This document shows, piece after piece, positions 1 to 64,000 of a DNA stretch of 64,000 nt. How positions within the stretch are numbered: position 1 is the stretch's first letter; each line of letters starts with the position of its first letter. The notes under the pieces were generated by a model. The model saw only the letters and a list, made by a program, of their open reading frames with translations, made no database searches and had not been told where the DNA came from. Source of the DNA: a virus; the IMG/VR virus record IMGVR_UViG_3300025593_000028, positions 1 through 64,000 of that record; one strand, written 5' to 3'. The position numbers were made by a program, and so were the translations under genes.

Positions 1-201
1 CTCGAACGAGACCGCGAAGGTCTCACTCTCTGGGATGTCCTCGGTGCGGATGAAGTGCCTCACCGCCTCGTAGATCGAGCCGTCCGAGGTCCTGAACCTC
101 GCACCGGGGACGATGAAGAAGTCCAGCCTGCATCCCGGGAGGGCGGCCGGCACGTCGTGGTTGTCTCGCTGCCTGAGCAGCGAGTAGAAGCGTTGCTCCA
201 T
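1..201 (-). CDS. Unknown protein, C-terminus beyond window
   Basis: Reading frame from an ATG at 201 to the left window edge (67 codons visible), preceded by GGAGGT about 6 nt upstream. The ATG shares one base with the TGA of the gene before it (TGATG), so translation is probably coupled. Visible protein starts MEQRFYSLLRQRDNHD and has no motif I recognise. Last gene of the leftward accessory operon within the window. Confidence 0.6.
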   Translation of the reverse strand, partial: MEQRFYSLLRQRDNHDVPAALPGCRLDFFIVPGARFRTSDGSIYEAVRHFIRTEDIPESETFAVSFE

Positions 202-458
202 CAGAGTACCTCCGTCGGCTGTCGGGTCCACCACGAGATGGACGAGTTGGGGATGAAGATCTGGCGCGCCTCGGGCGCCGGGGTCCTGAGTACCTCGCGA
301 GCCGGGCTGCCGTGGAAGGAGGCCGGGATGAGCACCAGTTCCCCGCGGAAGTTGCCTGTCGCCATCATTTCCGGCTCGCCCTCGGCCTCGTCGATCCACT
401 CGAAGTCCTCCGCGTAGAACTCCGCGCCGTCTTCCAGCTTGATGTACGCCGGGTTCAC
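201..458 (-). CDS. Small acidic protein, unknown
   Basis: 85 aa from a GTG that overlaps the upstream stop by 4 bp (GTGA). The open frame extends further upstream but that part lies over the neighbouring gene and is not needed. Rich in acidic and aromatic residues in the first half (EDGAEFYAEDFEWIDEAEGE). No recognised family. Confidence 0.6.
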   Translation of the reverse strand: MNPAYIKLEDGAEFYAEDFEWIDEAEGEPEMMATGNFRGELVLIPASFHGSPAREVLRTPAPEARQIFIPNSSISWWTRQPTEVL

Positions 459-763
459 GAGGGGATCCCGGACGACACCTTCGGGCTCTCCGGCGGGTCG
501 AGGCGGAGCATCCACATCGCGCTGACGCCCTTGAACTCGTCGTTCCGGGCGATCGCGGTGACCGCGAAGCGCTCGCCGAAGAGCGTCGAGTCGGCTTGCG
601 CCGCCTTGCCCAGTGCTTCTACGACCTTGCGGTACACGTCGTGGATCGAGCCGGCCGTCACCTCCAGCATCGAGCACGGGAGGCGCCCGACGTGTTCTGA
701 GAACAGCTCGGTATCGCGGTCGTCCTCCTCGACTTTGCGCACCTCTACCCTGTAGTTGCTCAT
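455..763 (-). CDS. Unknown 102-aa protein
   Basis: Starts at ATG 763 with GAGAGGAG 4 nt upstream. Leftward box TACCAT lies at 777-782, so transcription may begin only a few bases before the ATG. Charged N-terminus (MSNYRVEVRKVEEDDRD), no recognised domain. Ends in a GTGA overlap with the next gene. Confidence 0.65.
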   Translation of the reverse strand: MSNYRVEVRKVEEDDRDTELFSEHVGRLPCSMLEVTAGSIHDVYRKVVEALGKAAQADSTLFGERFAVTAIARNDEFKGVSAMWMLRLDPPESPKVSSGIPS

Positions 764-776
764 CCCGCTCCTCTCT

Positions 777-782
777 ATGGTA
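777..782 (-). promoter_or_regulatory. Leftward extended -10 box (TGATACCAT)
   Basis: TGA-TACCAT just upstream of the gene starting at 763; fits the CCTGATANNNT pattern of the other leftward promoters. It also overlaps the stop codon of the preceding gene. Confidence 0.4.
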
Positions 783-1094
783 TCAGGCCGACCCGGGCCT
801 GATGTGCTTGACGGTCTCCTCGTAGACCACGAACGACAGCAGGGCCTTCGGCAGGATCGACCTGTCGACGGGGTCGTGCTCGACGACCACCGCGATGTAG
901 GTGCCCGGCTCGGGGCCGGTGCCGTGGTTCCAGCCCTCGATCACCTCGCGGACGTCGCGTTCGAGCGAGAGTTGGCGCTCGCGTGGTTCGTACGCGACGT
1001 CCCACTCGATCTCCTGTTCCGTCTGGATGATCGGGTACGCGCTCTCTTCGCGCAGCGCGTAGATGGTCAGGTGTCCTCGTTCCCTCGGTGGCAT
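783..1094 (-). CDS. Unknown 103-aa protein
   Basis: ATG 1094 with AGAGGAG spaced 6 nt. Sequence begins MPPRERGHLTIYALREE; a beta-rich middle (GTYIAVVVEHD) but no recognised family. An 18-nt gap separates it from the metzincin gene. Confidence 0.65.
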   Translation of the reverse strand: MPPRERGHLTIYALREESAYPIIQTEQEIEWDVAYEPRERQLSLERDVREVIEGWNHGTGPEPGTYIAVVVEHDPVDRSILPKALLSFVVYEETVKHIRPGSA

Positions 1095-1112
1095 CGTCGT
1101 CTCCTCTGTAGT

Positions 1113-1631
1113 TTAGTACGTCGTCGGGCGCAAGATCGGTGCCCACACCTTCTCGCGCAGCTCGGCGCGTCGGTCGGGCGGCATGGGGCCCCGGAGCCTC
1201 TCGAGCGCGTCGGCGGCCCACGCGCAGCGCGGGAGCACGTACCGGCGCACGAGGCGCGGGAACATGACGGAGGACGGGTCTTCGCTGTGGCCGAGGCCGA
1301 GCAGGTGCCCGTACTCGTGGTAGACGGTCATGCACGCTTCCGCGAACCGCCGCGGGGCGGCCAGGCGGCGGGCGACCCACAGGAAGCACGCCGGGTACTG
1401 GCTCGCGGTGGGCTCGGTCGCCCTGCCGAAGACGCCCCCGTCGAGCGCTCCGTCGGGCACCACCTCGGCGTCGACGGACGCGCAGTGCGGCGGCTGGCCC
1501 CAGTACTCGCCGGCCATCGCGTACGCGAGGTCGAGCTGCGGGGTGAGCGGCGCGCCCCACGCCGGCCCCGGCTCGGGGGCCAGCAGGAGCGCTACGGTCG
1601 CTACTGCCAGTGCTGCGGTCTTGGCGATCAT
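1113..1631 (-). CDS. Secreted metzincin-type zinc metalloprotease
   Basis: 172 aa. Residues 1-26 form a signal peptide (hydrophobic AALAVATVALLLA, then PAWG-A cleavage site). Residues 105-115 read HEYGHLLGLGH, the full HExxHxxGxxH zinc motif, followed by SVMFP (Met-123), the Met-turn expected of matrixin-like metzincins. Three Cys pairs are possible. The protein should be exported and cleave peptide bonds outside the cytoplasm; the substrate is unknown. The ATG overlaps the upstream SLOG gene stop by 4 bp (ATGA). An exported metzincin in an early-type phage operon is unusual. Confidence 0.8.
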   Translation of the reverse strand: MIAKTAALAVATVALLLAPEPGPAWGAPLTPQLDLAYAMAGEYWGQPPHCASVDAEVVPDGALDGGVFGRATEPTASQYPACFLWVARRLAAPRRFAEACMTVYHEYGHLLGLGHSEDPSSVMFPRLVRRYVLPRCAWAADALERLRGPMPPDRRAELREKVWAPILRPTTY

Positions 1632-2113
1632 GAGTCTGCTCCCTCGTCGTCGGTGAACAGGTCTGCTAGGGTGACCCCGTCTCGGGGCCTGAGGCGCACC
1701 TCACGGCCCGCGTCGCGGGCGCGTCGGACGGTGGCCCAGGTGCCCGAGCGCATGACCTCCTCCGCGGTCTCGGGCACGGCGATCAGCACGTCGCACTCGG
1801 CGACGAGCAGGTCGTTGCGGAGCATGTAGGACTCGGCGGCGGTGCGGCCCTTCGCCGCGTAGAGGATCGAACAGCCGGCCTCAGCCGCCTGGCGCACCAG
1901 GTCCTCGTTGTGCATCGCCGCCGGGACCGCGACTCGGTGGGTCGCCCCGCGGTGGCGGTTCGTGGAGATGATGTGCGCCGCGGTGTCCACGCCGAACGCC
2001 GCGCCGGTGATGAAGGACTCGGCGTCGTCCAGGCCCGCGATCACGTCCTGGAGCTGCTCGAATTCCCGCGAGTCGAGCGGCCTGGTAGAGCCGGTGAAGG
2101 CGTAGGCGGTCAC
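1628..2113 (-). CDS. SLOG/DprA-like nucleotide-binding protein
   Basis: 161 aa from a GTG overlapping the upstream stop (GTGA). Rossmann-like: AFTGSTR near the N-terminus, GAAFGVDTAAH mid-protein, and RSGTWATVRRA near the C-terminus, matching the glycine-rich and SGT-type motifs of the SLOG superfamily (DprA/LOG/TIR-related ligand binders). Such proteins bind nucleotide-derived ligands or single-stranded DNA. Immediately upstream of and coupled to the metzincin. Confidence 0.65.
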   Translation of the reverse strand: MTAYAFTGSTRPLDSREFEQLQDVIAGLDDAESFITGAAFGVDTAAHIISTNRHRGATHRVAVPAAMHNEDLVRQAAEAGCSILYAAKGRTAAESYMLRNDLLVAECDVLIAVPETAEEVMRSGTWATVRRARDAGREVRLRPRDGVTLADLFTDDEGADS

Positions 2114-2418
2114 AGGACGTACTCCTCCAGCTCCTCCATATGCTCGAGCGTCTTCATCAGCCTCTTGAGCGCCCGCTTGCCCGCCCTCTCGGCGGCTCGC
2201 TTGGAGCGCTTCGTCCCGCAGCACGGGTCATCTCGGTAGGGGTAGCCCGCGGTGTCCCTCCACGAGAAGTGCCAGGTGCCGCCGAAGAACCAGTACGCGT
2301 GCTGGTACCCGGGGTCGCCATCATCGAAGTCGCTCCTGAGCATCCAGGTCCACTTCCTGGGCGGGCTCGGCTTGATGACTACTCGCGGCGGGTTGCGGAC
2401 GTGCAGTGGCTCCGTCAT
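2110..2418 (-). CDS. Unknown aromatic/basic protein
   Basis: 102 aa. Trp/Tyr-rich first half (WTWMLRSD, YWFFGGTWHFSW) and Lys/Arg-rich second half. ATG overlaps the upstream TGA (ATGA). Vicinal Cys (PCCGTK) near residue 67. No family recognised. Confidence 0.65.
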   Translation of the reverse strand: MTEPLHVRNPPRVVIKPSPPRKWTWMLRSDFDDGDPGYQHAYWFFGGTWHFSWRDTAGYPYRDDPCCGTKRSKRAAERAGKRALKRLMKTLEHMEELEEYVL

Positions 2419-2762
2419 GCTCCGAGCACCCTCCCCTTCTCGATGTGCCGGCCGAGCAGCTCCAGGCCGGTGATGTGGTAGTGTTCCTCGTCGTGGAGGC
2501 CCTCCACGTACAGCTTCGGGGTCTCGCCCTGGAACTTCACGTGGAAGAGCATGCCGTCCGCGTCGAAACTCCAGAGCTGGTCGCCCTGGTTGCGCTTGCG
2601 GAGGACGACGTCGTCGCTCGCGAGCTCGAGCACCTCGGCCGCGTGGGCGCGGGCCAGGTTGCGGAAGCGCTCCGTCTTCTCGCGCCGGCCGCGCTCGATC
2701 TCGGCGTCGCGCGTGGCCCGCGCCGAGAGGGCCCTCTCCCTGATGCGCAGCGAGCGGGTCAC
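2415..2762 (-). CDS. Unknown 115-aa protein
   Basis: GTG start overlapping the upstream TGA (GTGA). N-terminal half is a charged helix (RIRERALSARATRDAEIERG), C-terminal half beta-rich (MLFHVKFQGETPKLYVEG). No recognised motif. Confidence 0.6.
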   Translation of the reverse strand: MTRSLRIRERALSARATRDAEIERGRREKTERFRNLARAHAAEVLELASDDVVLRKRNQGDQLWSFDADGMLFHVKFQGETPKLYVEGLHDEEHYHITGLELLGRHIEKGRVLGA

Positions 2763-3007
2763 GGCCGGGACTCCGCGGCCAGGCGCAGCGCGTCGGCGAG
2801 GCCGGGGACTCGCGAGACGGGCAGCTCCAGGTTCTCGAGGTTCAGCAGCAGGACGTCGTACGTGCCGACCTGCGCGTCGAGCACCTCCCACTCCTCGAAG
2901 CCCACGTCCCAGTCCCCGCTGACGTAGAGGTGGAGGCCCAGCTCGTGGACGTCCGCGTCCGCGGTCGGCTCGTCGCCGTAGAAGTCTACGTCGAACTTGA
3001 TGTTCAC
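2759..3007 (-). CDS. Small acidic beta-rich protein
   Basis: 82 aa from a GTG overlapping the upstream TGA. Begins MNIKFDVDFYGDEPTADADV; Leu-rich C-terminus. No known family. Confidence 0.6.
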   Translation of the reverse strand: MNIKFDVDFYGDEPTADADVHELGLHLYVSGDWDVGFEEWEVLDAQVGTYDVLLLNLENLELPVSRVPGLADALRLAAESRP

Positions 3008-3213
3008 GGTGACACCACCTCTACCTCCTCGGGCATGGACGCCCACTCGCGTCCCGCCTCGTCGAGCCAGAAGTGCACGGTGCCGCGCTCGTCCGAGACC
3101 TCCTCGTCGAGGGTCAGGACGGCGCTCACCACGCGCGGATCTTCCCAGGCCACCACGCCCTCGGTGGAGGGGTAGATCGGACCCGTGACGAGGTGCTTCT
3201 CGTTGGTCCTCAT
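3004..3213 (-). CDS. Small unknown protein, first gene of an operon
   Basis: 69 aa. ATG 3213 chosen because AAAGGAG sits 8 nt upstream; the frame is open further up but that lies in the leader. First gene after the promoter at 3264-3295, giving a leader of about 45 nt. Unknown function. Confidence 0.65.
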   Translation of the reverse strand: MRTNEKHLVTGPIYPSTEGVVAWEDPRVVSAVLTLDEEVSDERGTVHFWLDEAGREWASMPEEVEVVSP

Positions 3214-3263
3214 GCTCGGTGCTCCTTTCCATGCTCGGCTACGCACCGGTCTAATATGGGCAT

Positions 3264-3295
3264 ACAGTATCAGGTCGGGCCGGGGCCCGTATTAA
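3264..3295 (-). promoter_or_regulatory. Leftward promoter, TTAATA...TGATACTGT type
   Basis: TACTGT (3264-3269) preceded by TGA makes an extended -10. TTAATA lies at 3290-3295, and CCTTAAC further up. The same block (CCTTAAC-N5-CTTAATACGG-N12-CCTGATA) recurs at 8022-8050 and 17757-17788 with identical spacing, so it is a conserved regulatory module. Confidence 0.6.
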
Positions 3296-3582
3296 GCTTG
3301 GGTTAAGGTGAGCTGCTTGATCCGCTCCTGGAGGATGCGGAGGTACCTCGCGTCCCTGCCGTCCTGGTCGAAGAAGCGACGGATCCTCTCGGGCGCGTGT
3401 TCCAGCTCCCCCGCGATCTCGCCGAGGCGGCGGACGTCGTCCGCGGTGAGGTCGAGCTCCTCCACCTCCACGAGGTCTTTGTTCTTCGGCCACTCGCCGT
3501 CGAGTTTGATGGACTCGGCCGCGTCCCTGCTGGCGGCGTGGACCTCCCAGCTGCTGAAGCAGGACAGCCTCCAGATCCTCAT
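3292..3582 (-). CDS. Unknown 96-aa protein
   Basis: ATG overlaps the upstream stop (ATGA). Begins MRIWRLSCFSSWEVHAASRD; helical C-terminal half with repeated Arg/Leu. Its TAA stop lies inside the TTAATA element of the promoter at 3264-3295, so that promoter starts exactly where this operon ends. Confidence 0.6.
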   Translation of the reverse strand: MRIWRLSCFSSWEVHAASRDAAESIKLDGEWPKNKDLVEVEELDLTADDVRRLGEIAGELEHAPERIRRFFDQDGRDARYLRILQERIKQLTLTQA

Positions 3583-4070
3583 CGCCGATCCTCCGCCCTG
3601 ATCAGGGCGTCGATCATCTCGCCGACCTGCCTGCGTGGGCACCGTCCCGCGTGGGCCTCGAAGCGGAAGGTCGCGCCGCCTTGCGGGCAAGCGCAGGAGA
3701 CTTCGTGCGGCGCGAGGTCCTGCACGCGCTCGAGGGTGCGGCGCCTCTCGTCGGCGAGGGCCCGGGCCTTCTCGTCCGGGAGCGCCGCGTCGTGGCGGAG
3801 CTCGTCCGCGTCGAAGACGTAGTGGCCGAACGCGCCTTCACCCCTGAGGGTGCGGGCGAGGTAGTTCGCGCCCGTGAGGGTGCGGTGGGTGACGCGTTCC
3901 CTGCACCACGTCGCCGGCGTCGCGGAGACGACGGTCTGGTCCCCGATCGTGCCGAAGCCCTCGATGATCAGCGCCTCGCCGTCGTGCTTGGTGCCCGCCA
4001 TGTCGGCGAGCGGGCCGTTCACGTGGACGGCCTTGCCGACGTAGAGGACGTCGCTCTGTACCTTGTCCAT
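3579..4070 (-). CDS. Unknown 163-aa protein
   Basis: ATG 4070 chosen for AGAGAGGAG 7 nt upstream, very like the leader of the gene starting at 3213. An alternative GTG at 4190 touching the previous stop (TAGTG) would add 40 residues in frame. C-terminal region carries CACPQGG and a later Cys (GRCPRRQ), possibly one half of a metal site. Function unknown. Confidence 0.6.
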   Translation of the reverse strand: MDKVQSDVLYVGKAVHVNGPLADMAGTKHDGEALIIEGFGTIGDQTVVSATPATWCRERVTHRTLTGANYLARTLRGEGAFGHYVFDADELRHDAALPDEKARALADERRRTLERVQDLAPHEVSCACPQGGATFRFEAHAGRCPRRQVGEMIDALIRAEDRR

Positions 4071-4189
4071 GCTGGTGCTCCTCTCTAGGTAGTGCTTGAC
4101 CCTCTCGCGGAGGGCGAACGTCACTGCAAGTTCGTGCTCGAGGCCGAGGGCGACGGCCTTGCTCGTGCCGGTGGGTGCGCGCACGTGCA

Positions 4190-4618
4190 CTATCGCCCGT
4201 CCTCTAGAGCGCGGAGCTTCGGCAGCACGTGGAGCTCTAGCCAAGAGTGCACGTGCTGCGTCGCGACCAGCTTGCCGAGCGCGATCATCTGGCCGTTGTG
4301 GGCCATGTCCGCGTACGCTCCGTCGTCCTCCACTTCATAGCGGATGAACCGCTGTCGCTGGTCTTCCTCTTCGTGCGCGGAGTCGCGTTCCCAGCGCAGG
4401 TAGTAGTCGAGCCCCTGCCGCAGCTCGTCGGCGAGCGCTGCTGCCTGCTCTAGCAGGCCCGCGCGGATCGCGGGCTCGATCGCCTCGACGACTTCCTCCG
4501 CCATGTCCGAAACGTCGATGTCCGGCGCGGGCTCGGCGAAGTCGACCGGCGGGAGTGCATCAGAGATGGCCTCGCGGGCGAGCTTCAGCACCTCATCTTG
4601 CGGCCCTGCGTCGGGCAC
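4190..4618 (-). CDS. Unknown helical acidic protein
   Basis: 142 aa from GTG 4618, with GGAGGAG 9 nt upstream that overlaps the preceding gene's last codons. Long helical acidic segments (DMAEEVVEAIEPAIRAG, LRWERDSAHEEEDQRQ). No recognised family. Confidence 0.6.
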   Translation of the reverse strand: MPDAGPQDEVLKLAREAISDALPPVDFAEPAPDIDVSDMAEEVVEAIEPAIRAGLLEQAAALADELRQGLDYYLRWERDSAHEEEDQRQRFIRYEVEDDGAYADMAHNGQMIALGKLVATQHVHSWLELHVLPKLRALEDGR

Positions 4619-4620
4619 GG

Positions 4621-4962
4621 CTACGTGCTCCTCCGGTCGACGTGGTGACCGCTGTGGGTGACCTGGACGCGCCTGCCGGTGCGCCCGCCCACCTCGTGCT
4701 CCTCCCACCAGAGGTCGGTGGTCAGCTCGTGGCGGACGGCCAGCAGGGTCGAGAAGAGCAGGAACCCGCGGGCGAACTCGTGCGAGCCCGCCGGCGCGCT
4801 GCTCAGCGAGTCTGGCTCGCACGCCGCGAGCATCAGCTTGCCGTCGCCCTTGTCCACCACCTGCAGGCCCTCGATCCCCTTCAGGCGGTCCTTGAGGTTC
4901 ATCGCTTCACGCAGGGTGCTGGTGCCGTTGATCGTGTACTCGGTCGAGTAGTAGTAGCTCAT
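4621..4962 (-). CDS. Unknown 113-aa protein
   Basis: ATG 4962 with AAGGAAGG about 11 nt upstream. Begins MSYYYSTEYTINGTSTLREA; ends in TAG at 4621. No recognised domain. Confidence 0.6.
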   Translation of the reverse strand: MSYYYSTEYTINGTSTLREAMNLKDRLKGIEGLQVVDKGDGKLMLAACEPDSLSSAPAGSHEFARGFLLFSTLLAVRHELTTDLWWEEHEVGGRTGRRVQVTHSGHHVDRRST

Positions 4963-4968
4963 CTCGGT

Positions 4969-5085
4969 TCAGCCTTCCTTTTCCACCCTGATGTCTTGCA
5001 GCACGATCATCAGGTCCTCCATCAGGTCGTCGAGCGCGGGATCGGCGGAGTCCCACGCCCCGTACGCTTCTCCTGCCGCCTTCAT
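4969..5085 (-). CDS. Short acidic ORF, possibly the 3' part of an amber-interrupted gene
   Basis: 38 aa from ATG 5085 (MKAAGEAYGAWDSADPALDD...), ending TGA 4969. The same frame is open and coding-like (GC-rich third positions) back to a TAG at 5128-5130, which is the stop of the preceding gene. So the two are one frame split by an amber codon, with no start codon or ribosome site at the junction. Either a short gene or the product of amber readthrough. Confidence 0.5.
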   Translation of the reverse strand: MKAAGEAYGAWDSADPALDDLMEDLMIVLQDIRVEKEG

Positions 5086-5127
5086 CAGGGCGCGGAGCCT
5101 GCGCTCGTCTTCCGTGAAGCCCGCGTC

Positions 5128-5379
5128 CTAGTCGTCCTGGACGCCCTCGATCGCGGGGTCGCCCACCGTGAAGCTCGGCCTGGACACGACCGGGAAGATC
5201 CACGTCGCCTCGGTGCCCGATTCTCGAGCCCGGACGGAGGTGGTAGCCGCCTGGGACTTGGGCTCCTGCAGCGCGAACCGCTTCCTCGCTGCCTCGAGCG
5301 GGCTTCGCGCGCCCACGCGGATCGGGCTGATGAAGCCCGGGAACGTGGGGTGCTCGGTGTCTACGGTGTAGAGTGGCAC
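5128..5379 (-). CDS. Unknown 83-aa protein, in-frame amber then open frame
   Basis: GTG 5379 with AAAGGAG 5-6 nt upstream. Begins MPLYTVDTEHPTFPGFISPI. Stop is TAG 5128-5130, after which the same frame stays open for 52 more codons. Confidence 0.6.
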   Translation of the reverse strand: MPLYTVDTEHPTFPGFISPIRVGARSPLEAARKRFALQEPKSQAATTSVRARESGTEATWIFPVVSRPSFTVGDPAIEGVQDD

Positions 5380-5390
5380 TGCTGCTCCTT

Positions 5391-5471
5391 TCACTCCCTG
5401 TCTTGGTCGCAAACGCGGACTTCGATGCCGTGGCACCCGCCGGAGATCTGGACTACCTCCCCCGACTCCAT
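5391..5471 (-). CDS. Very short ORF after an in-frame amber
   Basis: 26 aa from ATG 5471 with no clear ribosome site. The frame is continuous upstream to TAG 5496-5498, the stop of the preceding 34-aa gene, as in the pair at 5128. Two Cys (GGCHG, VRVCDQ). Existence as a gene is uncertain. Confidence 0.35.
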   Translation of the reverse strand: MESGEVVQISGGCHGIEVRVCDQDRE

Positions 5472-5495
5472 GTACAGACTCAGGGTATCGCAGTT

Positions 5496-5600
5496 CTAAT
5501 CGCGGCCCTGCTTGTCGAGGGTGCCCGGGGTCGCGGGGTGCTCCGCTATCCTCCGTACGCGCCCTCTCAGGATGTCGCGCTCTCTTCTGGTGATCTTCAC
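5496..5600 (-). CDS. Short basic protein
   Basis: 34 aa (MKITRRERDILRGRVRRIAE...), GTG overlapping the GIY-YIG-like gene's stop by 4 bp. Arg-rich helix, possibly nucleic-acid binding. Ends at TAG 5496. Confidence 0.5.
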   Translation of the reverse strand: MKITRRERDILRGRVRRIAEHPATPGTLDKQGRD

Positions 5601-6070
5601 GGGGTCGCCGAGTCCTCTCTCAGTGCTGCGTCGTATGCCTCTTGAAGTCCCGCGAGCCAGCGCTCCTGGTGGGGGCCGGACACGCGGCCCCGGGCCGACT
5701 CGAGCGCCCTCGCGGCGCGGTCGAGGGAGGCCGGCGTGCCCTCCTCGACGTCCGCGAGGATGGTGGCCTCGGCGACCCTGCGCCGGTTCCTGCTGATGCC
5801 GCCGTCCGCGCGCTTGACGATCTGCTGGCAGTGCTCGGCCGTCAGGCCCCTGAGCTCGAACCAGGCGCCCCTCTGGGGGTAGCGGTCCCGGTGGGCGAGC
5901 AGGTGGTCGAGCACCCTGCGTTCCAGGTCTCGGGCGCCGGGCGCGGCGTAGACGAGCTCCATCGCGTAGGGGTTCCAGACCTGGACCCGCTCGAGTCGAG
6001 CGGCCGGGTCCGCCGAGTGGCCCACCCTGAAGTAGGGGCCGCACTTGATGAAGTAGATCTGCTTGTCCAT
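5597..6070 (-). CDS. GIY-YIG/T5orf172-like protein
   Basis: 157 aa from ATG 6070 with GGGGAGAGG just upstream. N-terminus IYFIKCGPYFRVGHSAD followed by RLERVQVWNP resembles the T5orf172/MUG113 branch of the GIY-YIG fold (IYFI...FKIG...RL). C-terminal half is helical. Possible DNA-cleaving or DNA-binding accessory protein; assignment rests on the N-terminal pattern only. Directly downstream of the iteron-like region. Confidence 0.45.
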   Translation of the reverse strand: MDKQIYFIKCGPYFRVGHSADPAARLERVQVWNPYAMELVYAAPGARDLERRVLDHLLAHRDRYPQRGAWFELRGLTAEHCQQIVKRADGGISRNRRRVAEATILADVEEGTPASLDRAARALESARGRVSGPHQERWLAGLQEAYDAALREDSATP

Positions 6071-6087
6071 GGCCTCTCCCCGCGGAT

Positions 6088-6198
6088 GGTACCCGGGGTG
6101 GTTGGGTACCAGCGGAGCGGTGGTGGTGAAGGTAGTCGGGTACCGGTGGTGAAGGTGGTCAGGTACCGGGAAAGTGGTGGTTGGGTGCGTCAGGTACC
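6088..6198. repeat. Iteron-like tandem repeats around GGTACC
   Basis: GGTACC occurs at 6088, 6115, 6139, 6162 and 6193, that is every 23-31 bp, with the shared body GGTGGTGAAGGTGGTCAGGTACC best seen at 6145-6167. One further full copy lies at 6567-6589. Confidence 0.65.
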
Positions 6199-6417
6199 GC
6201 GATCCGGGCGAAATAAGAGAGGAACGCACCCATACGACACCATCGAAAGTCGGCCATCGTCACCCTCGATCCACCCGGCGCAGTTGGCCTAGAGAGCCCG
6301 ACTCACCCATCCAACCATAAACCTCTGTTTCTGCAATAGAGGCCCAGATTCTTCTTTTTTCCACTTCTGGGGGTGGAAATAAGAAAAAAGAGCGCCTCTA
6401 ATCTCTATGCCCGAGGC

Positions 6418-6423
6418 ATGGTA
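6418..6423 (-). promoter_or_regulatory. Leftward extended -10 with overlapping palindrome
   Basis: TGA-TACCAT reads leftward; the palindrome ATGCC-CGA-GGCAT (6407-6419) covers the expected start site, as an operator would. A transcript would cross the repeat array before the gene at 6070. Confidence 0.4.
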
Positions 6424-6644
6424 TCATCCCCGCACTTCCCGTAAACCCCGGTGCAGAGGGTAGATCGACCGTGATGATGCCTCTAGCATGGGTGCGCGGA
6501 TCCCCGCGGGAACCCGCAAACCCGAACGCAGAGGGTAGATCAGGGGTCACAGCGCGAAGAGCACGCGGTGGTGAAGGTGGTCAGGTACCGCCGTCCGGGC
6601 CCCCCGACGCCCGTCCAAGGACGCCGAGGAGCCCGTGGTAGGAT

Positions 6645-6665
6645 GGTTCCGGAGGACCCGGAACC
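6645..6665 (-). terminator. Hairpin after the operon stop at 6667
   Basis: Perfect 8-bp stem GGTTCCGG / CCGGAACC with a 5-nt loop, directly after the TAG at 6667-6669. No T-run follows. Confidence 0.5.
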
Positions 6666-6666
6666 G

Positions 6667-6822
6667 CTACCGCCCGCTCAGGAAGAGCGCCTTCGTGTAG
6701 CGCGACGCCTTCTCGAGCGATACCGGGAGTCGACGTGACCGCCCGACGTCAGGGCGCGGGCGGCGGCCAGCACTACGACCGCGAACCCGGCCATCCCTTC
6801 GGGCGACAGCACCGCCGCTCAC
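6667..6822 (-). CDS. Small basic ORF with conflicting reading frames
   Basis: 51 aa from a GTG overlapping the previous TGA (GTGA). Only its last third (SLEKASRYTKALFLSGR) has GC-rich third positions. The first half looks coding in another frame instead: ATG 6794 gives MAGFAVVVLAAARALTSGG, a membrane-like segment that ends at 6678. A -1 shift near 6720 would join the two into one plausible small membrane protein. Could be frameshifting, a recent mutation or a sequence error. Confidence 0.35.
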   Translation of the reverse strand: MSGGAVARRDGRVRGRSAGRRPRPDVGRSRRLPVSLEKASRYTKALFLSGR

Positions 6823-6935
6823 GCCCCGACCGCGGCGCAGGCCGCGGCCCCGGCGAGGCACAGGAGGATCGCGCCCGCGATGACCGCGAGCAGCACCTCC
6901 TGTTCGTTCCTCGGGCGGAGGTCCAACTTCTCCAT
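6819..6935 (-). CDS. Small membrane protein
   Basis: 38 aa: charged N-terminus (MEKLDLRPRNEQE) then one hydrophobic helix VLLAVIAGAILLCLAGAAAC. ATG preceded by AGAAGGGGG. A single-pass protein of unknown role. Confidence 0.6.
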   Translation of the reverse strand: MEKLDLRPRNEQEVLLAVIAGAILLCLAGAAACAAVGA

Positions 6936-6985
6936 GCGTTGCCCCCTTCTCTCGGCGGCCCGGCGGATCCGGGCCGGTACGACGG

Positions 6986-7007
6986 GGGAGGGCGGTGAAG
7001 CCCTCCC
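6986..7007 (-). terminator. Intergenic hairpin, TTCACC loop
   Basis: 8-bp stem GGGAGGGC / GCCCTCCC around a six-base loop reading TTCACC leftward, between the genes at 7018 and 6935. Same design at 8442-8471. Confidence 0.5.
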
Positions 7008-7017
7008 GGGCGCGCGG

Positions 7018-7215
7018 CTACCTGCCGCGCCCCTCCCCGCCGGGGCCAGCGAGCTCCTCCCGCACCAGGCGCTCGAGCCGGGGCGCTCGGGCGGCCTGAC
7101 GACGGAAGCGGCGGAGGCCACGCGCGCGGCGCGCAGCCCTCGCTTTGTCCTCGTCGGCCTCGGCGATGGCCGCGTCGATCCGGGACAGGAGGTCCCGGTC
7201 CTCTGCGTCTGCCAT
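7018..7215 (-). CDS. Small charged helical protein
   Basis: 65 aa, MADAEDRDLLSRIDAAIAEA then an Arg-rich body. Excellent ribosome site (AAGGAGGT, 5 nt before ATG 7215). Probably a soluble helical protein; function unknown. Confidence 0.65.
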   Translation of the reverse strand: MADAEDRDLLSRIDAAIAEADEDKARAARRARGLRRFRRQAARAPRLERLVREELAGPGGEGRGR

Positions 7216-7265
7216 CGCTTACCTCCTTCTCTCGTGTACCCGCTCCGCGGGTGCGCGGGAGCGGG

Positions 7266-7294
7266 CCGCAGGGGCGAGTCGAAGCCCCCTACGG
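7266..7294 (-). terminator. Intergenic hairpin at gene end
   Basis: 9-bp stem CCGTAGGGG / CCCCTGCGG read leftward, overlapping the stop of the gene at 7289. No T-run. Confidence 0.4.
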
Positions 7295-7540
7295 GTGCGC
7301 CGCGTCCTGCCCGCCGGCCAGGGCCAGGCAGACCAGGACGGCGAGCAAGAACAGCGTCGTCGCCAGGGTCGGGTGCCGCTCCACGAACGTCGGGGCGACG
7401 GAGGGGGCGGCGACCGCCTCCTCCAGCGCCACGCGCTCGAACTCGGCGCGGCTGTGAGCGCGCAGGCCGCAGCCGTCGCACTCGAGCACGGTCCTGCAGG
7501 CCACCGCGCTGACGTGGGACCCGCAGCTCGGGCAGTTCAT
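7289..7540 (-). CDS. Zinc-ribbon membrane protein
   Basis: 83 aa. CPSCG at residues 3-7 and CDGCG near 22-26 form a zinc ribbon; residues about 62-77 (TTLFLLAVLVCLALAG) a C-terminal membrane anchor. Start ATG 7540 with GAGAGGAG 5 nt upstream. Role unknown. Confidence 0.7.
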   Translation of the reverse strand: MNCPSCGSHVSAVACRTVLECDGCGLRAHSRAEFERVALEEAVAAPSVAPTFVERHPTLATTLFLLAVLVCLALAGGQDAAHP

Positions 7541-7557
7541 CTTCGCTCCTCTCGTCG

Positions 7558-7725
7558 TCATCTGCAGAGCTCCCCGTGCGCGGCGGGCAGGCAGTGCGCC
7601 GTGTCCACCCACACGAGTTCGCCGGACCGCTCCAGCCGCACGAGCGCGCGCCAGTAGGCGTCGACGTCGTAGCGGACGAGGGTGGCCAGGCCGTGGAAGG
7701 TCATCAGGGGGTCTCCGCGCCTCAC
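7558..7725 (-). CDS. Unknown 55-aa protein
   Basis: GTG 7725 overlaps the upstream TGA (GTGA), the commonest junction here. An internal ATG at 7704 (GGAG 9 nt upstream) would give 48 aa (MTFHGLATLVRYDVDAYW). No recognised family. Confidence 0.55.
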   Translation of the reverse strand: MRRGDPLMTFHGLATLVRYDVDAYWRALVRLERSGELVWVDTAHCLPAAHGELCR

Positions 7726-7979
7726 GAGACCGCCATCTCCCAGTATTCCGCGGCGAGCTCTACGTCGCCCTCGATGAGGGCGCGTGCGGCGAGTTCCTTG
7801 GGGGTGCCGCCGCCGTCGATGAGCGGCGGGCGCCGGCTGTCCGGGTCGACCGGGCAGGGCGCCGTGCGGCGGACGTAGCACTTGAGCTTGGAGTCCCAGG
7901 TGCGCGCTCCGGCCCGCGCGTAGATGCGGCCGGTGGCGGTGTAGACCAGTCCGCCCTCGATCTTGAAGCCGAAAGTCAC
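7722..7979 (-). CDS. Unknown 85-aa protein, first gene after promoter
   Basis: GTG 7979 with AAGGGAG 5 nt upstream. Begins MTFGFKIEGGLVYTATGRIY. Leader of about 35 nt from the promoter at 8022-8050. Unknown function. Confidence 0.65.
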   Translation of the reverse strand: MTFGFKIEGGLVYTATGRIYARAGARTWDSKLKCYVRRTAPCPVDPDSRRPPLIDGGGTPKELAARALIEGDVELAAEYWEMAVS

Positions 7980-8021
7980 GGGTGCTCCCTTCGTCGTAGG
8001 GATGGGCCGATTCCTGATGGG

Positions 8022-8050
8022 ATCATATCAGGTCGAGGCCGGGCCCGTAT
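8022..8050 (-). promoter_or_regulatory. Leftward promoter, TTAATA...TGATATGAT type
   Basis: TATGAT at 8022-8027 with TGA upstream, TTAATA 17 bp before the TGATAT and CCTTAAC before that. Second copy of the module seen at 3264 and 17757. Confidence 0.6.
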
Positions 8051-8112
8051 TAAGCCTCTGTTAAGGCCGCCCCAGGCGCGAGGCCGGGGACGGCCGGTGG
8101 GTACGGTGGAGT

Positions 8113-8232
8113 TTACCGGGGGCACTCGGCCACCCGGATCCTGTAGGGGGCCACGTCCAGGATCCTGACGAGGCCGCTGGGGTGCTCGATCCTGATGCGG
8201 CCGTCGGGGAGGACGCGGACGGAGGCCGCCAT
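8113..8232 (-). CDS. Short beta-rich protein
   Basis: 39 aa (MAASVRVLPDGRIRIEHPSG...). ATG shares one base with the upstream stop (TGATG). Small single-domain protein of unknown function. Confidence 0.55.
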   Translation of the reverse strand: MAASVRVLPDGRIRIEHPSGLVRILDVAPYRIRVAECPR

Positions 8233-8396
8233 CAGGCGACCTCCTCCTCGTACTTTTCCCAGGCGACCGCCACGGCGGTGGTGCTGTTGCGTCCCCACGC
8301 TTCCACGCGATGGTCGCCCATGTCGTCCGTGATGACTGCCTTGTAGGTGTGGTCGTCGACCTTGTGGACGGCGACGTCTCCTAGTATCGTGTCCAT
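8232..8396 (-). CDS. Unknown 54-aa protein
   Basis: ATG 8396 with CAGGAGG 4 nt upstream. MDTILGDVAVHKVDDHTYKA..., a small beta/alpha protein. No known family. Confidence 0.6.
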   Translation of the reverse strand: MDTILGDVAVHKVDDHTYKAVITDDMGDHRVEAWGRNSTTAVAVAWEKYEEEVA

Positions 8397-8441
8397 GCTG
8401 CCTCCTGTTCGTCGGTCGGAGGGTGCTTCGGGTACTTCAGG

Positions 8442-8471
8442 GCCGGGACGAGCGGTGAAGCCCGCCCCGGC
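8442..8471 (-). terminator. Intergenic hairpin, TTCACC loop
   Basis: 12-bp stem read leftward (GCCGGGGCGGGC / GCTCGTCCCGGC, two G-T pairs) with the loop TTCACC, just after the gene ending at 8486. Confidence 0.55.
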
Positions 8472-8485
8472 TGGATGGGGTGCCG

Positions 8486-8647
8486 CTAGGAGACCAGCTC
8501 CTGGACGAGCTTCTCGGCCTCGCCCTGGTCCCGCTGCAGGCGCTTCAGAGCGCGGACCTTCTTGGCGGCGTCTTTCTTCTCCTGTTCCGCCTTCTCGATC
8601 GCAGCCTGGATCATCTCGGGCGTCACGTCGGTCTTCTGCGTTGCCAT
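8486..8647 (-). CDS. Small charged coiled protein under tandem promoters
   Basis: 53 aa (MATQKTDVTPEMIQAAIEKA...), Lys/Glu-rich helix typical of a coiled coil. ATG 8647 with AAAGGA 6 nt upstream. First gene downstream of three stacked promoters, so probably strongly and conditionally expressed. Function unknown. Confidence 0.65.
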   Translation of the reverse strand: MATQKTDVTPEMIQAAIEKAEQEKKDAAKKVRALKRLQRDQGEAEKLVQELVS

Positions 8648-8705
8648 GGTAATTCCTTTCCGTTTTGGGTGGGCTCGTCGTGCCCATTCCCGATTTGCTA
8701 AGGAC

Positions 8706-8733
8706 ATCGTAACAGGTCGGGACGGGAAAGCAA
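8706..8733 (-). promoter_or_regulatory. Tandem promoter 1 (TTGCTT-16-TACGAT)
   Basis: -35 TTGCTT at 8728-8733 and -10 TACGAT at 8706-8711, preceded by TG. Nearest of three to the gene at 8647. Confidence 0.6.
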
Positions 8734-8759
8734 GGCCGGAGGACGGCCTTAACATTCAC

Positions 8760-8773
8760 GTGCCGATCGTCAC
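8760..8773. promoter_or_regulatory. Palindromic operator candidate 1
   Basis: GTGCCGATCGTCAC, symmetric around CGATCG, lying just downstream of tandem promoter 2 and upstream of promoter 1. Confidence 0.55.
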
Positions 8774-8784
8774 AAGCGCGCAGC

Positions 8785-8813
8785 TCTATATCAGGTCGGC
8801 GCCCGGAAAGCAA
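8785..8813 (-). promoter_or_regulatory. Tandem promoter 2 (TTGCTT-17-TATAGA)
   Basis: -35 TTGCTT 8808-8813, -10 TATAGA 8785-8790, extended by TGA. Near-consensus spacing of 17. Confidence 0.7.
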
Positions 8814-8830
8814 GGCGCCTTAACGAAGTC

Positions 8831-8844
8831 GTGCCGATCAGCAC
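8831..8844. promoter_or_regulatory. Palindromic operator candidate 2
   Basis: GTGCCGATCAGCAC, same position relative to promoter 3 as operator 1 has to promoter 2. Confidence 0.55.
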
Positions 8845-8854
8845 AAGCGCCGCG

Positions 8855-8883
8855 TCTATATCAGGTTCCGAGGCAGAAAGCAA
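8855..8883 (-). promoter_or_regulatory. Tandem promoter 3 (TTGCTT-17-TATAGA)
   Basis: -35 TTGCTT 8878-8883, -10 TATAGA 8855-8860, extended by TGA. Direct repeat of promoter 2, 70 bp away. Confidence 0.7.
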
Positions 8884-8900
8884 GGCACCTTAACAAGAGT

Positions 8901-8914
8901 GTGACGTACGTTAC
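8901..8914. promoter_or_regulatory. Palindromic operator candidate 3
   Basis: GTGACGTACGTTAC, a related 14-bp palindrome upstream of tandem promoter 3. Confidence 0.45.
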
Positions 8915-8973
8915 GACCCCGAATCTCGGGACTTTGTGACAGATCGCACAACCGGCTGGGGCAGGAGACGAAT

Positions 8974-8989
8974 TTCTAGAATTCTAGAA
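8974..8989. repeat. 16-bp perfect palindrome after a stop codon
   Basis: TTCTAGAATTCTAGAA, also a tandem pair of the 8-mer TTCTAGAA, one base beyond the stop of the gene at 8991. A/T-rich against the surroundings; terminator or protein-binding site. Confidence 0.5.
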
Positions 8990-8990
8990 C

Positions 8991-9197
8991 TCAGCTGTCC
9001 GCTATCATCCAAGCGACAGCCGCTACCGAACCAGACCACGCGGCCAGGATCATGGCACGGAACGACCACACCTGGGCAGCCGGAAGCGAGTCCCAGCTGA
9101 ACGATCCAGCCATGAACCCCGCGTAGAGCGCCGTGATCCACACGATCACAGCCGCGTACCCGACCACCTTCGCTGCTTTTGCTGTCTTCGCCGCCAT
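8991..9197 (-). CDS. Two-helix membrane protein
   Basis: 68 aa: VVGYAAVIVWITALYAGFMA and MILAAWSGSVAAVAWMIA as membrane helices. ATG 9197 with GGAGG 9 nt upstream; an ATG 15 nt earlier is possible but would overlap the ribosome site. Function unknown. Confidence 0.65.
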   Translation of the reverse strand: MAAKTAKAAKVVGYAAVIVWITALYAGFMAGSFSWDSLPAAQVWSFRAMILAAWSGSVAAVAWMIADS

Positions 9198-9199
9198 AC

Positions 9200-9319
9200 C
9201 TAGTTCCTCCATCCGTAGTCTAGCTCGACCTTCGGGACCTCGGGACGGATGCCCCATCCGCCGAGTACCCAGAAGAATTCCCATCCGTCTCCAGCTCTCA
9301 CCCCGCCGAGTTCCCTCAT
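9200..9319 (-). CDS. Short aromatic protein
   Basis: 39 aa, ATG touching the upstream stop (TGATG). Trp-rich (GWEFFWVLGGWGIRPEV). Unknown. Confidence 0.5.
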   Translation of the reverse strand: MRELGGVRAGDGWEFFWVLGGWGIRPEVPKVELDYGWRN

Positions 9320-9651
9320 CAGCCGCACCCGCAGTGTTCGCACACCTTGTCGCTGCCCCTGTAGCCTGGGTAGTTCCTGCACATGTCGGGCCTCGACTCG
9401 TACTCGCGGCAGAGCCGGGTGCCCTCGTCCCAGTGCCGGCAGCGGTAGTACTGCGTGCCGTCTGTCAGCTTCTTCGGGCCGGGCGGCTTGGCCCCGAACG
9501 CGGCCAGCCGCATCACCGCCTCTCCCGCGGTGATCTCGATCACCATGTCCGCGATGTACGCTTCCTCCTCCGCTTCGAGCCGGTGCTCGCCCCACTCCTC
9601 CATGGAGGGCGTGAGCGTGAACGCCGCGCAGCACCCGCCGTGGCAGCTCAC
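9319..9651 (-). CDS. YkgJ-like cysteine-cluster protein
   Basis: 110 aa from GTG (GTGA overlap with the ATPase gene). SCHGGCC at the N-terminus and CRHWDEGTRLCREYESRPDMC followed by YPGY and CEHCGCG match the UPF0153/YkgJ family, predicted to chelate zinc or iron. Coupled to the AAA+ ATPase; metal-dependent partner or independent accessory factor. Confidence 0.65.
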   Translation of the reverse strand: MSCHGGCCAAFTLTPSMEEWGEHRLEAEEEAYIADMVIEITAGEAVMRLAAFGAKPPGPKKLTDGTQYYRCRHWDEGTRLCREYESRPDMCRNYPGYRGSDKVCEHCGCG

Positions 9652-10895
9652 GCGAGTAGCTCACCCTTCGCCGCCTCCACGAGGTCTGACGGTGCTCGGC
9701 CCACGTACTCGCTGGCGTCGATCTCGATCCCCAGCGAGCCGGCCATCGCCTCTGCCTGCTCGGCGTCGAGCTCGTCCAGCTCCTCTTCGACGTCGACCCT
9801 CCCGGCGCGCACCAGCGCGGGGTCGAGCGCCTCCCTGCAGTTCGTCGTCATGATCGTGATCATCCCGTGCGGGGTCCAGACCCCGTCGAGCGAGTTCAGC
9901 ATGCCGGCGATCGACGCCTTGTCGTCGCGTTCGTCGCGCTCGGTGGCGGCGTGGAACACGTCGACGTCCTCGAGCAGGAGGACCGACCTCGGCTTGATCG
10001 CGGCGACGTACTGGGTGAGGTTCGAGTCTTTCTCGATGTCGCCCAGCGGGAGGTAGTACGTATCGAGCCCGAACTTCGCGGCGAGCGCCTTCGCGACGCT
10101 CGTCTTGCCGGTGCCGGGCGGGCCGTGGAGCAGGTAGCCTCTGTGCCAGGGCTGCCCGAGCCGCATGTACTCGCGCTCCGCCTTGAGGAACCCGTCTAGG
10201 TCGTCGACCAGTCGCTCGAGCTGCCCGCTCTTGAGCACGACGCTGTCGAGCTCGCGGGCGGGAGCGTCCCCACGCCGCACCCATTCCCCTCCCCAGCGCG
10301 ACGGCATGAAGAGCGTGGGTTCAGGGTCCTTGGCCCGCTTCGACTCGAGCAGCCCGTCGATCATCTCGACCACGGCGTCCCGTCCGGCCGCGTCCCTCGC
10401 GGTGAAGGTGATCTTCTCCATGTACTGCCGCCAGTTCTCAGGGAGGCTGGCGCGCTCCGGCACGTTCTCGCGCTCGACGGACACCACGACCACGTGGCCG
10501 TCGACCCTGACCTGCTGCCTGCGGCTGCCGTCGTACCGCAGCTTGAGCTTCTTCACCTCGCGGAACCCCGCGCCCCCGTCCGAGTCCTCGTCGTCCTCGA
10601 GCACGACCTCCGTCTGCGCGATCATCGCGCGGCGCTCGGCCTCGGGCATCTTCCCCAGCACCCACTCGTGCAGGTCCGGGTACGCCTCGTCGGTCCCCGC
10701 GACGGTGATCGTGAAGTCTTCCGTCGACTCGCGCCGGTCCCAGAGCCACTTCGCCGCGGGCCAGAGCAGCCGCCCGACGGCGACCGCGGTCGCGACCTGC
10801 CCGGCCCTCTTGCCGCCCCTCCGCTCGAGCAGCGACAGCGCGGCGGAGGCGTCCCCCGCCCCGCCCCCGGCCTTGGGTGCGTCTTCACCGCTCAC
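9648..10895 (-). CDS. BCS1-like AAA+ ATPase
   Basis: 415 aa from GTG 10895 overlapping the upstream stop. Walker A GPPGTGKT at 258-265 inside WHRGYLLHGPPGTGKTS, Walker B LLLEDVD at 306-312, sensor-1 TTN after GMITIMTTN, arginine RAGRVD. Residues about 30-52 contain a moderately hydrophobic stretch (ATAVAVGRLLWPAAKWLW) that could insert in a membrane, and 60-250 a beta-rich regulatory domain as in BCS1. The family acts as a protein translocase or remodeller; bacterial relatives occur in defence loci. The phage role is unknown. Confidence 0.75.
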   Translation of the reverse strand: MSGEDAPKAGGGAGDASAALSLLERRGGKRAGQVATAVAVGRLLWPAAKWLWDRRESTEDFTITVAGTDEAYPDLHEWVLGKMPEAERRAMIAQTEVVLEDDEDSDGGAGFREVKKLKLRYDGSRRQQVRVDGHVVVVSVERENVPERASLPENWRQYMEKITFTARDAAGRDAVVEMIDGLLESKRAKDPEPTLFMPSRWGGEWVRRGDAPARELDSVVLKSGQLERLVDDLDGFLKAEREYMRLGQPWHRGYLLHGPPGTGKTSVAKALAAKFGLDTYYLPLGDIEKDSNLTQYVAAIKPRSVLLLEDVDVFHAATERDERDDKASIAGMLNSLDGVWTPHGMITIMTTNCREALDPALVRAGRVDVEEELDELDAEQAEAMAGSLGIEIDASEYVGRAPSDLVEAAKGELLA

Positions 10896-11242
10896 TTGAA
10901 CTCCGGACCTTCGCTCAGCGACCAGTCCCTCGGGTCCTCCTCGAGCACGCCCTCGCGCACCAGCGACCCGATGGCCAGCGACCAGACGGACCCGCTCGGT
11001 CCCTGCCAGGGCTTCTCGTCCTTGACGCGCATGCGGACCGACTTGCCGGCCTCTACTAGCTCCGGCTTGCTCCACGGCGGGGGCCCGATCCTGCGCGCTC
11101 CCTCGCAGTGCGGGCACGGCCACTCGAAGTCGGGGGCCATGCAGAGCGCCGCCTGGATCGCCCCGGCGGCTTCCGAGATTTCCCCGGCCAGCTTCTTCGT
11201 CACGGCGTCCACGCCGTCTTCGTACTCTGCCGTCACTCTCAC
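10892..11242 (-). CDS. Zinc-ribbon protein with C-terminal winged-helix-like part
   Basis: 116 aa from a GTG overlapping the nucleotidyltransferase stop. CPHCEGARR mid-protein gives two Cys; another Cys lies earlier (ALCMAPD). The C-terminal part (GSVWSLAIGSLVREGVLEED) may be a small DNA-binding fold. Sits between the ATPase and nucleotidyltransferase with 4-bp overlaps on both sides. Confidence 0.55.
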   Translation of the reverse strand: MRVTAEYEDGVDAVTKKLAGEISEAAGAIQAALCMAPDFEWPCPHCEGARRIGPPPWSKPELVEAGKSVRMRVKDEKPWQGPSGSVWSLAIGSLVREGVLEEDPRDWSLSEGPEFK

Positions 11243-12051
11243 GACGACCACGCCTCCTGCGCCATCTGGACAGCGAGCCGGTTGATCGCGCCCCAGTCGG
11301 GCTCCCCCGGCAGCTTGCTCGCTCGACCGAACGTCTCGAGGTTCTCGTCCAGCCTGTGGGCGAGCCGCTCGACGCGGTACTTCGACCACTCGCCGCGCTT
11401 GATCTCGAGCAGCTCCTCCGCGTCGCCGGCCTCCCGCCGGTCCACGGTCATCCTGCCGGTGTCGAGGAACTCGATCCCCTGCCGCAGGATGCGCACGAGG
11501 TGCGACGCCTGCTTCACGTCGTAGCCGTAGCGGTCGAAGAGCTCCTTGCGCTTCTCCCCCATGTAGCCCTGGTACGAGCCGCTGAACATCTTCCTGAGCT
11601 GGCCCTGCGCGTAGCCGCGGAACGCGGGGTACGCGCGCATCGAGCTGAACAACTCGCGACGGTCCAGCAGCATCCGCCCGGCCGGCTCGATCCACGCGTA
11701 CATCTCGTCCGGCATCCACAGCAGCGCGAGCATGTTCGGGTTGCCCTTCGCGAGCAGCCTCAGCGCCTTCCGCCACTCGTAGCAGACGACGTCCCACTGG
11801 CCCTGCCGGACCTCGACGGTCCCGCGCGAGCCGAACTCGCGCAGCCCGAGCGCGTACTCTTCGTCCGGCACGACGACGCCCATCAGGTCCCGGTCGTCGA
11901 ACGCGTCCGGCTCCTCGGGCGGCACGTAGGTGCCGTGCGCCACGCTCCCGCGCCAGCCCAGCAGCACGCAGCCCTGGCCGAGCGCGTGGTCGTTCGTCGC
12001 GCAGACCTCGGCGAAGTCCTCGCCGCACACGCTGTCCACGATCTCGCTCAC
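11239..12051 (-). CDS. RlaP/YcgL-like nucleotidyltransferase
   Basis: 270 aa from GTG 12051 (GTGA). GWRGSVAHGTY (residues 32-42) followed by DDRDLMGVVVP matches the GS...DxD active site of the DNA polymerase beta-like nucleotidyltransferase superfamily, RlaP/pfam10127 branch. Family members transfer NMP to unknown targets. Downstream Tyr-rich helical half (MFSGSYQGYMGEKRKE) is typical. Part of the coupled ATPase operon. Confidence 0.7.
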   Translation of the reverse strand: MSEIVDSVCGEDFAEVCATNDHALGQGCVLLGWRGSVAHGTYVPPEEPDAFDDRDLMGVVVPDEEYALGLREFGSRGTVEVRQGQWDVVCYEWRKALRLLAKGNPNMLALLWMPDEMYAWIEPAGRMLLDRRELFSSMRAYPAFRGYAQGQLRKMFSGSYQGYMGEKRKELFDRYGYDVKQASHLVRILRQGIEFLDTGRMTVDRREAGDAEELLEIKRGEWSKYRVERLAHRLDENLETFGRASKLPGEPDWGAINRLAVQMAQEAWSS

Positions 12052-12203
12052 CGGCTGTCCCCTTCCTCCAACCGCACGATCGCGTCTTCGAGCACCTCGC
12101 GCACGGCCTGTTCCTCGACGAGCGTGAAGCCGCCCTCGATCCTCTCCTCCAGCTCGACGATCAGCTCGGTCGTGAATTCTTCGATGCTCAGCATGGTCGT
12201 CAT
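12048..12203 (-). CDS. Short acidic helical protein
   Basis: 51 aa, ATG overlapping the upstream stop (ATGA). Glu/Leu-rich two-helix sequence. Possible partner of the adjacent nucleotidyltransferase; unproven. Confidence 0.55.
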   Translation of the reverse strand: MTTMLSIEEFTTELIVELEERIEGGFTLVEEQAVREVLEDAIVRLEEGDSR

Positions 12204-12523
12204 CCCGTCACCGTCCTCGATTCGCGGCGCCTGCGCCGTTCGTCTGCCTGCAGCTCCATCCTCTCGCGCACCTCCGACATCATCGTCCGGGCGACCGCGA
12301 TCGCGCGCTCTTCTCCGGTCCCGTGGTCGCGCCTCCACCAGCGCTTCTTCTTGTCCTTGAACCCGTCCCCGGCCACTTTCAGGTTCGTGTACCAGTCGTA
12401 GGTGCACGCCATGATCGCGTTGTCTACCTCCTTGGGCCTCTCGCCCGGGCAGACCGCGTAGGACCACGTGCCGTTCGCGCGCTGCCAGACCTCCGCCCAG
12501 AGTTTTCCGTCTCTCACGGTCAT
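12200..12523 (-). CDS. Unknown 107-aa protein
   Basis: ATG 12523 with AGGAGGAG 3 nt upstream. Compact N-terminal half (MTVRDGKLWAEVWQRANGTW) and Arg-rich C-terminus. No family recognised. Confidence 0.6.
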   Translation of the reverse strand: MTVRDGKLWAEVWQRANGTWSYAVCPGERPKEVDNAIMACTYDWYTNLKVAGDGFKDKKKRWWRRDHGTGEERAIAVARTMMSEVRERMELQADERRRRRESRTVTG

Positions 12524-12642
12524 CGACTCCTCCTGTATCTAGCCGGCTTCAAGTGCTCGGGCCGGGCTTCAATGTTCTTCCGGGCGCGTTCGAGCGCCCT
12601 CCGCAGCCAGCCGCGTCTCGGTTCGTAGCGCACCGCGGTCAC
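12520..12642 (-). CDS. Short Arg-rich protein
   Basis: 40 aa from a GTG overlapping the acetyltransferase stop. Very basic (WLRRALERARKNIEARPE); likely nucleic-acid binding or a structural tail. The frame's longer extension lies over the acetyltransferase and was rejected. Confidence 0.5.
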   Translation of the reverse strand: MTAVRYEPRRGWLRRALERARKNIEARPEHLKPARYRRSR

Positions 12643-13022
12643 CCCACGTCGATGAACTTCGGGAACCGGTCGAAGAAGCGGTGCGACGCGTCGTTCCACG
12701 GCAGCACGCCGCACTCCGGCACGCGCCTCCCCACGGCTTCCGCGAGCCGGCGGCCGATCCCGTTCCGCCTGAACTTCGGCTTCACGTAGAAGTGCGCGAC
12801 CGGGCCGTCGTACCAGCGGTCGTTGAAGACCAGCGCCCACCCCGCGAGCTCGCCCTCGACCGTCCTGACGAGGAGGGCCGTGCCGTCCTTGATCCCGCGG
12901 TCGCGGATCCTGCGCAGCGCCTCTCCCATCTGCCCGGTGCGGTAGCAGACCTTCTCGCACTCGGCCGCTTCGTCGTCCGTCATCAGGTGCACGCGCTTGT
13001 GCGTCAGCCTGCGCGTCTCCAT
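12639..13022 (-). CDS. GNAT-family N-acetyltransferase
   Basis: 127 aa, ATG touching the previous stop (TGATG). Core sequence LVRTVEGELAGWALVF then HFYVKPKFRRNGIGRRL holds the acetyl-CoA motif R-x-x-G-x-G/A (RRNGIG), and a C-terminal beta strand. Acceptor unknown. Confidence 0.75.
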   Translation of the reverse strand: METRRLTHKRVHLMTDDEAAECEKVCYRTGQMGEALRRIRDRGIKDGTALLVRTVEGELAGWALVFNDRWYDGPVAHFYVKPKFRRNGIGRRLAEAVGRRVPECGVLPWNDASHRFFDRFPKFIDVG

Positions 13023-13198
13023 CAGATCGTGGGGATCGCCCTGGCGATCTCGTGCGCGGTCTCGACCAGCATGTCTGCCGCGCACCCGGCCTGGTCCACG
13101 TCCGGCTCGGACCTCGACATCTCGTACTCGAGCGTGCTCAGGTCCGACTCGAGGTCGCCCATCAGGCCGAGCACCCTGTCCCTCTCCTCCTTGTCCAC
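13022..13198 (-). CDS. Small acidic helical protein
   Basis: 58 aa from GTG 13198 (MDKEERDRVLGLMGDLESDL...), GGAGAGG upstream. One Cys pair region (GCAAD). Directly follows tRNA-Pro on the same strand. Confidence 0.55.
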   Translation of the reverse strand: MDKEERDRVLGLMGDLESDLSTLEYEMSRSEPDVDQAGCAADMLVETAHEIARAIPTI

Positions 13199-13226
13199 GG
13201 CACCTCTCCTTTCCTCGTACGGGTAT

Positions 13227-13299
13227 CTGTGCGGCGGGATTTGAACCCGCGACCGCCCGGTCCCGAACCGGGAGCTCTACCAGACCGAGCCCCGCACAG
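13227..13299 (-). tRNA. tRNA-Pro (CGG)
   Basis: Folds as a standard cloverleaf: acceptor CTGTGCG/CGCACAG, D-stem GCTC/GAGC, anticodon stem CCCGG/CCGGG with loop TTCGGGA (anticodon CGG), T-arm GCGGG-TTCAAAT-CCCGC. CCA not encoded. The box TAGGAT at 13306-13311 puts the predicted start site on the first tRNA base. Confidence 0.9.
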
Positions 13300-13305
13300 G
13301 CCCAG

Positions 13306-13311
13306 ATCCTA
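13306..13311 (-). promoter_or_regulatory. -10 box for tRNA-Pro, zero-leader
   Basis: TGATAGGAT: extended -10 whose TGA is also the stop of the HAD gene. Six bases separate TAGGAT from tRNA base 1. Confidence 0.6.
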
Positions 13312-13815
13312 TCAGGTCTTCGCGCCCTCGGCGAAGTACAGCAGTACCTCCACGTGTTCGTCCGTCAGCCCCTCGTACAGCTCGGGTTCCACGATCGCGT
13401 AGCGGCCCCCGACCTGGTCGTCGAGCACCCAGCCGGTGCTCTCGAGCACGCCTCGTTCCCAGTCGGCGTCGTCGTCGACGAAGGCCCAGTCCCGGCCGTC
13501 CGCGTAGTCGACGATCGCCGTCAGCTTGCTGTGCTCCCGCATACCGCGAGTCGGGCTGAAGCGCCCCGACCGCTGCCACTCGATCACGGGGAGCTCGGGC
13601 AGCCCCACCATCGGGGCGATGTGCTCGTTCGCCATTCCTTCCCAGGTCGTGCACCACGCGATCTCGAACGCCTCGCCCAGCCGCTCGAGCCGCTCCGCGG
13701 TCCCCCGTGGGACGCAGATCCTGAACCCCTCGGCATAGAACTCCTGGCCGGTGCCGCTGTTCGGAACGACGGTGTTCAGCACCCCGTCCACGTCGAGCGC
13801 CAGCAGCGGCTTCAC
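13312..13815 (-). CDS. HAD-like phosphatase
   Basis: 167 aa from a GTG overlapping the previous stop. N-terminal LLALDVDGVLN is HAD motif I (DxDG), WCTTW near residue 64 motif II position, and WAFVDDDADWERG fits motif IV (DD). Soluble enzyme acting on an unknown phosphate ester. Confidence 0.7.
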   Translation of the reverse strand: MKPLLALDVDGVLNTVVPNSGTGQEFYAEGFRICVPRGTAERLERLGEAFEIAWCTTWEGMANEHIAPMVGLPELPVIEWQRSGRFSPTRGMREHSKLTAIVDYADGRDWAFVDDDADWERGVLESTGWVLDDQVGGRYAIVEPELYEGLTDEHVEVLLYFAEGAKT

Positions 13816-13994
13816 GAGAGCACCCCCACGATCCAGAACGCCATCCCGGCGCCGCCGAAGATCCCGCCCGTGACCCTCCAGTCTTCGCTTGCGGCCGTGT
13901 TGCCACGCCGGCCGTAGAGCTCTTTCAACCCTATGCACGCCCAAGCCGCCACGATGCAGCCCCACAGCAGCGCGAGCCTCGCGGTCTCGTCCAT
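13812..13994 (-). CDS. Two-helix membrane protein
   Basis: 60 aa: LALLWGCIVAAWACIGLKEL and GGIFGGAGMAFWIVGVL as membrane helices. ATG 13994, GGAGG 5 nt upstream; it overlaps the stop of a 14-codon mini-ORF. Confidence 0.6.
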   Translation of the reverse strand: MDETARLALLWGCIVAAWACIGLKELYGRRGNTAASEDWRVTGGIFGGAGMAFWIVGVLS

Positions 13995-14038
13995 CACGAC
14001 CTCCCTCTCTGTAGCAGGTTCAAGATCCCGAGCACCAT
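13994..14038 (-). CDS. 14-aa coupled mini-ORF
   Basis: MVLGILNLLQRGRS. Its ATG shares a base with the metallophosphatase stop (TGATG) and its TGA shares a base with the next gene's ATG (TGATG). It also contains the ribosome site of the next gene. Likely a translational relay rather than a functional peptide. Confidence 0.45.
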   Translation of the reverse strand: MVLGILNLLQRGRS

Positions 14039-14790
14039 CACAGCTCGAACTCCATTACCGGGTGCTGGCCGGCCCTGTACGAGTCCGTCAGCCAGGACAC
14101 GTTCGCGAGCTCCATGCCGCGGTCGTCCTTGCCGGGGAACGACCACCGGCCGTAGCCTTCGTGGTTGTGCCCGAAGACGCAGAGCCGGGGCTCGTGTTCG
14201 CGCACCCAGCCGGTCAGCGCCTCGCTGCCCAGCCAGCGCGCGATCCCGTTCGGGCCCCCGACGCGGTCCCCGAACCCGGACGCGGGGCCGTGCGAGATGA
14301 CGACGTCCGCGTCGGACGGGATGTCGTTCACGACGTTCGCCATGTCCACGGCGCCGGGCTTGTCGTAGGTCGGGCCCATCGAGCGCTCCTGCGCTTCGAA
14401 CGCCCAGCCCGAGACGTCCGGCCCGAGCGACCACGGCGTGCCGTAGATCTTCAGCCCGAGCACCTCGCACCACCCATCGCAGAGGTACGTCGTCCACGGG
14501 GGCAGCACGCCGCCCGCGATCAGCTCGTCTACGAACTCTCCCTTGCTGCCGCTCTTGCCGACCTCCTGCAGGACGAAGTCGTGGTTGCCCGCGATCCAGA
14601 CGACCTGCTTGGCCTGCACCTCTTCGAGCCATTCTGCCCACTCGTTGTTCAGCCACTCGAGCTGGAATTCCAGGGAGTGGTCCCAGGCCGGGCACACGTC
14701 GCCGGCCACGAGGAGCAGGTCGCACGCGCCGACGTCCAGCGCGGGGTGCGGCAGGTCGCCGTGCAGGTCGGATGTGGCTTTGACGATCAC
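14038..14790 (-). CDS. Calcineurin-like metallophosphatase
   Basis: 250 aa from a GTG overlapping the upstream stop. Shows SDLHGD (residues 7-12), VAGDVC, IAGNHDF, ISHGP and FGHNHEG, the complete metal-binding series of the metallophosphoesterase fold. Probably hydrolyses a phosphoester or phosphodiester. Clusters with two HAD-like genes and a GNAT. Confidence 0.8.
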   Translation of the reverse strand: MIVKATSDLHGDLPHPALDVGACDLLLVAGDVCPAWDHSLEFQLEWLNNEWAEWLEEVQAKQVVWIAGNHDFVLQEVGKSGSKGEFVDELIAGGVLPPWTTYLCDGWCEVLGLKIYGTPWSLGPDVSGWAFEAQERSMGPTYDKPGAVDMANVVNDIPSDADVVISHGPASGFGDRVGGPNGIARWLGSEALTGWVREHEPRLCVFGHNHEGYGRWSFPGKDDRGMELANVSWLTDSYRAGQHPVMEFEL

Positions 14791-15128
14791 GCGCCCGGGT
14801 TCTCGATCCTGACCGGGACCCCGAACACGCGAGCCGGCTCGTCGTAGTAGCCGGTCGTGACGGCCTGGCCGTCGGTGACTTCGACCGGCGTGAGTTCCTG
14901 GTCCGCGCTCACGTAGTGGACCATCCCGCCTTCCCCGAAGTGCGGCACGACGTAGCGCGTGGGCATCGACCTCATCGAAGCGTGCTTCTTCACGAGCCAG
15001 TCGAACTGGTGCTGCCAGAGCAGGATCTCGTCCACGCCGTCCTCGGCGCGCCGTACGTCCTTGTACATCGGAGCAAGCTCCAGCGGCTCGGCGACCCCGA
15101 GGTACGAGATGATGTGCTTGCCGCGCAT
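14787..15128 (-). CDS. Unknown 113-aa protein
   Basis: Start at ATG 15128 (TGATG) or GTG one codon earlier (GTGA); GGAGG lies 8 nt before the ATG. Contains DEILLWQHQFDWLVKKH and VVPHFGEGGMVHY. No family recognised. Confidence 0.6.
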   Translation of the reverse strand: MRGKHIISYLGVAEPLELAPMYKDVRRAEDGVDEILLWQHQFDWLVKKHASMRSMPTRYVVPHFGEGGMVHYVSADQELTPVEVTDGQAVTTGYYDEPARVFGVPVRIENPGA

Positions 15129-15454
15129 CACTCGACCTCCACAAGCATCGCCACTGTGAAGCCCGCTAGGTCCTCCAGCTTCTCCAGGAGGTCGACGTCT
15201 CCGACCCAGACGTCCGCGCCGTAGCCTGGCGTGTAGGTGCCGTAGCCGAATTCTCCTTCTCGAGCGTGAAGGTCTCCCTCGGCCACGCTCTTGGCGTTCT
15301 CGGCCCAGAGCGTCACTTTAGCCGGCCGGTCCTCGAAGCCGAGCAGGTCCTCAAGCTCGGACACCACGAACCGCCCGCCGATCTTCACGTCCACGGTTTC
15401 TTCGCCGACGATCTCGACGATGCCATCGAACTCGAGCTTAGATGCCTCACTCAT
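15128..15454 (-). CDS. Unknown acidic beta-rich protein
   Basis: 108 aa, ATG 15454 with AAGGAG 8 nt upstream. Many Val/Glu/Gly strands (GIVEIVGEETVDVKIGGRF). No recognised family. Confidence 0.6.
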   Translation of the reverse strand: MSEASKLEFDGIVEIVGEETVDVKIGGRFVVSELEDLLGFEDRPAKVTLWAENAKSVAEGDLHAREGEFGYGTYTPGYGADVWVGDVDLLEKLEDLAGFTVAMLVEVE

Positions 15455-15459
15455 CTAGA

Positions 15460-16005
15460 TCACTCCTTGAAGTAGTCGTCCGCGCGCGTGAACGGTACCC
15501 CCGCACGCCACGCGGCCTCTCTGTCGGTCTCCATGTCGCCCACGTACAGGGTCGTGCTCGGCTCCTCGCCGAGGTCGCACATCGCGGCGAGCAGCATCCC
15601 AGGCCGCGGCTTGCGCATCGGGTCATCGAAGGCGTACGGGTTCGGGCTGCCGAAGTCTGGCGCCCCTGGGTGACCGTACGCCTCGTACCACGACCAGCGC
15701 CCGGCCTTCCAGTCGAGCGGGCCGACTCCGAACTCAAATTCGCACGCCGCGCGCTTGTCCCTGCAGTCGTCTACGCTTAGGTGGCCCCACGCCACGCCGG
15801 CCTTGTTGGTGCAGATCGCCACCTTGACGTCAGCGTCGAGGAGCGCGCTGAGCTTCTCGCGTCGCCCCGGCAGCACGTTCACGACGTGGAACGGGAGCAC
15901 CTCCTCGAACTCGCCCGATTCGCCGTCAGCGCCCATTCGGCGCACGTGGCCCTCGATGAGGGTGCCGTCGAGGTCGAACGCGACGAGCCGCGGATGCGGC
16001 GTCAC
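15460..16005 (-). CDS. HAD-superfamily phosphatase (polynucleotide-kinase/HisB-like)
   Basis: 181 aa from GTG 16005 (GTGA). LVAFDLDGTLIEG is motif I, VAICTNKAGVAWG motif II (TNK), KPRPGMLLAA motif III (Lys) and LYVGDMETDREAA motif IV. The KPxPGM pattern is that of the HisB/GmhB/PNKP branch, so a sugar- or nucleotide-phosphatase role is likely. Confidence 0.8.
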   Translation of the reverse strand: MTPHPRLVAFDLDGTLIEGHVRRMGADGESGEFEEVLPFHVVNVLPGRREKLSALLDADVKVAICTNKAGVAWGHLSVDDCRDKRAACEFEFGVGPLDWKAGRWSWYEAYGHPGAPDFGSPNPYAFDDPMRKPRPGMLLAAMCDLGEEPSTTLYVGDMETDREAAWRAGVPFTRADDYFKE

Positions 16006-16265
16006 AGTACCCCGTCCTCTGCGTCGATCGACACCTCAACGTCCTCGGGCGCAGGCCCGCCGAGCTGTTCCAGCGTCGGCAACCCTACGGTGACTAGCCG
16101 GCGCGCCTCGAAGAACGGGTCCTCGCCGCTCCAGTCCTCTACTGGAGGGCTGTGGTAGTGGCCCCTCTTGTAGCCCTCGGCCGGCTCGCCCTCGGCACGG
16201 TCTGACACCTGAGCGCCGCACGCTGGGCACACGTACACCACGTATGCTCGCACGCGCTCACCCAC
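16002..16265 (-). CDS. Zinc-ribbon-like protein
   Basis: 87 aa from GTG 16265 with an 8-bp overlap. VYVCPACGAQVSD gives one CxxC near residue 13; only one pair is present, so metal binding would need other ligands (His in GHYHSP). Unknown role. Confidence 0.55.
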   Translation of the reverse strand: MGERVRAYVVYVCPACGAQVSDRAEGEPAEGYKRGHYHSPPVEDWSGEDPFFEARRLVTVGLPTLEQLGGPAPEDVEVSIDAEDGVL

Positions 16266-16623
16266 GGCTCGCCACCAGGTACCAGCCGGCCCTCTCCCAG
16301 TACAGCCCCAACTCGAGCTCGTCCAGCTTGCCCTGGATCGCGTCAGGATCGCTCGCGTCGACGGCCTCGGTCAGCGCGCCGAGGTCGACCTCCGACGCGG
16401 CCTCCGCGTAGCACCCGGCCGACGCGGCGTCGAGCCGCAGCATGGGCACCTGGTCCCAGATGTCCCAGTCCCACTCGCCGCCCCACGCGATCGACAGGCC
16501 CGTGCCGTCGAGCGAGCCGTCGTGCTCGAACTGCAGCTCGCCGTCCTCGTCGACGTGCGCCTCGAGCCAGTCCTGCTCGAGCGCGAGCCCGTAGCAGAGC
16601 TCGGCCCCCACGTGCATCCCCAT
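16258..16623 (-). CDS. Unknown acidic 121-aa protein
   Basis: ATG sharing a base with the previous stop (TGATG). Trp/Asp-rich (AWGGEWDWDIWDQVP). No recognised domain. Confidence 0.6.
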   Translation of the reverse strand: MGMHVGAELCYGLALEQDWLEAHVDEDGELQFEHDGSLDGTGLSIAWGGEWDWDIWDQVPMLRLDAASAGCYAEAASEVDLGALTEAVDASDPDAIQGKLDELELGLYWERAGWYLVASRG

Positions 16624-16895
16624 CAGTCCAGTCCTCCCTCGACCCAGCCTAGCGGCGGGTCCCACGCCCGCGCTCCGGGCCCGGTTCTAGCGTGTGTCCA
16701 GCCGAGCGACTCCAGTACTTCTTCTCGCCACCTGCACTCTCGACCCGACAGGTTGTTGCGCTGGCCTCCCCCGCCCCATGACCTACCGAGGTTGAGGTGC
16801 CACATCTTGTTGCGTATCTTCTGCGGGGATGGGTACACGCCCACGCCGACGAGGCCGTGTACTACAAACTTGAACTTCTCCTCTGCCGGGGTCAT
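16623..16895 (-). CDS. Unknown 90-aa protein with conserved-looking core
   Basis: ATGA overlap start. Core KIRNKMWHLNLGRSWGGGG then QRNNLSGRECRWREEVLE looks like a compact phage-specific domain, but I cannot name it. Gly-rich loop and a single Cys. Confidence 0.6.
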   Translation of the reverse strand: MTPAEEKFKFVVHGLVGVGVYPSPQKIRNKMWHLNLGRSWGGGGQRNNLSGRECRWREEVLESLGWTHARTGPGARAWDPPLGWVEGGLD

Positions 16896-17104
16896 TCGTG
16901 CCAGTCCGCCAGCAGCCCCGGTCGCTCGGACCAGACCCCGTCGATCCTAGACAGCCCCGACCCGTTGTACTCGCGCTCGAACTGCGCCATCTTCGTAGCG
17001 CGCACGGCCTCGAGTACCCGCTCGGCGCTCTCGCCCTGCTCCGCGGCCCAGAGGACCACGGTGCCGAAGGTGTCGTCGATCCACACTTCCCAGACCGGGT
17101 ACAT
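16892..17104 (-). CDS. Unknown 70-aa protein
   Basis: ATG in TGATG overlap. MYPVWEVWIDDTFGTVVLWA..., alpha/beta. Unknown. Confidence 0.6.
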   Translation of the reverse strand: MYPVWEVWIDDTFGTVVLWAAEQGESAERVLEAVRATKMAQFEREYNGSGLSRIDGVWSERPGLLADWHE

Positions 17105-17307
17105 CAGTCTCCTTCCTCTTGCGCGCTGCGCGCGTCGAGCAGCTCGGCTTCTAGGTCCTGCAGCCTCGACCACGCCTCCTCCGCGCGGAGCAGCGCGTCG
17201 TCTAGGTCGCATTCGATGCGCCAAGCGTCGTCACGCAGGTCGTCGTGTTCTGCCTCTGCAGATTCGACGTCTGCTTCGATCTCGTCTATCGCCCTCGGCT
17301 CGCTCAC
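17104..17307 (-). CDS. Coiled-coil protein
   Basis: 67 aa from a GTG overlapping the previous stop. Almost wholly heptad-like acidic helix (EIEADVESAEAEHDDLRDDA). Likely a homodimeric coiled coil. Confidence 0.6.
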   Translation of the reverse strand: MSEPRAIDEIEADVESAEAEHDDLRDDAWRIECDLDDALLRAEEAWSRLQDLEAELLDARSAQEEGD

Positions 17308-17510
17308 GAGTAGCTCACCGAGGCATTGCTCGCGACGTAGCCCAGGACGTAGCCGATCCCGACGACCTGCCAGAACGACAGCCCGAAGCCCGCGATCACG
17401 TTCAGCCCGATCCAGACGACGACGGACGCGAAGACGAGCCCGATCGTGCTCGCGAGGACCATCAGCACGAGCCAGCCCACGATCAGCGTGCCCAGCTTGT
17501 CGGCGGTCAT
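17304..17510 (-). CDS. Two-helix membrane protein
   Basis: 68 aa: TLIVGWLVLMVLASTIGLVF and a second hydrophobic span up to GIGYVLGYVA. ATGA start overlap. Integral membrane protein, role unknown. Confidence 0.65.
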   Translation of the reverse strand: MTADKLGTLIVGWLVLMVLASTIGLVFASVVVWIGLNVIAGFGLSFWQVVGIGYVLGYVASNASVSYS

Positions 17511-17719
17511 GCGTAGTCCGCCAGCAGGTCGTCGACGGCCCGCACGCCGCGGTACAGCTCGGAGAACGCGTCTCCCAGCCCCGGCAGCAGCTCGTTCAGT
17601 GGCTCCACCGTGTCCGGCCCTCCCAGGCCAGAGTGGTAGACCATCTCGGCCGCGCCGCCCTCGTAGTCCATCTTGTCCACGAGGTCCTGCACGGAATCGT
17701 ATCCCAGCGAATCCCCCAC
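17507..17719 (-). CDS. Unknown acidic protein, first gene after promoter
   Basis: 70 aa. GTG 17719 chosen with GGGGGAG 8 nt upstream. An ATG at 17758 in the same frame overlaps the -10 box and would not be transcribed. Sequence MGDSLGYDSVQDLVDKMDYE, unknown. Confidence 0.6.
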   Translation of the reverse strand: MGDSLGYDSVQDLVDKMDYEGGAAEMVYHSGLGGPDTVEPLNELLPGLGDAFSELYRGVRAVDDLLADYA

Positions 17720-17756
17720 GTTCGGCTCTCCCCCTCCAGGTAGCACTGTTAAGCAC

Positions 17757-17788
17757 ATCGTATCAGGTCCCCGGGCCGGCCGTATTAA
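17757..17788 (-). promoter_or_regulatory. Leftward promoter, TTAATA...TGATACGAT type
   Basis: TACGAT 17757-17762 with TGA upstream and TTAATA at 17783-17788, then CCTTAAC. Third copy of the conserved module. Confidence 0.6.
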
Positions 17789-17842
17789 GCCTTCGTTAAG
17801 GCGTGCCGACCCGGGTAGCGGTCCTGACCCCGCTGTGCGGGG

Positions 17843-17848
17843 ACTATA
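17843..17848 (-). promoter_or_regulatory. Leftward extended -10 (TGATATAGT)
   Basis: Right after the papain-like gene's stop. The transcript's first bases overlap a CCCCGC-ACA-GCGGGG hairpin. Acts in tandem with the promoter at 17757 or makes a short RNA. Confidence 0.45.
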
Positions 17849-17857
17849 TCAGGTTGA

Positions 17858-18646
17858 TCAGGCGCCCGAGGGGCGGTAGATCGAGCGCCAGTCGGCCGAG
17901 TAGCTCGGGTCGCAGAGCATCTGCCACGGCATCAGGCAGTAGCCCGACAGCCCCCAGCCGGATCCCCACGAGTTCCTCACGAGCCCGTACTCCGGCCGGT
18001 CCTTGAGGTACCCGACCAGCAGGACCTCGTGGCCGCCCAGCTGCCGCTCGCGCGGCCCGGGCATCGGGACGACCCCGGTCCGCTCGACGGTGCTCGACTC
18101 GAAGCTCTCGAAGACCGTGAACCCGAACGCGACCGTCTGCCGGTTCGACAGCAGCCTCTTGAGCGCGTCCCTACGGTCCTCCCAGCTCCGCTTGAGCGGC
18201 AGCCCCGGGTGGACGTAGCGGCCGATCTTGTGCTGGCCCGCGGCGTCGAACGCCTCGGGAGACGGCTTGTCGGCGAACTTGGAGATGTCGTACGGCCAGA
18301 GGTCCTCCGGCGGGGCTCCGGTCTTCCTTAGGGCCTTGAAGCCGTCGTGGCCGTAGGCGCCCGAGTCTTCGCTGACGGTCCCCTCTCGGAGCCTCTCTAG
18401 GTAGTAGATGAACAGGCGGCTCGGGGTACCGAAGTGGTCCCCGTCGAGGATGCAGTCGTACTCGAACGCGCCCGCGATCGCGTTGCCCGTGCACGAGCCC
18501 AGCTGGCCCTGGTCGTAGGGGTCCGGCATGTCTGACCTGGGGTCGACCTCGTCGGCGATCGTCAGCCCGCTCGGGTCGGCAGGGGTGTCTCGGAAGTCGG
18601 GGTGGGACGGCTTCCATCCGTAGAAGCGTGTCGTGGGCGTTGGCAA
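17858..18646 (-). CDS. Papain-like (C1A) cysteine peptidase
   Basis: 262 aa from TTG 18646, with GAGAGGAG 9 nt upstream. Catalytic Cys-52 in GQLGSCTGNAIAGAFEY, His-206 in LGGHEVLLVGY and Asn-225 in RNSWGSGWG are the papain-family triad, and Gln-48 fits the oxyanion hole. No signal peptide or long prodomain, so probably cytoplasmic and constitutively active. First gene of the leftward arm, back to back with the terminase promoter. Cleavage target unknown; a papain-type enzyme is rare in phages. Confidence 0.8.
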   Translation of the reverse strand: MPTPTTRFYGWKPSHPDFRDTPADPSGLTIADEVDPRSDMPDPYDQGQLGSCTGNAIAGAFEYDCILDGDHFGTPSRLFIYYLERLREGTVSEDSGAYGHDGFKALRKTGAPPEDLWPYDISKFADKPSPEAFDAAGQHKIGRYVHPGLPLKRSWEDRRDALKRLLSNRQTVAFGFTVFESFESSTVERTGVVPMPGPRERQLGGHEVLLVGYLKDRPEYGLVRNSWGSGWGLSGYCLMPWQMLCDPSYSADWRSIYRPSGA

Positions 18647-18682
18647 GGTGGCGAGCTCCTCTCAGTCTATGAAACGGTTTCT

Positions 18683-18699
18683 TGGGCACATCGTGCCCA
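18683..18699. promoter_or_regulatory. Palindrome between divergent operons
   Basis: TGGGCAC-ATC-GTGCCCA, 7-bp arms, 2 bp before the rightward box TATGAT. Could be a shared operator or a hairpin in the leftward leader. Confidence 0.4.
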
Positions 18700-18700
18700 G

Positions 18701-18706
18701 TATGAT
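18701..18706 (+). promoter_or_regulatory. Leaderless promoter for terminase
   Basis: TATGATCT, 6 nt between TATGAT and the ATG at 18713. No ribosome site before that ATG. Confidence 0.6.
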
Positions 18707-18712
18707 CTTACG

Positions 18713-19216
18713 ATGCCGGGCGAGGACGTGTCCAAGCAGCTCAGCCCCGCTCAGCGGGGAGCGGTGGCGCTCGAGGTCGCCGGCCGCAAGACGGACGAGA
18801 TCGCCGAGACCCTGGACGTCTCGGCGGGGACGCTGCGCAAGTGGAGGAAGCTGCCGCTCTACCAAGTCGCGCTCGACGAGCAGGGTCGGCGCGCGAGCGA
18901 GGCGCTACAGCCCATCATCACGGAGGTGCACAACGAGCTCGCCCAGGGTGTGCGCGAGGCCTTCAAGACGCTGGTGCGCAACATGGACTCGGACGACGAG
19001 AAGATCAGCAACGACGCCGCGATCGCGCTCGCGAAGTACGCAGACTTCCTCATCGAGAAACCTGGGAGGCGGGGCGGCGACGGCGACGGCGGCGGGGCAG
19101 CGGCCGCGCAGGCCGTCGTGAAGGTGTCGATCTCGGAGGACGTGGCCCGCGAGGGCTCGCCGTTCCACGTGGACGCAGAGGACGTAGAGGTGGAGGACGC
19201 AGAGGTCGTCGAGTGA
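18713..19216 (+). CDS. terS: Terminase small subunit
   Basis: 167 aa. Residues about 27-50 (RKTDEIAETLDVSAGTLRKW) form a helix-turn-helix for recognising the packaging site; middle is helical for oligomerisation; C-terminus Gly/Ala-rich then acidic, for contact with the large subunit. Located directly upstream of and overlapping (GTGA) the large subunit. First gene of the rightward arm, with a leaderless-type start. Confidence 0.75.
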   Translation: MPGEDVSKQLSPAQRGAVALEVAGRKTDEIAETLDVSAGTLRKWRKLPLYQVALDEQGRRASEALQPIITEVHNELAQGVREAFKTLVRNMDSDDEKISNDAAIALAKYADFLIEKPGRRGGDGDGGGAAAAQAVVKVSISEDVAREGSPFHVDAEDVEVEDAEVVE

Positions 19217-20601
19217 CGCGAGAGCTCGAGATCCCGATCGACCCGGCGCACGCCGCCGAGGTGCAGGGCGACCCGGAGAAAGCGCGCGAGCTGGCGCTCT
19301 GCATGACGAGCTTCCGCAAGTTCCTCTACCACTGGAGGTTCATCGACCTCGAGACGGGGAAGATCAGGATCCTCGGCGAGGAGGTGTGGTCGGGCCAGGA
19401 GCAGGTGATCGAAGCGATGGAGCACTGCCCGCGCTTCTACAACCTCAAGGCGAGGAAGCTCGGGGTCACGACGCTGGCCTGCGCGTTCGACGGTTGGAGG
19501 GTGCGGTTCGGCCCCCCGAACGGCCGCACGCACCTCTTCTCCCGTCGGGAAGACGCGGCCAAGGAGCTGCTCGACCAGGTCCACTACGGGCTCAAGAACC
19601 TGCCCGACTGGATGCGGCTCCCCGCGAAGGGCACCGCATACCAGGTCAAATACAACGCGGGCCCCGACGACGTCCGCACGCTGAAGAGCTACCCCGCGTC
19701 AGAAGAGACCGCGGTCGAGTCCAACTGCATCCACGGTCACGTGGACGAGTGGGCGCGGATGAAGAACCCAGAAGCGGTCTGGCAGGCCATCGAGCCGTCG
19801 ATGGCGGGGACCTGCCACCTCATCACGACCGGCCGAGGGCCGGAGAACTTCACGGCCAAATTCTGGCGCAGGTGCGAAGCAGAGGAAACCGAGTTCGTGC
19901 CGATCTTCGTCTCGGCCCTGAACCGCCCGGACAGGGACGCACACTGGCTCGAGATCAAACGCGCCGGCATGACGGAGCAGGCCTTCCGCCAGGAGTTCCC
20001 GCTCGACGCCGAGGACGCGATGTTCGCCGGCGGCGAGCTCGTCTTCCAGGGCCGCGACGTGGAAGCGGCTGGGAACGGGCCCGGCCCGACGGCACCGGAG
20101 GACAGGCACCGCTACGTCAAGTCTTGGGACATCGGCCGGCACAAGGACGCGGCGGTGGGCGTGGTGATCGACACGAGCGTGGAGCCCGCGCAGGTCGTCG
20201 AGTACGTGCGCCTGCGGGGCGTGCCCTACCCGAGCCTCCAGGCCAGGATCGAGCGCGTGCACAACAAGTACCCGGGCGTGACGATCGTCGAGCAGAACGG
20301 CCCCGGCGAGGCCGTGTTCGAGAACCTAGACATCCGCGAAGAGGAGAAGGAGCTCTTCAAGACGACCCAGCAGTCGAAGGCCCGGATCATCGAGGGCTTG
20401 CAGCTCGCGCTCGAGGGCAAAGCGATCCAGTGGTCAGCTGCGTCCTGGCCGCAGCTCGACGCGGAGGTCCGCACCTACCAGCTGCCCGACAAGGGGATCG
20501 TGCAGGACTCTGTGATGGCGCTCGCGATCGGCGTCTCGTCGATCAACGTCGCGCTCTCCTCTCGCACGGGACGCGTCGGGAAGATCGTCCGCTGGAGCTA
20601 G
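19213..20601 (+). CDS. terL: Terminase large subunit
   Basis: 462 aa. Degenerate Walker A LKARKLGVTT, Walker B HGHVDEWARM near residue 177 with the catalytic Glu, coupling motif TTGRG. The nuclease domain shows SWDIG near 304 and DSVMALAIG near 431 as metal-binding Asp residues. Motor and headful or site-specific cutter of DNA packaging. Start GTG overlaps terS stop. A strong hairpin follows at 20604. Confidence 0.85.
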   Translation: MTRELEIPIDPAHAAEVQGDPEKARELALCMTSFRKFLYHWRFIDLETGKIRILGEEVWSGQEQVIEAMEHCPRFYNLKARKLGVTTLACAFDGWRVRFGPPNGRTHLFSRREDAAKELLDQVHYGLKNLPDWMRLPAKGTAYQVKYNAGPDDVRTLKSYPASEETAVESNCIHGHVDEWARMKNPEAVWQAIEPSMAGTCHLITTGRGPENFTAKFWRRCEAEETEFVPIFVSALNRPDRDAHWLEIKRAGMTEQAFRQEFPLDAEDAMFAGGELVFQGRDVEAAGNGPGPTAPEDRHRYVKSWDIGRHKDAAVGVVIDTSVEPAQVVEYVRLRGVPYPSLQARIERVHNKYPGVTIVEQNGPGEAVFENLDIREEEKELFKTTQQSKARIIEGLQLALEGKAIQWSAASWPQLDAEVRTYQLPDKGIVQDSVMALAIGVSSINVALSSRTGRVGKIVRWS

Positions 20602-20603
20602 TC

Positions 20604-20631
20604 GGCCCCCGCCTGCCGAGCGACGGGGGCC
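20604..20631 (+). terminator. Hairpin after terL
   Basis: 8-bp GC stem GGCCCCCG / CGGGGGCC with 12-nt loop, just past the terL stop. No T-run; could also protect the mRNA end. Confidence 0.55.
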
Positions 20632-20651
20632 GGTCAGATCCTACCCATGGG

Positions 20652-20657
20652 TATGAT
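20652..20657 (+). promoter_or_regulatory. TATGAT box, short leader
   Basis: TATGATCT 14 nt before the ATG at 20672, so a leader of roughly 7-8 nt. Confidence 0.5.
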
Positions 20658-20671
20658 CTGATCGACCGAAG

Positions 20672-21162
<491 letters not shown>

Positions 21163-21166
<4 letters not shown>

Positions 21167-21276
21167 CGACGTTCCTCGAGATACTCGGCATCGTCCTCGG
21201 GCTCGGGGTCCTAGGCGCGATCGTCTTCGGGGCGGTCAAGATCCTGCGGGCGCTCTCGCAGTGGGGTGAAATGTAG
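21163..21276 (+). CDS. Single-pass membrane peptide
   Basis: 37 aa from GTG overlapping the previous stop. FLEILGIVLGLGVLGAIVF is a clear membrane helix; short charged tail. Unknown role. Confidence 0.55.
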
Positions 21277-21289
21277 CTCGAGCACCTGG

Positions 21290-21295
21290 TACGAT
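21290..21295 (+). promoter_or_regulatory. -10 box upstream of tRNA-Met
   Basis: TACGAT, 9 nt before tRNA base 1. Confidence 0.4.
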
Positions 21296-21304
21296 CCACC
21301 CCAT

Positions 21305-21379
21305 AGCGGGGTGGAGCAGTCCGGTCAGCTCGTCAGGCTCATAACCTGGAGGTCGCGGGTTCGAATCCCGCTCCCGCTA
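21305..21379 (+). tRNA. tRNA-Met (CAT)
   Basis: Acceptor AGCGGGG/TCCCGCT, D-stem GAGC/GCTC, anticodon stem TCAGG/CCTGG with loop CTCATAA, T-arm GCGGG-TTCGAAT-CCCGC, discriminator A. CAT could also be an elongator or a lysidine-modified Ile tRNA. CCA not encoded. Confidence 0.9.
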
Positions 21380-21380
21380 C

Positions 21381-21584
21381 TCACGCAGACGACTGAGCAC
21401 CGGCGTGCTCGAGCTCGGCGAGCCTCTCCATCTCGTCCTGCTCCCTGGGCGACACTCGGTCCGCCGCTCCTTCTACCAGCACCGTGACGTTGGCCACGGC
21501 TTCGGCACGTGCCAGCGGGGCACCATCGCGCACCCGGATGGCGACCTCGATCGGCACCTGCACGGTGAGCGTGTCGATCTTCAT
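21381..21584 (-). CDS. Unknown 67-aa protein
   Basis: ATGA overlap with the upstream gene. Begins MKIDTLTVQVPIEVAIRVRD. Last gene of a four-gene leftward insert in the rightward arm; ends 1 bp from the tRNA-Met. Confidence 0.6.
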   Translation of the reverse strand: MKIDTLTVQVPIEVAIRVRDGAPLARAEAVANVTVLVEGAADRVSPREQDEMERLAELEHAGAQSSA

Positions 21585-21823
21585 CGCGACGGGCCGAGCA
21601 GCATCGAGAGTCGAGACTCGCGCAGGCGCTCGGCGCGCTCGCGTAGGAGCCGTGCTTCTAGCTCGTACGCAGACGCGAGGCCACCGGCCCTCCAGCGCCG
21701 TACCAGTGCGCGCCTGGGCAGCTCATCGCGTATCGCCGAGTGCCAGTTGGCTACGAGCGTGGCGTGCCTCGCGTCGGCCTCCACGCGCTTCTCCTCGGCG
21801 ATCATCTCTCGGAGCCCCTCCAT
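21581..21823 (-). CDS. Helical Arg/Glu-rich protein
   Basis: 80 aa (MEGLREMIAEEKRVEADARH...). ATG 21823 has no ribosome site but has TACCGT 8 nt upstream, so probably leaderless. Likely coiled coil. Confidence 0.6.
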   Translation of the reverse strand: MEGLREMIAEEKRVEADARHATLVANWHSAIRDELPRRALVRRWRAGGLASAYELEARLLRERAERLRESRLSMLLGPSR

Positions 21824-21827
21824 CTGA

Positions 21828-22202
21828 CTACACGGTATCAGGCGCGACGTCTGCGCGTCGGACGACGCGCGTCTTGCGCTTCTCAGCGTCGTACTCTACG
21901 AGGTACTCACCCGGCTCCAGCGGCGGCTCGACCTCGAGCTCTAGCCACCTGCGCAGGTCGGTGCCGACCACGCAGTCCTTCTCTGGGTCTCCGCGCTCGG
22001 AGCAGGCCTCCGGGTGCTCGACGGCCCAGCCCTCCTCGGCGATCGTCAGGAAGTGGTCCCCCTCGGGCGGCTCATAGAGGAGCTCGGCCGCCTCTTCGAG
22101 TACCCCCGGCTCGGGCCGGGAGCCGCCGCGCACCTCGGCGAGCGCCGCGAGCACAAGCTCGCGTGCTAGCTCGGCCCTCTTATAGATCGTCTCGTCAGCC
22201 AC
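21828..22202 (-). CDS. Unknown acidic 124-aa protein
   Basis: GTG 22202, 8-bp overlap with the upstream stop. Helical first half, Cys pair (EACSERGDPEKDC) mid-protein. No family recognised. Confidence 0.6.
   Translation of the reverse strand: MADETIYKRAELARELVLAALAEVRGGSRPEPGVLEEAAELLYEPPEGDHFLTIAEEGWAVEHPEACSERGDPEKDCVVGTDLRRWLELEVEPPLEPGEYLVEYDAEKRKTRVVRRADVAPDTV
21832..21837 (-). promoter_or_regulatory. Leftward leaderless-type box (TGATACCGT)
   Basis: TACCGT 8 nt before the ATG at 21823, with TGA extension; overlaps the end of the upstream gene. Confidence 0.45.
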
Positions 22203-22485
22203 GCCGGTACGGGTTCTCGAGGTCCCAGGGCTCGGAGCCGGGGTCCGGCACCACGTTACGGTGCGAGTCGGGCAGGACGCACAACGTGCTCAGCCGGTCG
22301 GTGCCGGCCTCGCGCAGCGTCAGCACGACCGAAGCGACTCCGGCCTCGTCCACCTCTTCTACCCGGGCCAAGATCGGGGCTTCGTCGAGCCAGTCGCCCG
22401 GCCTGAGGTACCTCGCCTCGACCGTCTGCGAGCCCCTGACGAATATGCGCTGGAGCGGCGGCGCGTAGGGTACGGCCTCTTGCAT
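22195..22485 (-). CDS. Unknown beta-rich protein, leaderless
   Basis: 96 aa from ATG 22485 (MQEAVPYAPPLQRIFVRGSQ). The frame is open further up but TAGGAT at 22493-22498 lies 7 nt before this ATG, so this is the likely start. Core VEARYLRPGDWLDEAPILAR resembles small beta-barrels. Divergent from the mini-ORF at 22525. Confidence 0.6.
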   Translation of the reverse strand: MQEAVPYAPPLQRIFVRGSQTVEARYLRPGDWLDEAPILARVEEVDEAGVASVVLTLREAGTDRLSTLCVLPDSHRNVVPDPGSEPWDLENPYRRG

Positions 22486-22492
22486 GTATCCG

Positions 22493-22498
22493 ATCCTA
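22493..22498 (-). promoter_or_regulatory. Leftward leaderless promoter
   Basis: TAGGAT, 7 nt from ATG 22485. The rightward box at 22511 is back to back with it. Confidence 0.55.
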
Positions 22499-22510
22499 CC
22501 CGGCGCCTGG

Positions 22511-22516
22511 TAAGAT
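22511..22516 (+). promoter_or_regulatory. Rightward leaderless-type box
   Basis: TAAGATCT, 8 nt from GTG 22525. Confidence 0.5.
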
Positions 22517-22524
22517 CTCGGGCC

Positions 22525-22581
22525 GTGCAGATAGCGACCGAGGAGGTGAGCGCCCACGGCCTGAGCAGCGCCCGCGCCTGA
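22525..22581 (+). CDS. 18-aa leaderless mini-ORF
   Basis: MQIATEEVSAHGLSSARA, starting 8 nt after TAAGAT and ending 69 bp before the secreted-protein gene. May be a leader peptide, or the start may be incidental to a promoter for the next gene. Confidence 0.35.
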   Translation: MQIATEEVSAHGLSSARA

Positions 22582-22650
22582 GCGAAGTCACGTAGCGAGT
22601 GGGCAGAGCAGGACGATGACGCAAGCAACCAAGAGGAGTTGATCTATCAC

Positions 22651-23244
22651 ATGCGCTTCCGAGCGCTAGCAGCATCCGCGGCCATCATAGCCGCGGCCTT
22701 GTTCGCGCTGTTCGCACCGCAGTCAGCGGCGTCGGGCAGCGTAAAGTGCGGCACCCAGACTGCCGCGAAGTTCTCGAAGTGGTCCGGCCGGGTCTGGGAC
22801 CCCGACCGCTGGAGGCGCGGAGCACCGCCACAAGAGACGGTGCGCGCGCAGCGCCGCAAGCTGTCGTGCGCGAGGGGCCCCGGCCACCTACGTGCGATGC
22901 GCGGCCGCTGGAGGCGGGACAAGTCTGCCTTCTACGGCAAGCGCAAGCACTGCCGCTCCGGCCCGGTGTTCTCGGGCGGGGTGTCCGTGTTCGGCGGCCA
23001 GACCACGGCAGACGGCGGGTCGGCCTCCCGGGCCGGGATCGCGCTCAGGTCGAGCGCGACGATGGACCGCATGTTCCTGGTCAAGACGGGCGGCCACTCG
23101 GCCTACCTGAGGCAGATCGACTGGGGCCCAGCAGAAAGCACTGGGCGCGCCATCGACATCACGTTCGCGGGGGCCGCCAAGCTCGGCGGCGTGACCACGG
23201 ACGACCCCGGCACCGCGCGGCTCGTCCCCTCGAGCTGCATGTAG
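22651..23244 (+). CDS. Secreted protein with possible double-psi barrel domain
   Basis: 197 aa. Signal peptide MRFRALAASAAIIAAALFAL...SAASG (about 28 residues). Mature part has four Cys and a C-terminal domain with SGGVSVFGGQTTADGG, then GRAIDITFAGAAKLGG, which resembles the GRxIDLS...AA..LG end of RlpA-like/expansin barrels. If so it would act on peptidoglycan outside the membrane. Start ATG 22651 with AAGAGGAG about 12 nt upstream. Confidence 0.55.
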   Translation: MRFRALAASAAIIAAALFALFAPQSAASGSVKCGTQTAAKFSKWSGRVWDPDRWRRGAPPQETVRAQRRKLSCARGPGHLRAMRGRWRRDKSAFYGKRKHCRSGPVFSGGVSVFGGQTTADGGSASRAGIALRSSATMDRMFLVKTGGHSAYLRQIDWGPAESTGRAIDITFAGAAKLGGVTTDDPGTARLVPSSCM

Positions 23245-23291
23245 TATCTAAGACGCAAAGAGAGCACGCAGGCCCGGCTCTTCGTGACGCC

Positions 23292-23327
23292 TGCTACACC
23301 GCCGGGAAGCCCGGATACCGGCGGTCC
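23292..23327 (+). terminator. Hairpin before tRNA-Gln
   Basis: CCGCCGG...CCGGCGG, 7-bp stem, between the secreted-protein gene and tRNA-Gln. No T-run. Confidence 0.4.
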
Positions 23328-23341
23328 TAGCTTTCGCTCGT

Positions 23342-23413
23342 TGCGGGGTGGTGTAGCTGGCAGCACGTCTGGCTCTGGACCAGGAGGCGTGGGTTCGAAC
23401 CCTGCCCCCGCAG
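23342..23413 (+). tRNA. tRNA-Gln (CTG)
   Basis: Acceptor TGCGGGG/CCCCGCA, anticodon stem TCTGG/CCAGG with loop CTCTGGA, T-arm GTGGG-TTCGAAC-CCTGC, discriminator G as in Gln tRNAs. CCA not encoded. Confidence 0.88.
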
Positions 23414-23433
23414 CTCTTTGATACGATGCAGGC

Positions 23434-23506
23434 GGGGCCGCCAGGTACGGCCGGCGAGGCCTAACCAGCCGAGTCGGTGACGCGGGTTCGATTCCCGCCG
23501 GCTCCA
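23434..23506 (+). ncRNA. tRNA-like RNA, anticodon arm abnormal
   Basis: 73 bases. Acceptor GGGGCCG/CGGCTCC (one G-T) and T-arm GCGGG-TTCGATT-CCCGC are intact and 3' end has A. No 5-bp anticodon stem with a 7-base loop can be drawn from 23461-23480. TACGAT at 23421-23426 puts the start exactly at base 1. Degenerate tRNA or a structured tRNA mimic. Confidence 0.55.
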
Positions 23507-23527
23507 TCTTCTAGCAGCGCCGAGCAG

Positions 23528-23533
23528 TAGGGT
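23528..23533 (+). promoter_or_regulatory. Leaderless promoter
   Basis: TAGGGT, 7 nt from GTG 23541. Confidence 0.45.
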
Positions 23534-23540
23534 CAGGACC

Positions 23541-23741
23541 GTGATCGCTATAGTCATATGGATCGCGGCCTGGTTCATCGGGGGCGCGCACTCGTTCGAC
23601 GTCGGAGACAGCTGGTTCTGGTTCCTCGTCGCGGCGTCCGTGCTCTCTGTGTCGCAAGCACTCGCGACGTCGAAGATCGGCCAGACCACGGTGCTCGTGA
23701 ACAACCCACCACAGAACACGGGCGTAGGCGCAGAAGAGTAA
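23541..23741 (+). CDS. Small membrane protein
   Basis: 66 aa from GTG: IVIWIAAWFIGGAHSF then WFWFLVAASVLSVSQAL as two membrane segments, polar tail. No ribosome site; leaderless type. Unknown role. Confidence 0.6.
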   Translation: MIAIVIWIAAWFIGGAHSFDVGDSWFWFLVAASVLSVSQALATSKIGQTTVLVNNPPQNTGVGAEE

Positions 23742-23744
23742 GAT
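23739..23744 (+). promoter_or_regulatory. Leaderless-type box for mini-ORF
   Basis: TAAGATC overlapping the previous stop, 9 nt from ATG 23754. Confidence 0.45.
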
Positions 23745-23753
23745 CGCCTAGGT

Positions 23754-23789
23754 ATGGGCGATCAGATCATCTACGCGGCGCGTGAGTGA
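23754..23789 (+). CDS. 11-aa mini-ORF coupled to a membrane protein
   Basis: MGDQIIYAARE; its TGA overlaps the next gene's GTG (GTGA). Starts right after a TANNAT box, so ribosomes loaded on the leaderless start could re-initiate on the membrane gene, which has no ribosome site. Confidence 0.45.
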   Translation: MGDQIIYAARE

Positions 23790-23962
23790 AGCGGTGGCTG
23801 CTCATACGCGACGTGGTCCTGTTCTTCGCCGGCCTCGGCGGCGTGGCGCACGAGACGCTGCTGACGGGCGCTGGGATCGAACGCCCGACGCTCTTGCTGC
23901 TCTTCGCGGCGATGATGGGGCTGCCGATGTTCCTGCGGGCGGACGAGAGCCGCAAGAAGTGA
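23786..23962 (+). CDS. Small membrane protein
   Basis: 58 aa from GTG 23786: LIRDVVLFFAGLGGVAHETL and PTLLLLFAAMMGLPMFL as membrane helices. Codon pattern supports this frame over the overlapping Arg-rich frame. Unknown function. Confidence 0.6.
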   Translation: MKRWLLIRDVVLFFAGLGGVAHETLLTGAGIERPTLLLLFAAMMGLPMFLRADESRKK

Positions 23963-24042
23963 TAAGCGACTGGCGCTACAGCATCGCCTACTGCTCAGCG
24001 GTAGCCGCTCTGGTGCTCGGGGTCGGGCTGTGGCCGCACTGA
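23959..24042 (+). CDS. 27-aa membrane peptide
   Basis: MISDWRYSIAYCSAVAALVL...; single helix; GTG overlaps the previous stop (GTGA). Confidence 0.5.
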   Translation: MISDWRYSIAYCSAVAALVLGVGLWPH

Positions 24043-24674
24043 AGACCGTGGGCAGGTTCCTCGGGGGCTACCGGGCCTCGGCCGCGTTCATCGGATACGT
24101 GGCGCTCTGCGCGGTCGTCATCGCCGTCGGGCTCCGCGGCGAGGACACGCGCGGGATCGCGAGCCGCGACTGCACGTCGAACCCGCGCAGCCAGACGTGC
24201 ATAGAAGCCAAGGACGAATCTGACCGAGCGCGGTCCGTCAAGAGCACCTGCATCCAGTTCAAGAAGGTGGGCTACCCCTGCCCCAGGCCGCGCAGCCGCG
24301 TGGCCCGCGCCGAGAACCGCCAGCAACAGCACAGCGGATCGAGCACGCCGCAGTCCCAGCCGCAGCCCCCGCCGAGCACCGAGCCGCAGCCTCAGGCCCC
24401 GGACACCGGGGCCGTGGGCAAGCACGGAAACGCGCCCAAGCACCCCGGAAGCAGCAAGAACCCCGTCCCGGAAAGCACCGCGACTGAGCCGAGCCCCAGC
24501 GCACCCCCGTCCGTCTCAGAAGCCCCGCCCGTAGAAGTGCCGCAGCACGCACCCCCCGCCGAAGTAGAACCAGGAGGGCAGGCGGCACCGCCGGTAGAAC
24601 TGCCATCACTCCCGGTGCTCGAAGCGGGAGTGTGCGTAGAAGCACTCGGTCGCGTGAAAGTAGGATGTGACTGA
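24030..24674 (+). CDS. Membrane-anchored Pro-rich protein
   Basis: 214 aa from GTG 24030. Residues about 19-36 are a membrane helix (AFIGYVALCAVVIAVGL); the rest is Cys-containing then a long Pro/Gln/Ser linker, probably outside the membrane, ending in a short Cys motif (GVCVEALGRVKVGCD). Could span the cell envelope; no lysis gene adjoins it. Confidence 0.55.
   Translation: MAALKTVGRFLGGYRASAAFIGYVALCAVVIAVGLRGEDTRGIASRDCTSNPRSQTCIEAKDESDRARSVKSTCIQFKKVGYPCPRPRSRVARAENRQQQHSGSSTPQSQPQPPPSTEPQPQAPDTGAVGKHGNAPKHPGSSKNPVPESTATEPSPSAPPSVSEAPPVEVPQHAPPAEVEPGGQAAPPVELPSLPVLEAGVCVEALGRVKVGCD
24661..24666 (+). promoter_or_regulatory. Leaderless-type box inside upstream gene
   Basis: TAGGAT, 7 nt before ATG 24674, within the last codons of the preceding gene. 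Confidence 0.4.
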
Positions 24675-25465
24675 TGACGATAGCACTGCCCATCCGAGAG
24701 CGCGTCTCGAAGATGCTCGTGGAGCGGCACGATGCATGCGGAGGAGAGGGGTGCGACGGCTGCGTCGAGGGCCTGGTCCCGCACGAGCACGTAGCGAAGC
24801 GCAGCTTCTCTCGAGACAAGCGGATCCAGCTCGCTAAAGAAGGCAAGGCCGTGCCGGTCCGGCAGGGGGGCAAGATCGTGAACGGTCGCTACCCGATAGA
24901 GACCGCCGGAGACCTCGAGAACGCCGTCCACGCGTTCGGCCGTAGCGGCGGAGACCCGTCCGTGAAAGCGCTGATCGTCAGGAGGGCGCACGCGCTCAAG
25001 CGGCCCGACCTGATCCCGGGCGGCTGGAAGAAGTCGAGCTCCGTCAAGAAGGTCGAGACTTTCTCGAAGCCGGGCACCGCAGACGTCACGCCGCAGGACC
25101 TGAAGCACCTACGCCCGCTGCTCGAGTACTACCGCAAGAAGGCCCACCCCTTCGGAGCCTGCAAGCGAGACCAGATGAAACACGGCCTGTCAGAGGACCA
25201 CGCGAACCGCAGGTGCGCCGTCATCAAGGACCTGATCGAAGGCAACACGCACTGGAGGCACGGCGGGGGCGGCGTGCACAAGGCGATCGACTGGCGCGGC
25301 AGGTCCAAGGTAGTCAAGTCGAGCGGAGACTGGACCCCAGAGGTCGTAGAAGCCCTTGATCGAGTAGCCGACTGCCTCGACTACGACCAGGTCGGCAAGC
25401 GGCGCAAGCGCGCGACCGGCGCGATGAGGCGCCTGGTCGGTGCCGGCGGCGCGCACGACTGCTAG
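24674..25465 (+). CDS. Phage protein with DUF6582-like motif
   Basis: 263 aa. CGGEGCDGC near residue 22 may bind metal. RYPIETAGDLENAVHAFGRS then HALKRPDLIPGGW matches the short domain seen in actinophage head-module proteins (DUF6582-like, from memory). C-terminal region basic with further Cys. Role unknown, perhaps virion-associated. Confidence 0.55.
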   Translation: MTIALPIRERVSKMLVERHDACGGEGCDGCVEGLVPHEHVAKRSFSRDKRIQLAKEGKAVPVRQGGKIVNGRYPIETAGDLENAVHAFGRSGGDPSVKALIVRRAHALKRPDLIPGGWKKSSSVKKVETFSKPGTADVTPQDLKHLRPLLEYYRKKAHPFGACKRDQMKHGLSEDHANRRCAVIKDLIEGNTHWRHGGGGVHKAIDWRGRSKVVKSSGDWTPEVVEALDRVADCLDYDQVGKRRKRATGAMRRLVGAGGAHDC

Positions 25466-25485
25466 CCTCTACCGAGCAGACCTGA

Positions 25486-25491
25486 TACAGT
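25486..25491 (+). promoter_or_regulatory. Leaderless promoter for the modification cassette
   Basis: TACAGT, 7 nt from GTG 25499; TGA precedes it. Confidence 0.45.
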
Positions 25492-25498
25492 CCGCTCC

Positions 25499-26527
25499 GT
25501 GGCGGAGGTAGAAAGGGACTACTGGGCGGGGTTCTCGGACTTTGTGCTGGGAGAGACGTGGGCCGGGGGGCCCAGCCCGAACCTGAAGCTCGTGGGCGCG
25601 CTCGCCGACGAGCTCGAGCCGCCCACCAGAGAACACAGGACGTGGCTCGCCTGCTGCTACGCCGCGATCTACAATACGTCCGGGACGGCGGCCCTCTATC
25701 GGCACTGGCCCGACCCGAGCGACGTGATCGCCGACCCCGATCCGGCCGGTTGGATCGAGGAGAACAGGCCCGGGATGCCGGTGCACTCGAACCGGCGCAG
25801 GACGCACGGCTCGCCGCGCAAGATGGCAGAGGGCCTCGAATCTCTCGCTCGGTTCTCGATGTGCGACTACTTCGAACCCGGGGACGACTACGACATGCTC
25901 TGGGACAACGTCCACGAGGTCTCGCACGTGGGCCGCTACTTCGGGATCAAGCTCGCCGGCACCCTGCGCGAGCTCGGCCTCACGGAGGCCGCGCAGTACG
26001 ACATCAGGGGCAACGGAGCGAAGAACGGGCGCCGCACGCTCGCGCTGCTCTACCCCGACGAGGCCGACTCGCTCGACATGAAGTCCGGCGGGAACTCGAG
26101 GCGCGCCGTGCTCCTAGCAGAGGACCGCGCCGCCGAGGTCAAGTCCTGGCTCGAAGACGAGCGCGGCCTCGCGGTAGACTGGTTCCAGCTCGAGGCGCTG
26201 CTTTGCGAGTTCAACCAGATGGTCAAGGGGAACCGCTACGCGGGCAAGACTTCGGACGCCGACTACGACGTGCTGCTCAAGGCCGAGTCCCACTTCGGGG
26301 CCGAGCCGTTCGCGCCGGTCCGCCGCGCGCGAGAGCGGCTGCTCCCGCTCGAGCTCGTCGAGACGAGCAAGCGCGAGAGGCTTCTCCCGGTCTACCGAGA
26401 CTGCGGGTACGTCTGGATCGACGGTTGGCACGACGACGGTGCCACCGACGACCCAGCGGACCCCGCGGTAAGGTCGGACAAGACCCTCAAGCAGGTGCCC
26501 ATCACTACGCCGTGGAGAGGAGACTGA
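25499..26527 (+). CDS. Putative amino acid:DNA transferase-like (ADDT/aGPT-PPlase) protein
   Basis: 342 aa. Residues 135-165 (WDNVHEVSHVGRYFGIKLAG) look like helix-hairpin-helix DNA-glycosylase-type helices. Residues 231-251 read LEALLCEFNQMVKGNRYAGK, the pattern I associate with the ADDT/alpha-glutamyl-putrescinyl-thymine pyrophosphorylase families of hypermodifying phages. HSNRRRTHG precedes. These enzymes replace phosphate on 5-phosphomethyl-uracil in DNA. A kinase of the matching type lies three genes on. The assignment is by memory of family patterns and needs a profile search. Confidence 0.5.
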   Translation: MAEVERDYWAGFSDFVLGETWAGGPSPNLKLVGALADELEPPTREHRTWLACCYAAIYNTSGTAALYRHWPDPSDVIADPDPAGWIEENRPGMPVHSNRRRTHGSPRKMAEGLESLARFSMCDYFEPGDDYDMLWDNVHEVSHVGRYFGIKLAGTLRELGLTEAAQYDIRGNGAKNGRRTLALLYPDEADSLDMKSGGNSRRAVLLAEDRAAEVKSWLEDERGLAVDWFQLEALLCEFNQMVKGNRYAGKTSDADYDVLLKAESHFGAEPFAPVRRARERLLPLELVETSKRERLLPVYRDCGYVWIDGWHDDGATDDPADPAVRSDKTLKQVPITTPWRGD

Positions 26528-27015
26528 TGGCGAGGCCCAAGGAGATCGTCGACGGGGTGCTGTGGATGAGCAGCAGCCCGGGCAAGTGGGAGCCGCGCGA
26601 GAAGCGCGACGCGTGGCTGCGCGACAACGGCATCGAGCACGTCGTGGCGCTGTGCAACAGAGACCCGGAGACGCAGGGAGTAGTGCCCGACACCGTGCAT
26701 GCTCCCGTCGTGGACTCGCACAAGACCGTCGCCGGCGCGATCCCTAGGTCGATCGCGCCGACCGTGGCCCAGTGGGTCCGGGACGGGGAGCCCACGCTAG
26801 TGAGCTGCCTAGCCGGCAGGTCCCGCTCAGGGATCACCTGCGGGCTAGTGCTCCGCGAGCTGTACGACCTGTCCGGCGAGGAGGCGCTCGAGCTCCTCCG
26901 CGATCGGCGCCCGCGCGCGATCAAACGCGAGGGCCCGGAAGCATGGTTCAGCGCGCTGCCGAGGCCGAGCGCCGATCCAGAGCCCGACGGATCTGAGACG
27001 ATCGGCACGGTGTGA
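26527..27015 (+). CDS. Dual-specificity-type phosphatase
   Basis: 162 aa, ATG in TGATG overlap. P-loop CLAGRSRSG (Cys-94, Arg-100) matches CX5R of the PTP/DSP superfamily, with Asp-63 in VVDSH as general acid candidate. Soluble. In this setting it could act on modified nucleotides or DNA phosphate, or on protein. Confidence 0.7.
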   Translation: MARPKEIVDGVLWMSSSPGKWEPREKRDAWLRDNGIEHVVALCNRDPETQGVVPDTVHAPVVDSHKTVAGAIPRSIAPTVAQWVRDGEPTLVSCLAGRSRSGITCGLVLRELYDLSGEEALELLRDRRPRAIKREGPEAWFSALPRPSADPEPDGSETIGTV

Positions 27016-27401
27016 GGACCGGGACCATCTACGGCCTCTGCGACCCCGACGGGACGCTCAGGTACGTGGGGAAGACGGTGCAGCGACCCAGGGAACGGCG
27101 CAGCGGCCTCGTCCGCGAGGCCGTTCAGCGTGGTCGTAGCTGCCCGGTGCACGGGTGGATCCGCGACCTCGTCGAAGCCGGGTCCGGACCCGCGCTCTGG
27201 CTCCTAGAAGAGGGCGTCCCGGTAGGCGACTTGGACGACCGCGAGAAGGCGTGGATCGACGCACTACGCAGCGACGGGATCGAGCTGCTTAACGTGTTCG
27301 CGGGCGGCAACGGCGGCAAGCCGATGCCCAAGCGCAAGAGAGACAGACTGTCGGCGGTCGCCATCGGGCGGCCCCGGCTCGAGAACGGGAGGTTCGCGTG
27401 A
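27012..27401 (+). CDS. GIY-YIG nuclease
   Basis: 129 aa from GTG (GTGA). TIYGLCDPDGTLRYVGKT contains the GIY-YIG pair (IYG...RYVGKT), followed by Arg in QRPRERRSG and Glu in DREKAWIDAL. C-terminus ends in basic NUMOD-like GGNGGKPMPKRKRDRL. Homing-type or host-DNA nuclease embedded in the modification cassette. Confidence 0.75.
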   Translation: MRTGTIYGLCDPDGTLRYVGKTVQRPRERRSGLVREAVQRGRSCPVHGWIRDLVEAGSGPALWLLEEGVPVGDLDDREKAWIDALRSDGIELLNVFAGGNGGKPMPKRKRDRLSAVAIGRPRLENGRFA

Positions 27402-28012
27402 TCCTCAACCTCAGGGGGCCCAGCGGCTCCGGCAAGAGCTACCCCGGGTTCAGGCTCCTAGACAACTACGGCCCGCCGGTGGAGGAGATCCGGAGCACCG
27501 ACTACTTCGGGAGGAAGCGCCCCAAGCTGATCGCGCAGATCCTGCCGGGCGGGCTCTGCCTAGCCGGCAGGTACACGATGAAGAAGAGCACGGTCGGCGA
27601 CGGCGTCGGGTACTCCGGAGGAGTGGACGGATTCTTCCCGGTAGCAGAACTGCAGGACATGCTGACGATGCTCAGCGACCGCTTCCCACACATGCTCGTC
27701 GAGAGCCTGATGATCAGCGGCACGTACCAGCGCTGGGCCGACTGGGCCGACGAACGGGACGCCGCGGGACAGCCCGTCACCTTCGCGACCCTCGACACGC
27801 CGCTCGAGACCTGCCTGCGCAGGGTGCGTGAGCGAAACGGCGGCCGCGAGGTCAAGGACGACACGATCGCTAAGCACCGCAAGCAGGTGCACAGGTGCGC
27901 GAGCCGCCTCCGCGAGGAGGGCGGGCACAGATCGTTGATCCTAGACCACACGCGCTCCTACGACCAGGTCGAGCACCTGCTGCTCGAGGGCGGCTGGGAC
28001 CCGACACAGTAG
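27398..28012 (+). CDS. P-loop kinase, 5-hmdU DNA kinase-like
   Basis: 204 aa from GTG (GTGA). LRGPSGSGKS (Walker A at residues 7-14), then VESLMISGTYQRWADWADE, and a C-terminal lid with RVRERNGGREVKDD. The N-terminal LRGxSGSGKS and the ESLxxSG...RW pattern recall phage 5-hydroxymethyl-uracil DNA kinases. It would phosphorylate the base in DNA before displacement by the ADDT-like enzyme. Alternative: a generic nucleotide kinase. Confidence 0.55.
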   Translation: MILNLRGPSGSGKSYPGFRLLDNYGPPVEEIRSTDYFGRKRPKLIAQILPGGLCLAGRYTMKKSTVGDGVGYSGGVDGFFPVAELQDMLTMLSDRFPHMLVESLMISGTYQRWADWADERDAAGQPVTFATLDTPLETCLRRVRERNGGREVKDDTIAKHRKQVHRCASRLREEGGHRSLILDHTRSYDQVEHLLLEGGWDPTQ

Positions 28013-28026
28013 CCTGACCCACGCCG

Positions 28027-28032
28027 TAGGAT
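28027..28032 (+). promoter_or_regulatory. Leaderless promoter
   Basis: TAGGATCT, 6 nt from GTG 28039. Confidence 0.6.
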
Positions 28033-28038
28033 CTCGGC

Positions 28039-28530
28039 GTGGGCACCTACCGATTCAAGAAGGGCTCCTCGAACAGGGAAGCCGTAGACCTGCTGCTCGA
28101 GCTGGCCGACGGCGCGCCTGGGGACGCCACCTACGTCGTCTCCAAGTCGCTGGACGAGAAGCGATACACGTTCGGCCCGCTGTATTCTCCCGGGGTCGAC
28201 GACGCCCACGGCGAGTACGCCGAAGCAGACGACCTGCAGCAGGCACTGTGGGACTACTTCTCGGGCGAAGACAAGCGGCTGCGCAAGCAGCACGGAGAAG
28301 ACGTGATCGGCGACGTCGTAGAACTCGTCCAGTGGCCCTATGAGCTAGACGCCGAGCTCAAAGTAGGAAGCGACGTGCGCAAGTTCAAGCTCCCGGCCGG
28401 CACGGTCTACGCAGGCGTGGTCTGGTCCGAGGACGCGTGGCCAGACGTCAAGAAGGGCAAGATCTCTGGGCTGTCGATGGGCGGTCGAGCCGTCAGGATC
28501 GCAGAGCCTAATCCGGCCGCCTTCGGCTGA
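28039..28530 (+). CDS. Prohead protease-like (XkdF family)
   Basis: 163 aa. Central GVDDAHGEYAEADDLQQALW, then LPAGTVYAGVVWSEDAWPDV and GKISGLSMGGRA match the XkdF serine-protease family (His in DAHGE, Ser in GLSMGG). Matures the capsid by cleaving scaffold or capsid termini. Precedes scaffold and capsid genes, each with its own leaderless-type promoter. Confidence 0.75.
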   Translation: MGTYRFKKGSSNREAVDLLLELADGAPGDATYVVSKSLDEKRYTFGPLYSPGVDDAHGEYAEADDLQQALWDYFSGEDKRLRKQHGEDVIGDVVELVQWPYELDAELKVGSDVRKFKLPAGTVYAGVVWSEDAWPDVKKGKISGLSMGGRAVRIAEPNPAAFG

Positions 28531-28554
28531 GGACCGCCACCTTACCTACGGGCG

Positions 28555-28560
28555 TAGTAT
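28555..28560 (+). promoter_or_regulatory. Lea-derless-type box for scaffold gene
   Basis: TAGTATCT, 9 nt from ATG 28570. Confidence 0.5.
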
Positions 28561-28569
28561 CTCCACCGA

Positions 28570-29382
<813 letters not shown>

Positions 29383-29410
29383 CACAAGACTGCAACCACC
29401 GAACAGCGGA

Positions 29411-29416
29411 TAGGAT
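29411..29416 (+). promoter_or_regulatory. Leaderless-type box for capsid gene
   Basis: TAGGATCT, 10 nt from ATG 29427. Confidence 0.5.
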
Positions 29417-29426
29417 CTAAACAGAC

Positions 29427-30401
29427 ATGGCGATCAGCAACAAGGAACTTCTAGAGAAGGCCACGCTCGTCTCCACCTCGGGGACCGACTTCGGCGGGGA
29501 AGGCCAGGCGCCTCTCTCGGTCGAGCAGGTACGTGACTTCATCAAGCTGATGGCCGCGGAGCAGGTCTTCCTGCCCGACGTCCGCACCGTCACTTCCCCG
29601 GCCGCCACGTGGGAGGAGTCCATCGTCGACTTCGGCGAAAGGATCACCCACGGCGGGACCCAGGCGACCAGGCTGGAAGCCGAACAGCGCGCCAAGCCGT
29701 CCACCGGCAACGTGACGATCACGACCACTCTGCTGCGCGCAGAGGTCCCGGTCTCGGACGAGGTCTTCGAGGACAACGTCGCTGGCGAGGGTTTCGCGAA
29801 CGACCTAGAGGTGCTGATCGCTGACCGCTTCGGCTTCGACGTCGAGGAACTCCTGGTCAACGGCGACACGGAATCCGAAGACGCCTACCTGAAACTGAAC
29901 GACGGGTGGCTGAAGCTCGCCGAAGGCGAAGCCGGCAACGTGGTCGAAGCCGCCGGAGACGGTCAGGACTACCAGAACATCTTCAAGAAGCTGCTCCAGT
30001 CCATCCCGGACCGCTTCAAGAGGGGCCTGCAGCAGAACGGGCGCTACTACGTCCCGATCCGACTGTACGAGTCCTACATCGACCAGCTCGCTGACCGCGG
30101 GACGAGCCTCGGCGACTTCACGCTGGAAAACCAGAAGGACCTCCGCTACCAGGGGATCCTCCTGAAGCCGGCGGCCGTGATCCCGATCGTCGCCGGAGAA
30201 GAAGGCGCGGCGGACACGTCGAAGATCCTGCTGGCTCAGCGCCAGAACCTGTACGCCGGCTACCAGCGCAGGATGCGGATGGAGACCTTCCGCGATCCGC
30301 GCGAGGGTGCCACGAGCTTCGTCGTCACCGCCAGGGTAGACTCCGAGATCGCGGTGCCGGAAGCAACGGCGATCGCCACCGAAGTCGACGTCTCGATCTG
30401 A
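29427..30401 (+). CDS. Major capsid protein
   Basis: 324 aa, the usual length for HK97-fold capsid proteins. Helical N-arm, RAEVPVSDEVFEDNVAGEGF then DRFGFDVEELLVNGD is the spine-helix and loop pattern of the family; C-terminal FVVTARVDSEIAVPEA fits the axial beta strand. Follows protease and scaffold. Confidence 0.8.
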   Translation: MAISNKELLEKATLVSTSGTDFGGEGQAPLSVEQVRDFIKLMAAEQVFLPDVRTVTSPAATWEESIVDFGERITHGGTQATRLEAEQRAKPSTGNVTITTTLLRAEVPVSDEVFEDNVAGEGFANDLEVLIADRFGFDVEELLVNGDTESEDAYLKLNDGWLKLAEGEAGNVVEAAGDGQDYQNIFKKLLQSIPDRFKRGLQQNGRYYVPIRLYESYIDQLADRGTSLGDFTLENQKDLRYQGILLKPAAVIPIVAGEEGAADTSKILLAQRQNLYAGYQRRMRMETFRDPREGATSFVVTARVDSEIAVPEATAIATEVDVSI

Positions 30402-30412
30402 GGTAGCGGCTG

Positions 30413-30673
30413 ATGGGTCTTAAGACTCGAGCCGCAACCTTCGCCGGGGCCACCCCCGAGCTGAAGGCAGTCGGCGTAGAAGAAGGCGCGGCCGCGAAAA
30501 CCGCGGTAGAAGTAGAAGGCGTCTCCTCGCAGGACATCGTAGTAGCGGCCATCAACCTGGACACCGGCGCGACCCTGACGGTAGAAGCCGTGGCCAATGG
30601 TGAAATCACGGTCACCGAGTCCACCGAAGAAGCCGCGGTCCTCTACATCTTCTGGTCCGTAGGTCTGGGCTAA
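30413..30673 (+). CDS. Small capsid-associated protein, unknown
   Basis: 86 aa, Ala/Val/Thr/Glu-rich beta protein directly after the capsid gene; a decoration role fits position only. No promoter box; likely co-transcribed. Confidence 0.5.
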   Translation: MGLKTRAATFAGATPELKAVGVEEGAAAKTAVEVEGVSSQDIVVAAINLDTGATLTVEAVANGEITVTESTEEAAVLYIFWSVGLG

Positions 30674-30689
30674 GCAGCCCATCGGCGGG

Positions 30690-30695
30690 TAGGAT
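30690..30695 (+). promoter_or_regulatory. Leaderless promoter
   Basis: TAGGATCC, 6 nt from GTG 30702. Confidence 0.6.
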
Positions 30696-30701
30696 CCTGC
30701 C

Positions 30702-31238
30702 GTGAGCCCCTTCGTCATATTCGACGGCACAGGCAGCCGGCGCATCAAGGACGTACTGATCCGGCCTGGGGCGAACAAAGTGGACGACCAGGAGGTGCTC
30801 GACCGGGTGCGCGAGCTGGACAAGCCGTGGCTGCGGGTAGAAGAGAGCCGCGATCAGGAGAAGCCGGCCCCGCCGCCCGAGCCAGAGCCCGAGCTAGAGG
30901 CTCCAGAGGAGCCGTACGAGCGGTTCCAGGGCAGAGACGGCCTATGGTATTACCTACGCCCATCTGGGGCGGGGCAGCCGGCGTCTCAGTCTGACGGCTA
31001 CGAGAGCGAGGAGGACGCAGAAGCCGCGATCGAGGCGGACCGCGAGGAGGCCGAGCGCGTCGCCAGCGCCGACGACGTAGACGGCGCCCCAGAGGCCGGG
31101 CCGCTGCTCCCGTCGGAGCTGACCGAGTCCGAGTTCGAGTGCCGAGACCCGGACTGCACCAAGACTTTCAAGAGCACCGGGGCGCGCCGCAACCACGAGC
31201 GGATCTTCCATAGGACCCTGACGCAGCATAGCGGGTAG
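30702..31238 (+). CDS. Head-module protein with YegP-like and C2H2 zinc-finger parts
   Basis: 178 aa. N-terminal small domain, Pro/Glu linker, a DUF1508/YegP-like segment (FQGRDGLWYYLRP...SDGYESEEDAEAAIE), then a classical C2H2 finger near the C-terminus: C-x4-C-x12-H-x4-H in ECRDPDCTKTFKSTGARRNH. C2H2 fingers are unusual in phage structural modules; may bind DNA or a head protein. Confidence 0.65.
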   Translation: MSPFVIFDGTGSRRIKDVLIRPGANKVDDQEVLDRVRELDKPWLRVEESRDQEKPAPPPEPEPELEAPEEPYERFQGRDGLWYYLRPSGAGQPASQSDGYESEEDAEAAIEADREEAERVASADDVDGAPEAGPLLPSELTESEFECRDPDCTKTFKSTGARRNHERIFHRTLTQHSG

Positions 31239-31241
31239 GAT
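31236..31241 (+). promoter_or_regulatory. Leaderless promoter
   Basis: TAGGATCT, 6 nt from ATG 31248. Confidence 0.6.
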
Positions 31242-31247
31242 CTAGAT

Positions 31248-31610
31248 ATGATCGATAGGGCTGAGGTAGTGATCTCGACTGAAGGGGAAGCCGGTGAAGC
31301 GGCGGGCACGGCTAGCCTGTTCACGCGCGGGCACGACCCGGCCGAGATCCTCGGGATCAAGATCACCTACAGCGAACAGCCCGAAACCACGACGGTGAAA
31401 GTGTCGGATCGAGAGGGCCTGAACGGCGACGTGCTCTCGGTTGCCGGCAACGAAGACAAGACCTACAGGCCCCAGTCCCCCACGCACAACTCAGAAGGCG
31501 CAGTGATCGAAGGATGGTTCGCGCCGTTCTGCGTAGACGGGCTCGACGTGTCGGTGTCCGGGGCCGACGCCGGCGGGACCGTCACCGTAGAGGTCTACTT
31601 CGAGCTCTAG
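31248..31610 (+). CDS. Beta-rich virion protein, unknown
   Basis: 120 aa, Thr/Val/Glu/Gly strands throughout (VSVSGADAGGTVTVEVYFEL at the end). Possibly head decoration or neck. No family recognised. Confidence 0.5.
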   Translation: MIDRAEVVISTEGEAGEAAGTASLFTRGHDPAEILGIKITYSEQPETTTVKVSDREGLNGDVLSVAGNEDKTYRPQSPTHNSEGAVIEGWFAPFCVDGLDVSVSGADAGGTVTVEVYFEL

Positions 31611-31614
31611 CGGG

Positions 31615-31620
31615 TAGTAT
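31615..31620 (+). promoter_or_regulatory. Leaderless promoter
   Basis: TAGTATCT, 7 nt from GTG 31628. Confidence 0.55.
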
Positions 31621-31627
31621 CTCTGCT

Positions 31628-32284
31628 GTGGCAGTACCGCTACTAGCAGAAGCAGAAGATGTAGCACGCGTGCTGCAGGTCACCGAAGCGTCTCTTCCGG
31701 AAGGTACGACGCACTACTTGGAAGTCGCGTCTGAATGGGCGCGACAGTTCCTCGGCCAGCCGAAGCTCGGGATCGCCGGGGAAGACACGCTGAAGTTCTT
31801 CGAGCGCCGCAGCGACGCGTTCCTTTCGCTGGAGGGTACCCCCACAGAAGTCAAGATCAAGAGGGCGCCAGGCGGCGAACTGGAAGCGATCACCGAGGGG
31901 ACTGAATGGACCGCCCAAGACGGCGGGGTGCGGCTCAGGCCGCCGCTCTTCCTCAACGAACTCGAATACGACCCCCGCTACTACGCGACGCCGAACGTCG
32001 CATTCCAGCGCATCTATCCAGAAGTGCAGGTCACCCGAGAAACGTCAGAAACGGTGAACCAGCTAGTAGTAGAGGGCGTCGCCCAGGCAGCAGCCGCGAT
32101 CCTGACGCGAGCGCCCAGGGAGGCCAAGGGCCTCTACAGCGAGACGATCGGTGACTACTCCTACAGCAGCGGGTTCGGCCGACGAGGGCTCGAAGGGGTG
32201 GTGGAAACCTCCCCGTACTTCTCTACCGCTAAGGCCTTCCTCAAGATGGTGCCGAGGAACCGGCTCAAGCCGTTCGTGGTGTGA
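31628..32284 (+). CDS. Head-tail connector (HK97 gp6-like)
   Basis: 218 aa from GTG. N-terminal helix VARVLQVTEASLPEGT and SEWARQFLG fit the adaptor family that caps the portal; C-terminal half is beta-rich. Position after capsid supports the role. Confidence 0.55.
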   Translation: MAVPLLAEAEDVARVLQVTEASLPEGTTHYLEVASEWARQFLGQPKLGIAGEDTLKFFERRSDAFLSLEGTPTEVKIKRAPGGELEAITEGTEWTAQDGGVRLRPPLFLNELEYDPRYYATPNVAFQRIYPEVQVTRETSETVNQLVVEGVAQAAAAILTRAPREAKGLYSETIGDYSYSSGFGRRGLEGVVETSPYFSTAKAFLKMVPRNRLKPFVV

Positions 32285-32285
32285 C

Positions 32286-32735
32286 GTGGCCCAGTTCGGG
32301 AACCTCATGGGCCTGCTCACCGAGACGGCGATCGTCTATCGCCGCCAGCAGGTAGAAGGCTCCTACAAGGTAGACCGCTTCGGCCAGCCCACCCGAGACG
32401 AGGAACCTCACCACATCCTCGCCTGCAGGATCACCGCTGCTCGCGGCGGAGAACAGTTCACAGACCGCACCCACGACGTCGTAGAAGCCACCCATCGTCT
32501 GTTCCTAGACAAGGGTGCCGACCTGTCCGAGCAGGACGTGGTGACCGTCGTAGATGCGACCGTAGACGAAGTACAGGGCCCGTTCGAAGAAGACCCGTCT
32601 ACCGCGGCAGAAGGGTTCAACGAGATCGTGAGCCGCGCCCGGGTGCTCCTGGCAAAGCGGGCCCATGACGGGTCTAGCGAGCACCACAGAGAGGCCAAGC
32701 TCGCCGTCCAGCGCGAGACCGCGGAGGCCAGCTGA
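32286..32735 (+). CDS. Head closure/joining protein
   Basis: 149 aa from GTG 32286, 1 nt after the previous stop. Small beta-barrel-like sequence (TAIVYRRQQVEGSYKVDRFG) typical of head-closure proteins of the SPP1 gp16/HK97 gp7 type. Assigned mainly by position. Confidence 0.5.
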   Translation: MAQFGNLMGLLTETAIVYRRQQVEGSYKVDRFGQPTRDEEPHHILACRITAARGGEQFTDRTHDVVEATHRLFLDKGADLSEQDVVTVVDATVDEVQGPFEEDPSTAAEGFNEIVSRARVLLAKRAHDGSSEHHREAKLAVQRETAEAS

Positions 32736-33106
32736 TGGGGCTCAAGAAGGAGGAATGGCACGGCGACAGGATCATCAGGCTGTGGCGTGCGGCCAGCGGC
32801 GAGGCGACCGTGGAAATGGCAGACGAGGTAGCGAAGGAGATGCGCCGGGTGGCGCACGTCAAGACCGAGGCCCTCAAGACGAGCATCCACGTGGCCCTGC
32901 CGGAAACCAACGGGTCGGTCGTGGGAGCCGAGACCCGCGTCGTGGGCAAAGGTAAGCACGCCCGCGAGGTCGGCAGTTGGCTCCCCTACGCGTGCGTCGA
33001 GAACAACCGCGGCGGCTCCCACGCGTTCGCCGACATCGGCTGGCAGCTGGCGCGAGCCAAGTTCCGTGTGATCCTCGGACGCGCGTGGAGGAGGCCCGGA
33101 CTGTGA
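32735..33106 (+). CDS. Neck/tail-completion protein (HK97 gp10-like)
   Basis: 123 aa. Helical N-terminal part then AETRVVGKGKHAREVG and HAFADIGWQLARAKF, the layout of gp10-like tail-completion proteins. TGATG start. Confidence 0.6.
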   Translation: MGLKKEEWHGDRIIRLWRAASGEATVEMADEVAKEMRRVAHVKTEALKTSIHVALPETNGSVVGAETRVVGKGKHAREVGSWLPYACVENNRGGSHAFADIGWQLARAKFRVILGRAWRRPGL

Positions 33107-33573
33107 GTCCGCTCGGTCCCGGCAACGTCGAGCTCCCCGGAGAAGACATCCCGTCCCCGGCAGAGCTGCTCATGCGCTTCATCAACGACAACGCGAGCGA
33201 AAGCATCGTACCCTCCGGAGCTGTGGTAGGCGGCGCTGACGACACGCAGCAGCAGGCCGGGGTGATCGCGCTCATGGACGCGGGTGACGCCAACACAGAG
33301 CTCTACGTGCCGCTACTGTCCAAGCGGGTGCAGGTACGCTGCGTCGGTCCCACGCTGGCCAAGGCAGACGAGATCGGCAACTACGCGTTCGAACTACTCA
33401 ACAAACAGCGCTGGCTCATCCTAGAAGACTCAGAAGAACGGCTCTGGATGGTCCACAGCATCTACTGCACGGTCGGCCCGTCGCACCACATCGACAGTCC
33501 AGAGACCCACGAGAGCCTGTTCTTCTGCGCTGTCACGCTCGGATCTGAACCGGTAGGCGTGCCAAAACCGTAA
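33103..33573 (+). CDS. Tail terminator-like protein
   Basis: 156 aa from GTG (GTGA). Position between gp10-like and major tail genes and the alpha/beta pattern (LYVPLLSKRVQVRCVGPTLA) suit a tail terminator. Confidence 0.5.
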   Translation: MSPLGPGNVELPGEDIPSPAELLMRFINDNASESIVPSGAVVGGADDTQQQAGVIALMDAGDANTELYVPLLSKRVQVRCVGPTLAKADEIGNYAFELLNKQRWLILEDSEERLWMVHSIYCTVGPSHHIDSPETHESLFFCAVTLGSEPVGVPKP

Positions 33574-33576
33574 GAT
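33571..33576 (+). promoter_or_regulatory. Leaderless promoter
   Basis: TAAGATCT starting on the previous stop codon, 7 nt from ATG 33584. Confidence 0.55.
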
Positions 33577-33583
33577 CTACTCG

Positions 33584-33817
33584 ATGAGTACTCTGAGCAT
33601 CCGGTACGTAGGCGGGGCGCACGTCGCGAAGATCGGAGACGACACGTTCGAGAGGAACGGAGACCCCGGTGACGTAGACGAGGAGCTCGCCAGCAGGCTG
33701 CTCGAGTCCCCAGATTGGGAGCCGGCAGGCAAGCAGGACGAGCCTGTCGCCGAGCCCGAGAGTGACGAGCAGAGCGACGAGTTCGACGAGTTCGACGAGG
33801 CGTTCGGCGCCGAGTGA
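33584..33817 (+). CDS. Small acidic protein
   Basis: 77 aa: small N-terminal fold (SIRYVGGAHVAKIGDDTFER) and acidic tail with FDEFDEAFGAE. Unknown; similar to small tail-module proteins by position. Confidence 0.55.
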   Translation: MSTLSIRYVGGAHVAKIGDDTFERNGDPGDVDEELASRLLESPDWEPAGKQDEPVAEPESDEQSDEFDEFDEAFGAE

Positions 33818-33842
33818 GCACCACCTCCACCGCCGCTCGCTA

Positions 33843-33848
33843 TAGGAT
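33843..33848 (+). promoter_or_regulatory. Leaderless-type box for major tail gene
   Basis: TAGGATCT, 9 nt from ATG 33858. Confidence 0.55.
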
Positions 33849-33857
33849 CTTCACTGG

Positions 33858-34457
33858 ATGAGTACTGACCTTTCCAACTGGGCTCCCTTCGAGATCCTCG
33901 CCGGCCCCGCCGACGTCTACGTGGGCGAATTCGAAGCGACGTTCCCGACCCTCGCCGAAACGCCCAAAGAAGAAGAATTCACCTACATCGGTCAGACCGA
34001 GGGTGGCGTCACCGTCAAACACACCCAGACGATCACCCCGCTCACCTCCGACCAGCACACCGGCCACGTCAAGGCCCTCCGCACGGAAGAGGGCCTGGAA
34101 GTCTCGTTCTCGGTCGTCGAGCTGACGCTCGAGAACTACAGTGCGGTGCTCAACTCCACGACGATCACGGCGGAAGCCGCGCCGGGCGAAGGCAAATACC
34201 CCAACAAGTCTCTAGCTTTCCACCAGGGCATCCACGTCGACCTGCGCACCCTGCTCATCAGGGGCCGCTCGCCGTACGGGAACTGGCCCGCGCAGTACCA
34301 GGTGCCCATCGTCTACCAGAACGAGAGCCCAGAAGTCGCCTTCGTCAAGGACGACAAGAGCGTCCTCGCCTGCGTCTGGATGGCACTCGAGGACACCTCC
34401 GCCGAATCGGGCGAAGAGTTCGGCACCCTGGTCGCCGCGACCGCCGAAAAAGAATAA
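33858..34457 (+). CDS. Major tail (tube) protein
   Basis: 199 aa. Begins with NWAPFEILAGPADVYVGEFE and has TYIGQTEGGVTVKHTQTITP, common to siphovirus tube proteins; beta-rich throughout. Located upstream of chaperones and tape measure. Confidence 0.7.
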   Translation: MSTDLSNWAPFEILAGPADVYVGEFEATFPTLAETPKEEEFTYIGQTEGGVTVKHTQTITPLTSDQHTGHVKALRTEEGLEVSFSVVELTLENYSAVLNSTTITAEAAPGEGKYPNKSLAFHQGIHVDLRTLLIRGRSPYGNWPAQYQVPIVYQNESPEVAFVKDDKSVLACVWMALEDTSAESGEEFGTLVAATAEKE

Positions 34458-34481
34458 CCCCAAGCTCATAAGGAGAGCGGC

Positions 34482-34697
34482 ATGGCCCACCGCGGCGCAG
34501 CCCAAACCGACACAGCAGGTGACTTGGCCCAGGAGGCCGCAGCCATCGCTGCTGACACGAAGGCCCTACGTAGCCAGACCCGCTCGCTAGCACAGCGAGC
34601 CGCAGCGCTTAGAGACAAGCTCGAGGAAGCCGGCATCGGCTTCTCGGCAGAACCAGACCAGACCATGGCCCAAGAGGGCGAAGGAGGAAGCAAGTGA
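34482..34697 (+). CDS. Small helical tail-module protein
   Basis: 71 aa Ala/Gln/Arg helix, ATG with AAGGAGAG 5-6 nt upstream (one of few conventional ribosome sites in this arm). Unknown role. Confidence 0.6.
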   Translation: MAHRGAAQTDTAGDLAQEAAAIAADTKALRSQTRSLAQRAAALRDKLEEAGIGFSAEPDQTMAQEGEGGSK

Positions 34698-35161
34698 GCG
34701 AGCTAGACGAGAAGCGGGACCTGCTGGAGGACGAGGACGAGGTCCTCGACCAGGACGAGGCAGAGGCCCCCGCAGAGGACCCGACGGACGAGGTGCTGAG
34801 CATCTCTTCTGACGCGGTGCCTACTAAGAAGATCCGGATCGACGACGACGTCTACGATCTCTACAGCTACGAGCACCTGAGCCCGGAACGCGAGGCGTCT
34901 GTGACGGCGTGCTTCGCGCAGTTCCAGCGCACCTACCTGGCGCTCGACGGGGCGAAGAACGAAGCCATCGCGAAGAAGGTCGCGAAGAAGGTGCGCGAGC
35001 ACCGCATGCGCCTGATCGGCCTCATGACCTCGATCCCCAGGGAGGTCTACGAGCCGCTGAGCGCAGCGAAGCAGGGCAAGATCCTGAGGGCGATACAAGA
35101 GGAGATCGGCGCCGAGGTCGACGACACCAGCGGTGCCGCGGAAGACGACCTCATCGCCTGA
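34694..35161 (+). CDS. Tail assembly chaperone, first frame
   Basis: 155 aa from GTG (GTGA). Acidic N-terminus, then helical core (ASVTACFAQFQRTYLAL, HRMRLIGLMTSIPREVY). Lies just before a second overlapping frame and the tape measure, the standard G/GT chaperone position. Confidence 0.65.
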   Translation: MSELDEKRDLLEDEDEVLDQDEAEAPAEDPTDEVLSISSDAVPTKKIRIDDDVYDLYSYEHLSPEREASVTACFAQFQRTYLALDGAKNEAIAKKVAKKVREHRMRLIGLMTSIPREVYEPLSAAKQGKILRAIQEEIGAEVDDTSGAAEDDLIA

Positions 35162-35495
35162 CGCTTCGGGAGACCTAGACCCGAAGGACCGGTACCGGTA
35201 CTGGCCGGACCTGTCTTTCTACTATGGGCTGGGCTGGGACGAACTCCGGCGCATGCCCAAGTGGCTCTGCTCGCTCTACATCGAGGAGCTCCCGCGGCTG
35301 CGCGCGCAAGCACAGCTCGCGGCGATCGACTCGTCGTCATTCAGCGACATGGAGGAGGGCGCGCGTAAGCGCCTGCTCCGCAGGCTGAACCGCGAAGCCG
35401 GCGTGGGCCCGGCGCAGGCCAGCCCGCAGTCCATCGCTGCCTCTGGGATCGGCGTCAAGATGGTCCCGGCAGAGGACGGGGAGGGCGGTGACTGA
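35133..35495 (+). CDS. Tail assembly chaperone, second frame (frameshift product?)
   Basis: The frame is open from 35088 and overlaps the first chaperone frame to 35161. GTG 35133 is the only start codon in the overlap and has no ribosome site. Sequence YWPDLSFYYGLGWDELRRMP is typical of the T domain. The frame is +1 (or -2) relative to the first; no obvious slippery heptamer was found. Confidence 0.6.
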   Translation: MPRKTTSSPDASGDLDPKDRYRYWPDLSFYYGLGWDELRRMPKWLCSLYIEELPRLRAQAQLAAIDSSSFSDMEEGARKRLLRRLNREAGVGPAQASPQSIAASGIGVKMVPAEDGEGGD

Positions 35496-38400
35496 TGCCC
35501 GAGCTCGGAAAAGCTACCTACGTAGTCGAAATCTCGACCCGCGAGGCAGAGCGCGAACTCGGCCGGTTCAAGAAAACCACGCACAGGGCTACGGCCGATG
35601 CCAGTCGAGACGTACACCGCCTCGAGCGAGGCTGGGAAGATGCCGGGCTCGGCGTGCGTAGGGCAGAGCGCGACGTACGCAGATTCAACAAAGAGCAGGA
35701 ACGCGGCGGACGCAAGACCTGGATCTGGGACAACAAACTCCGCCAGTTCAGCAACACGATCAACGCGCTCAAATGGCCGGCGATCTTCGCGCTGGGTGGG
35801 CCGGCGATCCAGGCGCTCGCCTCGCTCGCTGCCGGGGCCGTGTCCGTCAGCAGCGCCCTCGTGTCCGCCACGGGCGGCGTGGTGGCGATGGGCGGCGCGC
35901 TCGTCCAGATGGCCCGCGGGGCCAGCATCGCGCTCAACGGCATGCTCGGCTTGGCGACTGCCGCTGGGACCCTGCTCCTAGGCTTCAACGGCGTCGCCGG
36001 CGCGCTTAGCGCCATGATGAACCAGTACGGGAGGTCGGGCCAGGAAGCAGAATCGTCGGCCAAAGCCCAGCGCAGCGCGATGAACCAGGTGCACAGCGCG
36101 ATCGAACGTATCCGTACCTCGGAAGAATCGCTCGCGAAGGCGCACGTCGGGGTGGCAGACGCGCAGGAAGAACTCCACAAGGCCCGCAGAGAAGCGATCA
36201 GGGACCTCGTAGACCTCAGGTACGCCGCAGAAGAAGGCCGTCTCAGCGAACGGCAGGCCATCCTCGCGCTCGACGAAGCCAGGGAAAGCGCAGCTGAACT
36301 AGCGAAACGCGGGAGCGGCGCGACTGCGGACGAACAGCGCGGCGCGATCCTGTCGATCGAACAGGCAGAACTCGGGCTGCGCAAGTCTCGCACCGAAAAC
36401 AAGCGATCGCAGGAAGACCTACAGCGCGGCGAACGCCGCGGGGTGCGCAACTCAGAAGGGGTAGTCTCGGCGCGCAAGGCGCTCATCGAAGCGAACCGGA
36501 ACGTATCCAAGACGGAGCGAGCGCTTGTGCAGAGCGAGCACAACCTCGTGGAACAGCAGAAAGACGCCGCGGAAGCGATGAACAAGACCGGCAGGTATGC
36601 AAACACCCTGGCGGCAAAAATGAAACTGCTCCCGCCTGCGGCCAAAAAGTTCGTGCACTTCCTCTGGGGGATGAAACCAAAATTCGAAGAACTCCAGGAG
36701 GTCTCTGCTGCCGGGATGTTCCCTGGCATGGAACACGGCCTCACCGCGGCGATGGGGAGCTTCGAGCGGCTGAAGAAAGTGATCGGCCTCACCGCCGGTG
36801 CGATCGGCCACACGTCAGAAGAAATGGGGAGGCTCGTCGGCAGCAAGGGCTTCGGCAGCAGGCTGCAGGAGGTCGGCGAATCGAACGCGCGGATCATGCG
36901 GATGCTCGGCCGGGCCAGCGTCTCGCTCACCGACGCCTTCTCGGTCCTAGCGAAGGCCGGTGCTCCCCTCAACGAATGGCTCGGTGGGCTGGTCAAGAAG
37001 TGGGCCGAACAGTACGATGCCCAGAAGCACGCAGAAGCCTCTAGCGGTCGGCTCGCGAAGAGGTTCTCGATGATCAAATCGATCATCAAGGCCGTGGGCG
37101 GCACCATCTGGAACTTCGGGCACGTGTTTCTCACCGTCATGGAAGCCGGCCAGCACGCCGGGCTCGGCCTGTGGAGGTCCATCGACAAGTGGTCCAAGGG
37201 CCTCCGCGAAGGCGTGGAAAGCGTCAGCGGTCGCAAGAGCCTCAGCGCGTACTTCGAACGGTCGGCGAAAGCCCTGCGGCTCGTGGGGAAGCTCTTCATG
37301 AACCTCCTCGGCACCGTCGTCAACGTGGGATCTGCCAGCCGCAAGACCGGCATGGAGCTACTGCGGATGCTCAACCACGCAGCAGAAGGTTGGAAGAAGT
37401 GGACCGAATCCTTCCACGGCAAGAACGAGATGAAGGCCTACTTCGAGCACACGAAGCCAGACGTCGTCGAGTCGGGCAGGCTCGTAGCGGCACTCGGCAG
37501 CGCGATCGTAGAATTGAACCAGCGCGGGACGGTGGCCCCGCTGCTGCGCGAACTCAGGGTCAAACTACTGCCGGCGCTGACCGAGCTGATCGGCAACTTC
37601 ACGAGCGATCTCGCGCCCGCGGTGATCAACGTGCTGGTAGAACTGATGGGGATCGTGGGCCAGCTCTCCAAGGCATCGGGCGGGCTCAGCGCGGCGTTCC
37701 AGATCATCGCGGGCGGGCTGCGCATCATCAACGGGATCCTGCAGAACCCGATCCTGCGGCAGCTCGCATCGTGGACCCTCGCGTTCGCTGCTCTGGCGAA
37801 GGCAGGTCTGATGGTGAGGGAGGCGTTCCTGGGCAGCGCGCTGTCTCAGGTGATGTCTAGGATCAGGAGCATCGGGGCGGAGAGCTCCGCAGCGGCGGGC
37901 GAGATGTCGGCCGCAGAGACGGAGAAAACTGCGGCGGTCGAACGCACCAACGCGGCCCTCAGGGAGCAGGAAGTACTGATGTCCCGCGAGGAGGCCGTGG
38001 CCATGTACGGGCCGTACGCCGGCAACAAGTACGCGGACAAGCAGGGGCTCCCGGCCACGACCTGGCGCGGCAAATACGCGGGCGCCAAGAACATGGCCCG
38101 GGGCATCCCAGGGCGCGCTAGGAACGTCGGCAGGTCGGCGCTCGGCTTCGCGCGCAGGAACTCCGGGAGCATCATCGGCGGAGGGCTGCTCGTCGGCGGC
38201 TCGTATGCGGGCAGCGCGGTGGGCGGCACGGCGGGCAGCATCATTGGGGGCGCCGCGACCGGGGCCGGGCTCGGCGCGATGTTCGCGCCCGAGTCGCTCG
38301 GCCTCTCGATCCCCATCGGCGCGGCGGCCGGGGCGCTCGCGGCGGGGATCGGCGCGCTGACCAGCGGGGGGTCGTCGCTGGGCAAGGCCCAGAAGAAACT

Positions 38401-41400
38401 CATCGGGTACGCGCGGAGGGTGAACCAGACGTTCGGGGAAGCCACGAGCTCTGCTGCTCGCCTGACCGAAGCGCAGAAGCGCGTCTCGCAGGCCGGAGAC
38501 GAAGAGCACCACGCGACGAAGCGCCTCACCAAGGCCGAGAGGAAGCTCAACGAGCTGCGGCACAGCAACCACAAGGACTCGCACGCGGTAGTCAAAGCAG
38601 AATTCAACGTAGCGCGCGCACGGTGGAGCCAGGTGCAGGCGCTGCGCAAGCTGCACGCGTCAGAAGAAGTGCAGCGAGCGGGAGAACACGCGACTAGGGC
38701 GTCGATCGTCAAGGGCTACGCGGCGACCAAACTCGCCATCGCAGCAGAAGAAAAGCACAGGAAACACCTTGAAGAGCGCGCCCGCACCGAAGGCTGGACG
38801 AAGGAAGTCACCGAAAAGATGGGCAAGACCATCAAGCGGATCACCGGCTACCGAGAAAAAGAAGCGCAGCTCACGAAGGTAGCGGGGCAGATCAGCGACG
38901 GCTTCCGCAAGAAGGTCGAATCGATGACGTCGGCGCAGGCCAAGTACGGGCGGAGCGGCGTCGTACTCACCGACCAGCTCAAAGAACAGCGCGAAAAGCT
39001 GCGCGACATGAAAACGCACGGGCTAGACTACGTCGGCTCCGGGTACCAGCAGCTCAGGGACGAAGCACACAAGACCGAAACCAAGCTGCAGGAATTCCTG
39101 CGCAACACGTCGCCTAAGCTCGCGAAGTTCTCCGAAACAGGATCCACGCACATCAAGGGCCTGTCGGGCGCGTTCGAAGGCATGTCCGAAGCGACCCGAG
39201 AAGCACTCGAAGCACTCGGCGTCAACGTCAACAAGATCCTGCTCAAGCTCGGCGTAGACAAGCTCGCGCCGCCGCACCTCAAACACCTGAGGGGCCGCGC
39301 GGCCGCGGAAGCGCACCACCACATGCAGCCCGGCAACCCGTTCACGCTGGGTCGTCAGCGCGGCGGGCACATCGACATGGGCGCCCCCGCCGGAGACTCG
39401 GTACCGGCGATGCTCGAGAAGGACGAGTACGTCCTGAACCGCAAGGCGGTCAGAAAAGTCGGCGTGCACAACCTCGACCGGCTCAACTTCGGCGAGGCCC
39501 CGAGGTTCGGGTTCCAGCAGGGCGGGTTCGTGATCTCGGAACCGCAGCTCTCTGGGGGGACCAAGGGCCTGCGCGAAGCCGGCCAGAGCGGGGTGCACCG
39601 GGCCACGAAGGCCGCGCGCCACTACGTCAACAAGTTCTGGGGCGGCAAGAAGGGCATCGGCGGGCTGCAGGTCAAGACCGGGCCGATCCAGCAGATGGCG
39701 CGGACGCTCGTCTCGCGGACCTTCGGCCCGGGCCAGTGGAACTCGTTCAACGCGCTGGAGATGGGCGAGGCGGGCTGGGACCCACACGCGCAGAACCCTG
39801 AATCCACGGCGTACGGCCTCGCGCAGAACCTCTACCCGGCGACCTACCCGCCGGCCGGGCGGCCCGGATCGCGAGCGCCGCTGCTCGAGCAGGCCAAGGC
39901 GCAGCTGCAGTGGATGGTGCGCTACATCAAGGAACGCTACGGCGACCCGAAGACCGCCTATGCCACGTGGCTGGGCCGCAGCCCGCACTGGTACCAACGC
40001 GGCGGTCGGGTGCGGGGCTACCAGCGCGGTGGCCGCGTGAGGCTGCAGTCCGGCGGCCAGCCGACGGCCAGCGCGTCGTCGTGGAGCGGCGTTGGCGCGG
40101 GCGGCCTACACACCGGGATCCACAACCTCGCGTCGTACGTGATGAGCAAGTTTGGTGGCCTGTCGGTCACGAGCACCACCGGCGGAGAACATGAACCGAA
40201 CTCTTACCACTACAAGGGCGAGGCGGTCGACCTAGCGAACTCGAGCACCTCGTACATGGACAAGGCAGCCGGCTGGATCTCGGGCAACCTCACGAGCGCA
40301 CTCACCGAGGGCATCCACAACCCGGACCTATCTGTGAAGTACGGGAAGGGCGTCCCGTCCTCGTACTGGGGTCCGGAAACCTGGGCCGGGCACAAGAACC
40401 ACATCCACCTGGCGGTGGACCACCCGTGGTCGCGCCCAAGTTCGCCTGCTTCAGGGTCGGGTGCTAGCGCCGCCGAACGTGGGTTCACGAAACCCAAGGA
40501 AAAGCTCCCCGACCACACTACGGCCAAGATCCCGACCGGCGGAGTGGGTCCGGGCAAGGGCGGGCACGCCGTAGCGGGCTACTCAGAAACTAGCGTCTCG
40601 ACGGACAAAGTCAAGCTGCCCCCGCTCCCGAAGAACGCGATGGGCTGCACGAAGCAGATCGCGTCGATGCGGTCGCTGCTCAACATGTACAACACCGCCG
40701 CGAAGCAGACGAAGAACGAGCCCGCCAAGCGCGCCTACCTGGAAAACGCTCGAGTGGTGCGAGGCCGGATTTCCGCGCTGATCAAGCTCAGGGCGAAGTT
40801 CATCCGCTCGGAAAAAATCCGCAAGATCACGACTGCGATCAAACGCGCCGCGGCGTTCGAATACTGGAACGGCGGAGAACTCGTCAAAGAAGGCCTGCTC
40901 GAGCAGCTGGAAAAGAAGTGGACTGCGGCAGAAGAATACGCTGGTCGCGTCACCGACCTAGAGCCGACGGAAGAAGCCGACGCGCTGTCCTACATCAGGG
41001 CGCAGGAGGAACCCGCCTACAAGGCGGTGCTCGGCGTCGAGGGCGACTGGCGCAATGCGCTCGTGCAGGCCAAAGAATCCGGTACACAGAAGGCGGGCGT
41101 CGAGTGGCCCGGGAAGATCACTGACCTCCGCGGCAAGGTCTCGCACCAGAAGGACCGCATCAAGGAAATCACCGAAAAGATCAAGGAGATCCTCGGGTAC
41201 AAGAAAGACCACCCGGAAGCGTGGGAGAAACAGAAGGGCCGGATCCCCGGGCTGAAGAACGAACGCGACGATCTCCGAGGCAAGATAGAAGTAGAGCGCG
41301 CGACGATGGGCGCGCTGCGCGAAGCGATCACGCAGACCTACGGGGAAACGATCCCGGACTGGGAATCGATGATGGAAGGCGTGCAGGGCGCGTCGGGGCC

Positions 41401-41896
41401 GTGGGGGGTCATCGCCCCGCTGCCGGCCTCGCCGGACGCGAACGCCGGGTTCGGGGGCGACATCTGGGCCACCCAGATGGCGATCCGAGACCTCGGGCTC
41501 AGGATCAAGCAGGGCGAATCGCAGAGCGCGCAGAAACGCGCCGAAGAATACGAAGCCTTCAACGAGGCGATGCGCGGCCTCCTCGCCGGGCGGCCGTTCC
41601 TGTCGCTGAACTTTACGAACTTCATGGGCGCGCACGCGAAGGGCGGCGTCGCGCTCGTCGGCGAGAAAGGTCCGGAGCTCGCGCACATGCCGCACGGCAC
41701 CAGGATCACCGACGCGGAAGAGACCGCGCGACTGCTCAAGCCGCAGGTCACCGTCAGCGCCGAAGGCCTCTCGGAAGAATCCGGTGGAGATGAACGCGTG
41801 TACCATGTCGACGTGACGAACAACTTCCCGACGCCGCCCGCGGATCCGCACACCTGGGCGAAGCAGCAGGAGTACGAGCTCGGAGCGCTGGCGTGA
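35495..41896 (+). CDS. Tape measure protein with lytic and M15-like domains
   Basis: 2133 aa. Long helical and hydrophobic segments (residues about 90-170, 895-960) typical of tape measures. The repeat-type motif GGHIDMGAPAGDSVPAMLEK occurs near 1288. Around 1410-1500 a transglycosylase-like domain (NALEMGEAGWDP, AYGLAQNLYP, WMVRYIKERYGDPKTAYATW). Around 1535-1645 a D-Ala-D-Ala carboxypeptidase/M15-like domain (GEHEPNSYHYKGEAVDLA and KNHIHLAVD). Sets tail length and may digest peptidoglycan at DNA entry. TGATG start. Confidence 0.9.
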   Translation: MPELGKATYVVEISTREAERELGRFKKTTHRATADASRDVHRLERGWEDAGLGVRRAERDVRRFNKEQERGGRKTWIWDNKLRQFSNTINALKWPAIFALGGPAIQALASLAAGAVSVSSALVSATGGVVAMGGALVQMARGASIALNGMLGLATAAGTLLLGFNGVAGALSAMMNQYGRSGQEAESSAKAQRSAMNQVHSAIERIRTSEESLAKAHVGVADAQEELHKARREAIRDLVDLRYAAEEGRLSERQAILALDEARESAAELAKRGSGATADEQRGAILSIEQAELGLRKSRTENKRSQEDLQRGERRGVRNSEGVVSARKALIEANRNVSKTERALVQSEHNLVEQQKDAAEAMNKTGRYANTLAAKMKLLPPAAKKFVHFLWGMKPKFEELQEVSAAGMFPGMEHGLTAAMGSFERLKKVIGLTAGAIGHTSEEMGRLVGSKGFGSRLQEVGESNARIMRMLGRASVSLTDAFSVLAKAGAPLNEWLGGLVKKWAEQYDAQKHAEASSGRLAKRFSMIKSIIKAVGGTIWNFGHVFLTVMEAGQHAGLGLWRSIDKWSKGLREGVESVSGRKSLSAYFERSAKALRLVGKLFMNLLGTVVNVGSASRKTGMELLRMLNHAAEGWKKWTESFHGKNEMKAYFEHTKPDVVESGRLVAALGSAIVELNQRGTVAPLLRELRVKLLPALTELIGNFTSDLAPAVINVLVELMGIVGQLSKASGGLSAAFQIIAGGLRIINGILQNPILRQLASWTLAFAALAKAGLMVREAFLGSALSQVMSRIRSIGAESSAAAGEMSAAETEKTAAVERTNAALREQEVLMSREEAVAMYGPYAGNKYADKQGLPATTWRGKYAGAKNMARGIPGRARNVGRSALGFARRNSGSIIGGGLLVGGSYAGSAVGGTAGSIIGGAATGAGLGAMFAPESLGLSIPIGAAAGALAAGIGALTSGGSSLGKAQKKLIGYARRVNQTFGEATSSAARLTEAQKRVSQAGDEEHHATKRLTKAERKLNELRHSNHKDSHAVVKAEFNVARARWSQVQALRKLHASEEVQRAGEHATRASIVKGYAATKLAIAAEEKHRKHLEERARTEGWTKEVTEKMGKTIKRITGYREKEAQLTKVAGQISDGFRKKVESMTSAQAKYGRSGVVLTDQLKEQREKLRDMKTHGLDYVGSGYQQLRDEAHKTETKLQEFLRNTSPKLAKFSETGSTHIKGLSGAFEGMSEATREALEALGVNVNKILLKLGVDKLAPPHLKHLRGRAAAEAHHHMQPGNPFTLGRQRGGHIDMGAPAGDSVPAMLEKDEYVLNRKAVRKVGVHNLDRLNFGEAPRFGFQQGGFVISEPQLSGGTKGLREAGQSGVHRATKAARHYVNKFWGGKKGIGGLQVKTGPIQQMARTLVSRTFGPGQWNSFNALEMGEAGWDPHAQNPESTAYGLAQNLYPATYPPAGRPGSRAPLLEQAKAQLQWMVRYIKERYGDPKTAYATWLGRSPHWYQRGGRVRGYQRGGRVRLQSGGQPTASASSWSGVGAGGLHTGIHNLASYVMSKFGGLSVTSTTGGEHEPNSYHYKGEAVDLANSSTSYMDKAAGWISGNLTSALTEGIHNPDLSVKYGKGVPSSYWGPETWAGHKNHIHLAVDHPWSRPSSPASGSGASAAERGFTKPKEKLPDHTTAKIPTGGVGPGKGGHAVAGYSETSVSTDKVKLPPLPKNAMGCTKQIASMRSLLNMYNTAAKQTKNEPAKRAYLENARVVRGRISALIKLRAKFIRSEKIRKITTAIKRAAAFEYWNGGELVKEGLLEQLEKKWTAAEEYAGRVTDLEPTEEADALSYIRAQEEPAYKAVLGVEGDWRNALVQAKESGTQKAGVEWPGKITDLRGKVSHQKDRIKEITEKIKEILGYKKDHPEAWEKQKGRIPGLKNERDDLRGKIEVERATMGALREAITQTYGETIPDWESMMEGVQGASGPWGVIAPLPASPDANAGFGGDIWATQMAIRDLGLRIKQGESQSAQKRAEEYEAFNEAMRGLLAGRPFLSLNFTNFMGAHAKGGVALVGEKGPELAHMPHGTRITDAEETARLLKPQVTVSAEGLSEESGGDERVYHVDVTNNFPTPPADPHTWAKQQEYELGALA

Positions 41897-42711
41897 GTGA
41901 CCTCGGCGTAGACTACGGCGTGCCCTTCGTGCTCGAAGGGCCAGACGGCACCCGAGCCGTCTTCAACGACGACTCAGACGAAGACTACGTCGGGATCCTC
42001 GGGGAGGAATCCTCGGGGCTCGACTCGGCGGAAGTGCGTGAAAACGCTCAGGACGCGACCGAAGCGGACGGCGGCGTGCACGGCAACTTCTACTACGGCC
42101 GGCGCCCGGTGATCCTCGCGGGCACCGTCGTGGCCGACTCGCTGTCGGATCGCAGGTCGAAGATCACCAAGCTGAAACGCGCGTCGAACGCGCTCAGGGA
42201 AGACTCCTCGCTGACGTGGGAACCGCCGAGCGGCCCAGAAGTCGCGCTGTCGCTGCGCCGGCAGCAGCCAATACGCGTGACGGGCGGCGTGGTGAAGAGC
42301 TTCCAGGTGCCGCTAGTCTCAGCTAGCGCGTTCATCGAGAGCGTGGCGACCCACACGAAAGAATTCGCCGAAAACAAAGTCGCGTTCTCGGTGGAAAACG
42401 CGGGCGACGCGGAAGCGGCCCCCACGGTCGTGCTCGACGGCCCCATGACGAACCCGAGCATCATCAACAAAACCACCGGCAAGACGCTGAAGATCTCAGA
42501 ATCGTGGCTCAAAGAAGAAACAGTCACGATCGACTTCAAGAACCACTCCATCAGCTTCAACGGAGAAGAAGACTACAACCTCTTGAACTTCTCGGAAAGC
42601 ACCTGGTGGAAGCTCGCTCCCGGATCGAACTCGATAGAAGTCTCGGCGTCTGTGTTCCTGCCAGGAGAAGGGGCGAAGATCACCGTGGAATGGAAGGACG
42701 CCTGGGTCTGA
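41893..42711 (+). CDS. Distal tail protein (Dit-like)
   Basis: 272 aa from GTG (GTGA). N-terminal domain with VRENAQDATEADGGVHGNFY and GRRPVILAGTVVADS resembles siphovirus distal tail proteins; C-terminal beta domain. Position right after the tape measure. Confidence 0.65.
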   Translation: MSDLGVDYGVPFVLEGPDGTRAVFNDDSDEDYVGILGEESSGLDSAEVRENAQDATEADGGVHGNFYYGRRPVILAGTVVADSLSDRRSKITKLKRASNALREDSSLTWEPPSGPEVALSLRRQQPIRVTGGVVKSFQVPLVSASAFIESVATHTKEFAENKVAFSVENAGDAEAAPTVVLDGPMTNPSIINKTTGKTLKISESWLKEETVTIDFKNHSISFNGEEDYNLLNFSESTWWKLAPGSNSIEVSASVFLPGEGAKITVEWKDAWV

Positions 42712-43925
42712 TGTGGACGTTCATCTTGACCAAACTCGACTGCACGAAGATCGGGGAGGTGCTGAACGCCAGCGAGCGATCGCTAGAGCTCAGGCTCAAC
42801 GGTGCATCCACGGCATCTTTCACAATCAGATCTGACAGCGACCTCATCCCGAATCTGTTCGGGGAAGACACGCTGCTGCAGGTGTGGCAAGACAAGACGA
42901 TCAGGTTCCACGGCTTCGTAGTCTCCACGCAGATGTCCGGCACCGAAGAGCAGGGCCTGACTGTGTCTGTTAACGCGATTGATCCCGCTTGGAGGCTCAG
43001 CAAGCGAGTGATGGACCCAGACGGAGAAGGGTTGAACTATGAAGGACAGCCGTCCTTCATCGCAGCTGCCATCATCGATCGTCTAAACCACGACAGCGAA
43101 GAGTACCCAGACCGTAGAGACACAAGAATCAGCGTGAGCGGCGGGGCGCTGTCAGAAACTCCGCCAAGCATTCCTTACCAGGTGCTACCGTTCGACACAG
43201 CCCTCAAGGGAGTGACAGATATGGCGCACCAGATCGGAGGCTTCGATTGGAGGATCGCGCCACTAGAGGGTGAACTTGATACAAGCAGCAGAATCACTGG
43301 TACTTCAGCTCAGCTAGGTGTAGAACCACCGATCACTGACGGAGGAGAGGAAGGAGAACTTCTAAAGATCGGTTACTTTTCTGCATTGAGTCACAGCTAT
43401 CCGACCTTCGAAAAGTCAGAAACTGTGTTCTTCGAGCATGGGTTTGGTAAGCATAACATCTCGTCGATCAACTATAAGCGCGATCTAGAAGACATGGTGA
43501 ACAAGGCGTACCACCTTCCCGACGAGGGTCTTGTCGCAGAAGGTGGTCACGCAAAGAACGTGCTCTTCAAGCGCGACCTCACCGCGATGTGGGAACACAG
43601 TGGTCTGTTCGAAGAAGTAGCGGATGCACCCGGGTTGAACAGCGATGACCTGCGCAACGCGTGGTTGGAAGAAGTGATCAGGGTGAAAAAGAACCCGCGC
43701 TACGTAGTAGATGCCACCCTCAGGACCGATGACGGCACCGGCCAGGTACCGTCGATCGGAGACGATTTCTTCCTCGGGGACCGAGTTACGATCAGATCCA
43801 AGATCGCCGACAGAGCTCTGTTCTCGGGAGTCGTGCGTGTGTACAGCATCTCTGTATCGCTCGACGAAAGCGGCAATGCAGAAGTATCGCCGACATTCCT
43901 CGACGAAGAAGGCAGCAGCCTCTAA
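42711..43925 (+). CDS. Tail tip protein (ReqiPepy6 gp37/Tal-like)
   Basis: 404 aa, ATG in TGATG. FILTKLDCTKIGEVLNASER and repeated short strand-turn segments fit the gp37-like tail family. From about 43020 codon use becomes clearly more A/T-rich than flanking genes, suggesting a foreign or rapidly exchanged segment. Confidence 0.6.
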   Translation: MWTFILTKLDCTKIGEVLNASERSLELRLNGASTASFTIRSDSDLIPNLFGEDTLLQVWQDKTIRFHGFVVSTQMSGTEEQGLTVSVNAIDPAWRLSKRVMDPDGEGLNYEGQPSFIAAAIIDRLNHDSEEYPDRRDTRISVSGGALSETPPSIPYQVLPFDTALKGVTDMAHQIGGFDWRIAPLEGELDTSSRITGTSAQLGVEPPITDGGEEGELLKIGYFSALSHSYPTFEKSETVFFEHGFGKHNISSINYKRDLEDMVNKAYHLPDEGLVAEGGHAKNVLFKRDLTAMWEHSGLFEEVADAPGLNSDDLRNAWLEEVIRVKKNPRYVVDATLRTDDGTGQVPSIGDDFFLGDRVTIRSKIADRALFSGVVRVYSISVSLDESGNAEVSPTFLDEEGSSL

Positions 43926-46330
43926 TGCCCAGGGATCCGAAGGACATCACAGCAAGTGGTCCGAGGAAGCGAGCACGCAAGATCGCTATCCTCGGAGACA
44001 AAGTGTTCCCATCGAACGGCGGGCACTTCACCACGAACTACATTATCACCGGCAAAAACGTAGACGAAGAAACGCTATCCGGAAGCCACATCGTCACGGA
44101 AACGTTGGACGCTAGGACGATCGCTGCGAACGCGATCACGGCGGGCAAGATCGAAGCCGGGGCTATCACCGCCGAAAAAATCGCCGCCAACGCGGTGCTA
44201 GCAGAAAACATCTTCGCTGGAGCGGTGACCACCGAAAAACTTGCGGCGGGGGCGGTCACCGCCGAAAAGATCGCCGCAGGCACCATCGTCGCGGCCAACA
44301 TCGAAGCCGGGACGATCACAGCCGAACTGATCGCAGCAGAAGCGATCACCACCGAAAAGCTCTTCGCCGAAGCCGTGGTCGCGTCGAAGATCGCCGCGGG
44401 TGCGATCACCGCCGGGAAGATCTCTGCGGGATCGATCGAAACCTCGCACCTGAAAGCCGAAGCGGTCACCGCAGAAAAGATCAAAGCCGACTCGATCACG
44501 GCCGGGCAGATCGCAGCGGAAGCGATCACGACCTCCGAGTTGGCCGCCAACTCGGTCACCTCCGCGAAGATCGCGGCGGCGACCATCACCGGCAGCGACA
44601 TCGCAGCCTCGACGGTGACGGCGACCAACATCACGATCACCGAACTGTCCGCACTGAGCGCCGACCTCGGTACGATCACGGCCGGCACCGTCACGGGCGC
44701 AACGCTGCGCACCGCAGAATCCGGCACCCGCTGGGAAGTCAATACAGAAGCGATGCGTGCGTACAGCGGCGCCACTCCCGTGCTGGACTTCGACCTCGAA
44801 ACCGGAAACCTAAAAATCAAGGGGACCATCGAAGAAGGGTCCACGATCCCGGCCGGCTCGATCACCGGGGTGCTCACGAGCGAACAGATCGAATCGCTCG
44901 AAGCCGCGAAGATCACCGGCAAGCTCACGGGCGCACAAGTCAATGTGCCTAGCTTGATTTTCGACATCGTCGCCGCAGTGCCCGCCGAAGGCCAGGCCGC
45001 GATGAGTGAAGAAACAGCCGAACCGTATGAATGGCGGCTGAAACCCAGCGAAGCGAAATATCTCGCGATCCGCGACATCGACAAGTCTGGCAGGGAACTC
45101 GACGCGCTGTTCCAGCAGTTCGCATCCTCGGGTGAACCGTTCAAGGCACAGATATTGCTAACCAGTGCGTCTGATCCATCACGCTATGCACTATTCAACG
45201 TCAAAGGCAAAACCGAAAACATTGGTTCGCTGTATTACCGCTGGGAAATCGAATTATCCAAAGGCGTGGCAGAATTCGAATCTGGCGAGGAACTCTACTT
45301 CGAATTGAAGTCGGGGGCCGTTGTAGCTGAATCAATCACCGCCGGATACGTCGCAGCGGGGGCCATCACCACCGCGAAGCTGACGGCCTCCGCTGTCACC
45401 GCAGAAAAGATCGCCGCGAGCGCAGTCGAAGCGTCGAAGATCAAAGCCGAAGCGGTGGAAGCCTCCAAGATCAAATCGGAAGCCATCGAAACGTCGAAGT
45501 TGAAGGCCAACGCCGTGACGGCCGCCAAGATCGCGGCCTCCACCATCACCGCGACGCAGATCGCCGGGGAAACGATTACCGGCGCGAAGATCGCGGCTGG
45601 GACTATCACCGCCGCGAAGCTGTCCGTCGAAACCCTCTCCGCCATCAGCGCCAACCTGGGGACGGTTACTGCTGGGACGATCAAATCTGTGAACATAGAA
45701 GGCGGCAGTATCACCGGCGCGGCAATCCAGATCGACGCCGCGAGCAGTGAAGGCGTAGGAGAAGGCAGCAACAAACTTCGCTGGATGGATGGCGCACTCG
45801 CGCGCGGTGAACTTTACACTTTCTCCAGCGGCTTTGGACTGAGCCACCTACAGATCAGGACTAACACTAGCGGTGGTACCTACGAGACGCTGATGCGTAA
45901 CATTGCTAATCCTACTGCGGCCGAAGCGTGGATCGACTTCAGCGCGAACAATAATCCGCGCACAATCGTCAATCAGAGCGGCGGGTCAACCTTCGTCCAA
46001 GTCAGCACCAATCCGGGATACGTCGGTAACAATTACAGCAGCGCACCACAGGTCGGCATGATCTGGGGCAAAATCGGCCCGAGCGGCGAAAAGATTGATG
46101 GCTTGACCGAATTTTTCACAGTTAGTCACACCACGACCGGGCGCTACACGATCAGCTTCGTCGCCCCGTTTAAGACTTCCCCGGTTATTATGCTCACGCG
46201 GTCTGGCGGGGAAGGGCAGTACGGCTTCAGCACCTACGGGGCGTTGACCAAAGAATCGTTCGCTGCGTATATTCGTAACTCAGGTGGCACGCTCGCCAAC
46301 GAATATTGGGCGTTCATTGCAATCGGATAA
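43925..46330 (+). CDS. Tail fibre/receptor-binding protein with ITAEKIAA repeats
   Basis: 801 aa, TAATG start overlap. Two blocks of short tandem repeats (ITAEKIAAGAI-type, residues about 55-245 and 475-600), a left-handed helix or fibre shaft. C-terminal 200 residues form a tip ending FIAIG, with SHTTTGRYTISFVAPF and FKTSPVIMLTRSG as in H-type lectin-like fibre tips. The tip and a segment near 45120-45310 are more A/T-rich, consistent with exchange of the receptor-binding part. Confidence 0.75.
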   Translation: MPRDPKDITASGPRKRARKIAILGDKVFPSNGGHFTTNYIITGKNVDEETLSGSHIVTETLDARTIAANAITAGKIEAGAITAEKIAANAVLAENIFAGAVTTEKLAAGAVTAEKIAAGTIVAANIEAGTITAELIAAEAITTEKLFAEAVVASKIAAGAITAGKISAGSIETSHLKAEAVTAEKIKADSITAGQIAAEAITTSELAANSVTSAKIAAATITGSDIAASTVTATNITITELSALSADLGTITAGTVTGATLRTAESGTRWEVNTEAMRAYSGATPVLDFDLETGNLKIKGTIEEGSTIPAGSITGVLTSEQIESLEAAKITGKLTGAQVNVPSLIFDIVAAVPAEGQAAMSEETAEPYEWRLKPSEAKYLAIRDIDKSGRELDALFQQFASSGEPFKAQILLTSASDPSRYALFNVKGKTENIGSLYYRWEIELSKGVAEFESGEELYFELKSGAVVAESITAGYVAAGAITTAKLTASAVTAEKIAASAVEASKIKAEAVEASKIKSEAIETSKLKANAVTAAKIAASTITATQIAGETITGAKIAAGTITAAKLSVETLSAISANLGTVTAGTIKSVNIEGGSITGAAIQIDAASSEGVGEGSNKLRWMDGALARGELYTFSSGFGLSHLQIRTNTSGGTYETLMRNIANPTAAEAWIDFSANNNPRTIVNQSGGSTFVQVSTNPGYVGNNYSSAPQVGMIWGKIGPSGEKIDGLTEFFTVSHTTTGRYTISFVAPFKTSPVIMLTRSGGEGQYGFSTYGALTKESFAAYIRNSGGTLANEYWAFIAIG

Positions 46331-46371
46331 TAAGAAACGCGACTAGACTTGCCCCACAACCCCACATCGTG

Positions 46372-46377
46372 TAGAAT
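46372..46377 (+). promoter_or_regulatory. TAGAATCT box with leader
   Basis: Box belongs to the TANNATCT class but is followed by a leader of about 24 nt with AAGGAGGA, so this gene uses both signals. Confidence 0.5.
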
Positions 46378-46406
46378 CTACCAACCCAACAGTCTAAGGA
46401 GGACAC

Positions 46407-46622
46407 ATGGCAGCACGGCCTAAGAAGAAACCCAAGCCCAAGAGCAGTGACAAGTCTACCGGAGCCCAAGAAGAGCAGACCCCCGACGGGGTGCTTGTGG
46501 TCGTAGACGACGGGGGCCAGCTGCAGGCGCAGCCGGTCGGCGACGTCAAGCCCGCAGAGGTGCCGACGATTCTCCGCGTAGCTGCCAAAGGCGTCGAGGA
46601 CGCGATGATCGACGCGGGCTAG
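46407..46622 (+). CDS. Small protein with basic N-terminus
   Basis: 71 aa, MAARPKKKPKPKSSDKSTGA then a folded segment. ATG with AAGGAGGA 4 nt upstream. Adjoins the lysis genes; unknown. Confidence 0.6.
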   Translation: MAARPKKKPKPKSSDKSTGAQEEQTPDGVLVVVDDGGQLQAQPVGDVKPAEVPTILRVAAKGVEDAMIDAG

Positions 46623-46647
46623 GACTGGCTTCCAGTCCCATCTCGGG

Positions 46648-46653
46648 TAAGAT
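46648..46653 (+). promoter_or_regulatory. Leaderless promoter for coupled mini-ORF and holin
   Basis: TAAGATCT, 6 nt from GTG 46660. Confidence 0.6.
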
Positions 46654-46659
46654 CTACGA

Positions 46660-46686
46660 GTGAGCAAGAACCAAGGAGGATCATGA
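46660..46686 (+). CDS. 8-aa leaderless mini-ORF coupled to holin
   Basis: MSKNQGGS. Starts exactly 6 nt after TAAGAT, contains the holin ribosome site AAGGAGGA within its codons, and its TGA overlaps the holin ATG (ATGA). A short leader that may tune holin timing. Confidence 0.5.
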   Translation: MSKNQGGS

Positions 46687-47012
46687 GCCTAGCTCAGTAT
46701 CGCAAGCTCGCGGTCTCGGTGGTGTCGTTCGGGGCGGCTGCGGTCGCGCTGTTCATCACCACTGACCCGGGGCTGAACGCAGCGCTCGTGTCCCTCGTCG
46801 GCGCCGGTTTCGGCGTCGTGGCGGTATTCGCCGCGAAGAACCACACGCCAGACGACCTCTCGAAGGCCGTCGCGCAGCTGCAGGGCGCCGCCCTGTCGGT
46901 GGCTGGCTTCTTCGTGACGGTCCCCACCACGCTGCCCGAGAAGCTGGCCGTGCTGTCTGCGGCCGCGGTCTCGGTCATCGGCGTCTACTGGGCGAGGAAC
47001 GAACCGTCGTGA
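46683..47012 (+). CDS. Holin
   Basis: 109 aa. Three hydrophobic segments (SVVSFGAAAVALFITT, ALVSLVGAGFGVVAVFA, KLAVLSAAAVSVIGVYW), matching actinophage holins. Two small genes lie between it and neighbours; the endolysin pair follows. Forms lesions in the host membrane at lysis time. Confidence 0.75.
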   Translation: MSLAQYRKLAVSVVSFGAAAVALFITTDPGLNAALVSLVGAGFGVVAVFAAKNHTPDDLSKAVAQLQGAALSVAGFFVTVPTTLPEKLAVLSAAAVSVIGVYWARNEPS

Positions 47013-47191
47013 GTGGACGGGGGTGCCCGAGCGGATGCCTGGGCACCCCCGTCGCTCGCTTCGATGCCCCGCGCAGGAGGCTCCACTTCTCGGTGCTCTG
47101 CGACAAGTGCGGCCACAGACTGAGCACGCCGGCCCCGCCCCAGGACTACTCGCCGGACCCGAAGCTCGGCCCAGGGATCAGCAGACCATAG
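47009..47191 (+). CDS. Small zinc-binding-like protein
   Basis: 60 aa from GTG (GTGA overlap). GCPSGC and VLCDKCGH provide two Cys pairs. Between holin and endolysin; role unknown. Confidence 0.5.
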   Translation: MSGRGCPSGCLGTPVARFDAPRRRLHFSVLCDKCGHRLSTPAPPQDYSPDPKLGPGISRP

Positions 47192-47194
47192 GAT
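47189..47194 (+). promoter_or_regulatory. Leaderless promoter for endolysin
   Basis: TAGGATCT overlapping the previous stop, 7 nt from ATG 47202. Confidence 0.6.
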
Positions 47195-47201
47195 CTGCTC
47201 G

Positions 47202-47840
47202 ATGGCCACGAACGGTCGCCTGAGCAAGTCCGAACTCGCCCCGATCCCCGGGGGAGAACTGCGCAAGGACGCGGCAGCGGCTTGGAACGCCCCAGGCGGG
47301 CCCGCAGACGCCGGCCTGCGCCCGACCGGGTCGATGTCGAGCTACAGGACCTACGACGAGCAGGTCTACCTCTACAAGCTCTACCTGGAAGGGAAGGGCG
47401 CGCTCGCAGCCGTGCCGGGCACGTCGAACCACGGCTGGGGAGTCGCCGTGGATCTCGCCGAGCCGTGGATGCGCGACTGGATCGACCAGCACGGCGCCAG
47501 GTACGGCTGGAAGAAGACCGAAGCTCTCAGCGAGTGGTGGCACGTGAACTACGTCGGAGGGGTGCACTTCCCGACGTTCAGGCCCCTGTCTTACCCGCGG
47601 TCGCGCGGGCGCAGGGTCGTGCGCTACACGAAACGACTGAAGTTCATCCGCAAGCGCAACGGACAGCGCTACATCAAGCGCTGGTACTGGCGCTTCAAGA
47701 AGCCCGTCCGCTGGGCCGTGAAGGACTTCCAGCGCGACCACGGGCTCAAGGATGACGGGGTGATCGGGGCCAAGACAGGATCTAAGATCGACGCTGTGTT
47801 CCGCCGTCAGTGGCGACGCAGGAAGGTGGGGAAGCGGTGA
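47202..47840 (+). CDS. VanY-type carboxypeptidase with peptidoglycan-binding domain
   Basis: 212 aa. SYRTYDEQVYLYK then GTSNHGWGVAVDLA and WWHVNYVG give the VanY/M15 zinc ligands (H, D, H). C-terminal part WAVKDFQRDHGLKDDGVIG is a PG_binding_1-like repeat. Cleaves peptide stems of peptidoglycan; acts with the adjacent lysozyme as the endolysin set. Confidence 0.8.
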   Translation: MATNGRLSKSELAPIPGGELRKDAAAAWNAPGGPADAGLRPTGSMSSYRTYDEQVYLYKLYLEGKGALAAVPGTSNHGWGVAVDLAEPWMRDWIDQHGARYGWKKTEALSEWWHVNYVGGVHFPTFRPLSYPRSRGRRVVRYTKRLKFIRKRNGQRYIKRWYWRFKKPVRWAVKDFQRDHGLKDDGVIGAKTGSKIDAVFRRQWRRRKVGKR

Positions 47841-48460
47841 ACAAGCAGGTCAGGGAGCTGGAGGCCGAGTGGGAGAAGCTCGCGAGCGCGCGCAAGCGCC
47901 AGCTAGAGCTCTACAAGAAGACCGGCCTCCGCGGGCACGCGAGGCTGGCCGCCGAGATCGGCAAGAAGATGAAGAGGGTCCGCACCAAGATCAAGAAGGC
48001 GGAAGAGATGCCCACCTGGAAGCTCGCGTGGGCCGCGCGGTTCGTCGCCAAGTGGGAGGGACTGCTGCTCACCTCGTACCTAGACACGATCGCCTCGCCG
48101 CCGGTCTGGACCATCGGCTACGGGCACACCGGGCCAGACGTGGGCCCGGGGCAGAAGATCTCGAAGGCACGCGCGCTGGTCCTCCTGACGCGGGACCTGC
48201 GCACCGCCGCACGGGCCGTCGCCCGCGACGTCAGCGTGCCGCTCACTACGCGCCAGCGGATCGCGCTCATCTCGATCTACTTCAACGTCGGAGCAGGGGC
48301 GATGGGCGCGTCGACGCTGGTGCGGAAGCTGAACGCGAAGGACTATCACGGGGCCGCGGACGAGTTCCTGCAGTGGGACCACGCAGGCGGGGTAGTCGTC
48401 CAAGGCCTCCTGAACAGGCGCCGGGCGGAGCGCTGGATGTTCCTGCATTCTGGCCGCTAA
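47837..48460 (+). CDS. Lysozyme (GH24, T4-type)
   Basis: 207 aa from GTG (GTGA). Basic helical N-terminal 60 residues, then KWEGLLLTSYLDTI and PVWTIGYGHTGPD: Glu, Asp and Thr of the GH24 active site. Cleaves the glycan strands. No signal peptide, so holin-dependent. Confidence 0.82.
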   Translation: MNKQVRELEAEWEKLASARKRQLELYKKTGLRGHARLAAEIGKKMKRVRTKIKKAEEMPTWKLAWAARFVAKWEGLLLTSYLDTIASPPVWTIGYGHTGPDVGPGQKISKARALVLLTRDLRTAARAVARDVSVPLTTRQRIALISIYFNVGAGAMGASTLVRKLNAKDYHGAADEFLQWDHAGGVVVQGLLNRRRAERWMFLHSGR

Positions 48461-48555
48461 ACCGTGGTCTAGCCTGGGTGCTCACGAGAGGGCATAGAAC
48501 CGGCTGAGTCCCGGTCCTTGAGCCTCTCTCGGGCCCAGTGGCTCCGCGGATGTGG

Positions 48556-48561
48556 TATAGT
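48556..48561 (+). promoter_or_regulatory. TATAGT box with leader
   Basis: TATAGT followed by about 28 nt of leader with AGGAGGGAG before TTG 48596. Confidence 0.45.
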
Positions 48562-48595
48562 GTAGCCCACGGAGGCTAGACTAGGAGGGAGAGGC

Positions 48596-48805
48596 TTGAA
48601 CTGCAAGGCCCACTGCCGATCGTGCGGGAGGCACTTCACGAGCACGTCGGCGTTCGATAGGCACAGGACGGGGCCCTGGGACGATCGGTCTTGCGCGGAC
48701 CCGTCGTCCGTAGACCGGCTCTACGAGTACGAGGGGGAGTGCGACCTCAAGCGAGGAGATCCGGACCCGGAGGCGGCCGTCTGGTCGACGAAGAAGCCCG
48801 GGTGA
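48596..48805 (+). CDS. FDXHR-type zinc-binding protein
   Basis: 69 aa from TTG with AGGAGGGAG 5-6 nt upstream. CRSCGRHFTSTSAFDRHRTG matches the small actinophage FDXHR zinc-binding domain, with a later Cys (GECDLKRG). Unknown role, perhaps transcriptional. Confidence 0.65.
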   Translation: MNCKAHCRSCGRHFTSTSAFDRHRTGPWDDRSCADPSSVDRLYEYEGECDLKRGDPDPEAAVWSTKKPG

Positions 48806-49455
48806 GCACCAAGACAGACCCGATGCTGCTGCCCCCCGAGGCACCGAGCATCTCTGATTTCCAGCGATCTAAGGTGCTCTCCGCTGAGGCCTCCATCTCG
48901 GGCGACTCACCGCCGGCTCCTACCGGCCTAGCGGAGGAGGCCTGCGCCCGCGCGTCCGAGCTGGGCGGCGGCCTGCTCTCGCTCGAGCAGGTCGACGGTG
49001 CTGACGTGGTCTACGTGCGCGAGTCGGACAACAGGAGCCGGCTCGAGGTGGGCCGCGAGGCAGCCGCGCACGCCCTGCTGAGGGGGTCCTCGCACCACCT
49101 GGTGCATCCCGTCTTCCCTCCCCACGGCGTCGAGTGGGTATCTAGGTTCCTGGGCTCGCTCAGGGCGCACGGGGACGACGACGCGGCGCTCGAGTACGAA
49201 GCTGCGTATCGAGAGCTCGAAGTGCACACGGACCCGGCGGTCCGCGTGCGCCGCGCACGCAAGTCAGCGCTCGGCGCCGTGAACAAGGAGCGCGGCGTGC
49301 TCGCGAGGATCATCGCAGACGACCGGCCAGAATCCGTCGTGTGCCAGATGCTGGAGGTGGCCGACGGAGCTCTGAGGATCTACGACTCTTCCGGCGAGCG
49401 ATCCGTGGACCTGCCGAGGCTGCGCTACCTGGCGTACAGGCTGTCAGAGGGGTAG
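48802..49455 (+). CDS. Unknown 217-aa protein
   Basis: GTG overlapping the previous stop. Helical Arg/Glu-rich C-terminal half. No family recognised. Sits between the zinc protein and portal gene. Confidence 0.6.
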   Translation: MSTKTDPMLLPPEAPSISDFQRSKVLSAEASISGDSPPAPTGLAEEACARASELGGGLLSLEQVDGADVVYVRESDNRSRLEVGREAAAHALLRGSSHHLVHPVFPPHGVEWVSRFLGSLRAHGDDDAALEYEAAYRELEVHTDPAVRVRRARKSALGAVNKERGVLARIIADDRPESVVCQMLEVADGALRIYDSSGERSVDLPRLRYLAYRLSEG

Positions 49456-49462
49456 CGGCAAG

Positions 49463-49500
49463 GGGGTCGGACCCCCCTGGAAGCCCCTCCCCGAGGGGGT
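49463..49500 (+). terminator. Two adjacent hairpins before the portal gene
   Basis: GGGGGT-CGG-ACCCCC followed by CCCCT-CCCC-GAGGGG, both GC-only, right before the promoter box at 49503. Confidence 0.55.
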
Positions 49501-49502
49501 TG

Positions 49503-49508
49503 TACCAT
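49503..49508 (+). promoter_or_regulatory. Leaderless promoter for portal
   Basis: TACCATCT, 7 nt from GTG 49516. Confidence 0.6.
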
Positions 49509-49515
49509 CTAGGGA

Positions 49516-51009
49516 GTGGCAGAGGAGAGTAGATCCGGCAAGGTCCTCAAGGTCCTCACCGTCGATGGAGACGGTGAATCCGTCAGCAAGTGGTCGGCGC
49601 AGCTTCCGGTCGACCCCTTCAACGGCGGGTACCAGTACTCGGGGCTGAAAGAGCCGCCGTACTCGCTCGAGCAGCTCGTCTACCTAGCAGAACAGCACCC
49701 GACGCACGGCGCGGCGCTCGAGCAGAAGTCCTCTGACGTGATCGGCACCGGCTGGCAGTGGGAGTCGCTGGCAGAGGGGTCGGAAGAGTCGGACGAGGAG
49801 CAGCGCAAGTCGCTCGACTCGTGGATCACCGGTCTCGCAGAAGACGGGGAAACCGACGACACGTCGCACGAGATCCTCCTCGCAGCGTGGGAAGACAAAG
49901 AAACTGTCGGGCAGGGCTTCATCGAGCTCGCCCGAGACCCGAACGGGAAGCTGAGGCACTGGTTCAGCACCCCCGGCCACACGTTCAGGTTCCACCGAGA
50001 CGGGGTCCGCATCGCCCAGAAGCGCGGCGGCAAGCGGCGGTGGTTCAAGCGCTGGATCCCGGGCGACAAGCGCGGCGTCAACCTCAAGACGGGCAAGCTC
50101 GTTGACGACGCGAAGTCGATCCCGTTCAAGGAACGGGCTACCGAGCTGTTCGTGCTCCGTAGCCCGGGCAGGCGGTCGACGTGGTACGGGATCCCCAATT
50201 ACATCTCGTCTGTCGGGTGGATCACCCTGTCGGTCGCGGCGCGCGACGACAACCTGCTGTTCTTCGAGAATCGGCGCGAGCCCCGCTGGGCGATCATCAT
50301 GGAAAACGTGGAAGACGACCCGGAGGTCGAGGAGGCCATCCAGAGGGCCCTGTCCACGGATCTGAAGCAGCCCCACAGGAACCTCGTCATCCCGCTGTCC
50401 GGCGGGGCGAAAATCAACTTCCAGCAGCTCGGCGACAACAAGGGCGACATGTCCTGGGAGAAGCTCCAGGAACGCGCAGACAAGACGATCCTGACGGCGC
50501 ACAGACTGCCCGGCGAGCGGATCGGCTTCGTGCGCACCGGGGCCCTGGGCGGGTCCACCGTCGAGGAGAGTGGGATCGCGTACAAAGAAGCCGTGATCGG
50601 CAACAGCCAGGCGATGCTCTCGTCGCGGATCAACAAGCTGATCGAGATCGAGTCGGGCATCGACCACCTCAAGTGGAGCTGGCACCCGACCGAAATGGAC
50701 CTGTCGACGCGCGACGAAGACCGCAGGTCCGCTACGCAGGGCTTCACCGGCGGCGTGCTGAAACTGAACGAGGCCCGAGAGGCCTTCGGCGAGGAGCCAC
50801 TCGACGACGAAGACGAACGCGGCGAGCAGTTCGTCTGGGAGCTGGACCCGAAGGTGGCCGCAGCAGCGATGTCCGGGGGCGGCCGCGAAGAGCTCGGCCA
50901 GGGAGAAGGAGAAGGCCATCGAGCCGGTCCGGGGGAAGAGGCCATGGCAGCGGCGCACGGCGAACTCGCCGAAGAGGTACGCCGGCTAGTGGAGGAGCCC
51001 AAGCAGTGA
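49516..51009 (+). CDS. Portal protein
   Basis: 497 aa. YSLEQLVYLAEQHPTHGAAL and ELFVLRSPGRRSTWYGIPNY, long clip and stem helices and an acidic C-terminus match phage portal proteins of the SPP1/PBSX type. Dodecameric DNA entry channel. Unusually placed after the lysis cassette, about 29 kb from terL. Confidence 0.8.
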   Translation: MAEESRSGKVLKVLTVDGDGESVSKWSAQLPVDPFNGGYQYSGLKEPPYSLEQLVYLAEQHPTHGAALEQKSSDVIGTGWQWESLAEGSEESDEEQRKSLDSWITGLAEDGETDDTSHEILLAAWEDKETVGQGFIELARDPNGKLRHWFSTPGHTFRFHRDGVRIAQKRGGKRRWFKRWIPGDKRGVNLKTGKLVDDAKSIPFKERATELFVLRSPGRRSTWYGIPNYISSVGWITLSVAARDDNLLFFENRREPRWAIIMENVEDDPEVEEAIQRALSTDLKQPHRNLVIPLSGGAKINFQQLGDNKGDMSWEKLQERADKTILTAHRLPGERIGFVRTGALGGSTVEESGIAYKEAVIGNSQAMLSSRINKLIEIESGIDHLKWSWHPTEMDLSTRDEDRRSATQGFTGGVLKLNEAREAFGEEPLDDEDERGEQFVWELDPKVAAAAMSGGGREELGQGEGEGHRAGPGEEAMAAAHGELAEEVRRLVEEPKQ

Positions 51010-51016
51010 TCTGCGC

Positions 51017-51880
51017 GTGACGAGCCGCTACGTAGACGACGCGGCCGTGGGCCAGTTCATCGACTCGCAGCGCGCGATGGTGCTGCAGCGCTACGGGCAC
51101 GCCGTGGATCGTTCACAGAGGGCGCTGGATCGCTGGGATGCTCGGTGGGCCGAGTCCCTCACGGGCGACGTGCCGACGGCCTCAGACGGGGACCTTGAAC
51201 GTCTCTTGGCCCTAGCACGCGCCGACTCGCGCGCGCTCAGCAAGGCGTTCTTCGGGCCCAGGCTGCGCGCCGGCGTCGAGAAGCTGCTCTCTCCGATGAG
51301 GGGCAGGGTGCGGCGGACCCAAGACTGGTACTCTCGGCGCGTCTCAGAAGACGCCGGGCAGCATGCCCTCGACGTCCTAGGGATCAACCGACCCTGGTCG
51401 TGGGGGGAAGAATCGGCGATAGAAAGGCTGGAGTCTGCGCGCGGGTCGAAGGCGATAGAAGACCTGTACGGAGACCACGTGGACAGGCTCACGAAGATCA
51501 TCGAGCGCGAGTCTCGGGACCGCAGTGCGAAGTCAGACAGAGAACTCGCCGACCGCATCCAAGAAGAGTGGAGCGGGATCGTGCGCTGGAAGGCGGAGCA
51601 GATCGCGCGCACAGAGTCGGCCCACATGTGGGAGGCCACGAACTTCGTCGCCTACGTCGCTAACGGGGTGACCGAGTTCGACTGGCTCGTGGCGACCGGC
51701 CCAGGAGTCGAGCCGGGCAGCGTGTGCACTAGGTGCCTGTCGATCGCTACGTTGAACCCCTACACTGCAGAGAAGGCGCCGCTACCTCCACGGCACCCTC
51801 TGTGCAGATGCACCCTCGTGCCGGCGCTCGGGCAGCAGTGGCGCGCCCCGTCAGAACCGTGGACCGGGGGGTCTAAGTGA
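51017..51880 (+). CDS. MuF-like head morphogenesis protein
   Basis: 287 aa from GTG 51017. Helical N-terminal two thirds; C-terminal domain has IARTESAHMWEATN and VCTRCLSIATLNPYTAEKAPLPPRHPLCRC, the MuF/SPP1 gp7 signature. Usually partners the portal in early heads. Confidence 0.75.
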   Translation: MTSRYVDDAAVGQFIDSQRAMVLQRYGHAVDRSQRALDRWDARWAESLTGDVPTASDGDLERLLALARADSRALSKAFFGPRLRAGVEKLLSPMRGRVRRTQDWYSRRVSEDAGQHALDVLGINRPWSWGEESAIERLESARGSKAIEDLYGDHVDRLTKIIERESRDRSAKSDRELADRIQEEWSGIVRWKAEQIARTESAHMWEATNFVAYVANGVTEFDWLVATGPGVEPGSVCTRCLSIATLNPYTAEKAPLPPRHPLCRCTLVPALGQQWRAPSEPWTGGSK

Positions 51881-52110
51881 GGCCCTCCAGCGAGGTGGAG
51901 CTCGAGATCGACGCGGTGTCTGACGAGCGCAGAGACGCGCAACGCGCCGGCGAGATGGGCCGCATGGGAGAGCTCGACGGCTGGCTGTCGGACCTCTACG
52001 AGGAGCTACGAACGGCCAGGGCGCGCGAGCGGTACGGCACGCGAGAAGAGATCGCGCAGCGCGCTAGAGTGGAGCGGGAGCTCGAGAAGCTCAGCCGCCC
52101 AGAGGCCTAA
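51877..52110 (+). CDS. Small charged helical protein
   Basis: 77 aa from GTG (GTGA). Glu/Arg-rich helices. Last gene of the rightward arm; its stop overlaps the stop of the convergent gene by 3 bp. Confidence 0.6.
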   Translation: MRPSSEVELEIDAVSDERRDAQRAGEMGRMGELDGWLSDLYEELRTARARERYGTREEIAQRARVERELEKLSRPEA

Positions 52111-52325
52111 GCCAGGCTGCGCTCCTCGGCGAAGGCCGCCAACCTCATCCTGTAGGTGTCTACGTCTGCCCGCCTGAGCGGGATGTCCTCGTCCTCTCCC
52201 ACGAGGTCGACGGTCACCAAGCTACAGACTCGGGTCTGCGGGGCCGGGACGCCGGGGAGTCGAGTGGACGGGCCGAGCTTCTTGTGGACCTCCTTGGGCC
52301 AGCCGCACTGCGGACAGATCCTCAC
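52107..52325 (-). CDS. Small zinc-ribbon-like protein
   Basis: 72 aa from GTG 52325. MRICPQCGWPKE has one CxxC; no second pair seen. Distal gene of the leftward right-hand arm. Confidence 0.55.
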   Translation of the reverse strand: MRICPQCGWPKEVHKKLGPSTRLPGVPAPQTRVCSLVTVDLVGEDEDIPLRRADVDTYRMRLAAFAEERSLA

Positions 52326-52341
52326 GGTCCTTCCCTTTCTC

Positions 52342-53625
52342 CTACCATCCCTCGTCCTCCCGCTTTGAGACGTACAGCGGGCACTGCATGCTGATGCCGT
52401 GCTGCGGCGTGACGACGCAGAGCGCCTGCTGCGGCGGCTCGGGCTCGAACCCCTTGCCCCGCGCGTACTCGTCGTAGCCCTTGCCGGCGCCGTTGCAGAT
52501 GAAGCCCTTCGCTACGAGCGACATGTACTGGTGCCAGTGGCCAACGAGCAGGACGTCGAACGGCCTGCCCTCCGAGCTGGCCTGGGTCCTGCGGCGGTGC
52601 GTCAGGAGCGCCAGCGGCAGCATCGCCCCCTGGATCCCGCTACCCCCGCGGGCCTCGTCGCCGTGCTCGGCGCGGAACCGCGTCTCGTAGATCGAGAAGT
52701 CAGACGAGATCCCGTCCGGGATGTCGAAGGTGACCCTGTCGTCTCCAGCGAAGTTCGCGGCCACCAGCTTCATGATCAGCGTGTCGGCGTTGTGCGCCGA
52801 GCGCTTCTTATACCGGGGCTGCTTGCTGTCGCGTGGGTGGTTGCCCGGCACGCACGGGACGTGCACGCGGCCGAACTCGTCGGCCAACATGCCGATCCCC
52901 TCCGTGATGAGGGGTACTGCGAACGGCACGGCCTCGTAGTTCGACAGCTCGTTGGTCTGCCTGAACTCGTCGTGGATCTCCCCCGAGATCGTGTCGCCCA
53001 GAGACGCCATCACTACCCCGTCGTAGTCGACCCCCGCGAGGTACTGGCGGGCGACCAAGATCTGGCGCTCGAAGAACCGCTTGAGCCGCTGTTCTGCGAT
53101 CGCCGGATCGTAAGCGTTGTAGCCAGCGAGCTCTCCCGGGCTCACGACCTCCCCTACGTGGAAGTCCGAGAACAGCGATAGGAGAGTGCCCCGGTGCGAG
53201 CCCTCGTCCTCCGGGCGAGGCGCGAGCCACTCGGGGCTCGGGATGCTCTCTACGTCTAGCGCCAGGGTCAGCTCACGCTGGGTCTTCTCGAGCTCCCCCT
53301 CGAGCTCGTCGGTACGCTGGCGCGCGACCCGCGCTTCGGTCGTCGCTGCTGACGCGCGTGACTGCAGGGACAGGACCTTGCTCGCGAGCTCCTTCTCGAC
53401 CGGCGTGGGCTCGGCCCCGTCGTCGGCGACCTCGACCGAGGCCGCTCGGTCTACTGTGGTCTCGCGCTTGAAGTTCGGGCGGCCGCGCCGTTCCTTCCAC
53501 CAGCGCTGCGACACGGCCGAATCGCTGCACCCCGCTTGGCGCGCCGCGTCGGCGAATGACTCCGCCTCACCGGACGCGATGATCTCGACGGCGTCGTCGA
53601 CCTTGCTGCTCGAGGGTGCGCTCAC
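52342..53625 (-). CDS. Metallophosphoesterase with N-terminal HTH
   Basis: 427 aa. Residues about 20-60 contain a helix-turn-helix-like segment (FADAARQAGCSDSAVSQRWW), then a coiled linker, then the phosphoesterase: FSDFHVGE, LGDTISGEIHDE, VPGNHPR, EHGDEARGG, VGHWHQY. Probably a DNA- or RNA-targeted nuclease or phosphatase. GTG preceded by TAGTGT 7 nt upstream, so leaderless type; AAAGGAG lies further up. Confidence 0.75.
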   Translation of the reverse strand: MSAPSSSKVDDAVEIIASGEAESFADAARQAGCSDSAVSQRWWKERRGRPNFKRETTVDRAASVEVADDGAEPTPVEKELASKVLSLQSRASAATTEARVARQRTDELEGELEKTQRELTLALDVESIPSPEWLAPRPEDEGSHRGTLLSLFSDFHVGEVVSPGELAGYNAYDPAIAEQRLKRFFERQILVARQYLAGVDYDGVVMASLGDTISGEIHDEFRQTNELSNYEAVPFAVPLITEGIGMLADEFGRVHVPCVPGNHPRDSKQPRYKKRSAHNADTLIMKLVAANFAGDDRVTFDIPDGISSDFSIYETRFRAEHGDEARGGSGIQGAMLPLALLTHRRRTQASSEGRPFDVLLVGHWHQYMSLVAKGFICNGAGKGYDEYARGKGFEPEPPQQALCVVTPQHGISMQCPLYVSKREDEGW

Positions 53626-53632
53626 TATCTAG

Positions 53633-53638
53633 ACACTA
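53633..53638 (-). promoter_or_regulatory. Leftward leaderless-type box
   Basis: TAGTGTCT, 7 nt from GTG 53625. Confidence 0.4.
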
Positions 53639-54046
53639 CTCCTTTGTCGAATTGCAATGCGGAAGATGCTGTGCTACATTAGCAAATAGAAAACCACACG
53701 ATGGGCAAAAATCAAGAGCAGATGGCCCCTGCCCCCAGCGGCCCATCGGCACTGGATCTTTGAAATACTGCTCTTTTCTACGGCTGGACAGCCACGGGCT
53801 CAACAGCTCGAACACGGCACCTACCGCTACAGCTGACCTAGCTCGCCAGCGCCAAGACCAGTCATAGTTGTTGCGGTCAGACGGTGTCTTTGACCTGATG
53901 ACATGTCCCACTCCCACTACATGATGAAATCTACGTACTGGCTCCTCATCGCACATGAGTAGAGCCGCAGATGAGCTGGTCCAATGCCCCTCTCCCTCAA
54001 AGAGCCCGGCTGCCCAGGCGGCCTCGGCGTCGCTTACTCCTGCCAC
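53636..54046 (-). CDS. Single LAGLIDADG-domain protein with C-terminal zinc-like site
   Basis: 136 aa from GTG 54046, 13-bp overlap with the methyltransferase stop. AAWAAGLFEGEGHW is the LAGLIDADG helix; WRARSAVAVGAVFELLSPWL fits the second helix region. C-terminal FCPSCGFLFANVAQHLPHC adds a CxxC...HxxxC-type site. DNA composition is less GC-rich than neighbours, typical of a mobile homing gene. Would act as a homodimer. Confidence 0.7.
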   Translation of the reverse strand: MAGVSDAEAAWAAGLFEGEGHWTSSSAALLMCDEEPVRRFHHVVGVGHVIRSKTPSDRNNYDWSWRWRARSAVAVGAVFELLSPWLSSRRKEQYFKDPVPMGRWGQGPSALDFCPSCGFLFANVAQHLPHCNSTKE

Positions 54047-55308
54047 GGCTCCGGCCTATGCACCCATCCTGAGATCTCTTGCGGCCAGCGCCGGTAGTCA
54101 AGTGAGCAGTTGAACTCGTACTCGCGATCTCCTATCTTCTTGCAGGGCGCACCTGGTTTCCCGTCAAGCGCACGTCCGACCCACCCTGAGATCCAGCGAC
54201 CGTTCTCCACTGGAGCGCACTTGCCCACGTACTTCGACGCGTTCCCGACCGAGATGCCCTCCGGCCAGCGCCAAGCGTCCGGCAGGCCCATGAGCCTCGA
54301 CAGCTCGCGGATCGTGAGGAATCGCGTCTCGCTCCAGTGCACGAACTTCGACGCGCCGGACCCTGCTACCACGTAGCCCGGCCGGTCGGGACGGATCCTA
54401 GTGGGCCACTGCCAGCCTCGCGGGTCGCGCCAGTTAGACTCGTCGTAGGCGAACCGCTGCAGCAGCGTCGGGGGCGGCGAGTCCTGCTTGAGGATCGCCT
54501 CCTTCATGTTCTCGCCCGGGAGCCAGTCCTGCTCGATCTCGCGCAGCAGCGCCCCGAGCCGCGCCGTGTCTTCGTCGATCGTCACGTGCGCGTCGACCCG
54601 GCCGTCCTCACGGCGCTTCCTCGCGGCCCACTCGCTCGGTTTCCGGCGGATCGCCTGCTCGCCCCACTTGATCGAGAGCTTCTGCAGGTCACCGATGGCT
54701 TCCTCGTACGTCACGACCTTGCGAGGCTCGGGCGCGTCGATCCCGAACGGCACCCGGTGAGCGACCCAGAAGTAACGGTGCCGGAGCTGCGCCGCCCCGA
54801 CCGTCGCCCCCGACATCATCACGTGCGTCAAGTCGTAGCTCTGGCCCGACGATCGCTCTAGCTCAGAACGCAACCGAAGCATCAGGTCTCGCCCGGTCGT
54901 GTAGGCCTGCTGCACGGACTCGAAGGCCACGATCTCTGCTCCCGGGGCGCCGTCCTCGCCCGTGCAGCGACCGCCGAACTTGGCTAGGTCTCTCATGCAC
55001 GAGTTGATGGGCGAGTCCGGGCCCCTGGAGTTCTCTCCCTTGGAGACGTTCATCAGCGAGAAGCCGCTGCACGGCGGGGTGCCGTGCACGTAGCCTACGC
55101 CATCGTAGGGCTCCCACTCGCGCTCTGGGGCCTCCTGCACCTCTACTCCCTCGGTGCCCAGCAGCTCAGCGTTCTCGTAGAACGCGTCATCACCGAAGCC
55201 GCCCGGTAGGGTCGCGCGGCCGACCACGTCAAACTTCTCCGTCTCCACGGTCCCCAGCGTCCAGTGGCCCGCGAGGCCCTGGCAGTCTACGGCGCGGTGC
55301 TTGCTCAC
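54034..55308 (-). CDS. DNA cytosine-5 methyltransferase
   Basis: 424 aa from GTG 55308 (GTGA). Motif I-like DCQGLAGHWTLG at the N-terminus, motif IV PPCSGFS with catalytic Cys-80, motif VI-like VAFESVQQAY, motif VIII AAQLRHRYFWV. Also a target-recognition region of 100-150 residues. Methylates cytosine in phage DNA, perhaps to resist restriction. Downstream LAGLIDADG gene overlaps it. Confidence 0.85.
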   Translation of the reverse strand: MSKHRAVDCQGLAGHWTLGTVETEKFDVVGRATLPGGFGDDAFYENAELLGTEGVEVQEAPEREWEPYDGVGYVHGTPPCSGFSLMNVSKGENSRGPDSPINSCMRDLAKFGGRCTGEDGAPGAEIVAFESVQQAYTTGRDLMLRLRSELERSSGQSYDLTHVMMSGATVGAAQLRHRYFWVAHRVPFGIDAPEPRKVVTYEEAIGDLQKLSIKWGEQAIRRKPSEWAARKRREDGRVDAHVTIDEDTARLGALLREIEQDWLPGENMKEAILKQDSPPPTLLQRFAYDESNWRDPRGWQWPTRIRPDRPGYVVAGSGASKFVHWSETRFLTIRELSRLMGLPDAWRWPEGISVGNASKYVGKCAPVENGRWISGWVGRALDGKPGAPCKKIGDREYEFNCSLDYRRWPQEISGWVHRPEPWQE

Positions 55309-55460
55309 TCTACGTACGCTCCTCTGTCGGCTGCTGCAAACATCAGTTCCTCTGCCATCGCTTCTGCTAGGTCTTCACCTTCGGCCAGCGACATGCCCTC
55401 GCCGTCACAGTACATCACGAATGCGACCACCAGATCGTTCAGCGTAGGTCCGACGTTCAT
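55305..55460 (-). CDS. Short acidic helical protein
   Basis: 51 aa from ATG overlapping the MazG-like gene stop. Helical (LNDLVVAFVMYCDGEGMSLA). Unknown. Confidence 0.55.
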   Translation of the reverse strand: MNVGPTLNDLVVAFVMYCDGEGMSLAEGEDLAEAMAEELMFAAADRGAYVE

Positions 55461-55816
55461 CCCTCGTAGAAGCTCCTCCGCCTCGCGGCGGTCTTGTCTT
55501 GCGCTGCTCTGCACAGCTTTGCGAAGTCCTCGTCTCCGTAGCCGCAGTTGAGTACCAGATTCCACAAGAAGAGCTGGACGTCAGCGAGCTCCTCCGCGAC
55601 CATCTGACCCTCCGTGGTGCCTATCAGCGGCCCGCCGGTCTCCGCGTCGGCCCAGGGCTTCCAGCCGGGGACCTCACGAAGGGCCTCGTGCAGCTCGTCG
55701 GTAGCAGCCAGGACGTTGTCCCTGAACGAGCGGGCCAGGTCCTCCCCGGCCCGCTCGTACGGATCCTCCCCGAAGCTCTCGCGCTGGAGAGCTCGCTGTC
55801 TACCGATCAAGCCCAC
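55457..55816 (-). CDS. MazG-like NTP pyrophosphohydrolase
   Basis: 119 aa. DELHEALREV and MVAEELADVQLFLWNLVL supply the paired acidic ExxE/ExxD residues of all-alpha dNTP pyrophosphatases. Could remove dUTP or another nucleotide, relevant to base modification or nucleotide pool control. GTG 55816 start; no ribosome site seen. Confidence 0.7.
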   Translation of the reverse strand: MGLIGRQRALQRESFGEDPYERAGEDLARSFRDNVLAATDELHEALREVPGWKPWADAETGGPLIGTTEGQMVAEELADVQLFLWNLVLNCGYGDEDFAKLCRAAQDKTAARRRSFYEG

Positions 55817-55825
55817 GGTACCGAC

Positions 55826-56596
<771 letters not shown>

Positions 56597-56602
56597 CTGT
56601 TG

Positions 56603-57382
56603 CTACCCTCCTTGTGTCGCGGCCTCCGCCGCAGTGTGTGACGTATCTGATGCTACGGGTTGCGCCTCTCCCACCTCGGAATGCCTGAGCTGCCCGAAGA
56701 GCTGCCCGATGTTCGGCGCCTGCACGACTGGGCCGGGGATTTCGTTGGTCCCGTCCTTGGCTACGGCCATGGGCAGCGACGCGACCAGCATGTTGCGCTG
56801 GACGCCCTGCTCGGGCGTGTAGCTGGTGTACAGATACCCGACCGTGTCCACCGCGTACGGCAACGAGCGTGCCATCGCGCCCTGGAGCATCGGCCTCCAC
56901 TTCCCAGATTTGTCTTCTCGCGACCCGGTCGTGAACACGACGCAGCGCGTCGGATTCTCGGGCTTGATCACGAGGTCTCGGTAGTCGCGCACCAGCTTCT
57001 CGAGGTTGCGGAGCACCACGCCCCAGTCCTGCTGGTCCAGTGGATTGAGCCCGACCAGCTCGTCTATGAAGCGTTTCTGCACCTCCATCAGCGAGTCTAC
57101 CACGACCGAGAGGAACTGGTGTTGGCCGCTCTGCAGCCACCGGAACACGAGCTCCATCGTCTTGTAGTCGGGCACGATCGCGACGCAGGTCTCCCACGTG
57201 CCGTCGTACTGCGGCGGCGCGCCCTTCCTCGGGTCCCACAGGACCTTCGGCTGGCTCGGTAGGTACTTGGCGCGACCCTCAGCGTCTAGGATGAGCCTAG
57301 GCGCGGGAGACGAGTCACCGAGCCAGCTCTTTCCGGCTCCGGCTTCGCCGTGTACCAGCAGCGTCAAAGTCTGATCGTTCAA
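56603..57382 (-). CDS. Sak4-like RecA-fold ATPase
   Basis: 259 aa from TTG 57382 (GGAGGAGGG 3 nt upstream). Walker A GEAGAGKSW, Walker B SVVVDSLMEV, and GSREDKSGKWRPML in the L2 region fit the AAA_24/Sak4 family of single-strand-annealing ATPases. Pairs with the DUF669-like protein for phage recombination. Confidence 0.72.
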   Translation of the reverse strand: MNDQTLTLLVHGEAGAGKSWLGDSSPAPRLILDAEGRAKYLPSQPKVLWDPRKGAPPQYDGTWETCVAIVPDYKTMELVFRWLQSGQHQFLSVVVDSLMEVQKRFIDELVGLNPLDQQDWGVVLRNLEKLVRDYRDLVIKPENPTRCVVFTTGSREDKSGKWRPMLQGAMARSLPYAVDTVGYLYTSYTPEQGVQRNMLVASLPMAVAKDGTNEIPGPVVQAPNIGQLFGQLRHSEVGEAQPVASDTSHTAAEAATQGG

Positions 57383-57447
57383 CGGCCCTCCTCCGTTCGG
57401 TCCATCAGAGGAACTGTACCAGGCATGCTCGGAGGGGGCCGGAGGAG

Positions 57448-58038
57448 TCAGAAGCCGCGCTGCCTCCTGCGGATCTTCTCTGCCAGCTTCGGTTCAGACA
57501 CGTGAGTGTAGATCATAGTGGTGTCTACGCTCTTGTGGCCGAGCAGGTTCTGGATCTCGCGGATGTTGAGGTCTCCCTCGCTCATCAGCTCGGTCGCGTA
57601 CGTGTGCCTGAGCATGTGCGGGTGGCACGGGCCTTCGATGCCGGCCCGCCGCCCGTAGCGCTGCATCATCTGCCAGCAGTAGTGCGGGGACACGGGGCTC
57701 CCCTTCAGCGTCACGAAGAGAATCTTGCTTCCGTCCGCGTATTTCTCTCGCTCTCGCTTCCAGCGTTCTACGAGCTCGAGCGTGCCGTCCTCGATCTGGA
57801 CGTAGCGCTCCACCTTGTTCTTGGCGATGGCCGCGCGGATGTGGATGCGCCGCTCGCGCACCTGGACGTCGCGGACGTTCAGGCGGCAGAGCTCGCCCAC
57901 TCGCAGCCCTGCGCGGTACATCAGCTCGAGCATCGCGCGGTTCCTGATGCCGGTCGGCCGCCGCATGTTCGGCACCGCCAGCAGAGCACGCACGTCCTCG
58001 TCCGAGAAGATCTTCGGAAGCTCTCGTCCCTTCTTCAT
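57448..58038 (-). CDS. Tyrosine recombinase, catalytic domain only
   Basis: 196 aa from ATG 58038. AGLRVGELCRL (Arg I), AKNKVERYV (Lys), HMLRHTYATEL (HxxR), LLGHKSVDTTMIYTHVS (His/Trp position and Tyr nucleophile). XerD/phage-integrase class. It lacks the usual N-terminal core-binding domain of about 100 residues; the frame upstream is open to 58107 but not folded-looking. Might resolve genome multimers or work with a partner. Confidence 0.8.
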   Translation of the reverse strand: MKKGRELPKIFSDEDVRALLAVPNMRRPTGIRNRAMLELMYRAGLRVGELCRLNVRDVQVRERRIHIRAAIAKNKVERYVQIEDGTLELVERWKREREKYADGSKILFVTLKGSPVSPHYCWQMMQRYGRRAGIEGPCHPHMLRHTYATELMSEGDLNIREIQNLLGHKSVDTTMIYTHVSEPKLAEKIRRRQRGF

Positions 58039-58102
58039 ATAAGCAATTTCTCCTCTAAGCCAGTCGCAGACTGAGATTCGTACGTGGGGTACCCGCATAT
58101 AG

Positions 58103-58108
58103 ATCATA
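58103..58108 (-). promoter_or_regulatory. Leftward TATGATCT box for recombinase
   Basis: Predicted start site near 58096, giving a leader of about 58 nt with AGAGGAG before ATG 58038. Confidence 0.4.
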
Positions 58109-58217
58109 CCCGCAGACGAATGTTGCTGCTATAGAGGCCGCTCTCACCTGAGCAGACGAAGATTCCTCATATGCAGGCCGCAGTAGATCCTTCGCGGCAC
58201 ATGATAGTGCTTATATG

Positions 58218-58238
58218 ACGCCTAGAATCCGGCGTCTA
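58218..58238 (-). terminator. Hairpin after tRNA-Leu-anticodon RNA
   Basis: GACGCC-GGATTCTA-GGCGTC read leftward, shortly after the tRNA at 58245. Confidence 0.45.
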
Positions 58239-58244
58239 GCGGAG

Positions 58245-58319
58245 TGCCCGCCCCGGGACTCGAACCCGGAACCTCTCCCTTCTGAGGGGAGCGCCTCTGC
58301 CGGATTGGGCTAGACGGGC
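58245..58319 (-). tRNA. tRNA with anticodon CAG and short variable loop
   Basis: Acceptor GCCCGTC/GGCGGGC with discriminator A, T8-A9, D-arm GCC...GGC, anticodon stem CTCCC/GGGAG with loop CTCAGAA, 5-base variable loop AGGTT, T-arm CCGGG-TTCGAGT-CCCGG. CAG reads Leu CUG, but bacterial tRNA-Leu normally has a long variable arm. The box TAGGAT at 58326-58331 sits six bases before base 1. Confidence 0.8.
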
Positions 58320-58325
58320 AAGGAG

Positions 58326-58331
58326 ATCCTA
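58326..58331 (-). promoter_or_regulatory. -10 box for tRNA (CAG), zero-leader
   Basis: TAGGATCT, predicted start on tRNA base 1 (58319). Confidence 0.6.
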
Positions 58332-58346
58332 CGGATCGCGCCCCAG

Positions 58347-58427
58347 TGCGCGGGGACGGAATCGAACCGCCACAGCCAGAGACGCCTGGTTTACAGCCAG
58401 GGGGGCTCGCCCATGCCCAGCCCGCGC
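58347..58427 (-). tRNA. tRNA-Tyr (GTA), long variable arm
   Basis: Acceptor GCGCGGG/CCCGCGC, discriminator A, D-stem GGGC/GCCC, anticodon stem CCTGG/CCAGG with loop CTGTAAA, 13-base variable arm as in bacterial Tyr tRNAs. The acceptor stem continues outside the tRNA as CGCGCCCCAGT/ACTGGGGCGCG, an 18-bp helix in the precursor. Confidence 0.85.
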
Positions 58428-58443
58428 ACTGGGGCGCGGAAAG

Positions 58444-58449
58444 ACTATA
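58444..58449 (-). promoter_or_regulatory. -10 box for tRNA-Tyr
   Basis: TATAGT overlapping the end of the gene at 58445; predicted start (about 58437) falls at the base of the extended hairpin. Confidence 0.55.
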
Positions 58450-58678
58450 TCGGCAGCTCGGGCGTGTCGCTGGTGTCCACGCCAGAGCCGCCGCATTTCT
58501 TGCAGCAGCGGTACATGGAGTAGAGCCAGTTGCCAGTGCCGCGGCATTCCTTGCAGAGCTTTCTGCCGGCAGCCCAGTTGCCCCATGCGACTTTCATGTC
58601 CGTCCACTCGCCCACAAGCGGTGGCGCACCGATCTCGCGTCGCTCGTCTTCGTCCACAGGCTTCGAGACGTCGATCAT
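58445..58678 (-). CDS. DnaJ-type zinc-finger protein
   Basis: 77 aa from ATG in ATGA overlap. CKECRGTGNW and CCKKCGGSG are two CxxCxGxG motifs, the DnaJ cysteine-rich signature, without a J domain. Could bind zinc and unfolded protein or nucleic acid. Confidence 0.7.
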   Translation of the reverse strand: MIDVSKPVDEDERREIGAPPLVGEWTDMKVAWGNWAAGRKLCKECRGTGNWLYSMYRCCKKCGGSGVDTSDTPELPI

Positions 58679-59022
58679 CCCCATCGGCCTGCCGCCTCTG
58701 GGAATAGGAACCGAACCTTCTTCCCGTTCTTTTCCGCGTACTTGATCTCGCGCTCCGTAGAACTCCCCACATATCCCCCAACGTTGACGACTAGAATCTC
58801 GTCGGCTAGGTCGATCTTGCGGAAATGGACTTCGTCGAGTCCCTGCTTCCCATCGGTCGACTCGTCTCCGTCTGAGCACAGGAACTTCGATCCGGGGGGA
58901 TCATCTTGGTGCCCGTACACGCTGAGCGGGATACAAACGTTGCCCATGAAGGCCTCATGCATCTCGGCCATTCGATGCGCCTCTGGAAAGCGAGTGCTGC
59001 CGCAAAGCGTAACTACGGTCAT
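58675..59022 (-). CDS. Nucleoside-deoxyribosyltransferase/SLOG-like protein
   Basis: 115 aa, ATG 59022 with AAGGAG 5 nt upstream. VTLCGSTRF at the N-terminus, then ADEILVVNVGGYVGSSTERE and KKVRFL fit the DUF4406/nucleoside 2-deoxyribosyltransferase-like Rossmann fold. Likely binds a nucleotide; reaction unproven. Confidence 0.65.
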   Translation of the reverse strand: MTVVTLCGSTRFPEAHRMAEMHEAFMGNVCIPLSVYGHQDDPPGSKFLCSDGDESTDGKQGLDEVHFRKIDLADEILVVNVGGYVGSSTEREIKYAEKNGKKVRFLFPEAAGRWG

Positions 59023-59192
59023 TCTGACTCCTTCTCCCTCAGTCTTTCTAGGTTCTCGAGCACGGCTTCTCGCGCGGCCTTTGCGGCCATGTCTTCTACG
59101 ATCTGCCTCAGCAGTGCATCGTCCACGTCGTAGAGCAGCTGCTTACTGATCGGTATCGTGATTTCCGGTATGCGTATTGATACGTGCTCCAC
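59019..59192 (-). CDS. Short helical protein
   Basis: 57 aa from GTG 59192 (GGAGGT 12 nt upstream). MEHVSIRIPEITIPISKQLL then a Glu/Arg helix. ATGA overlap with the next gene. Unknown. Confidence 0.55.
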   Translation of the reverse strand: MEHVSIRIPEITIPISKQLLYDVDDALLRQIVEDMAAKAAREAVLENLERLREKESE

Positions 59193-59194
59193 CG

Positions 59195-60163
59195 CTACTT
59201 CGCTACCTCCACAGGTAGCCCTGCAGCGCGTCGGTAGCGCGCAAGCGGGTCGCCGACTTCGAAGAAGTCCTGGATCATCGGCTCGGGGTCCTGCCCGTCA
59301 TCGAGCCGGCCCGGCAGGCAGACGTCGCGGAACTCGCATTCCCACCGGCAGTCTCGGGTGGGGTTCGGCGGGCACAGCTCGTGATGGCTCGCGCCGCCGT
59401 CGAGCTCGGCGCGGGTCGCGATGATCTCGGTCGCGATCCTGTGAACGTGCTTCCAGTGGTTGCGCAGCTCCTCCACGGTGTGCGTGACCTCGTGCCGTTC
59501 GTAGAACGGCGGCTTGGCTCGAGCAGTGCGTTTGACCTTCCGCAGCATGTTGTAGAGGATGAACTCGGCCCTGGTGCCCTCGCCCTCGTGCTCGAGCAGG
59601 TGCAGGTACTCGACCAGGTGCTCGGTCAGTAGCTGCGTGTCGACCTGCAGCGTCGGGAGCGCTTCTTTGAAGGATCCACCCACGGTCTTGTGCTCGAGCG
59701 CGCCGCGCTTTCCGTCTGAGACGCGCTCGACGCGCGCGTCGATCTTCGAGAGCAGCGTGGCTTCGACCGTCCCCGACCCGTCGTCCGCGACGACCAGCGG
59801 AGCCTCCATCTCGGACTCGGGCTCGACGACGCGTATGTCTGAGTCCTCGCCCTCCTCCTCCAGCCACTGGAGGTAGCCCTCCAGCATAGCACGGCAGAGG
59901 TCTGCTTCCTTGCGGATGTCGTCCTCCATCGCTGGGTGCTCCGAGACGTCCTCCTCGACTCCGGCCTCGAAGTGCGCCATCGGGTCGGGCCGCTCGAGCC
60001 CGGGTACGTAGTAGTGCTGCAGCGTGTCGTGCATCCGCGTACCGATCGACAGTGGATTGTCGAATTCGATCCCGCGCTTCTGCAGCCCGCGGTACGTGCC
60101 GAGGTACCACTTGCGCCGGCACCTGCGCCACTGCTTCGCCTCGCTGTTGGTGAGGCGGATCAC
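59195..60163 (-). CDS. PD-(D/E)XK nuclease with Fe-S-type Cys cluster
   Basis: 322 aa from a GTG overlapping the upstream stop. SEAKQWRRCRRKWYLGTYRG is the N-terminal AddB/RecB-like signature; SKIDARVERV and ALEHKTVGGS give the D...ExK core. Four Cys (first near residue 17, then CPPNPTRDC and CEFRDVC) probably hold a 4Fe-4S cluster as in AddB/Cas4. DNA-end-processing nuclease next to recombination genes. Confidence 0.75.
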   Translation of the reverse strand: MIRLTNSEAKQWRRCRRKWYLGTYRGLQKRGIEFDNPLSIGTRMHDTLQHYYVPGLERPDPMAHFEAGVEEDVSEHPAMEDDIRKEADLCRAMLEGYLQWLEEEGEDSDIRVVEPESEMEAPLVVADDGSGTVEATLLSKIDARVERVSDGKRGALEHKTVGGSFKEALPTLQVDTQLLTEHLVEYLHLLEHEGEGTRAEFILYNMLRKVKRTARAKPPFYERHEVTHTVEELRNHWKHVHRIATEIIATRAELDGGASHHELCPPNPTRDCRWECEFRDVCLPGRLDDGQDPEPMIQDFFEVGDPLARYRRAAGLPVEVAK

Positions 60164-60408
60164 GTCGTGCTCGCGTCCTGCTTGATCCTCTGTGCCACCA
60201 GCAGCATCCACAACGACGCGAGCACCGCGGTGCTCGCGGCCGAGAACCACAGGCTCAGCGACACGTACGGCACCACGAACGCCGCGAGGATCGACCCGGT
60301 CATGGCGCTAGTGCGCACGTCTGGCTTCTCCGCCCCGAGCACGGACGGCAGCAGCGCCACCGAGAACCCGATCGACCCGAGGGTGAATATGACGTCCTGC
60401 CAGCTCAC
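60160..60408 (-). CDS. Membrane protein, three helices
   Basis: 82 aa from GTG (GTGA). Hydrophobic spans VIFTLGSIGFSVALLPS, SILAAFVVPYVSLSLWF and AVLASLWMLLVA. Integral membrane protein of unknown role. Confidence 0.6.
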   Translation of the reverse strand: MSWQDVIFTLGSIGFSVALLPSVLGAEKPDVRTSAMTGSILAAFVVPYVSLSLWFSAASTAVLASLWMLLVAQRIKQDASTT

Positions 60409-60680
60409 TTCTGCTCGGAGAGCTTCGCGAGCTCCTCGGCCTCAGCTGGCGAGGCCACGTGCACGCTCTCGCTTAGCAGCGCTTGACCGATGTCCTTCGC
60501 GTGCTCTGCGTCCATCGGGATCACGTGCTCAGTCGCCGTGCCCGGATCGAGCATGTGGATCCGCTTGGATCCCTTCTCTCCAGCGAGCACGCCGATGATG
60601 ACGCCTCGGTACTCTACACGCTTCGTGACCGGAGCGCCGGGGATCCCCCCGACCTCCTGTTGGCCTTGCTCCTCGCTCAC
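60405..60680 (-). CDS. Unknown 91-aa protein
   Basis: GTG with GTGA overlap. Small beta-like core (RVEYRGVIIGVLAGEKG) and an acidic C-terminal helix. Unknown. Confidence 0.6.
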   Translation of the reverse strand: MSEEQGQQEVGGIPGAPVTKRVEYRGVIIGVLAGEKGSKRIHMLDPGTATEHVIPMDAEHAKDIGQALLSESVHVASPAEAEELAKLSEQK

Positions 60681-61012
60681 AGTTCCACCCCCAGATGGTC
60701 TACGGCACGGGCGAGCGCGATGCGAAGCCCGAGCTTCTTGTTGAAGTTGTCTTTCTCCGAGCAGTCCGCCACGCCGGTGGACCCGTAGTTCCCTCCCGGT
60801 CCCTCCAAGCGCACGACCGTCTTGCCACCTGTTGGAAGCAGGCTAACCCGCTTAGCGTACAGTCCCGCTTCTCCTCCGTAAGGAAACATCTTCTTGAGCT
60901 CGTCAAGCTCCCACTTGGCGTACAGGCCGCCGTCACTTGCGCGACGTAGGTGCTGCACGCGCACCGTGTACCCGCGCCTTCGCAGCTCTACTATCTTCTC
61001 GCTAGGACTCAC
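60677..61012 (-). CDS. Unknown 111-aa protein
   Basis: GTG with GTGA overlap. Basic N-terminus (EKIVELRRRGYTVRVQHLRR) and a helical C-terminus. No family recognised. Confidence 0.6.
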   Translation of the reverse strand: MSPSEKIVELRRRGYTVRVQHLRRASDGGLYAKWELDELKKMFPYGGEAGLYAKRVSLLPTGGKTVVRLEGPGGNYGSTGVADCSEKDNFNKKLGLRIALARAVDHLGVEL

Positions 61013-61293
61013 AGCTCGTCATCTCCCTCCAGCACCGCGTCGAGCAGCGCGTATCCTACTACGTCCACCGCGGTGTCTCGCTTGTAACCCTCTGCTCCTC
61101 TGATCGCCTTCAATAGTACCATGAGCATGGTCACGTCGTGCGGGGTGATCGGGTCGTCGTCGATCGACCGGCCCGCCAGGTACGCGTTCCACGCGTCTGC
61201 CAGCCTCTGAAAGTTCACCCTCGGGTGGCCGTAATCCTCCTGGCGCTGTCCGCGGATCAGCTTTTCTGCCTCTTGTCCTACCGTATCCCCCAT
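61009..61293 (-). CDS. DUF6378-like phage protein
   Basis: 94 aa from ATG 61293. RGQRQEDYGHPRVNFQRLAD and DVTMLMVLLKAIRGAEGYKRD and DVVGYALL match the short DUF6378-type family common next to phage replication genes. Function unknown. Confidence 0.65.
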   Translation of the reverse strand: MGDTVGQEAEKLIRGQRQEDYGHPRVNFQRLADAWNAYLAGRSIDDDPITPHDVTMLMVLLKAIRGAEGYKRDTAVDVVGYALLDAVLEGDDEL

Positions 61294-61298
61294 CAGTG

Positions 61299-61877
61299 CT
61301 ACCCTACGCCGTCCACCCCGAGGAAGCCGGCACGCCCGAGGAACAGGTCTTTCGGCGTGCCCTGGAAGCGGAGGGAGGTGCGCACGGCGACCCCGTCCGG
61401 GAGCTTGCCGAGCTCGTCGAGATCTCGAGTCAGCCCCTCCGACGGCATCAGGAGGCGGGCCTCGGCTACGAGCGCTCGGTTGTCTGCTTCCTTCACGGTC
61501 TCGTGCGATAGAGCCCCGAGGTCGATGTTTAGGCTTTCGAAGATCACTTCGTCTGCGGCCTCGGCGAGTCGCTCGTACTCCGGTCCGATCTGGCTCTTGA
61601 GCGGCTTTGGCAGGTCTCCCAGGTACGCCTCGTGGGCGTCGTGGAACAGCCCCGCGACGACTACGTCTAGGTCTTGGTCCCACGCTTCGAGGATCTCGCT
61701 CACGAGCACGCAGTGCTGCGCGACCGAGTAGAACTTCGAGGTGTGGCCGCCGAACCGGCACGTGTTGCCCAGCCCGTGCGCGACGTCTGCTAGGCAGACC
61801 TGGCTCGGCTTCGGGTCCGCGTAGTCGTAGATCAACCCCGACGCAGTCTCGATCCTAGTCTCCCCGAACCAAGTCAT
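61299..61877 (-). CDS. HD-domain phosphohydrolase
   Basis: 192 aa, ATG overlapping the helicase stop (ATGA). SVAQHCVLVSEIL and GLFHDAHEAYLGDL supply the metal-binding H...HD; a later Asp (KEADNRALVAE) completes the site. YfbR-like nucleotidases and dNTPases share this pattern, so a nucleotide-pool role is likely. Confidence 0.75.
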   Translation of the reverse strand: MTWFGETRIETASGLIYDYADPKPSQVCLADVAHGLGNTCRFGGHTSKFYSVAQHCVLVSEILEAWDQDLDVVVAGLFHDAHEAYLGDLPKPLKSQIGPEYERLAEAADEVIFESLNIDLGALSHETVKEADNRALVAEARLLMPSEGLTRDLDELGKLPDGVAVRTSLRFQGTPKDLFLGRAGFLGVDGVG

Positions 61878-63583
61878 CCTCCGAGCCACCTCCGCATCGT
61901 GTCCTCGTCCCGGACGATCTCCTCCAGGAGCTCTAGCTTCGTGCCGTACGTATCGAGCACGTCTTTGTCCACCGTATCGGCGGCTACGATGTCTATCGTC
62001 AGGAGCCGCCCCTCTCGCCCGGGCCGCTGGGCGCGCTCTTCGGACTGCGCGTTCTTGACCGCAGACCACGAGCGCTCGAGGTACACCTGCGCGTCGGCGC
62101 GCGAGAGGTTGATGCCCTCCGCTCCGGCTCCGAAGGTGACGAGCAGCACCTGCAGGTCTCCGTCCTGGAAAGCGGCGCGATTGCGCTCCCGCTGCGCGGG
62201 ATCGACGGTGCCGGTGAACTGCCCGCAGGACACGCCGATCTTCTCGAGCCGGGCGGCAGCGAGCTCGATCAGCTGGCGGCTCTCGGCGAAGACCACGATC
62301 TTGTCGTCCCCCAGCTCTTCGACCACGTCCACGAGGTCGTCGACCTTGCTCGACGGCTCTTTGAGTTCTACGTTACCGTCGTCGTCGATCTTCCCAGTCG
62401 CGCCTGCGAGCTGGCGCAGACGGCCCATGCGCTGCATGGGGTTCGACGCCATCAGCACCCCGCCTTCCAGCTCTACCAGCATCTCTTTCCTGAGCGAGTC
62501 GTACGCTTTGCGCTGCTTCGGCGCTAGGTCGACGACCCTCGTGGTGGGAGGCAGCTTGTCGGGCAGCTGCGGCAGGATGAGCTTCTTAGGCCGCCTGATC
62601 AACCTCGGGTCGAGGAAGCGAAAGAGCTCGTCCCTGGTGTCCCCGCGCAGCCCTACGACCTCCATGCGGCCGAACGGATTCCAGCGCATGAGGCCGTAGC
62701 GCTCGACCCACTTCGTCTTAGACGGGTACTCGTCCGGGGCCACGAAGCGCATGACCGCCCACAGGTCCTCCGGCGTGTTGGCCACCGGGCTGCCGGTCAG
62801 CGCAAACCTGTACGTGGCCTTGTCGCCCACCGCCCAGAGCGCTCTTGTCTGCTGCGCCTTCGGCGACTTGGCTCGGTGCGCCTCGTCGGCGATCACCGTC
62901 TTGAGCCCCATCTCGTTGAGCTCCTTTAGCTCCTTCTCCTTGTCCTTGAGCCGGATCGAGCCGTAGCCAGCGAGGCGGCTGTGTAGTTTGAGCGCCTCCC
63001 AGTTGATGACGTACACCTGGGCCTCCGCGGCGAGCGCCTCGCGGCGCTTCTTCGCGCTACCGGCGACGACTGAGACGTCGACCCCTGGCCACCAGGTAGC
63101 GAACTCGTTGCGCCAGTGCGGCTTGACGCTGTTCGGCGCGACCACCAGCGCGGGGAACGGGTCGTCTAGGCGCTTGAGCGCGCATATCGTCATCGGCGTC
63201 TTGCCCGCGCCCATCGGGTCGCAGTTGAGTGCTTGGCGCGCGGTGCTCATGAAGCCCACGCCCGACCTCTGCAGCGGCGAGAGCCTCGGCTCGTCTACGT
63301 CTGGGCAGTCTCCGGCGTCCCTCAGCGCCATGCACGGCGTCACGCGGAGCTCGAGCACCTGCCGCGCGAGCCCCTCTAGCTCTGGCTCGATCACGAGCCT
63401 GTCGCCGAACACGCCTCGCAGCTGCTGCATCGCGGCCCACGACAGCGGGGCGACCCAGGTGCGCTCCGCTTGGTTCCACGTCGCGCCGGGTACGCCGTCG
63501 CGTACGTTCTCCTTGTCCTGGTAGCCGGCGCCGACCTCGATCTTCTGGTCGTCGCGCAGTCCAACGTGTACCGGCTCGTTCAC
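61874..63583 (-). CDS. SNF2-type superfamily 2 helicase
   Basis: 569 aa from GTG (GTGA). NCDPMGAGKTPM (motif I), ALVVAPNSVKPHW (Ia), VIADEAHRAK (II, DEAH), FALTGSPV (III), then C-terminal LLVTFGAGAEGINLSRA and AQRPGREGRL (V/VI, with Arg fingers). N-terminal 100 residues resemble the HARP-like/SMARCAL1 front part. Probably remodels forks or recombination intermediates. Confidence 0.8.
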   Translation of the reverse strand: MNEPVHVGLRDDQKIEVGAGYQDKENVRDGVPGATWNQAERTWVAPLSWAAMQQLRGVFGDRLVIEPELEGLARQVLELRVTPCMALRDAGDCPDVDEPRLSPLQRSGVGFMSTARQALNCDPMGAGKTPMTICALKRLDDPFPALVVAPNSVKPHWRNEFATWWPGVDVSVVAGSAKKRREALAAEAQVYVINWEALKLHSRLAGYGSIRLKDKEKELKELNEMGLKTVIADEAHRAKSPKAQQTRALWAVGDKATYRFALTGSPVANTPEDLWAVMRFVAPDEYPSKTKWVERYGLMRWNPFGRMEVVGLRGDTRDELFRFLDPRLIRRPKKLILPQLPDKLPPTTRVVDLAPKQRKAYDSLRKEMLVELEGGVLMASNPMQRMGRLRQLAGATGKIDDDGNVELKEPSSKVDDLVDVVEELGDDKIVVFAESRQLIELAAARLEKIGVSCGQFTGTVDPAQRERNRAAFQDGDLQVLLVTFGAGAEGINLSRADAQVYLERSWSAVKNAQSEERAQRPGREGRLLTIDIVAADTVDKDVLDTYGTKLELLEEIVRDEDTMRRWLGG

Positions 63584-64000
63584 TCGCCGTCCCCTTCCAT
63601 CGCAGACATCCTACGGGCTACCAAGCTGCGAAAGTCGGAATCGTGCTGGCACAGGTACAGCAGCAGGTGGCGGCTCGCATCGCGGGCGTGGTCGGTGCCC
63701 ACGGTCCACCACCCCATCGCACGAAGCTTGTCGTCGTTCGAGAAGCCCTTGGCCTCGGCGGGGGTCTGCTTGTTCGAGAACTCGAGGCCGTGCTCGCGGC
63801 ACAGGTGCCGCAGGTAGCCGACCTGCTCGACGGAGGAGAGCACCTGCTCCCCCTTCCTGATCGTGTGCTGCGTGATCGTGATGCGCTCGACGACCACCGC
63901 TCCGCCGAAGCCCGACCGAAGCGCCTCTCGCGCCCAGTCCATGGCCTCATCTTCGGGCGCGTCCCACGCGCTGTGCTCGCCATCCCTCCAGAGCGCGAGC
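63580..64000 (-). CDS. RuvC-like Holliday-junction resolvase, N-terminus beyond window
   Basis: Open frame from the right window edge to TGA 63580. GGAVVVERITI (acidic beta-strand residue), QTPAEAKGFSNDDKL, and TDHARDASRHLL (HxxDA) fit phage RuvC-like proteins; the first catalytic Asp would lie past 64000. An internal ATG at 63942 is not the start, since the frame continues and reads like the family. Confidence 0.7.
   Translation of the reverse strand, partial: LALWRDGEHSAWDAPEDEAMDWAREALRSGFGGAVVVERITITQHTIRKGEQVLSSVEQVGYLRHLCREHGLEFSNKQTPAEAKGFSNDDKLRAMGWWTVGTDHARDASRHLLLYLCQHDSDFRSLVARRMSAMEGDGE

Follow-up and report, generated by a model that had tools for sequence, protein, structure and literature searches.

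The cassette and its genome

Four genes on the plus strand follow one another at positions 25499-28012 of the 64,000-nt window analysed here, which covers positions 1-64000 of the 95,288-bp IMG/VR record IMGVR_UViG_3300025593_000028. Neighbouring genes overlap by 1-4 bases: TGATG at 26525-26529 holds both the stop codon of the first gene and the ATG of the second, while GTGA is common to the second and third genes at 27012-27015 and to the third and fourth at 27398-27401. An earlier note on the window had taken these four coupled genes for a candidate DNA-hypermodification cassette. All four ORFs were recovered with intact frames and translational coupling, and the idea itself was upheld, the two outer genes scoring over the curated Pfam cut-offs for ADDT and 5-hmdU DNA kinase.

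The first gene (25499-26527) encodes a 342-aa protein of the ADDT family of amino acid:DNA transferases (PF18724, 28.7 bits for a cut-off of 26.2) and the last (27398-28012) a 204-aa member of the 5-hydroxymethylpyrimidine DNA kinase family HMUDK_HMUD1 (PF18748, 32.9 bits for a cut-off of 27), in agreement with the ADDT/aGPT-PPlase-like and 5-hmdU-DNA-kinase-like P-loop proteins that the earlier note had named. Since both Pfam matches are modest, the two proteins were compared by hhalign with profiles of relatives gathered in this analysis, from which the query was left out. The ADDT was matched to eight other ADDTs with a probability of 97.4 (E 1.1e-11), and the kinase to its relatives with a probability of 99.3 (E 1.2e-20). 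The structural model of the ADDT is of moderate confidence (pLDDT 64.8) and its top three PDB matches are 8z2n/8z2m, the 5-PmdU glycinyltransferase gp46/PUGT (prob 1.00, Foldseek E 0.03, TM ~0.5); other ADDTs were present in the alignment used for the model, so that this match is supporting and not independent evidence. From these relationships, the protein would be expected to transfer an amino acid onto 5-phosphomethylpyrimidine DNA.

The kinase contains the P-loop GPSGSGKS, followed by GGVDG and PLETC..RV..RNGG, and thus shares its P-loop, GG-D and PLE-C-RV-RNGG motifs with the M6 and ViI kinases. The family-invariant residues (P-loop, G75, D77, P135, C139 and R146) are all present, and the AF2 model (pLDDT 87.6) adopts a P-loop nucleotide/polynucleotide kinase fold. 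The HMUDK kinase family is known for 5hmdU. The 5hmdU DNA kinase phosphorylates 5hmdU within DNA (PMC7653180).

The two inner genes are less clearly assigned. The second (26527-27015, plus strand) encodes a 162-aa dual-specificity/CX5R-type phosphatase, with the CX5R motif CLAGRSR at residue 94, in line with the earlier assignment; the Pfam DSPc score (33.2 bits) falls just under its cut-off of 33.5, and the PTP-SAK score (24.3 bits) is also below the Pfam cut-off. The third (27012-27401, plus strand, 129 aa) had been called a GIY-YIG nuclease. GIY...YVG-like residues can be read in it, but the profile score (15.6 bits, E 0.02) does not reach the cut-off of 22.6, and we therefore label it GIY-YIG-like only. 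It is probably a free-standing homing-type endonuclease. Homologues occur in Gordonia phage GMA2 and in two loci carrying an Asp-type hydroxymethylase (defined below), all lacking the cassette, which makes this protein a probable passenger. The suggestion that both inner genes belong to the chemistry is thus kept as a possibility for the phosphatase and disfavoured for the nuclease. Close relatives of the cassette proteins were not found in DNA and protein searches of phages, plasmids, viral contigs and prokaryote genomes.

The record (66% GC) is marked as a tailed phage by terminase, head protease, capsid, portal, PolA, helicase and RuvC-like genes. Its first 127 bases recur as its last 127, and this terminal repeat indicates an essentially complete genome, in which the absence of a gene is meaningful. 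The cytosine methyltransferase and MazG-like enzyme noted earlier elsewhere in the window were both found, the former a C5 enzyme with PPC, ESV and QLR motifs (54034-55308), the latter a MazG-like/dUTPase-like NTP pyrophosphohydrolase on the minus strand (55457-55816; phrog_173, phrog_18650). A tyrosine integrase (57448-58107) lies inside the replication module, near tRNA-Leu and tRNA-Tyr genes (58244-58427). The GNAT acetyltransferase at 12639-13085 is a possible candidate for a late tailoring enzyme. RNA-repair-type genes are numerous in the window at 11239-16005 and in the record at 72169-75205 (RlaP, HAD_SAK, metallophosphoesterase, PNK3P-like, RtcB and RNA ligase). An ARAGORN tmRNA call at 23170-23506 overlaps a tRNA-Gln call and is likely spurious.

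A putative pyrimidine hydroxymethylase beyond the window and its probable substrate

The earlier note had seen no dUMP hydroxymethylase in the window and regarded the pathway as incomplete. The first point is true of the window alone; as to the second, the pathway is less incomplete than it had seemed, since the remaining genome contains a thymidylate synthase (TS) homologue and a nucleotide-kinase-like gene, which join the MazG-like enzyme of the window. The homologue, a putative dCMP-type pyrimidine hydroxymethylase of TS fold, is encoded on the minus strand at 66200-67180 of the record, 2.2 kb past the end of the window. It forms an operon with a dNMP-kinase-like gene directly before it (67180-67881, minus strand) and, after and overlapping it, a gene for an MBD4-like HhH-GPD DNA glycosylase (65778-66353, minus strand), whose best 15 solved relatives are all MBD4. 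The best solved relative of the hydroxymethylase is MilA, a CMP 5-hydroxymethylase; a search for very near relatives found none. It is the sole TS-like gene of the genome, where searches also found no TET/JBP, no dCMP deaminase and no HMUDK_hel. As TET/JBP is lacking, hydroxymethyl groups have no recognised source other than the nucleotide hydroxymethylase.

Phages SPO1, ViI, phiW-14 and M6 are known for hydroxymethyluracil or modified thymidine, and their enzymes have Asn at the position equivalent to residue 177 of E. coli ThyA and a second Asn after the catalytic Cys. In T4 gp42 these two positions are occupied by Asp and Thr, and MilA also has the Asp. In E. coli ThyA, Asn177 selects dUMP, Asp at this position selects dCMP, and replacing Asn177 by Asp turns the preference of a canonical thymidylate synthase to dCMP (PMC8670742). 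The MetaGPA survey found that Asp177, together with position 147, marks enzymes on cytosine-modified contigs (PMC8670742), and the MilA study linked Asp to cytosine substrates and two more positions, when occupied by Arg and Ser, to deoxyribose (PMC5175136). The ThyA row of our alignment was entered by hand, and its numbering agrees with PMC8670742. The present enzyme has Asp179 where a dUMP hydroxymethylase would have Asn, together with Arg127, Ser169 and a Thr following the catalytic Cys, so that it reads dCMP and not dUMP at each of the three published selectivity positions (Asp179, Arg127 and Ser169).

This reading is consistent with the distribution of these residues among viral contigs. 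In a first scan, loci similar to the present enzyme combined the Cys-Thr pair with Asp in 80 of 80 cases, a set partly selected for Asp because one of the two peptide patterns used contained it. In a second scan, loci similar to the known dUMP enzymes all had Asn (80/80; 78 with Cys-Asn and two with Cys-Cys). We refer to these as D-type and N-type. A maximum-likelihood tree placed the present enzyme, on a long branch, in a clade of 25 rows that are all D-type (support 99/97), separate from an all-N clade of 26 rows (100/92). Existing annotations do not always follow these residues: the enzyme of Pseudoxanthomonas phage PW916 (3280-4098) is annotated as a deoxyuridylate hydroxymethyltransferase and those of DSL-LC01, AXL_3 and GMA2 as thymidylate synthases, yet all have the dCMP-type Asp.

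Phage Xp12 has an enzyme of dCMP methylase type, and the present sequence would fit a dCMP hydroxymethylase or a dCMP methylase of this type alike. With a sole pyrimidine hydroxymethylase bearing dCMP-type residues, 5-hydroxymethylcytosine (5hmC) is a likelier base than 5-hydroxymethyluracil, the kinase substrate that the earlier note had drawn from ViI and M6. Judged from a few residues of one enzyme, the target base is probably cytosine rather than thymine.

Association of the kinase and ADDT with the two enzyme types

The kinase and the ADDT are otherwise associated with N-type enzymes. In whole-record searches, HMUDK was present in 6 of 20 N-type records, one of them scoring below cut-off, and ADDT in 8 of 20, against 0/28 for each in D-type records (Fisher, p = 0.003 and 0.0003, respectively, for records that are related, so that trials are not independent). 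Profiles including the query, which matched ViI and M6 strongly, detected only P-loop fragments, no full-length kinase and no ADDT in 47 D-type records. Likewise, the 5-kb flanks of N-type loci contained the kinase in 22/80 cases and the ADDT in 13/80, while both counts were 0/80 in the 10-kb flanks of D-type loci; many of the surveyed records are fragmentary, and these zeros are no proof of absence. Rhizobium phage RHph_I65, found independently, combines the kinase and ADDT with an N-type enzyme, and in it HMUDK_hel adjoins the kinase. No kinase or transferase is annotated near the enzyme of Pelagiphage HTVC200P, which resembles the present one by search match. No D-type genome but the present one was found with both a kinase and an ADDT.

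The hydroxymethylase itself is in its usual setting, as the replication genes (PolA, helicase, RuvC and AAA/RecA-like) were matched in 72-79 of 80 D-type loci; the replication module is also common to Actinomycetia phage DSL-LC01. MazG-like homologues were found in 23/80 D-type and 0/80 N-type loci, and an MBD4-like gene beside other D-type enzymes in 0/80. The cassette, located beside the head genes, looks like an addition to the phage. It is 38 kb away from the hydroxymethylase gene, and the two are thus linked only by the shared genome.

A possible route to amino-acid-bearing cytosine

Taken together, these data suggest that the phage probably attaches an amino acid to bases of its own DNA, and we somewhat favour cytosine hypermodification, in which 5hmC would be built into DNA, phosphorylated, and its phosphate replaced by the amino acid. 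The residues of the TS-fold enzyme suggest that it would convert dCMP to 5-hydroxymethyl-dCMP, which host enzymes, together with the neighbouring nucleotide kinase, would raise to the triphosphate for incorporation by the PolA-type phage polymerase. The cassette kinase, by its family, would then phosphorylate the 5-hydroxymethyl group of 5hmC in DNA, and the ADDT, by its family and the solved glycinyltransferase, would exchange the phosphate for an amino acid to give an aminomethyl-type conjugate on cytosine. More speculatively, the phosphatase may clear unreacted phosphomethyl groups, the glycosylase may repair hydroxymethyluracil:G mispairs arising by deamination of 5hmC, and the MazG-like enzyme may clear unmodified dNTP. 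In favour of the cytosine route we counted the lack of TET/JBP and of a dCMP deaminase, the single TS-like gene and the MBD4-like gene overlapping it; against it, the Asn-type enzymes of all other kinase/ADDT carriers from the hydroxymethylase searches, the weak ADDT match (14-20% identity), the distance of the cassette from the hydroxymethylase gene and the absence of HMUDK_hel.

Phages M6, PaMx11 and ViI hypermodify thymidine by means of a 5-hmdU DNA kinase and an ADDT/glycinyltransferase. M6 and ViI resemble the present phage in uniting a hydroxymethylase, a PF18748 kinase and a PF18724 ADDT in one genome, and in the RNGG motif of the kinase. Here, unlike in M6, PaMx11 and ViI, the hydroxymethylase is of dCMP type and far from the cassette, a phosphatase and a GIY-YIG-like gene separate the ADDT from the kinase, and no HMUDK_hel was found. 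The same thymidine chemistry would operate here if the hydroxymethylase used dUMP despite its Asp, the resulting 5hmdU being tailored by the kinase and ADDT. The dUMP-type enzymes of the other carriers speak for this explanation, as does the activity of the solved ADDT on 5-phosphomethyl-dU; we nevertheless consider it unlikely, given that the three selectivity positions read dCMP, that the enzyme falls within the all-D clade apart from the dUMP clade, that the Asn177 to Asp change switches thymidylate synthase to dCMP (PMC8670742), and that the phage lacks a dCMP deaminase that would provide dUMP, even if the host can draw on a supply of its own.

Another explanation, to which we give a rather small chance, is that two systems coexist, the D-type enzyme making 5hmC (or 5mC) and the cassette acting on another base or on C5-methylated sites. 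Its substrate may be 5hmU from an unrecognised oxidase, or methylated sites, as may be the case for the mycobacteriophage cassettes with TET/JBP. The sharing of the replication module, D-type enzyme included, with cassette-free phages makes the cassette look like a separate addition, and the best tblastn matches of the ADDT, weak as they are (E 0.1), are mycobacteriophage proteins from cassettes of the TET/JBP type. Against two systems, the genome has neither TET/JBP nor a second TS-like gene, and so no other recognised hydroxymethyl source. In the mycobacteriophage LilMcDreamy, genes 1-5 encode a ParB-like protein, a TET/JBP-like protein, an ADDT, an Asp/Arg hydroxylase-like protein and a PF18751 kinase, and Reprobate is arranged similarly. 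As in the present phage, the ADDT and P-loop kinase adjoin packaging genes (terminase), but the kinase of LilMcDreamy belongs to PF18751 and not PF18748, and its hydroxymethyl groups would arise through oxidation of DNA by TET/JBP and not from a nucleotide hydroxymethylase. LilMcDreamy gp5 (3761-4333) and Reprobate gp5 (3327-3866) are annotated as terminase small subunit, the name also given to PHROG 800. LilMcDreamy gp5 matches the PF18751 P-loop nucleotide kinase at 240 bits in a cassette with an ADDT, a TET/JBP-like oxygenase and a ParB-like protein, and is probably a misnamed DNA-modification kinase.

It is very improbable that the kinase and ADDT-like proteins do not modify DNA, the kinase serving RNA repair (with RtcB, RNA ligase, RlaP, PNK3P and HAD_SAK) or the cassette having decayed: RNA-repair genes are numerous, the best PHROGs family of the kinase is PHROG 800 and its best structural matches include polynucleotide kinase, but its motifs match the M6/ViI kinases, its neighbour is an ADDT, the cassette frames are intact and coupled, and the terminase label is also carried by P-loop kinases of mycobacteriophage ADDT cassettes.

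The favoured cytosine route can also be set beside known cytosine modifications. The T4-type and MetaGPA phages, in which 5hmC is glucosylated or carbamoylated, share the Asp at the 177 equivalent and the Thr after the catalytic Cys, but the relatives searched here lack the kinase and ADDT; DSL-LC01 has a glycosyltransferase and a UDP-galactopyranose mutase in their place. CmoX/CmoY of Synechococcus phage S-B43, a carboxymethylcytosine-glycine system, likewise leaves cytosine bearing an amino acid, but through the unrelated chemistry of a carboxymethyltransferase and an ATP-dependent amide ligase (PMC12783734). The chances are about even that the kinase-and-transferase route, so far linked to thymidine, has moved onto cytosine, yielding a base for which we found no published description.

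Three or four small recombinant proteins would suffice to test the key steps, and a candidate 5hmC-DNA kinase would, if the proposal holds, be a useful reagent for 5hmC labelling. In that case an unseen amino-acid-bearing cytosine would be predicted, and the chemistry by which phages hypermodify DNA through phosphorylation and subsequent displacement would not be bound to uracil and could pair with a different nucleotide source.
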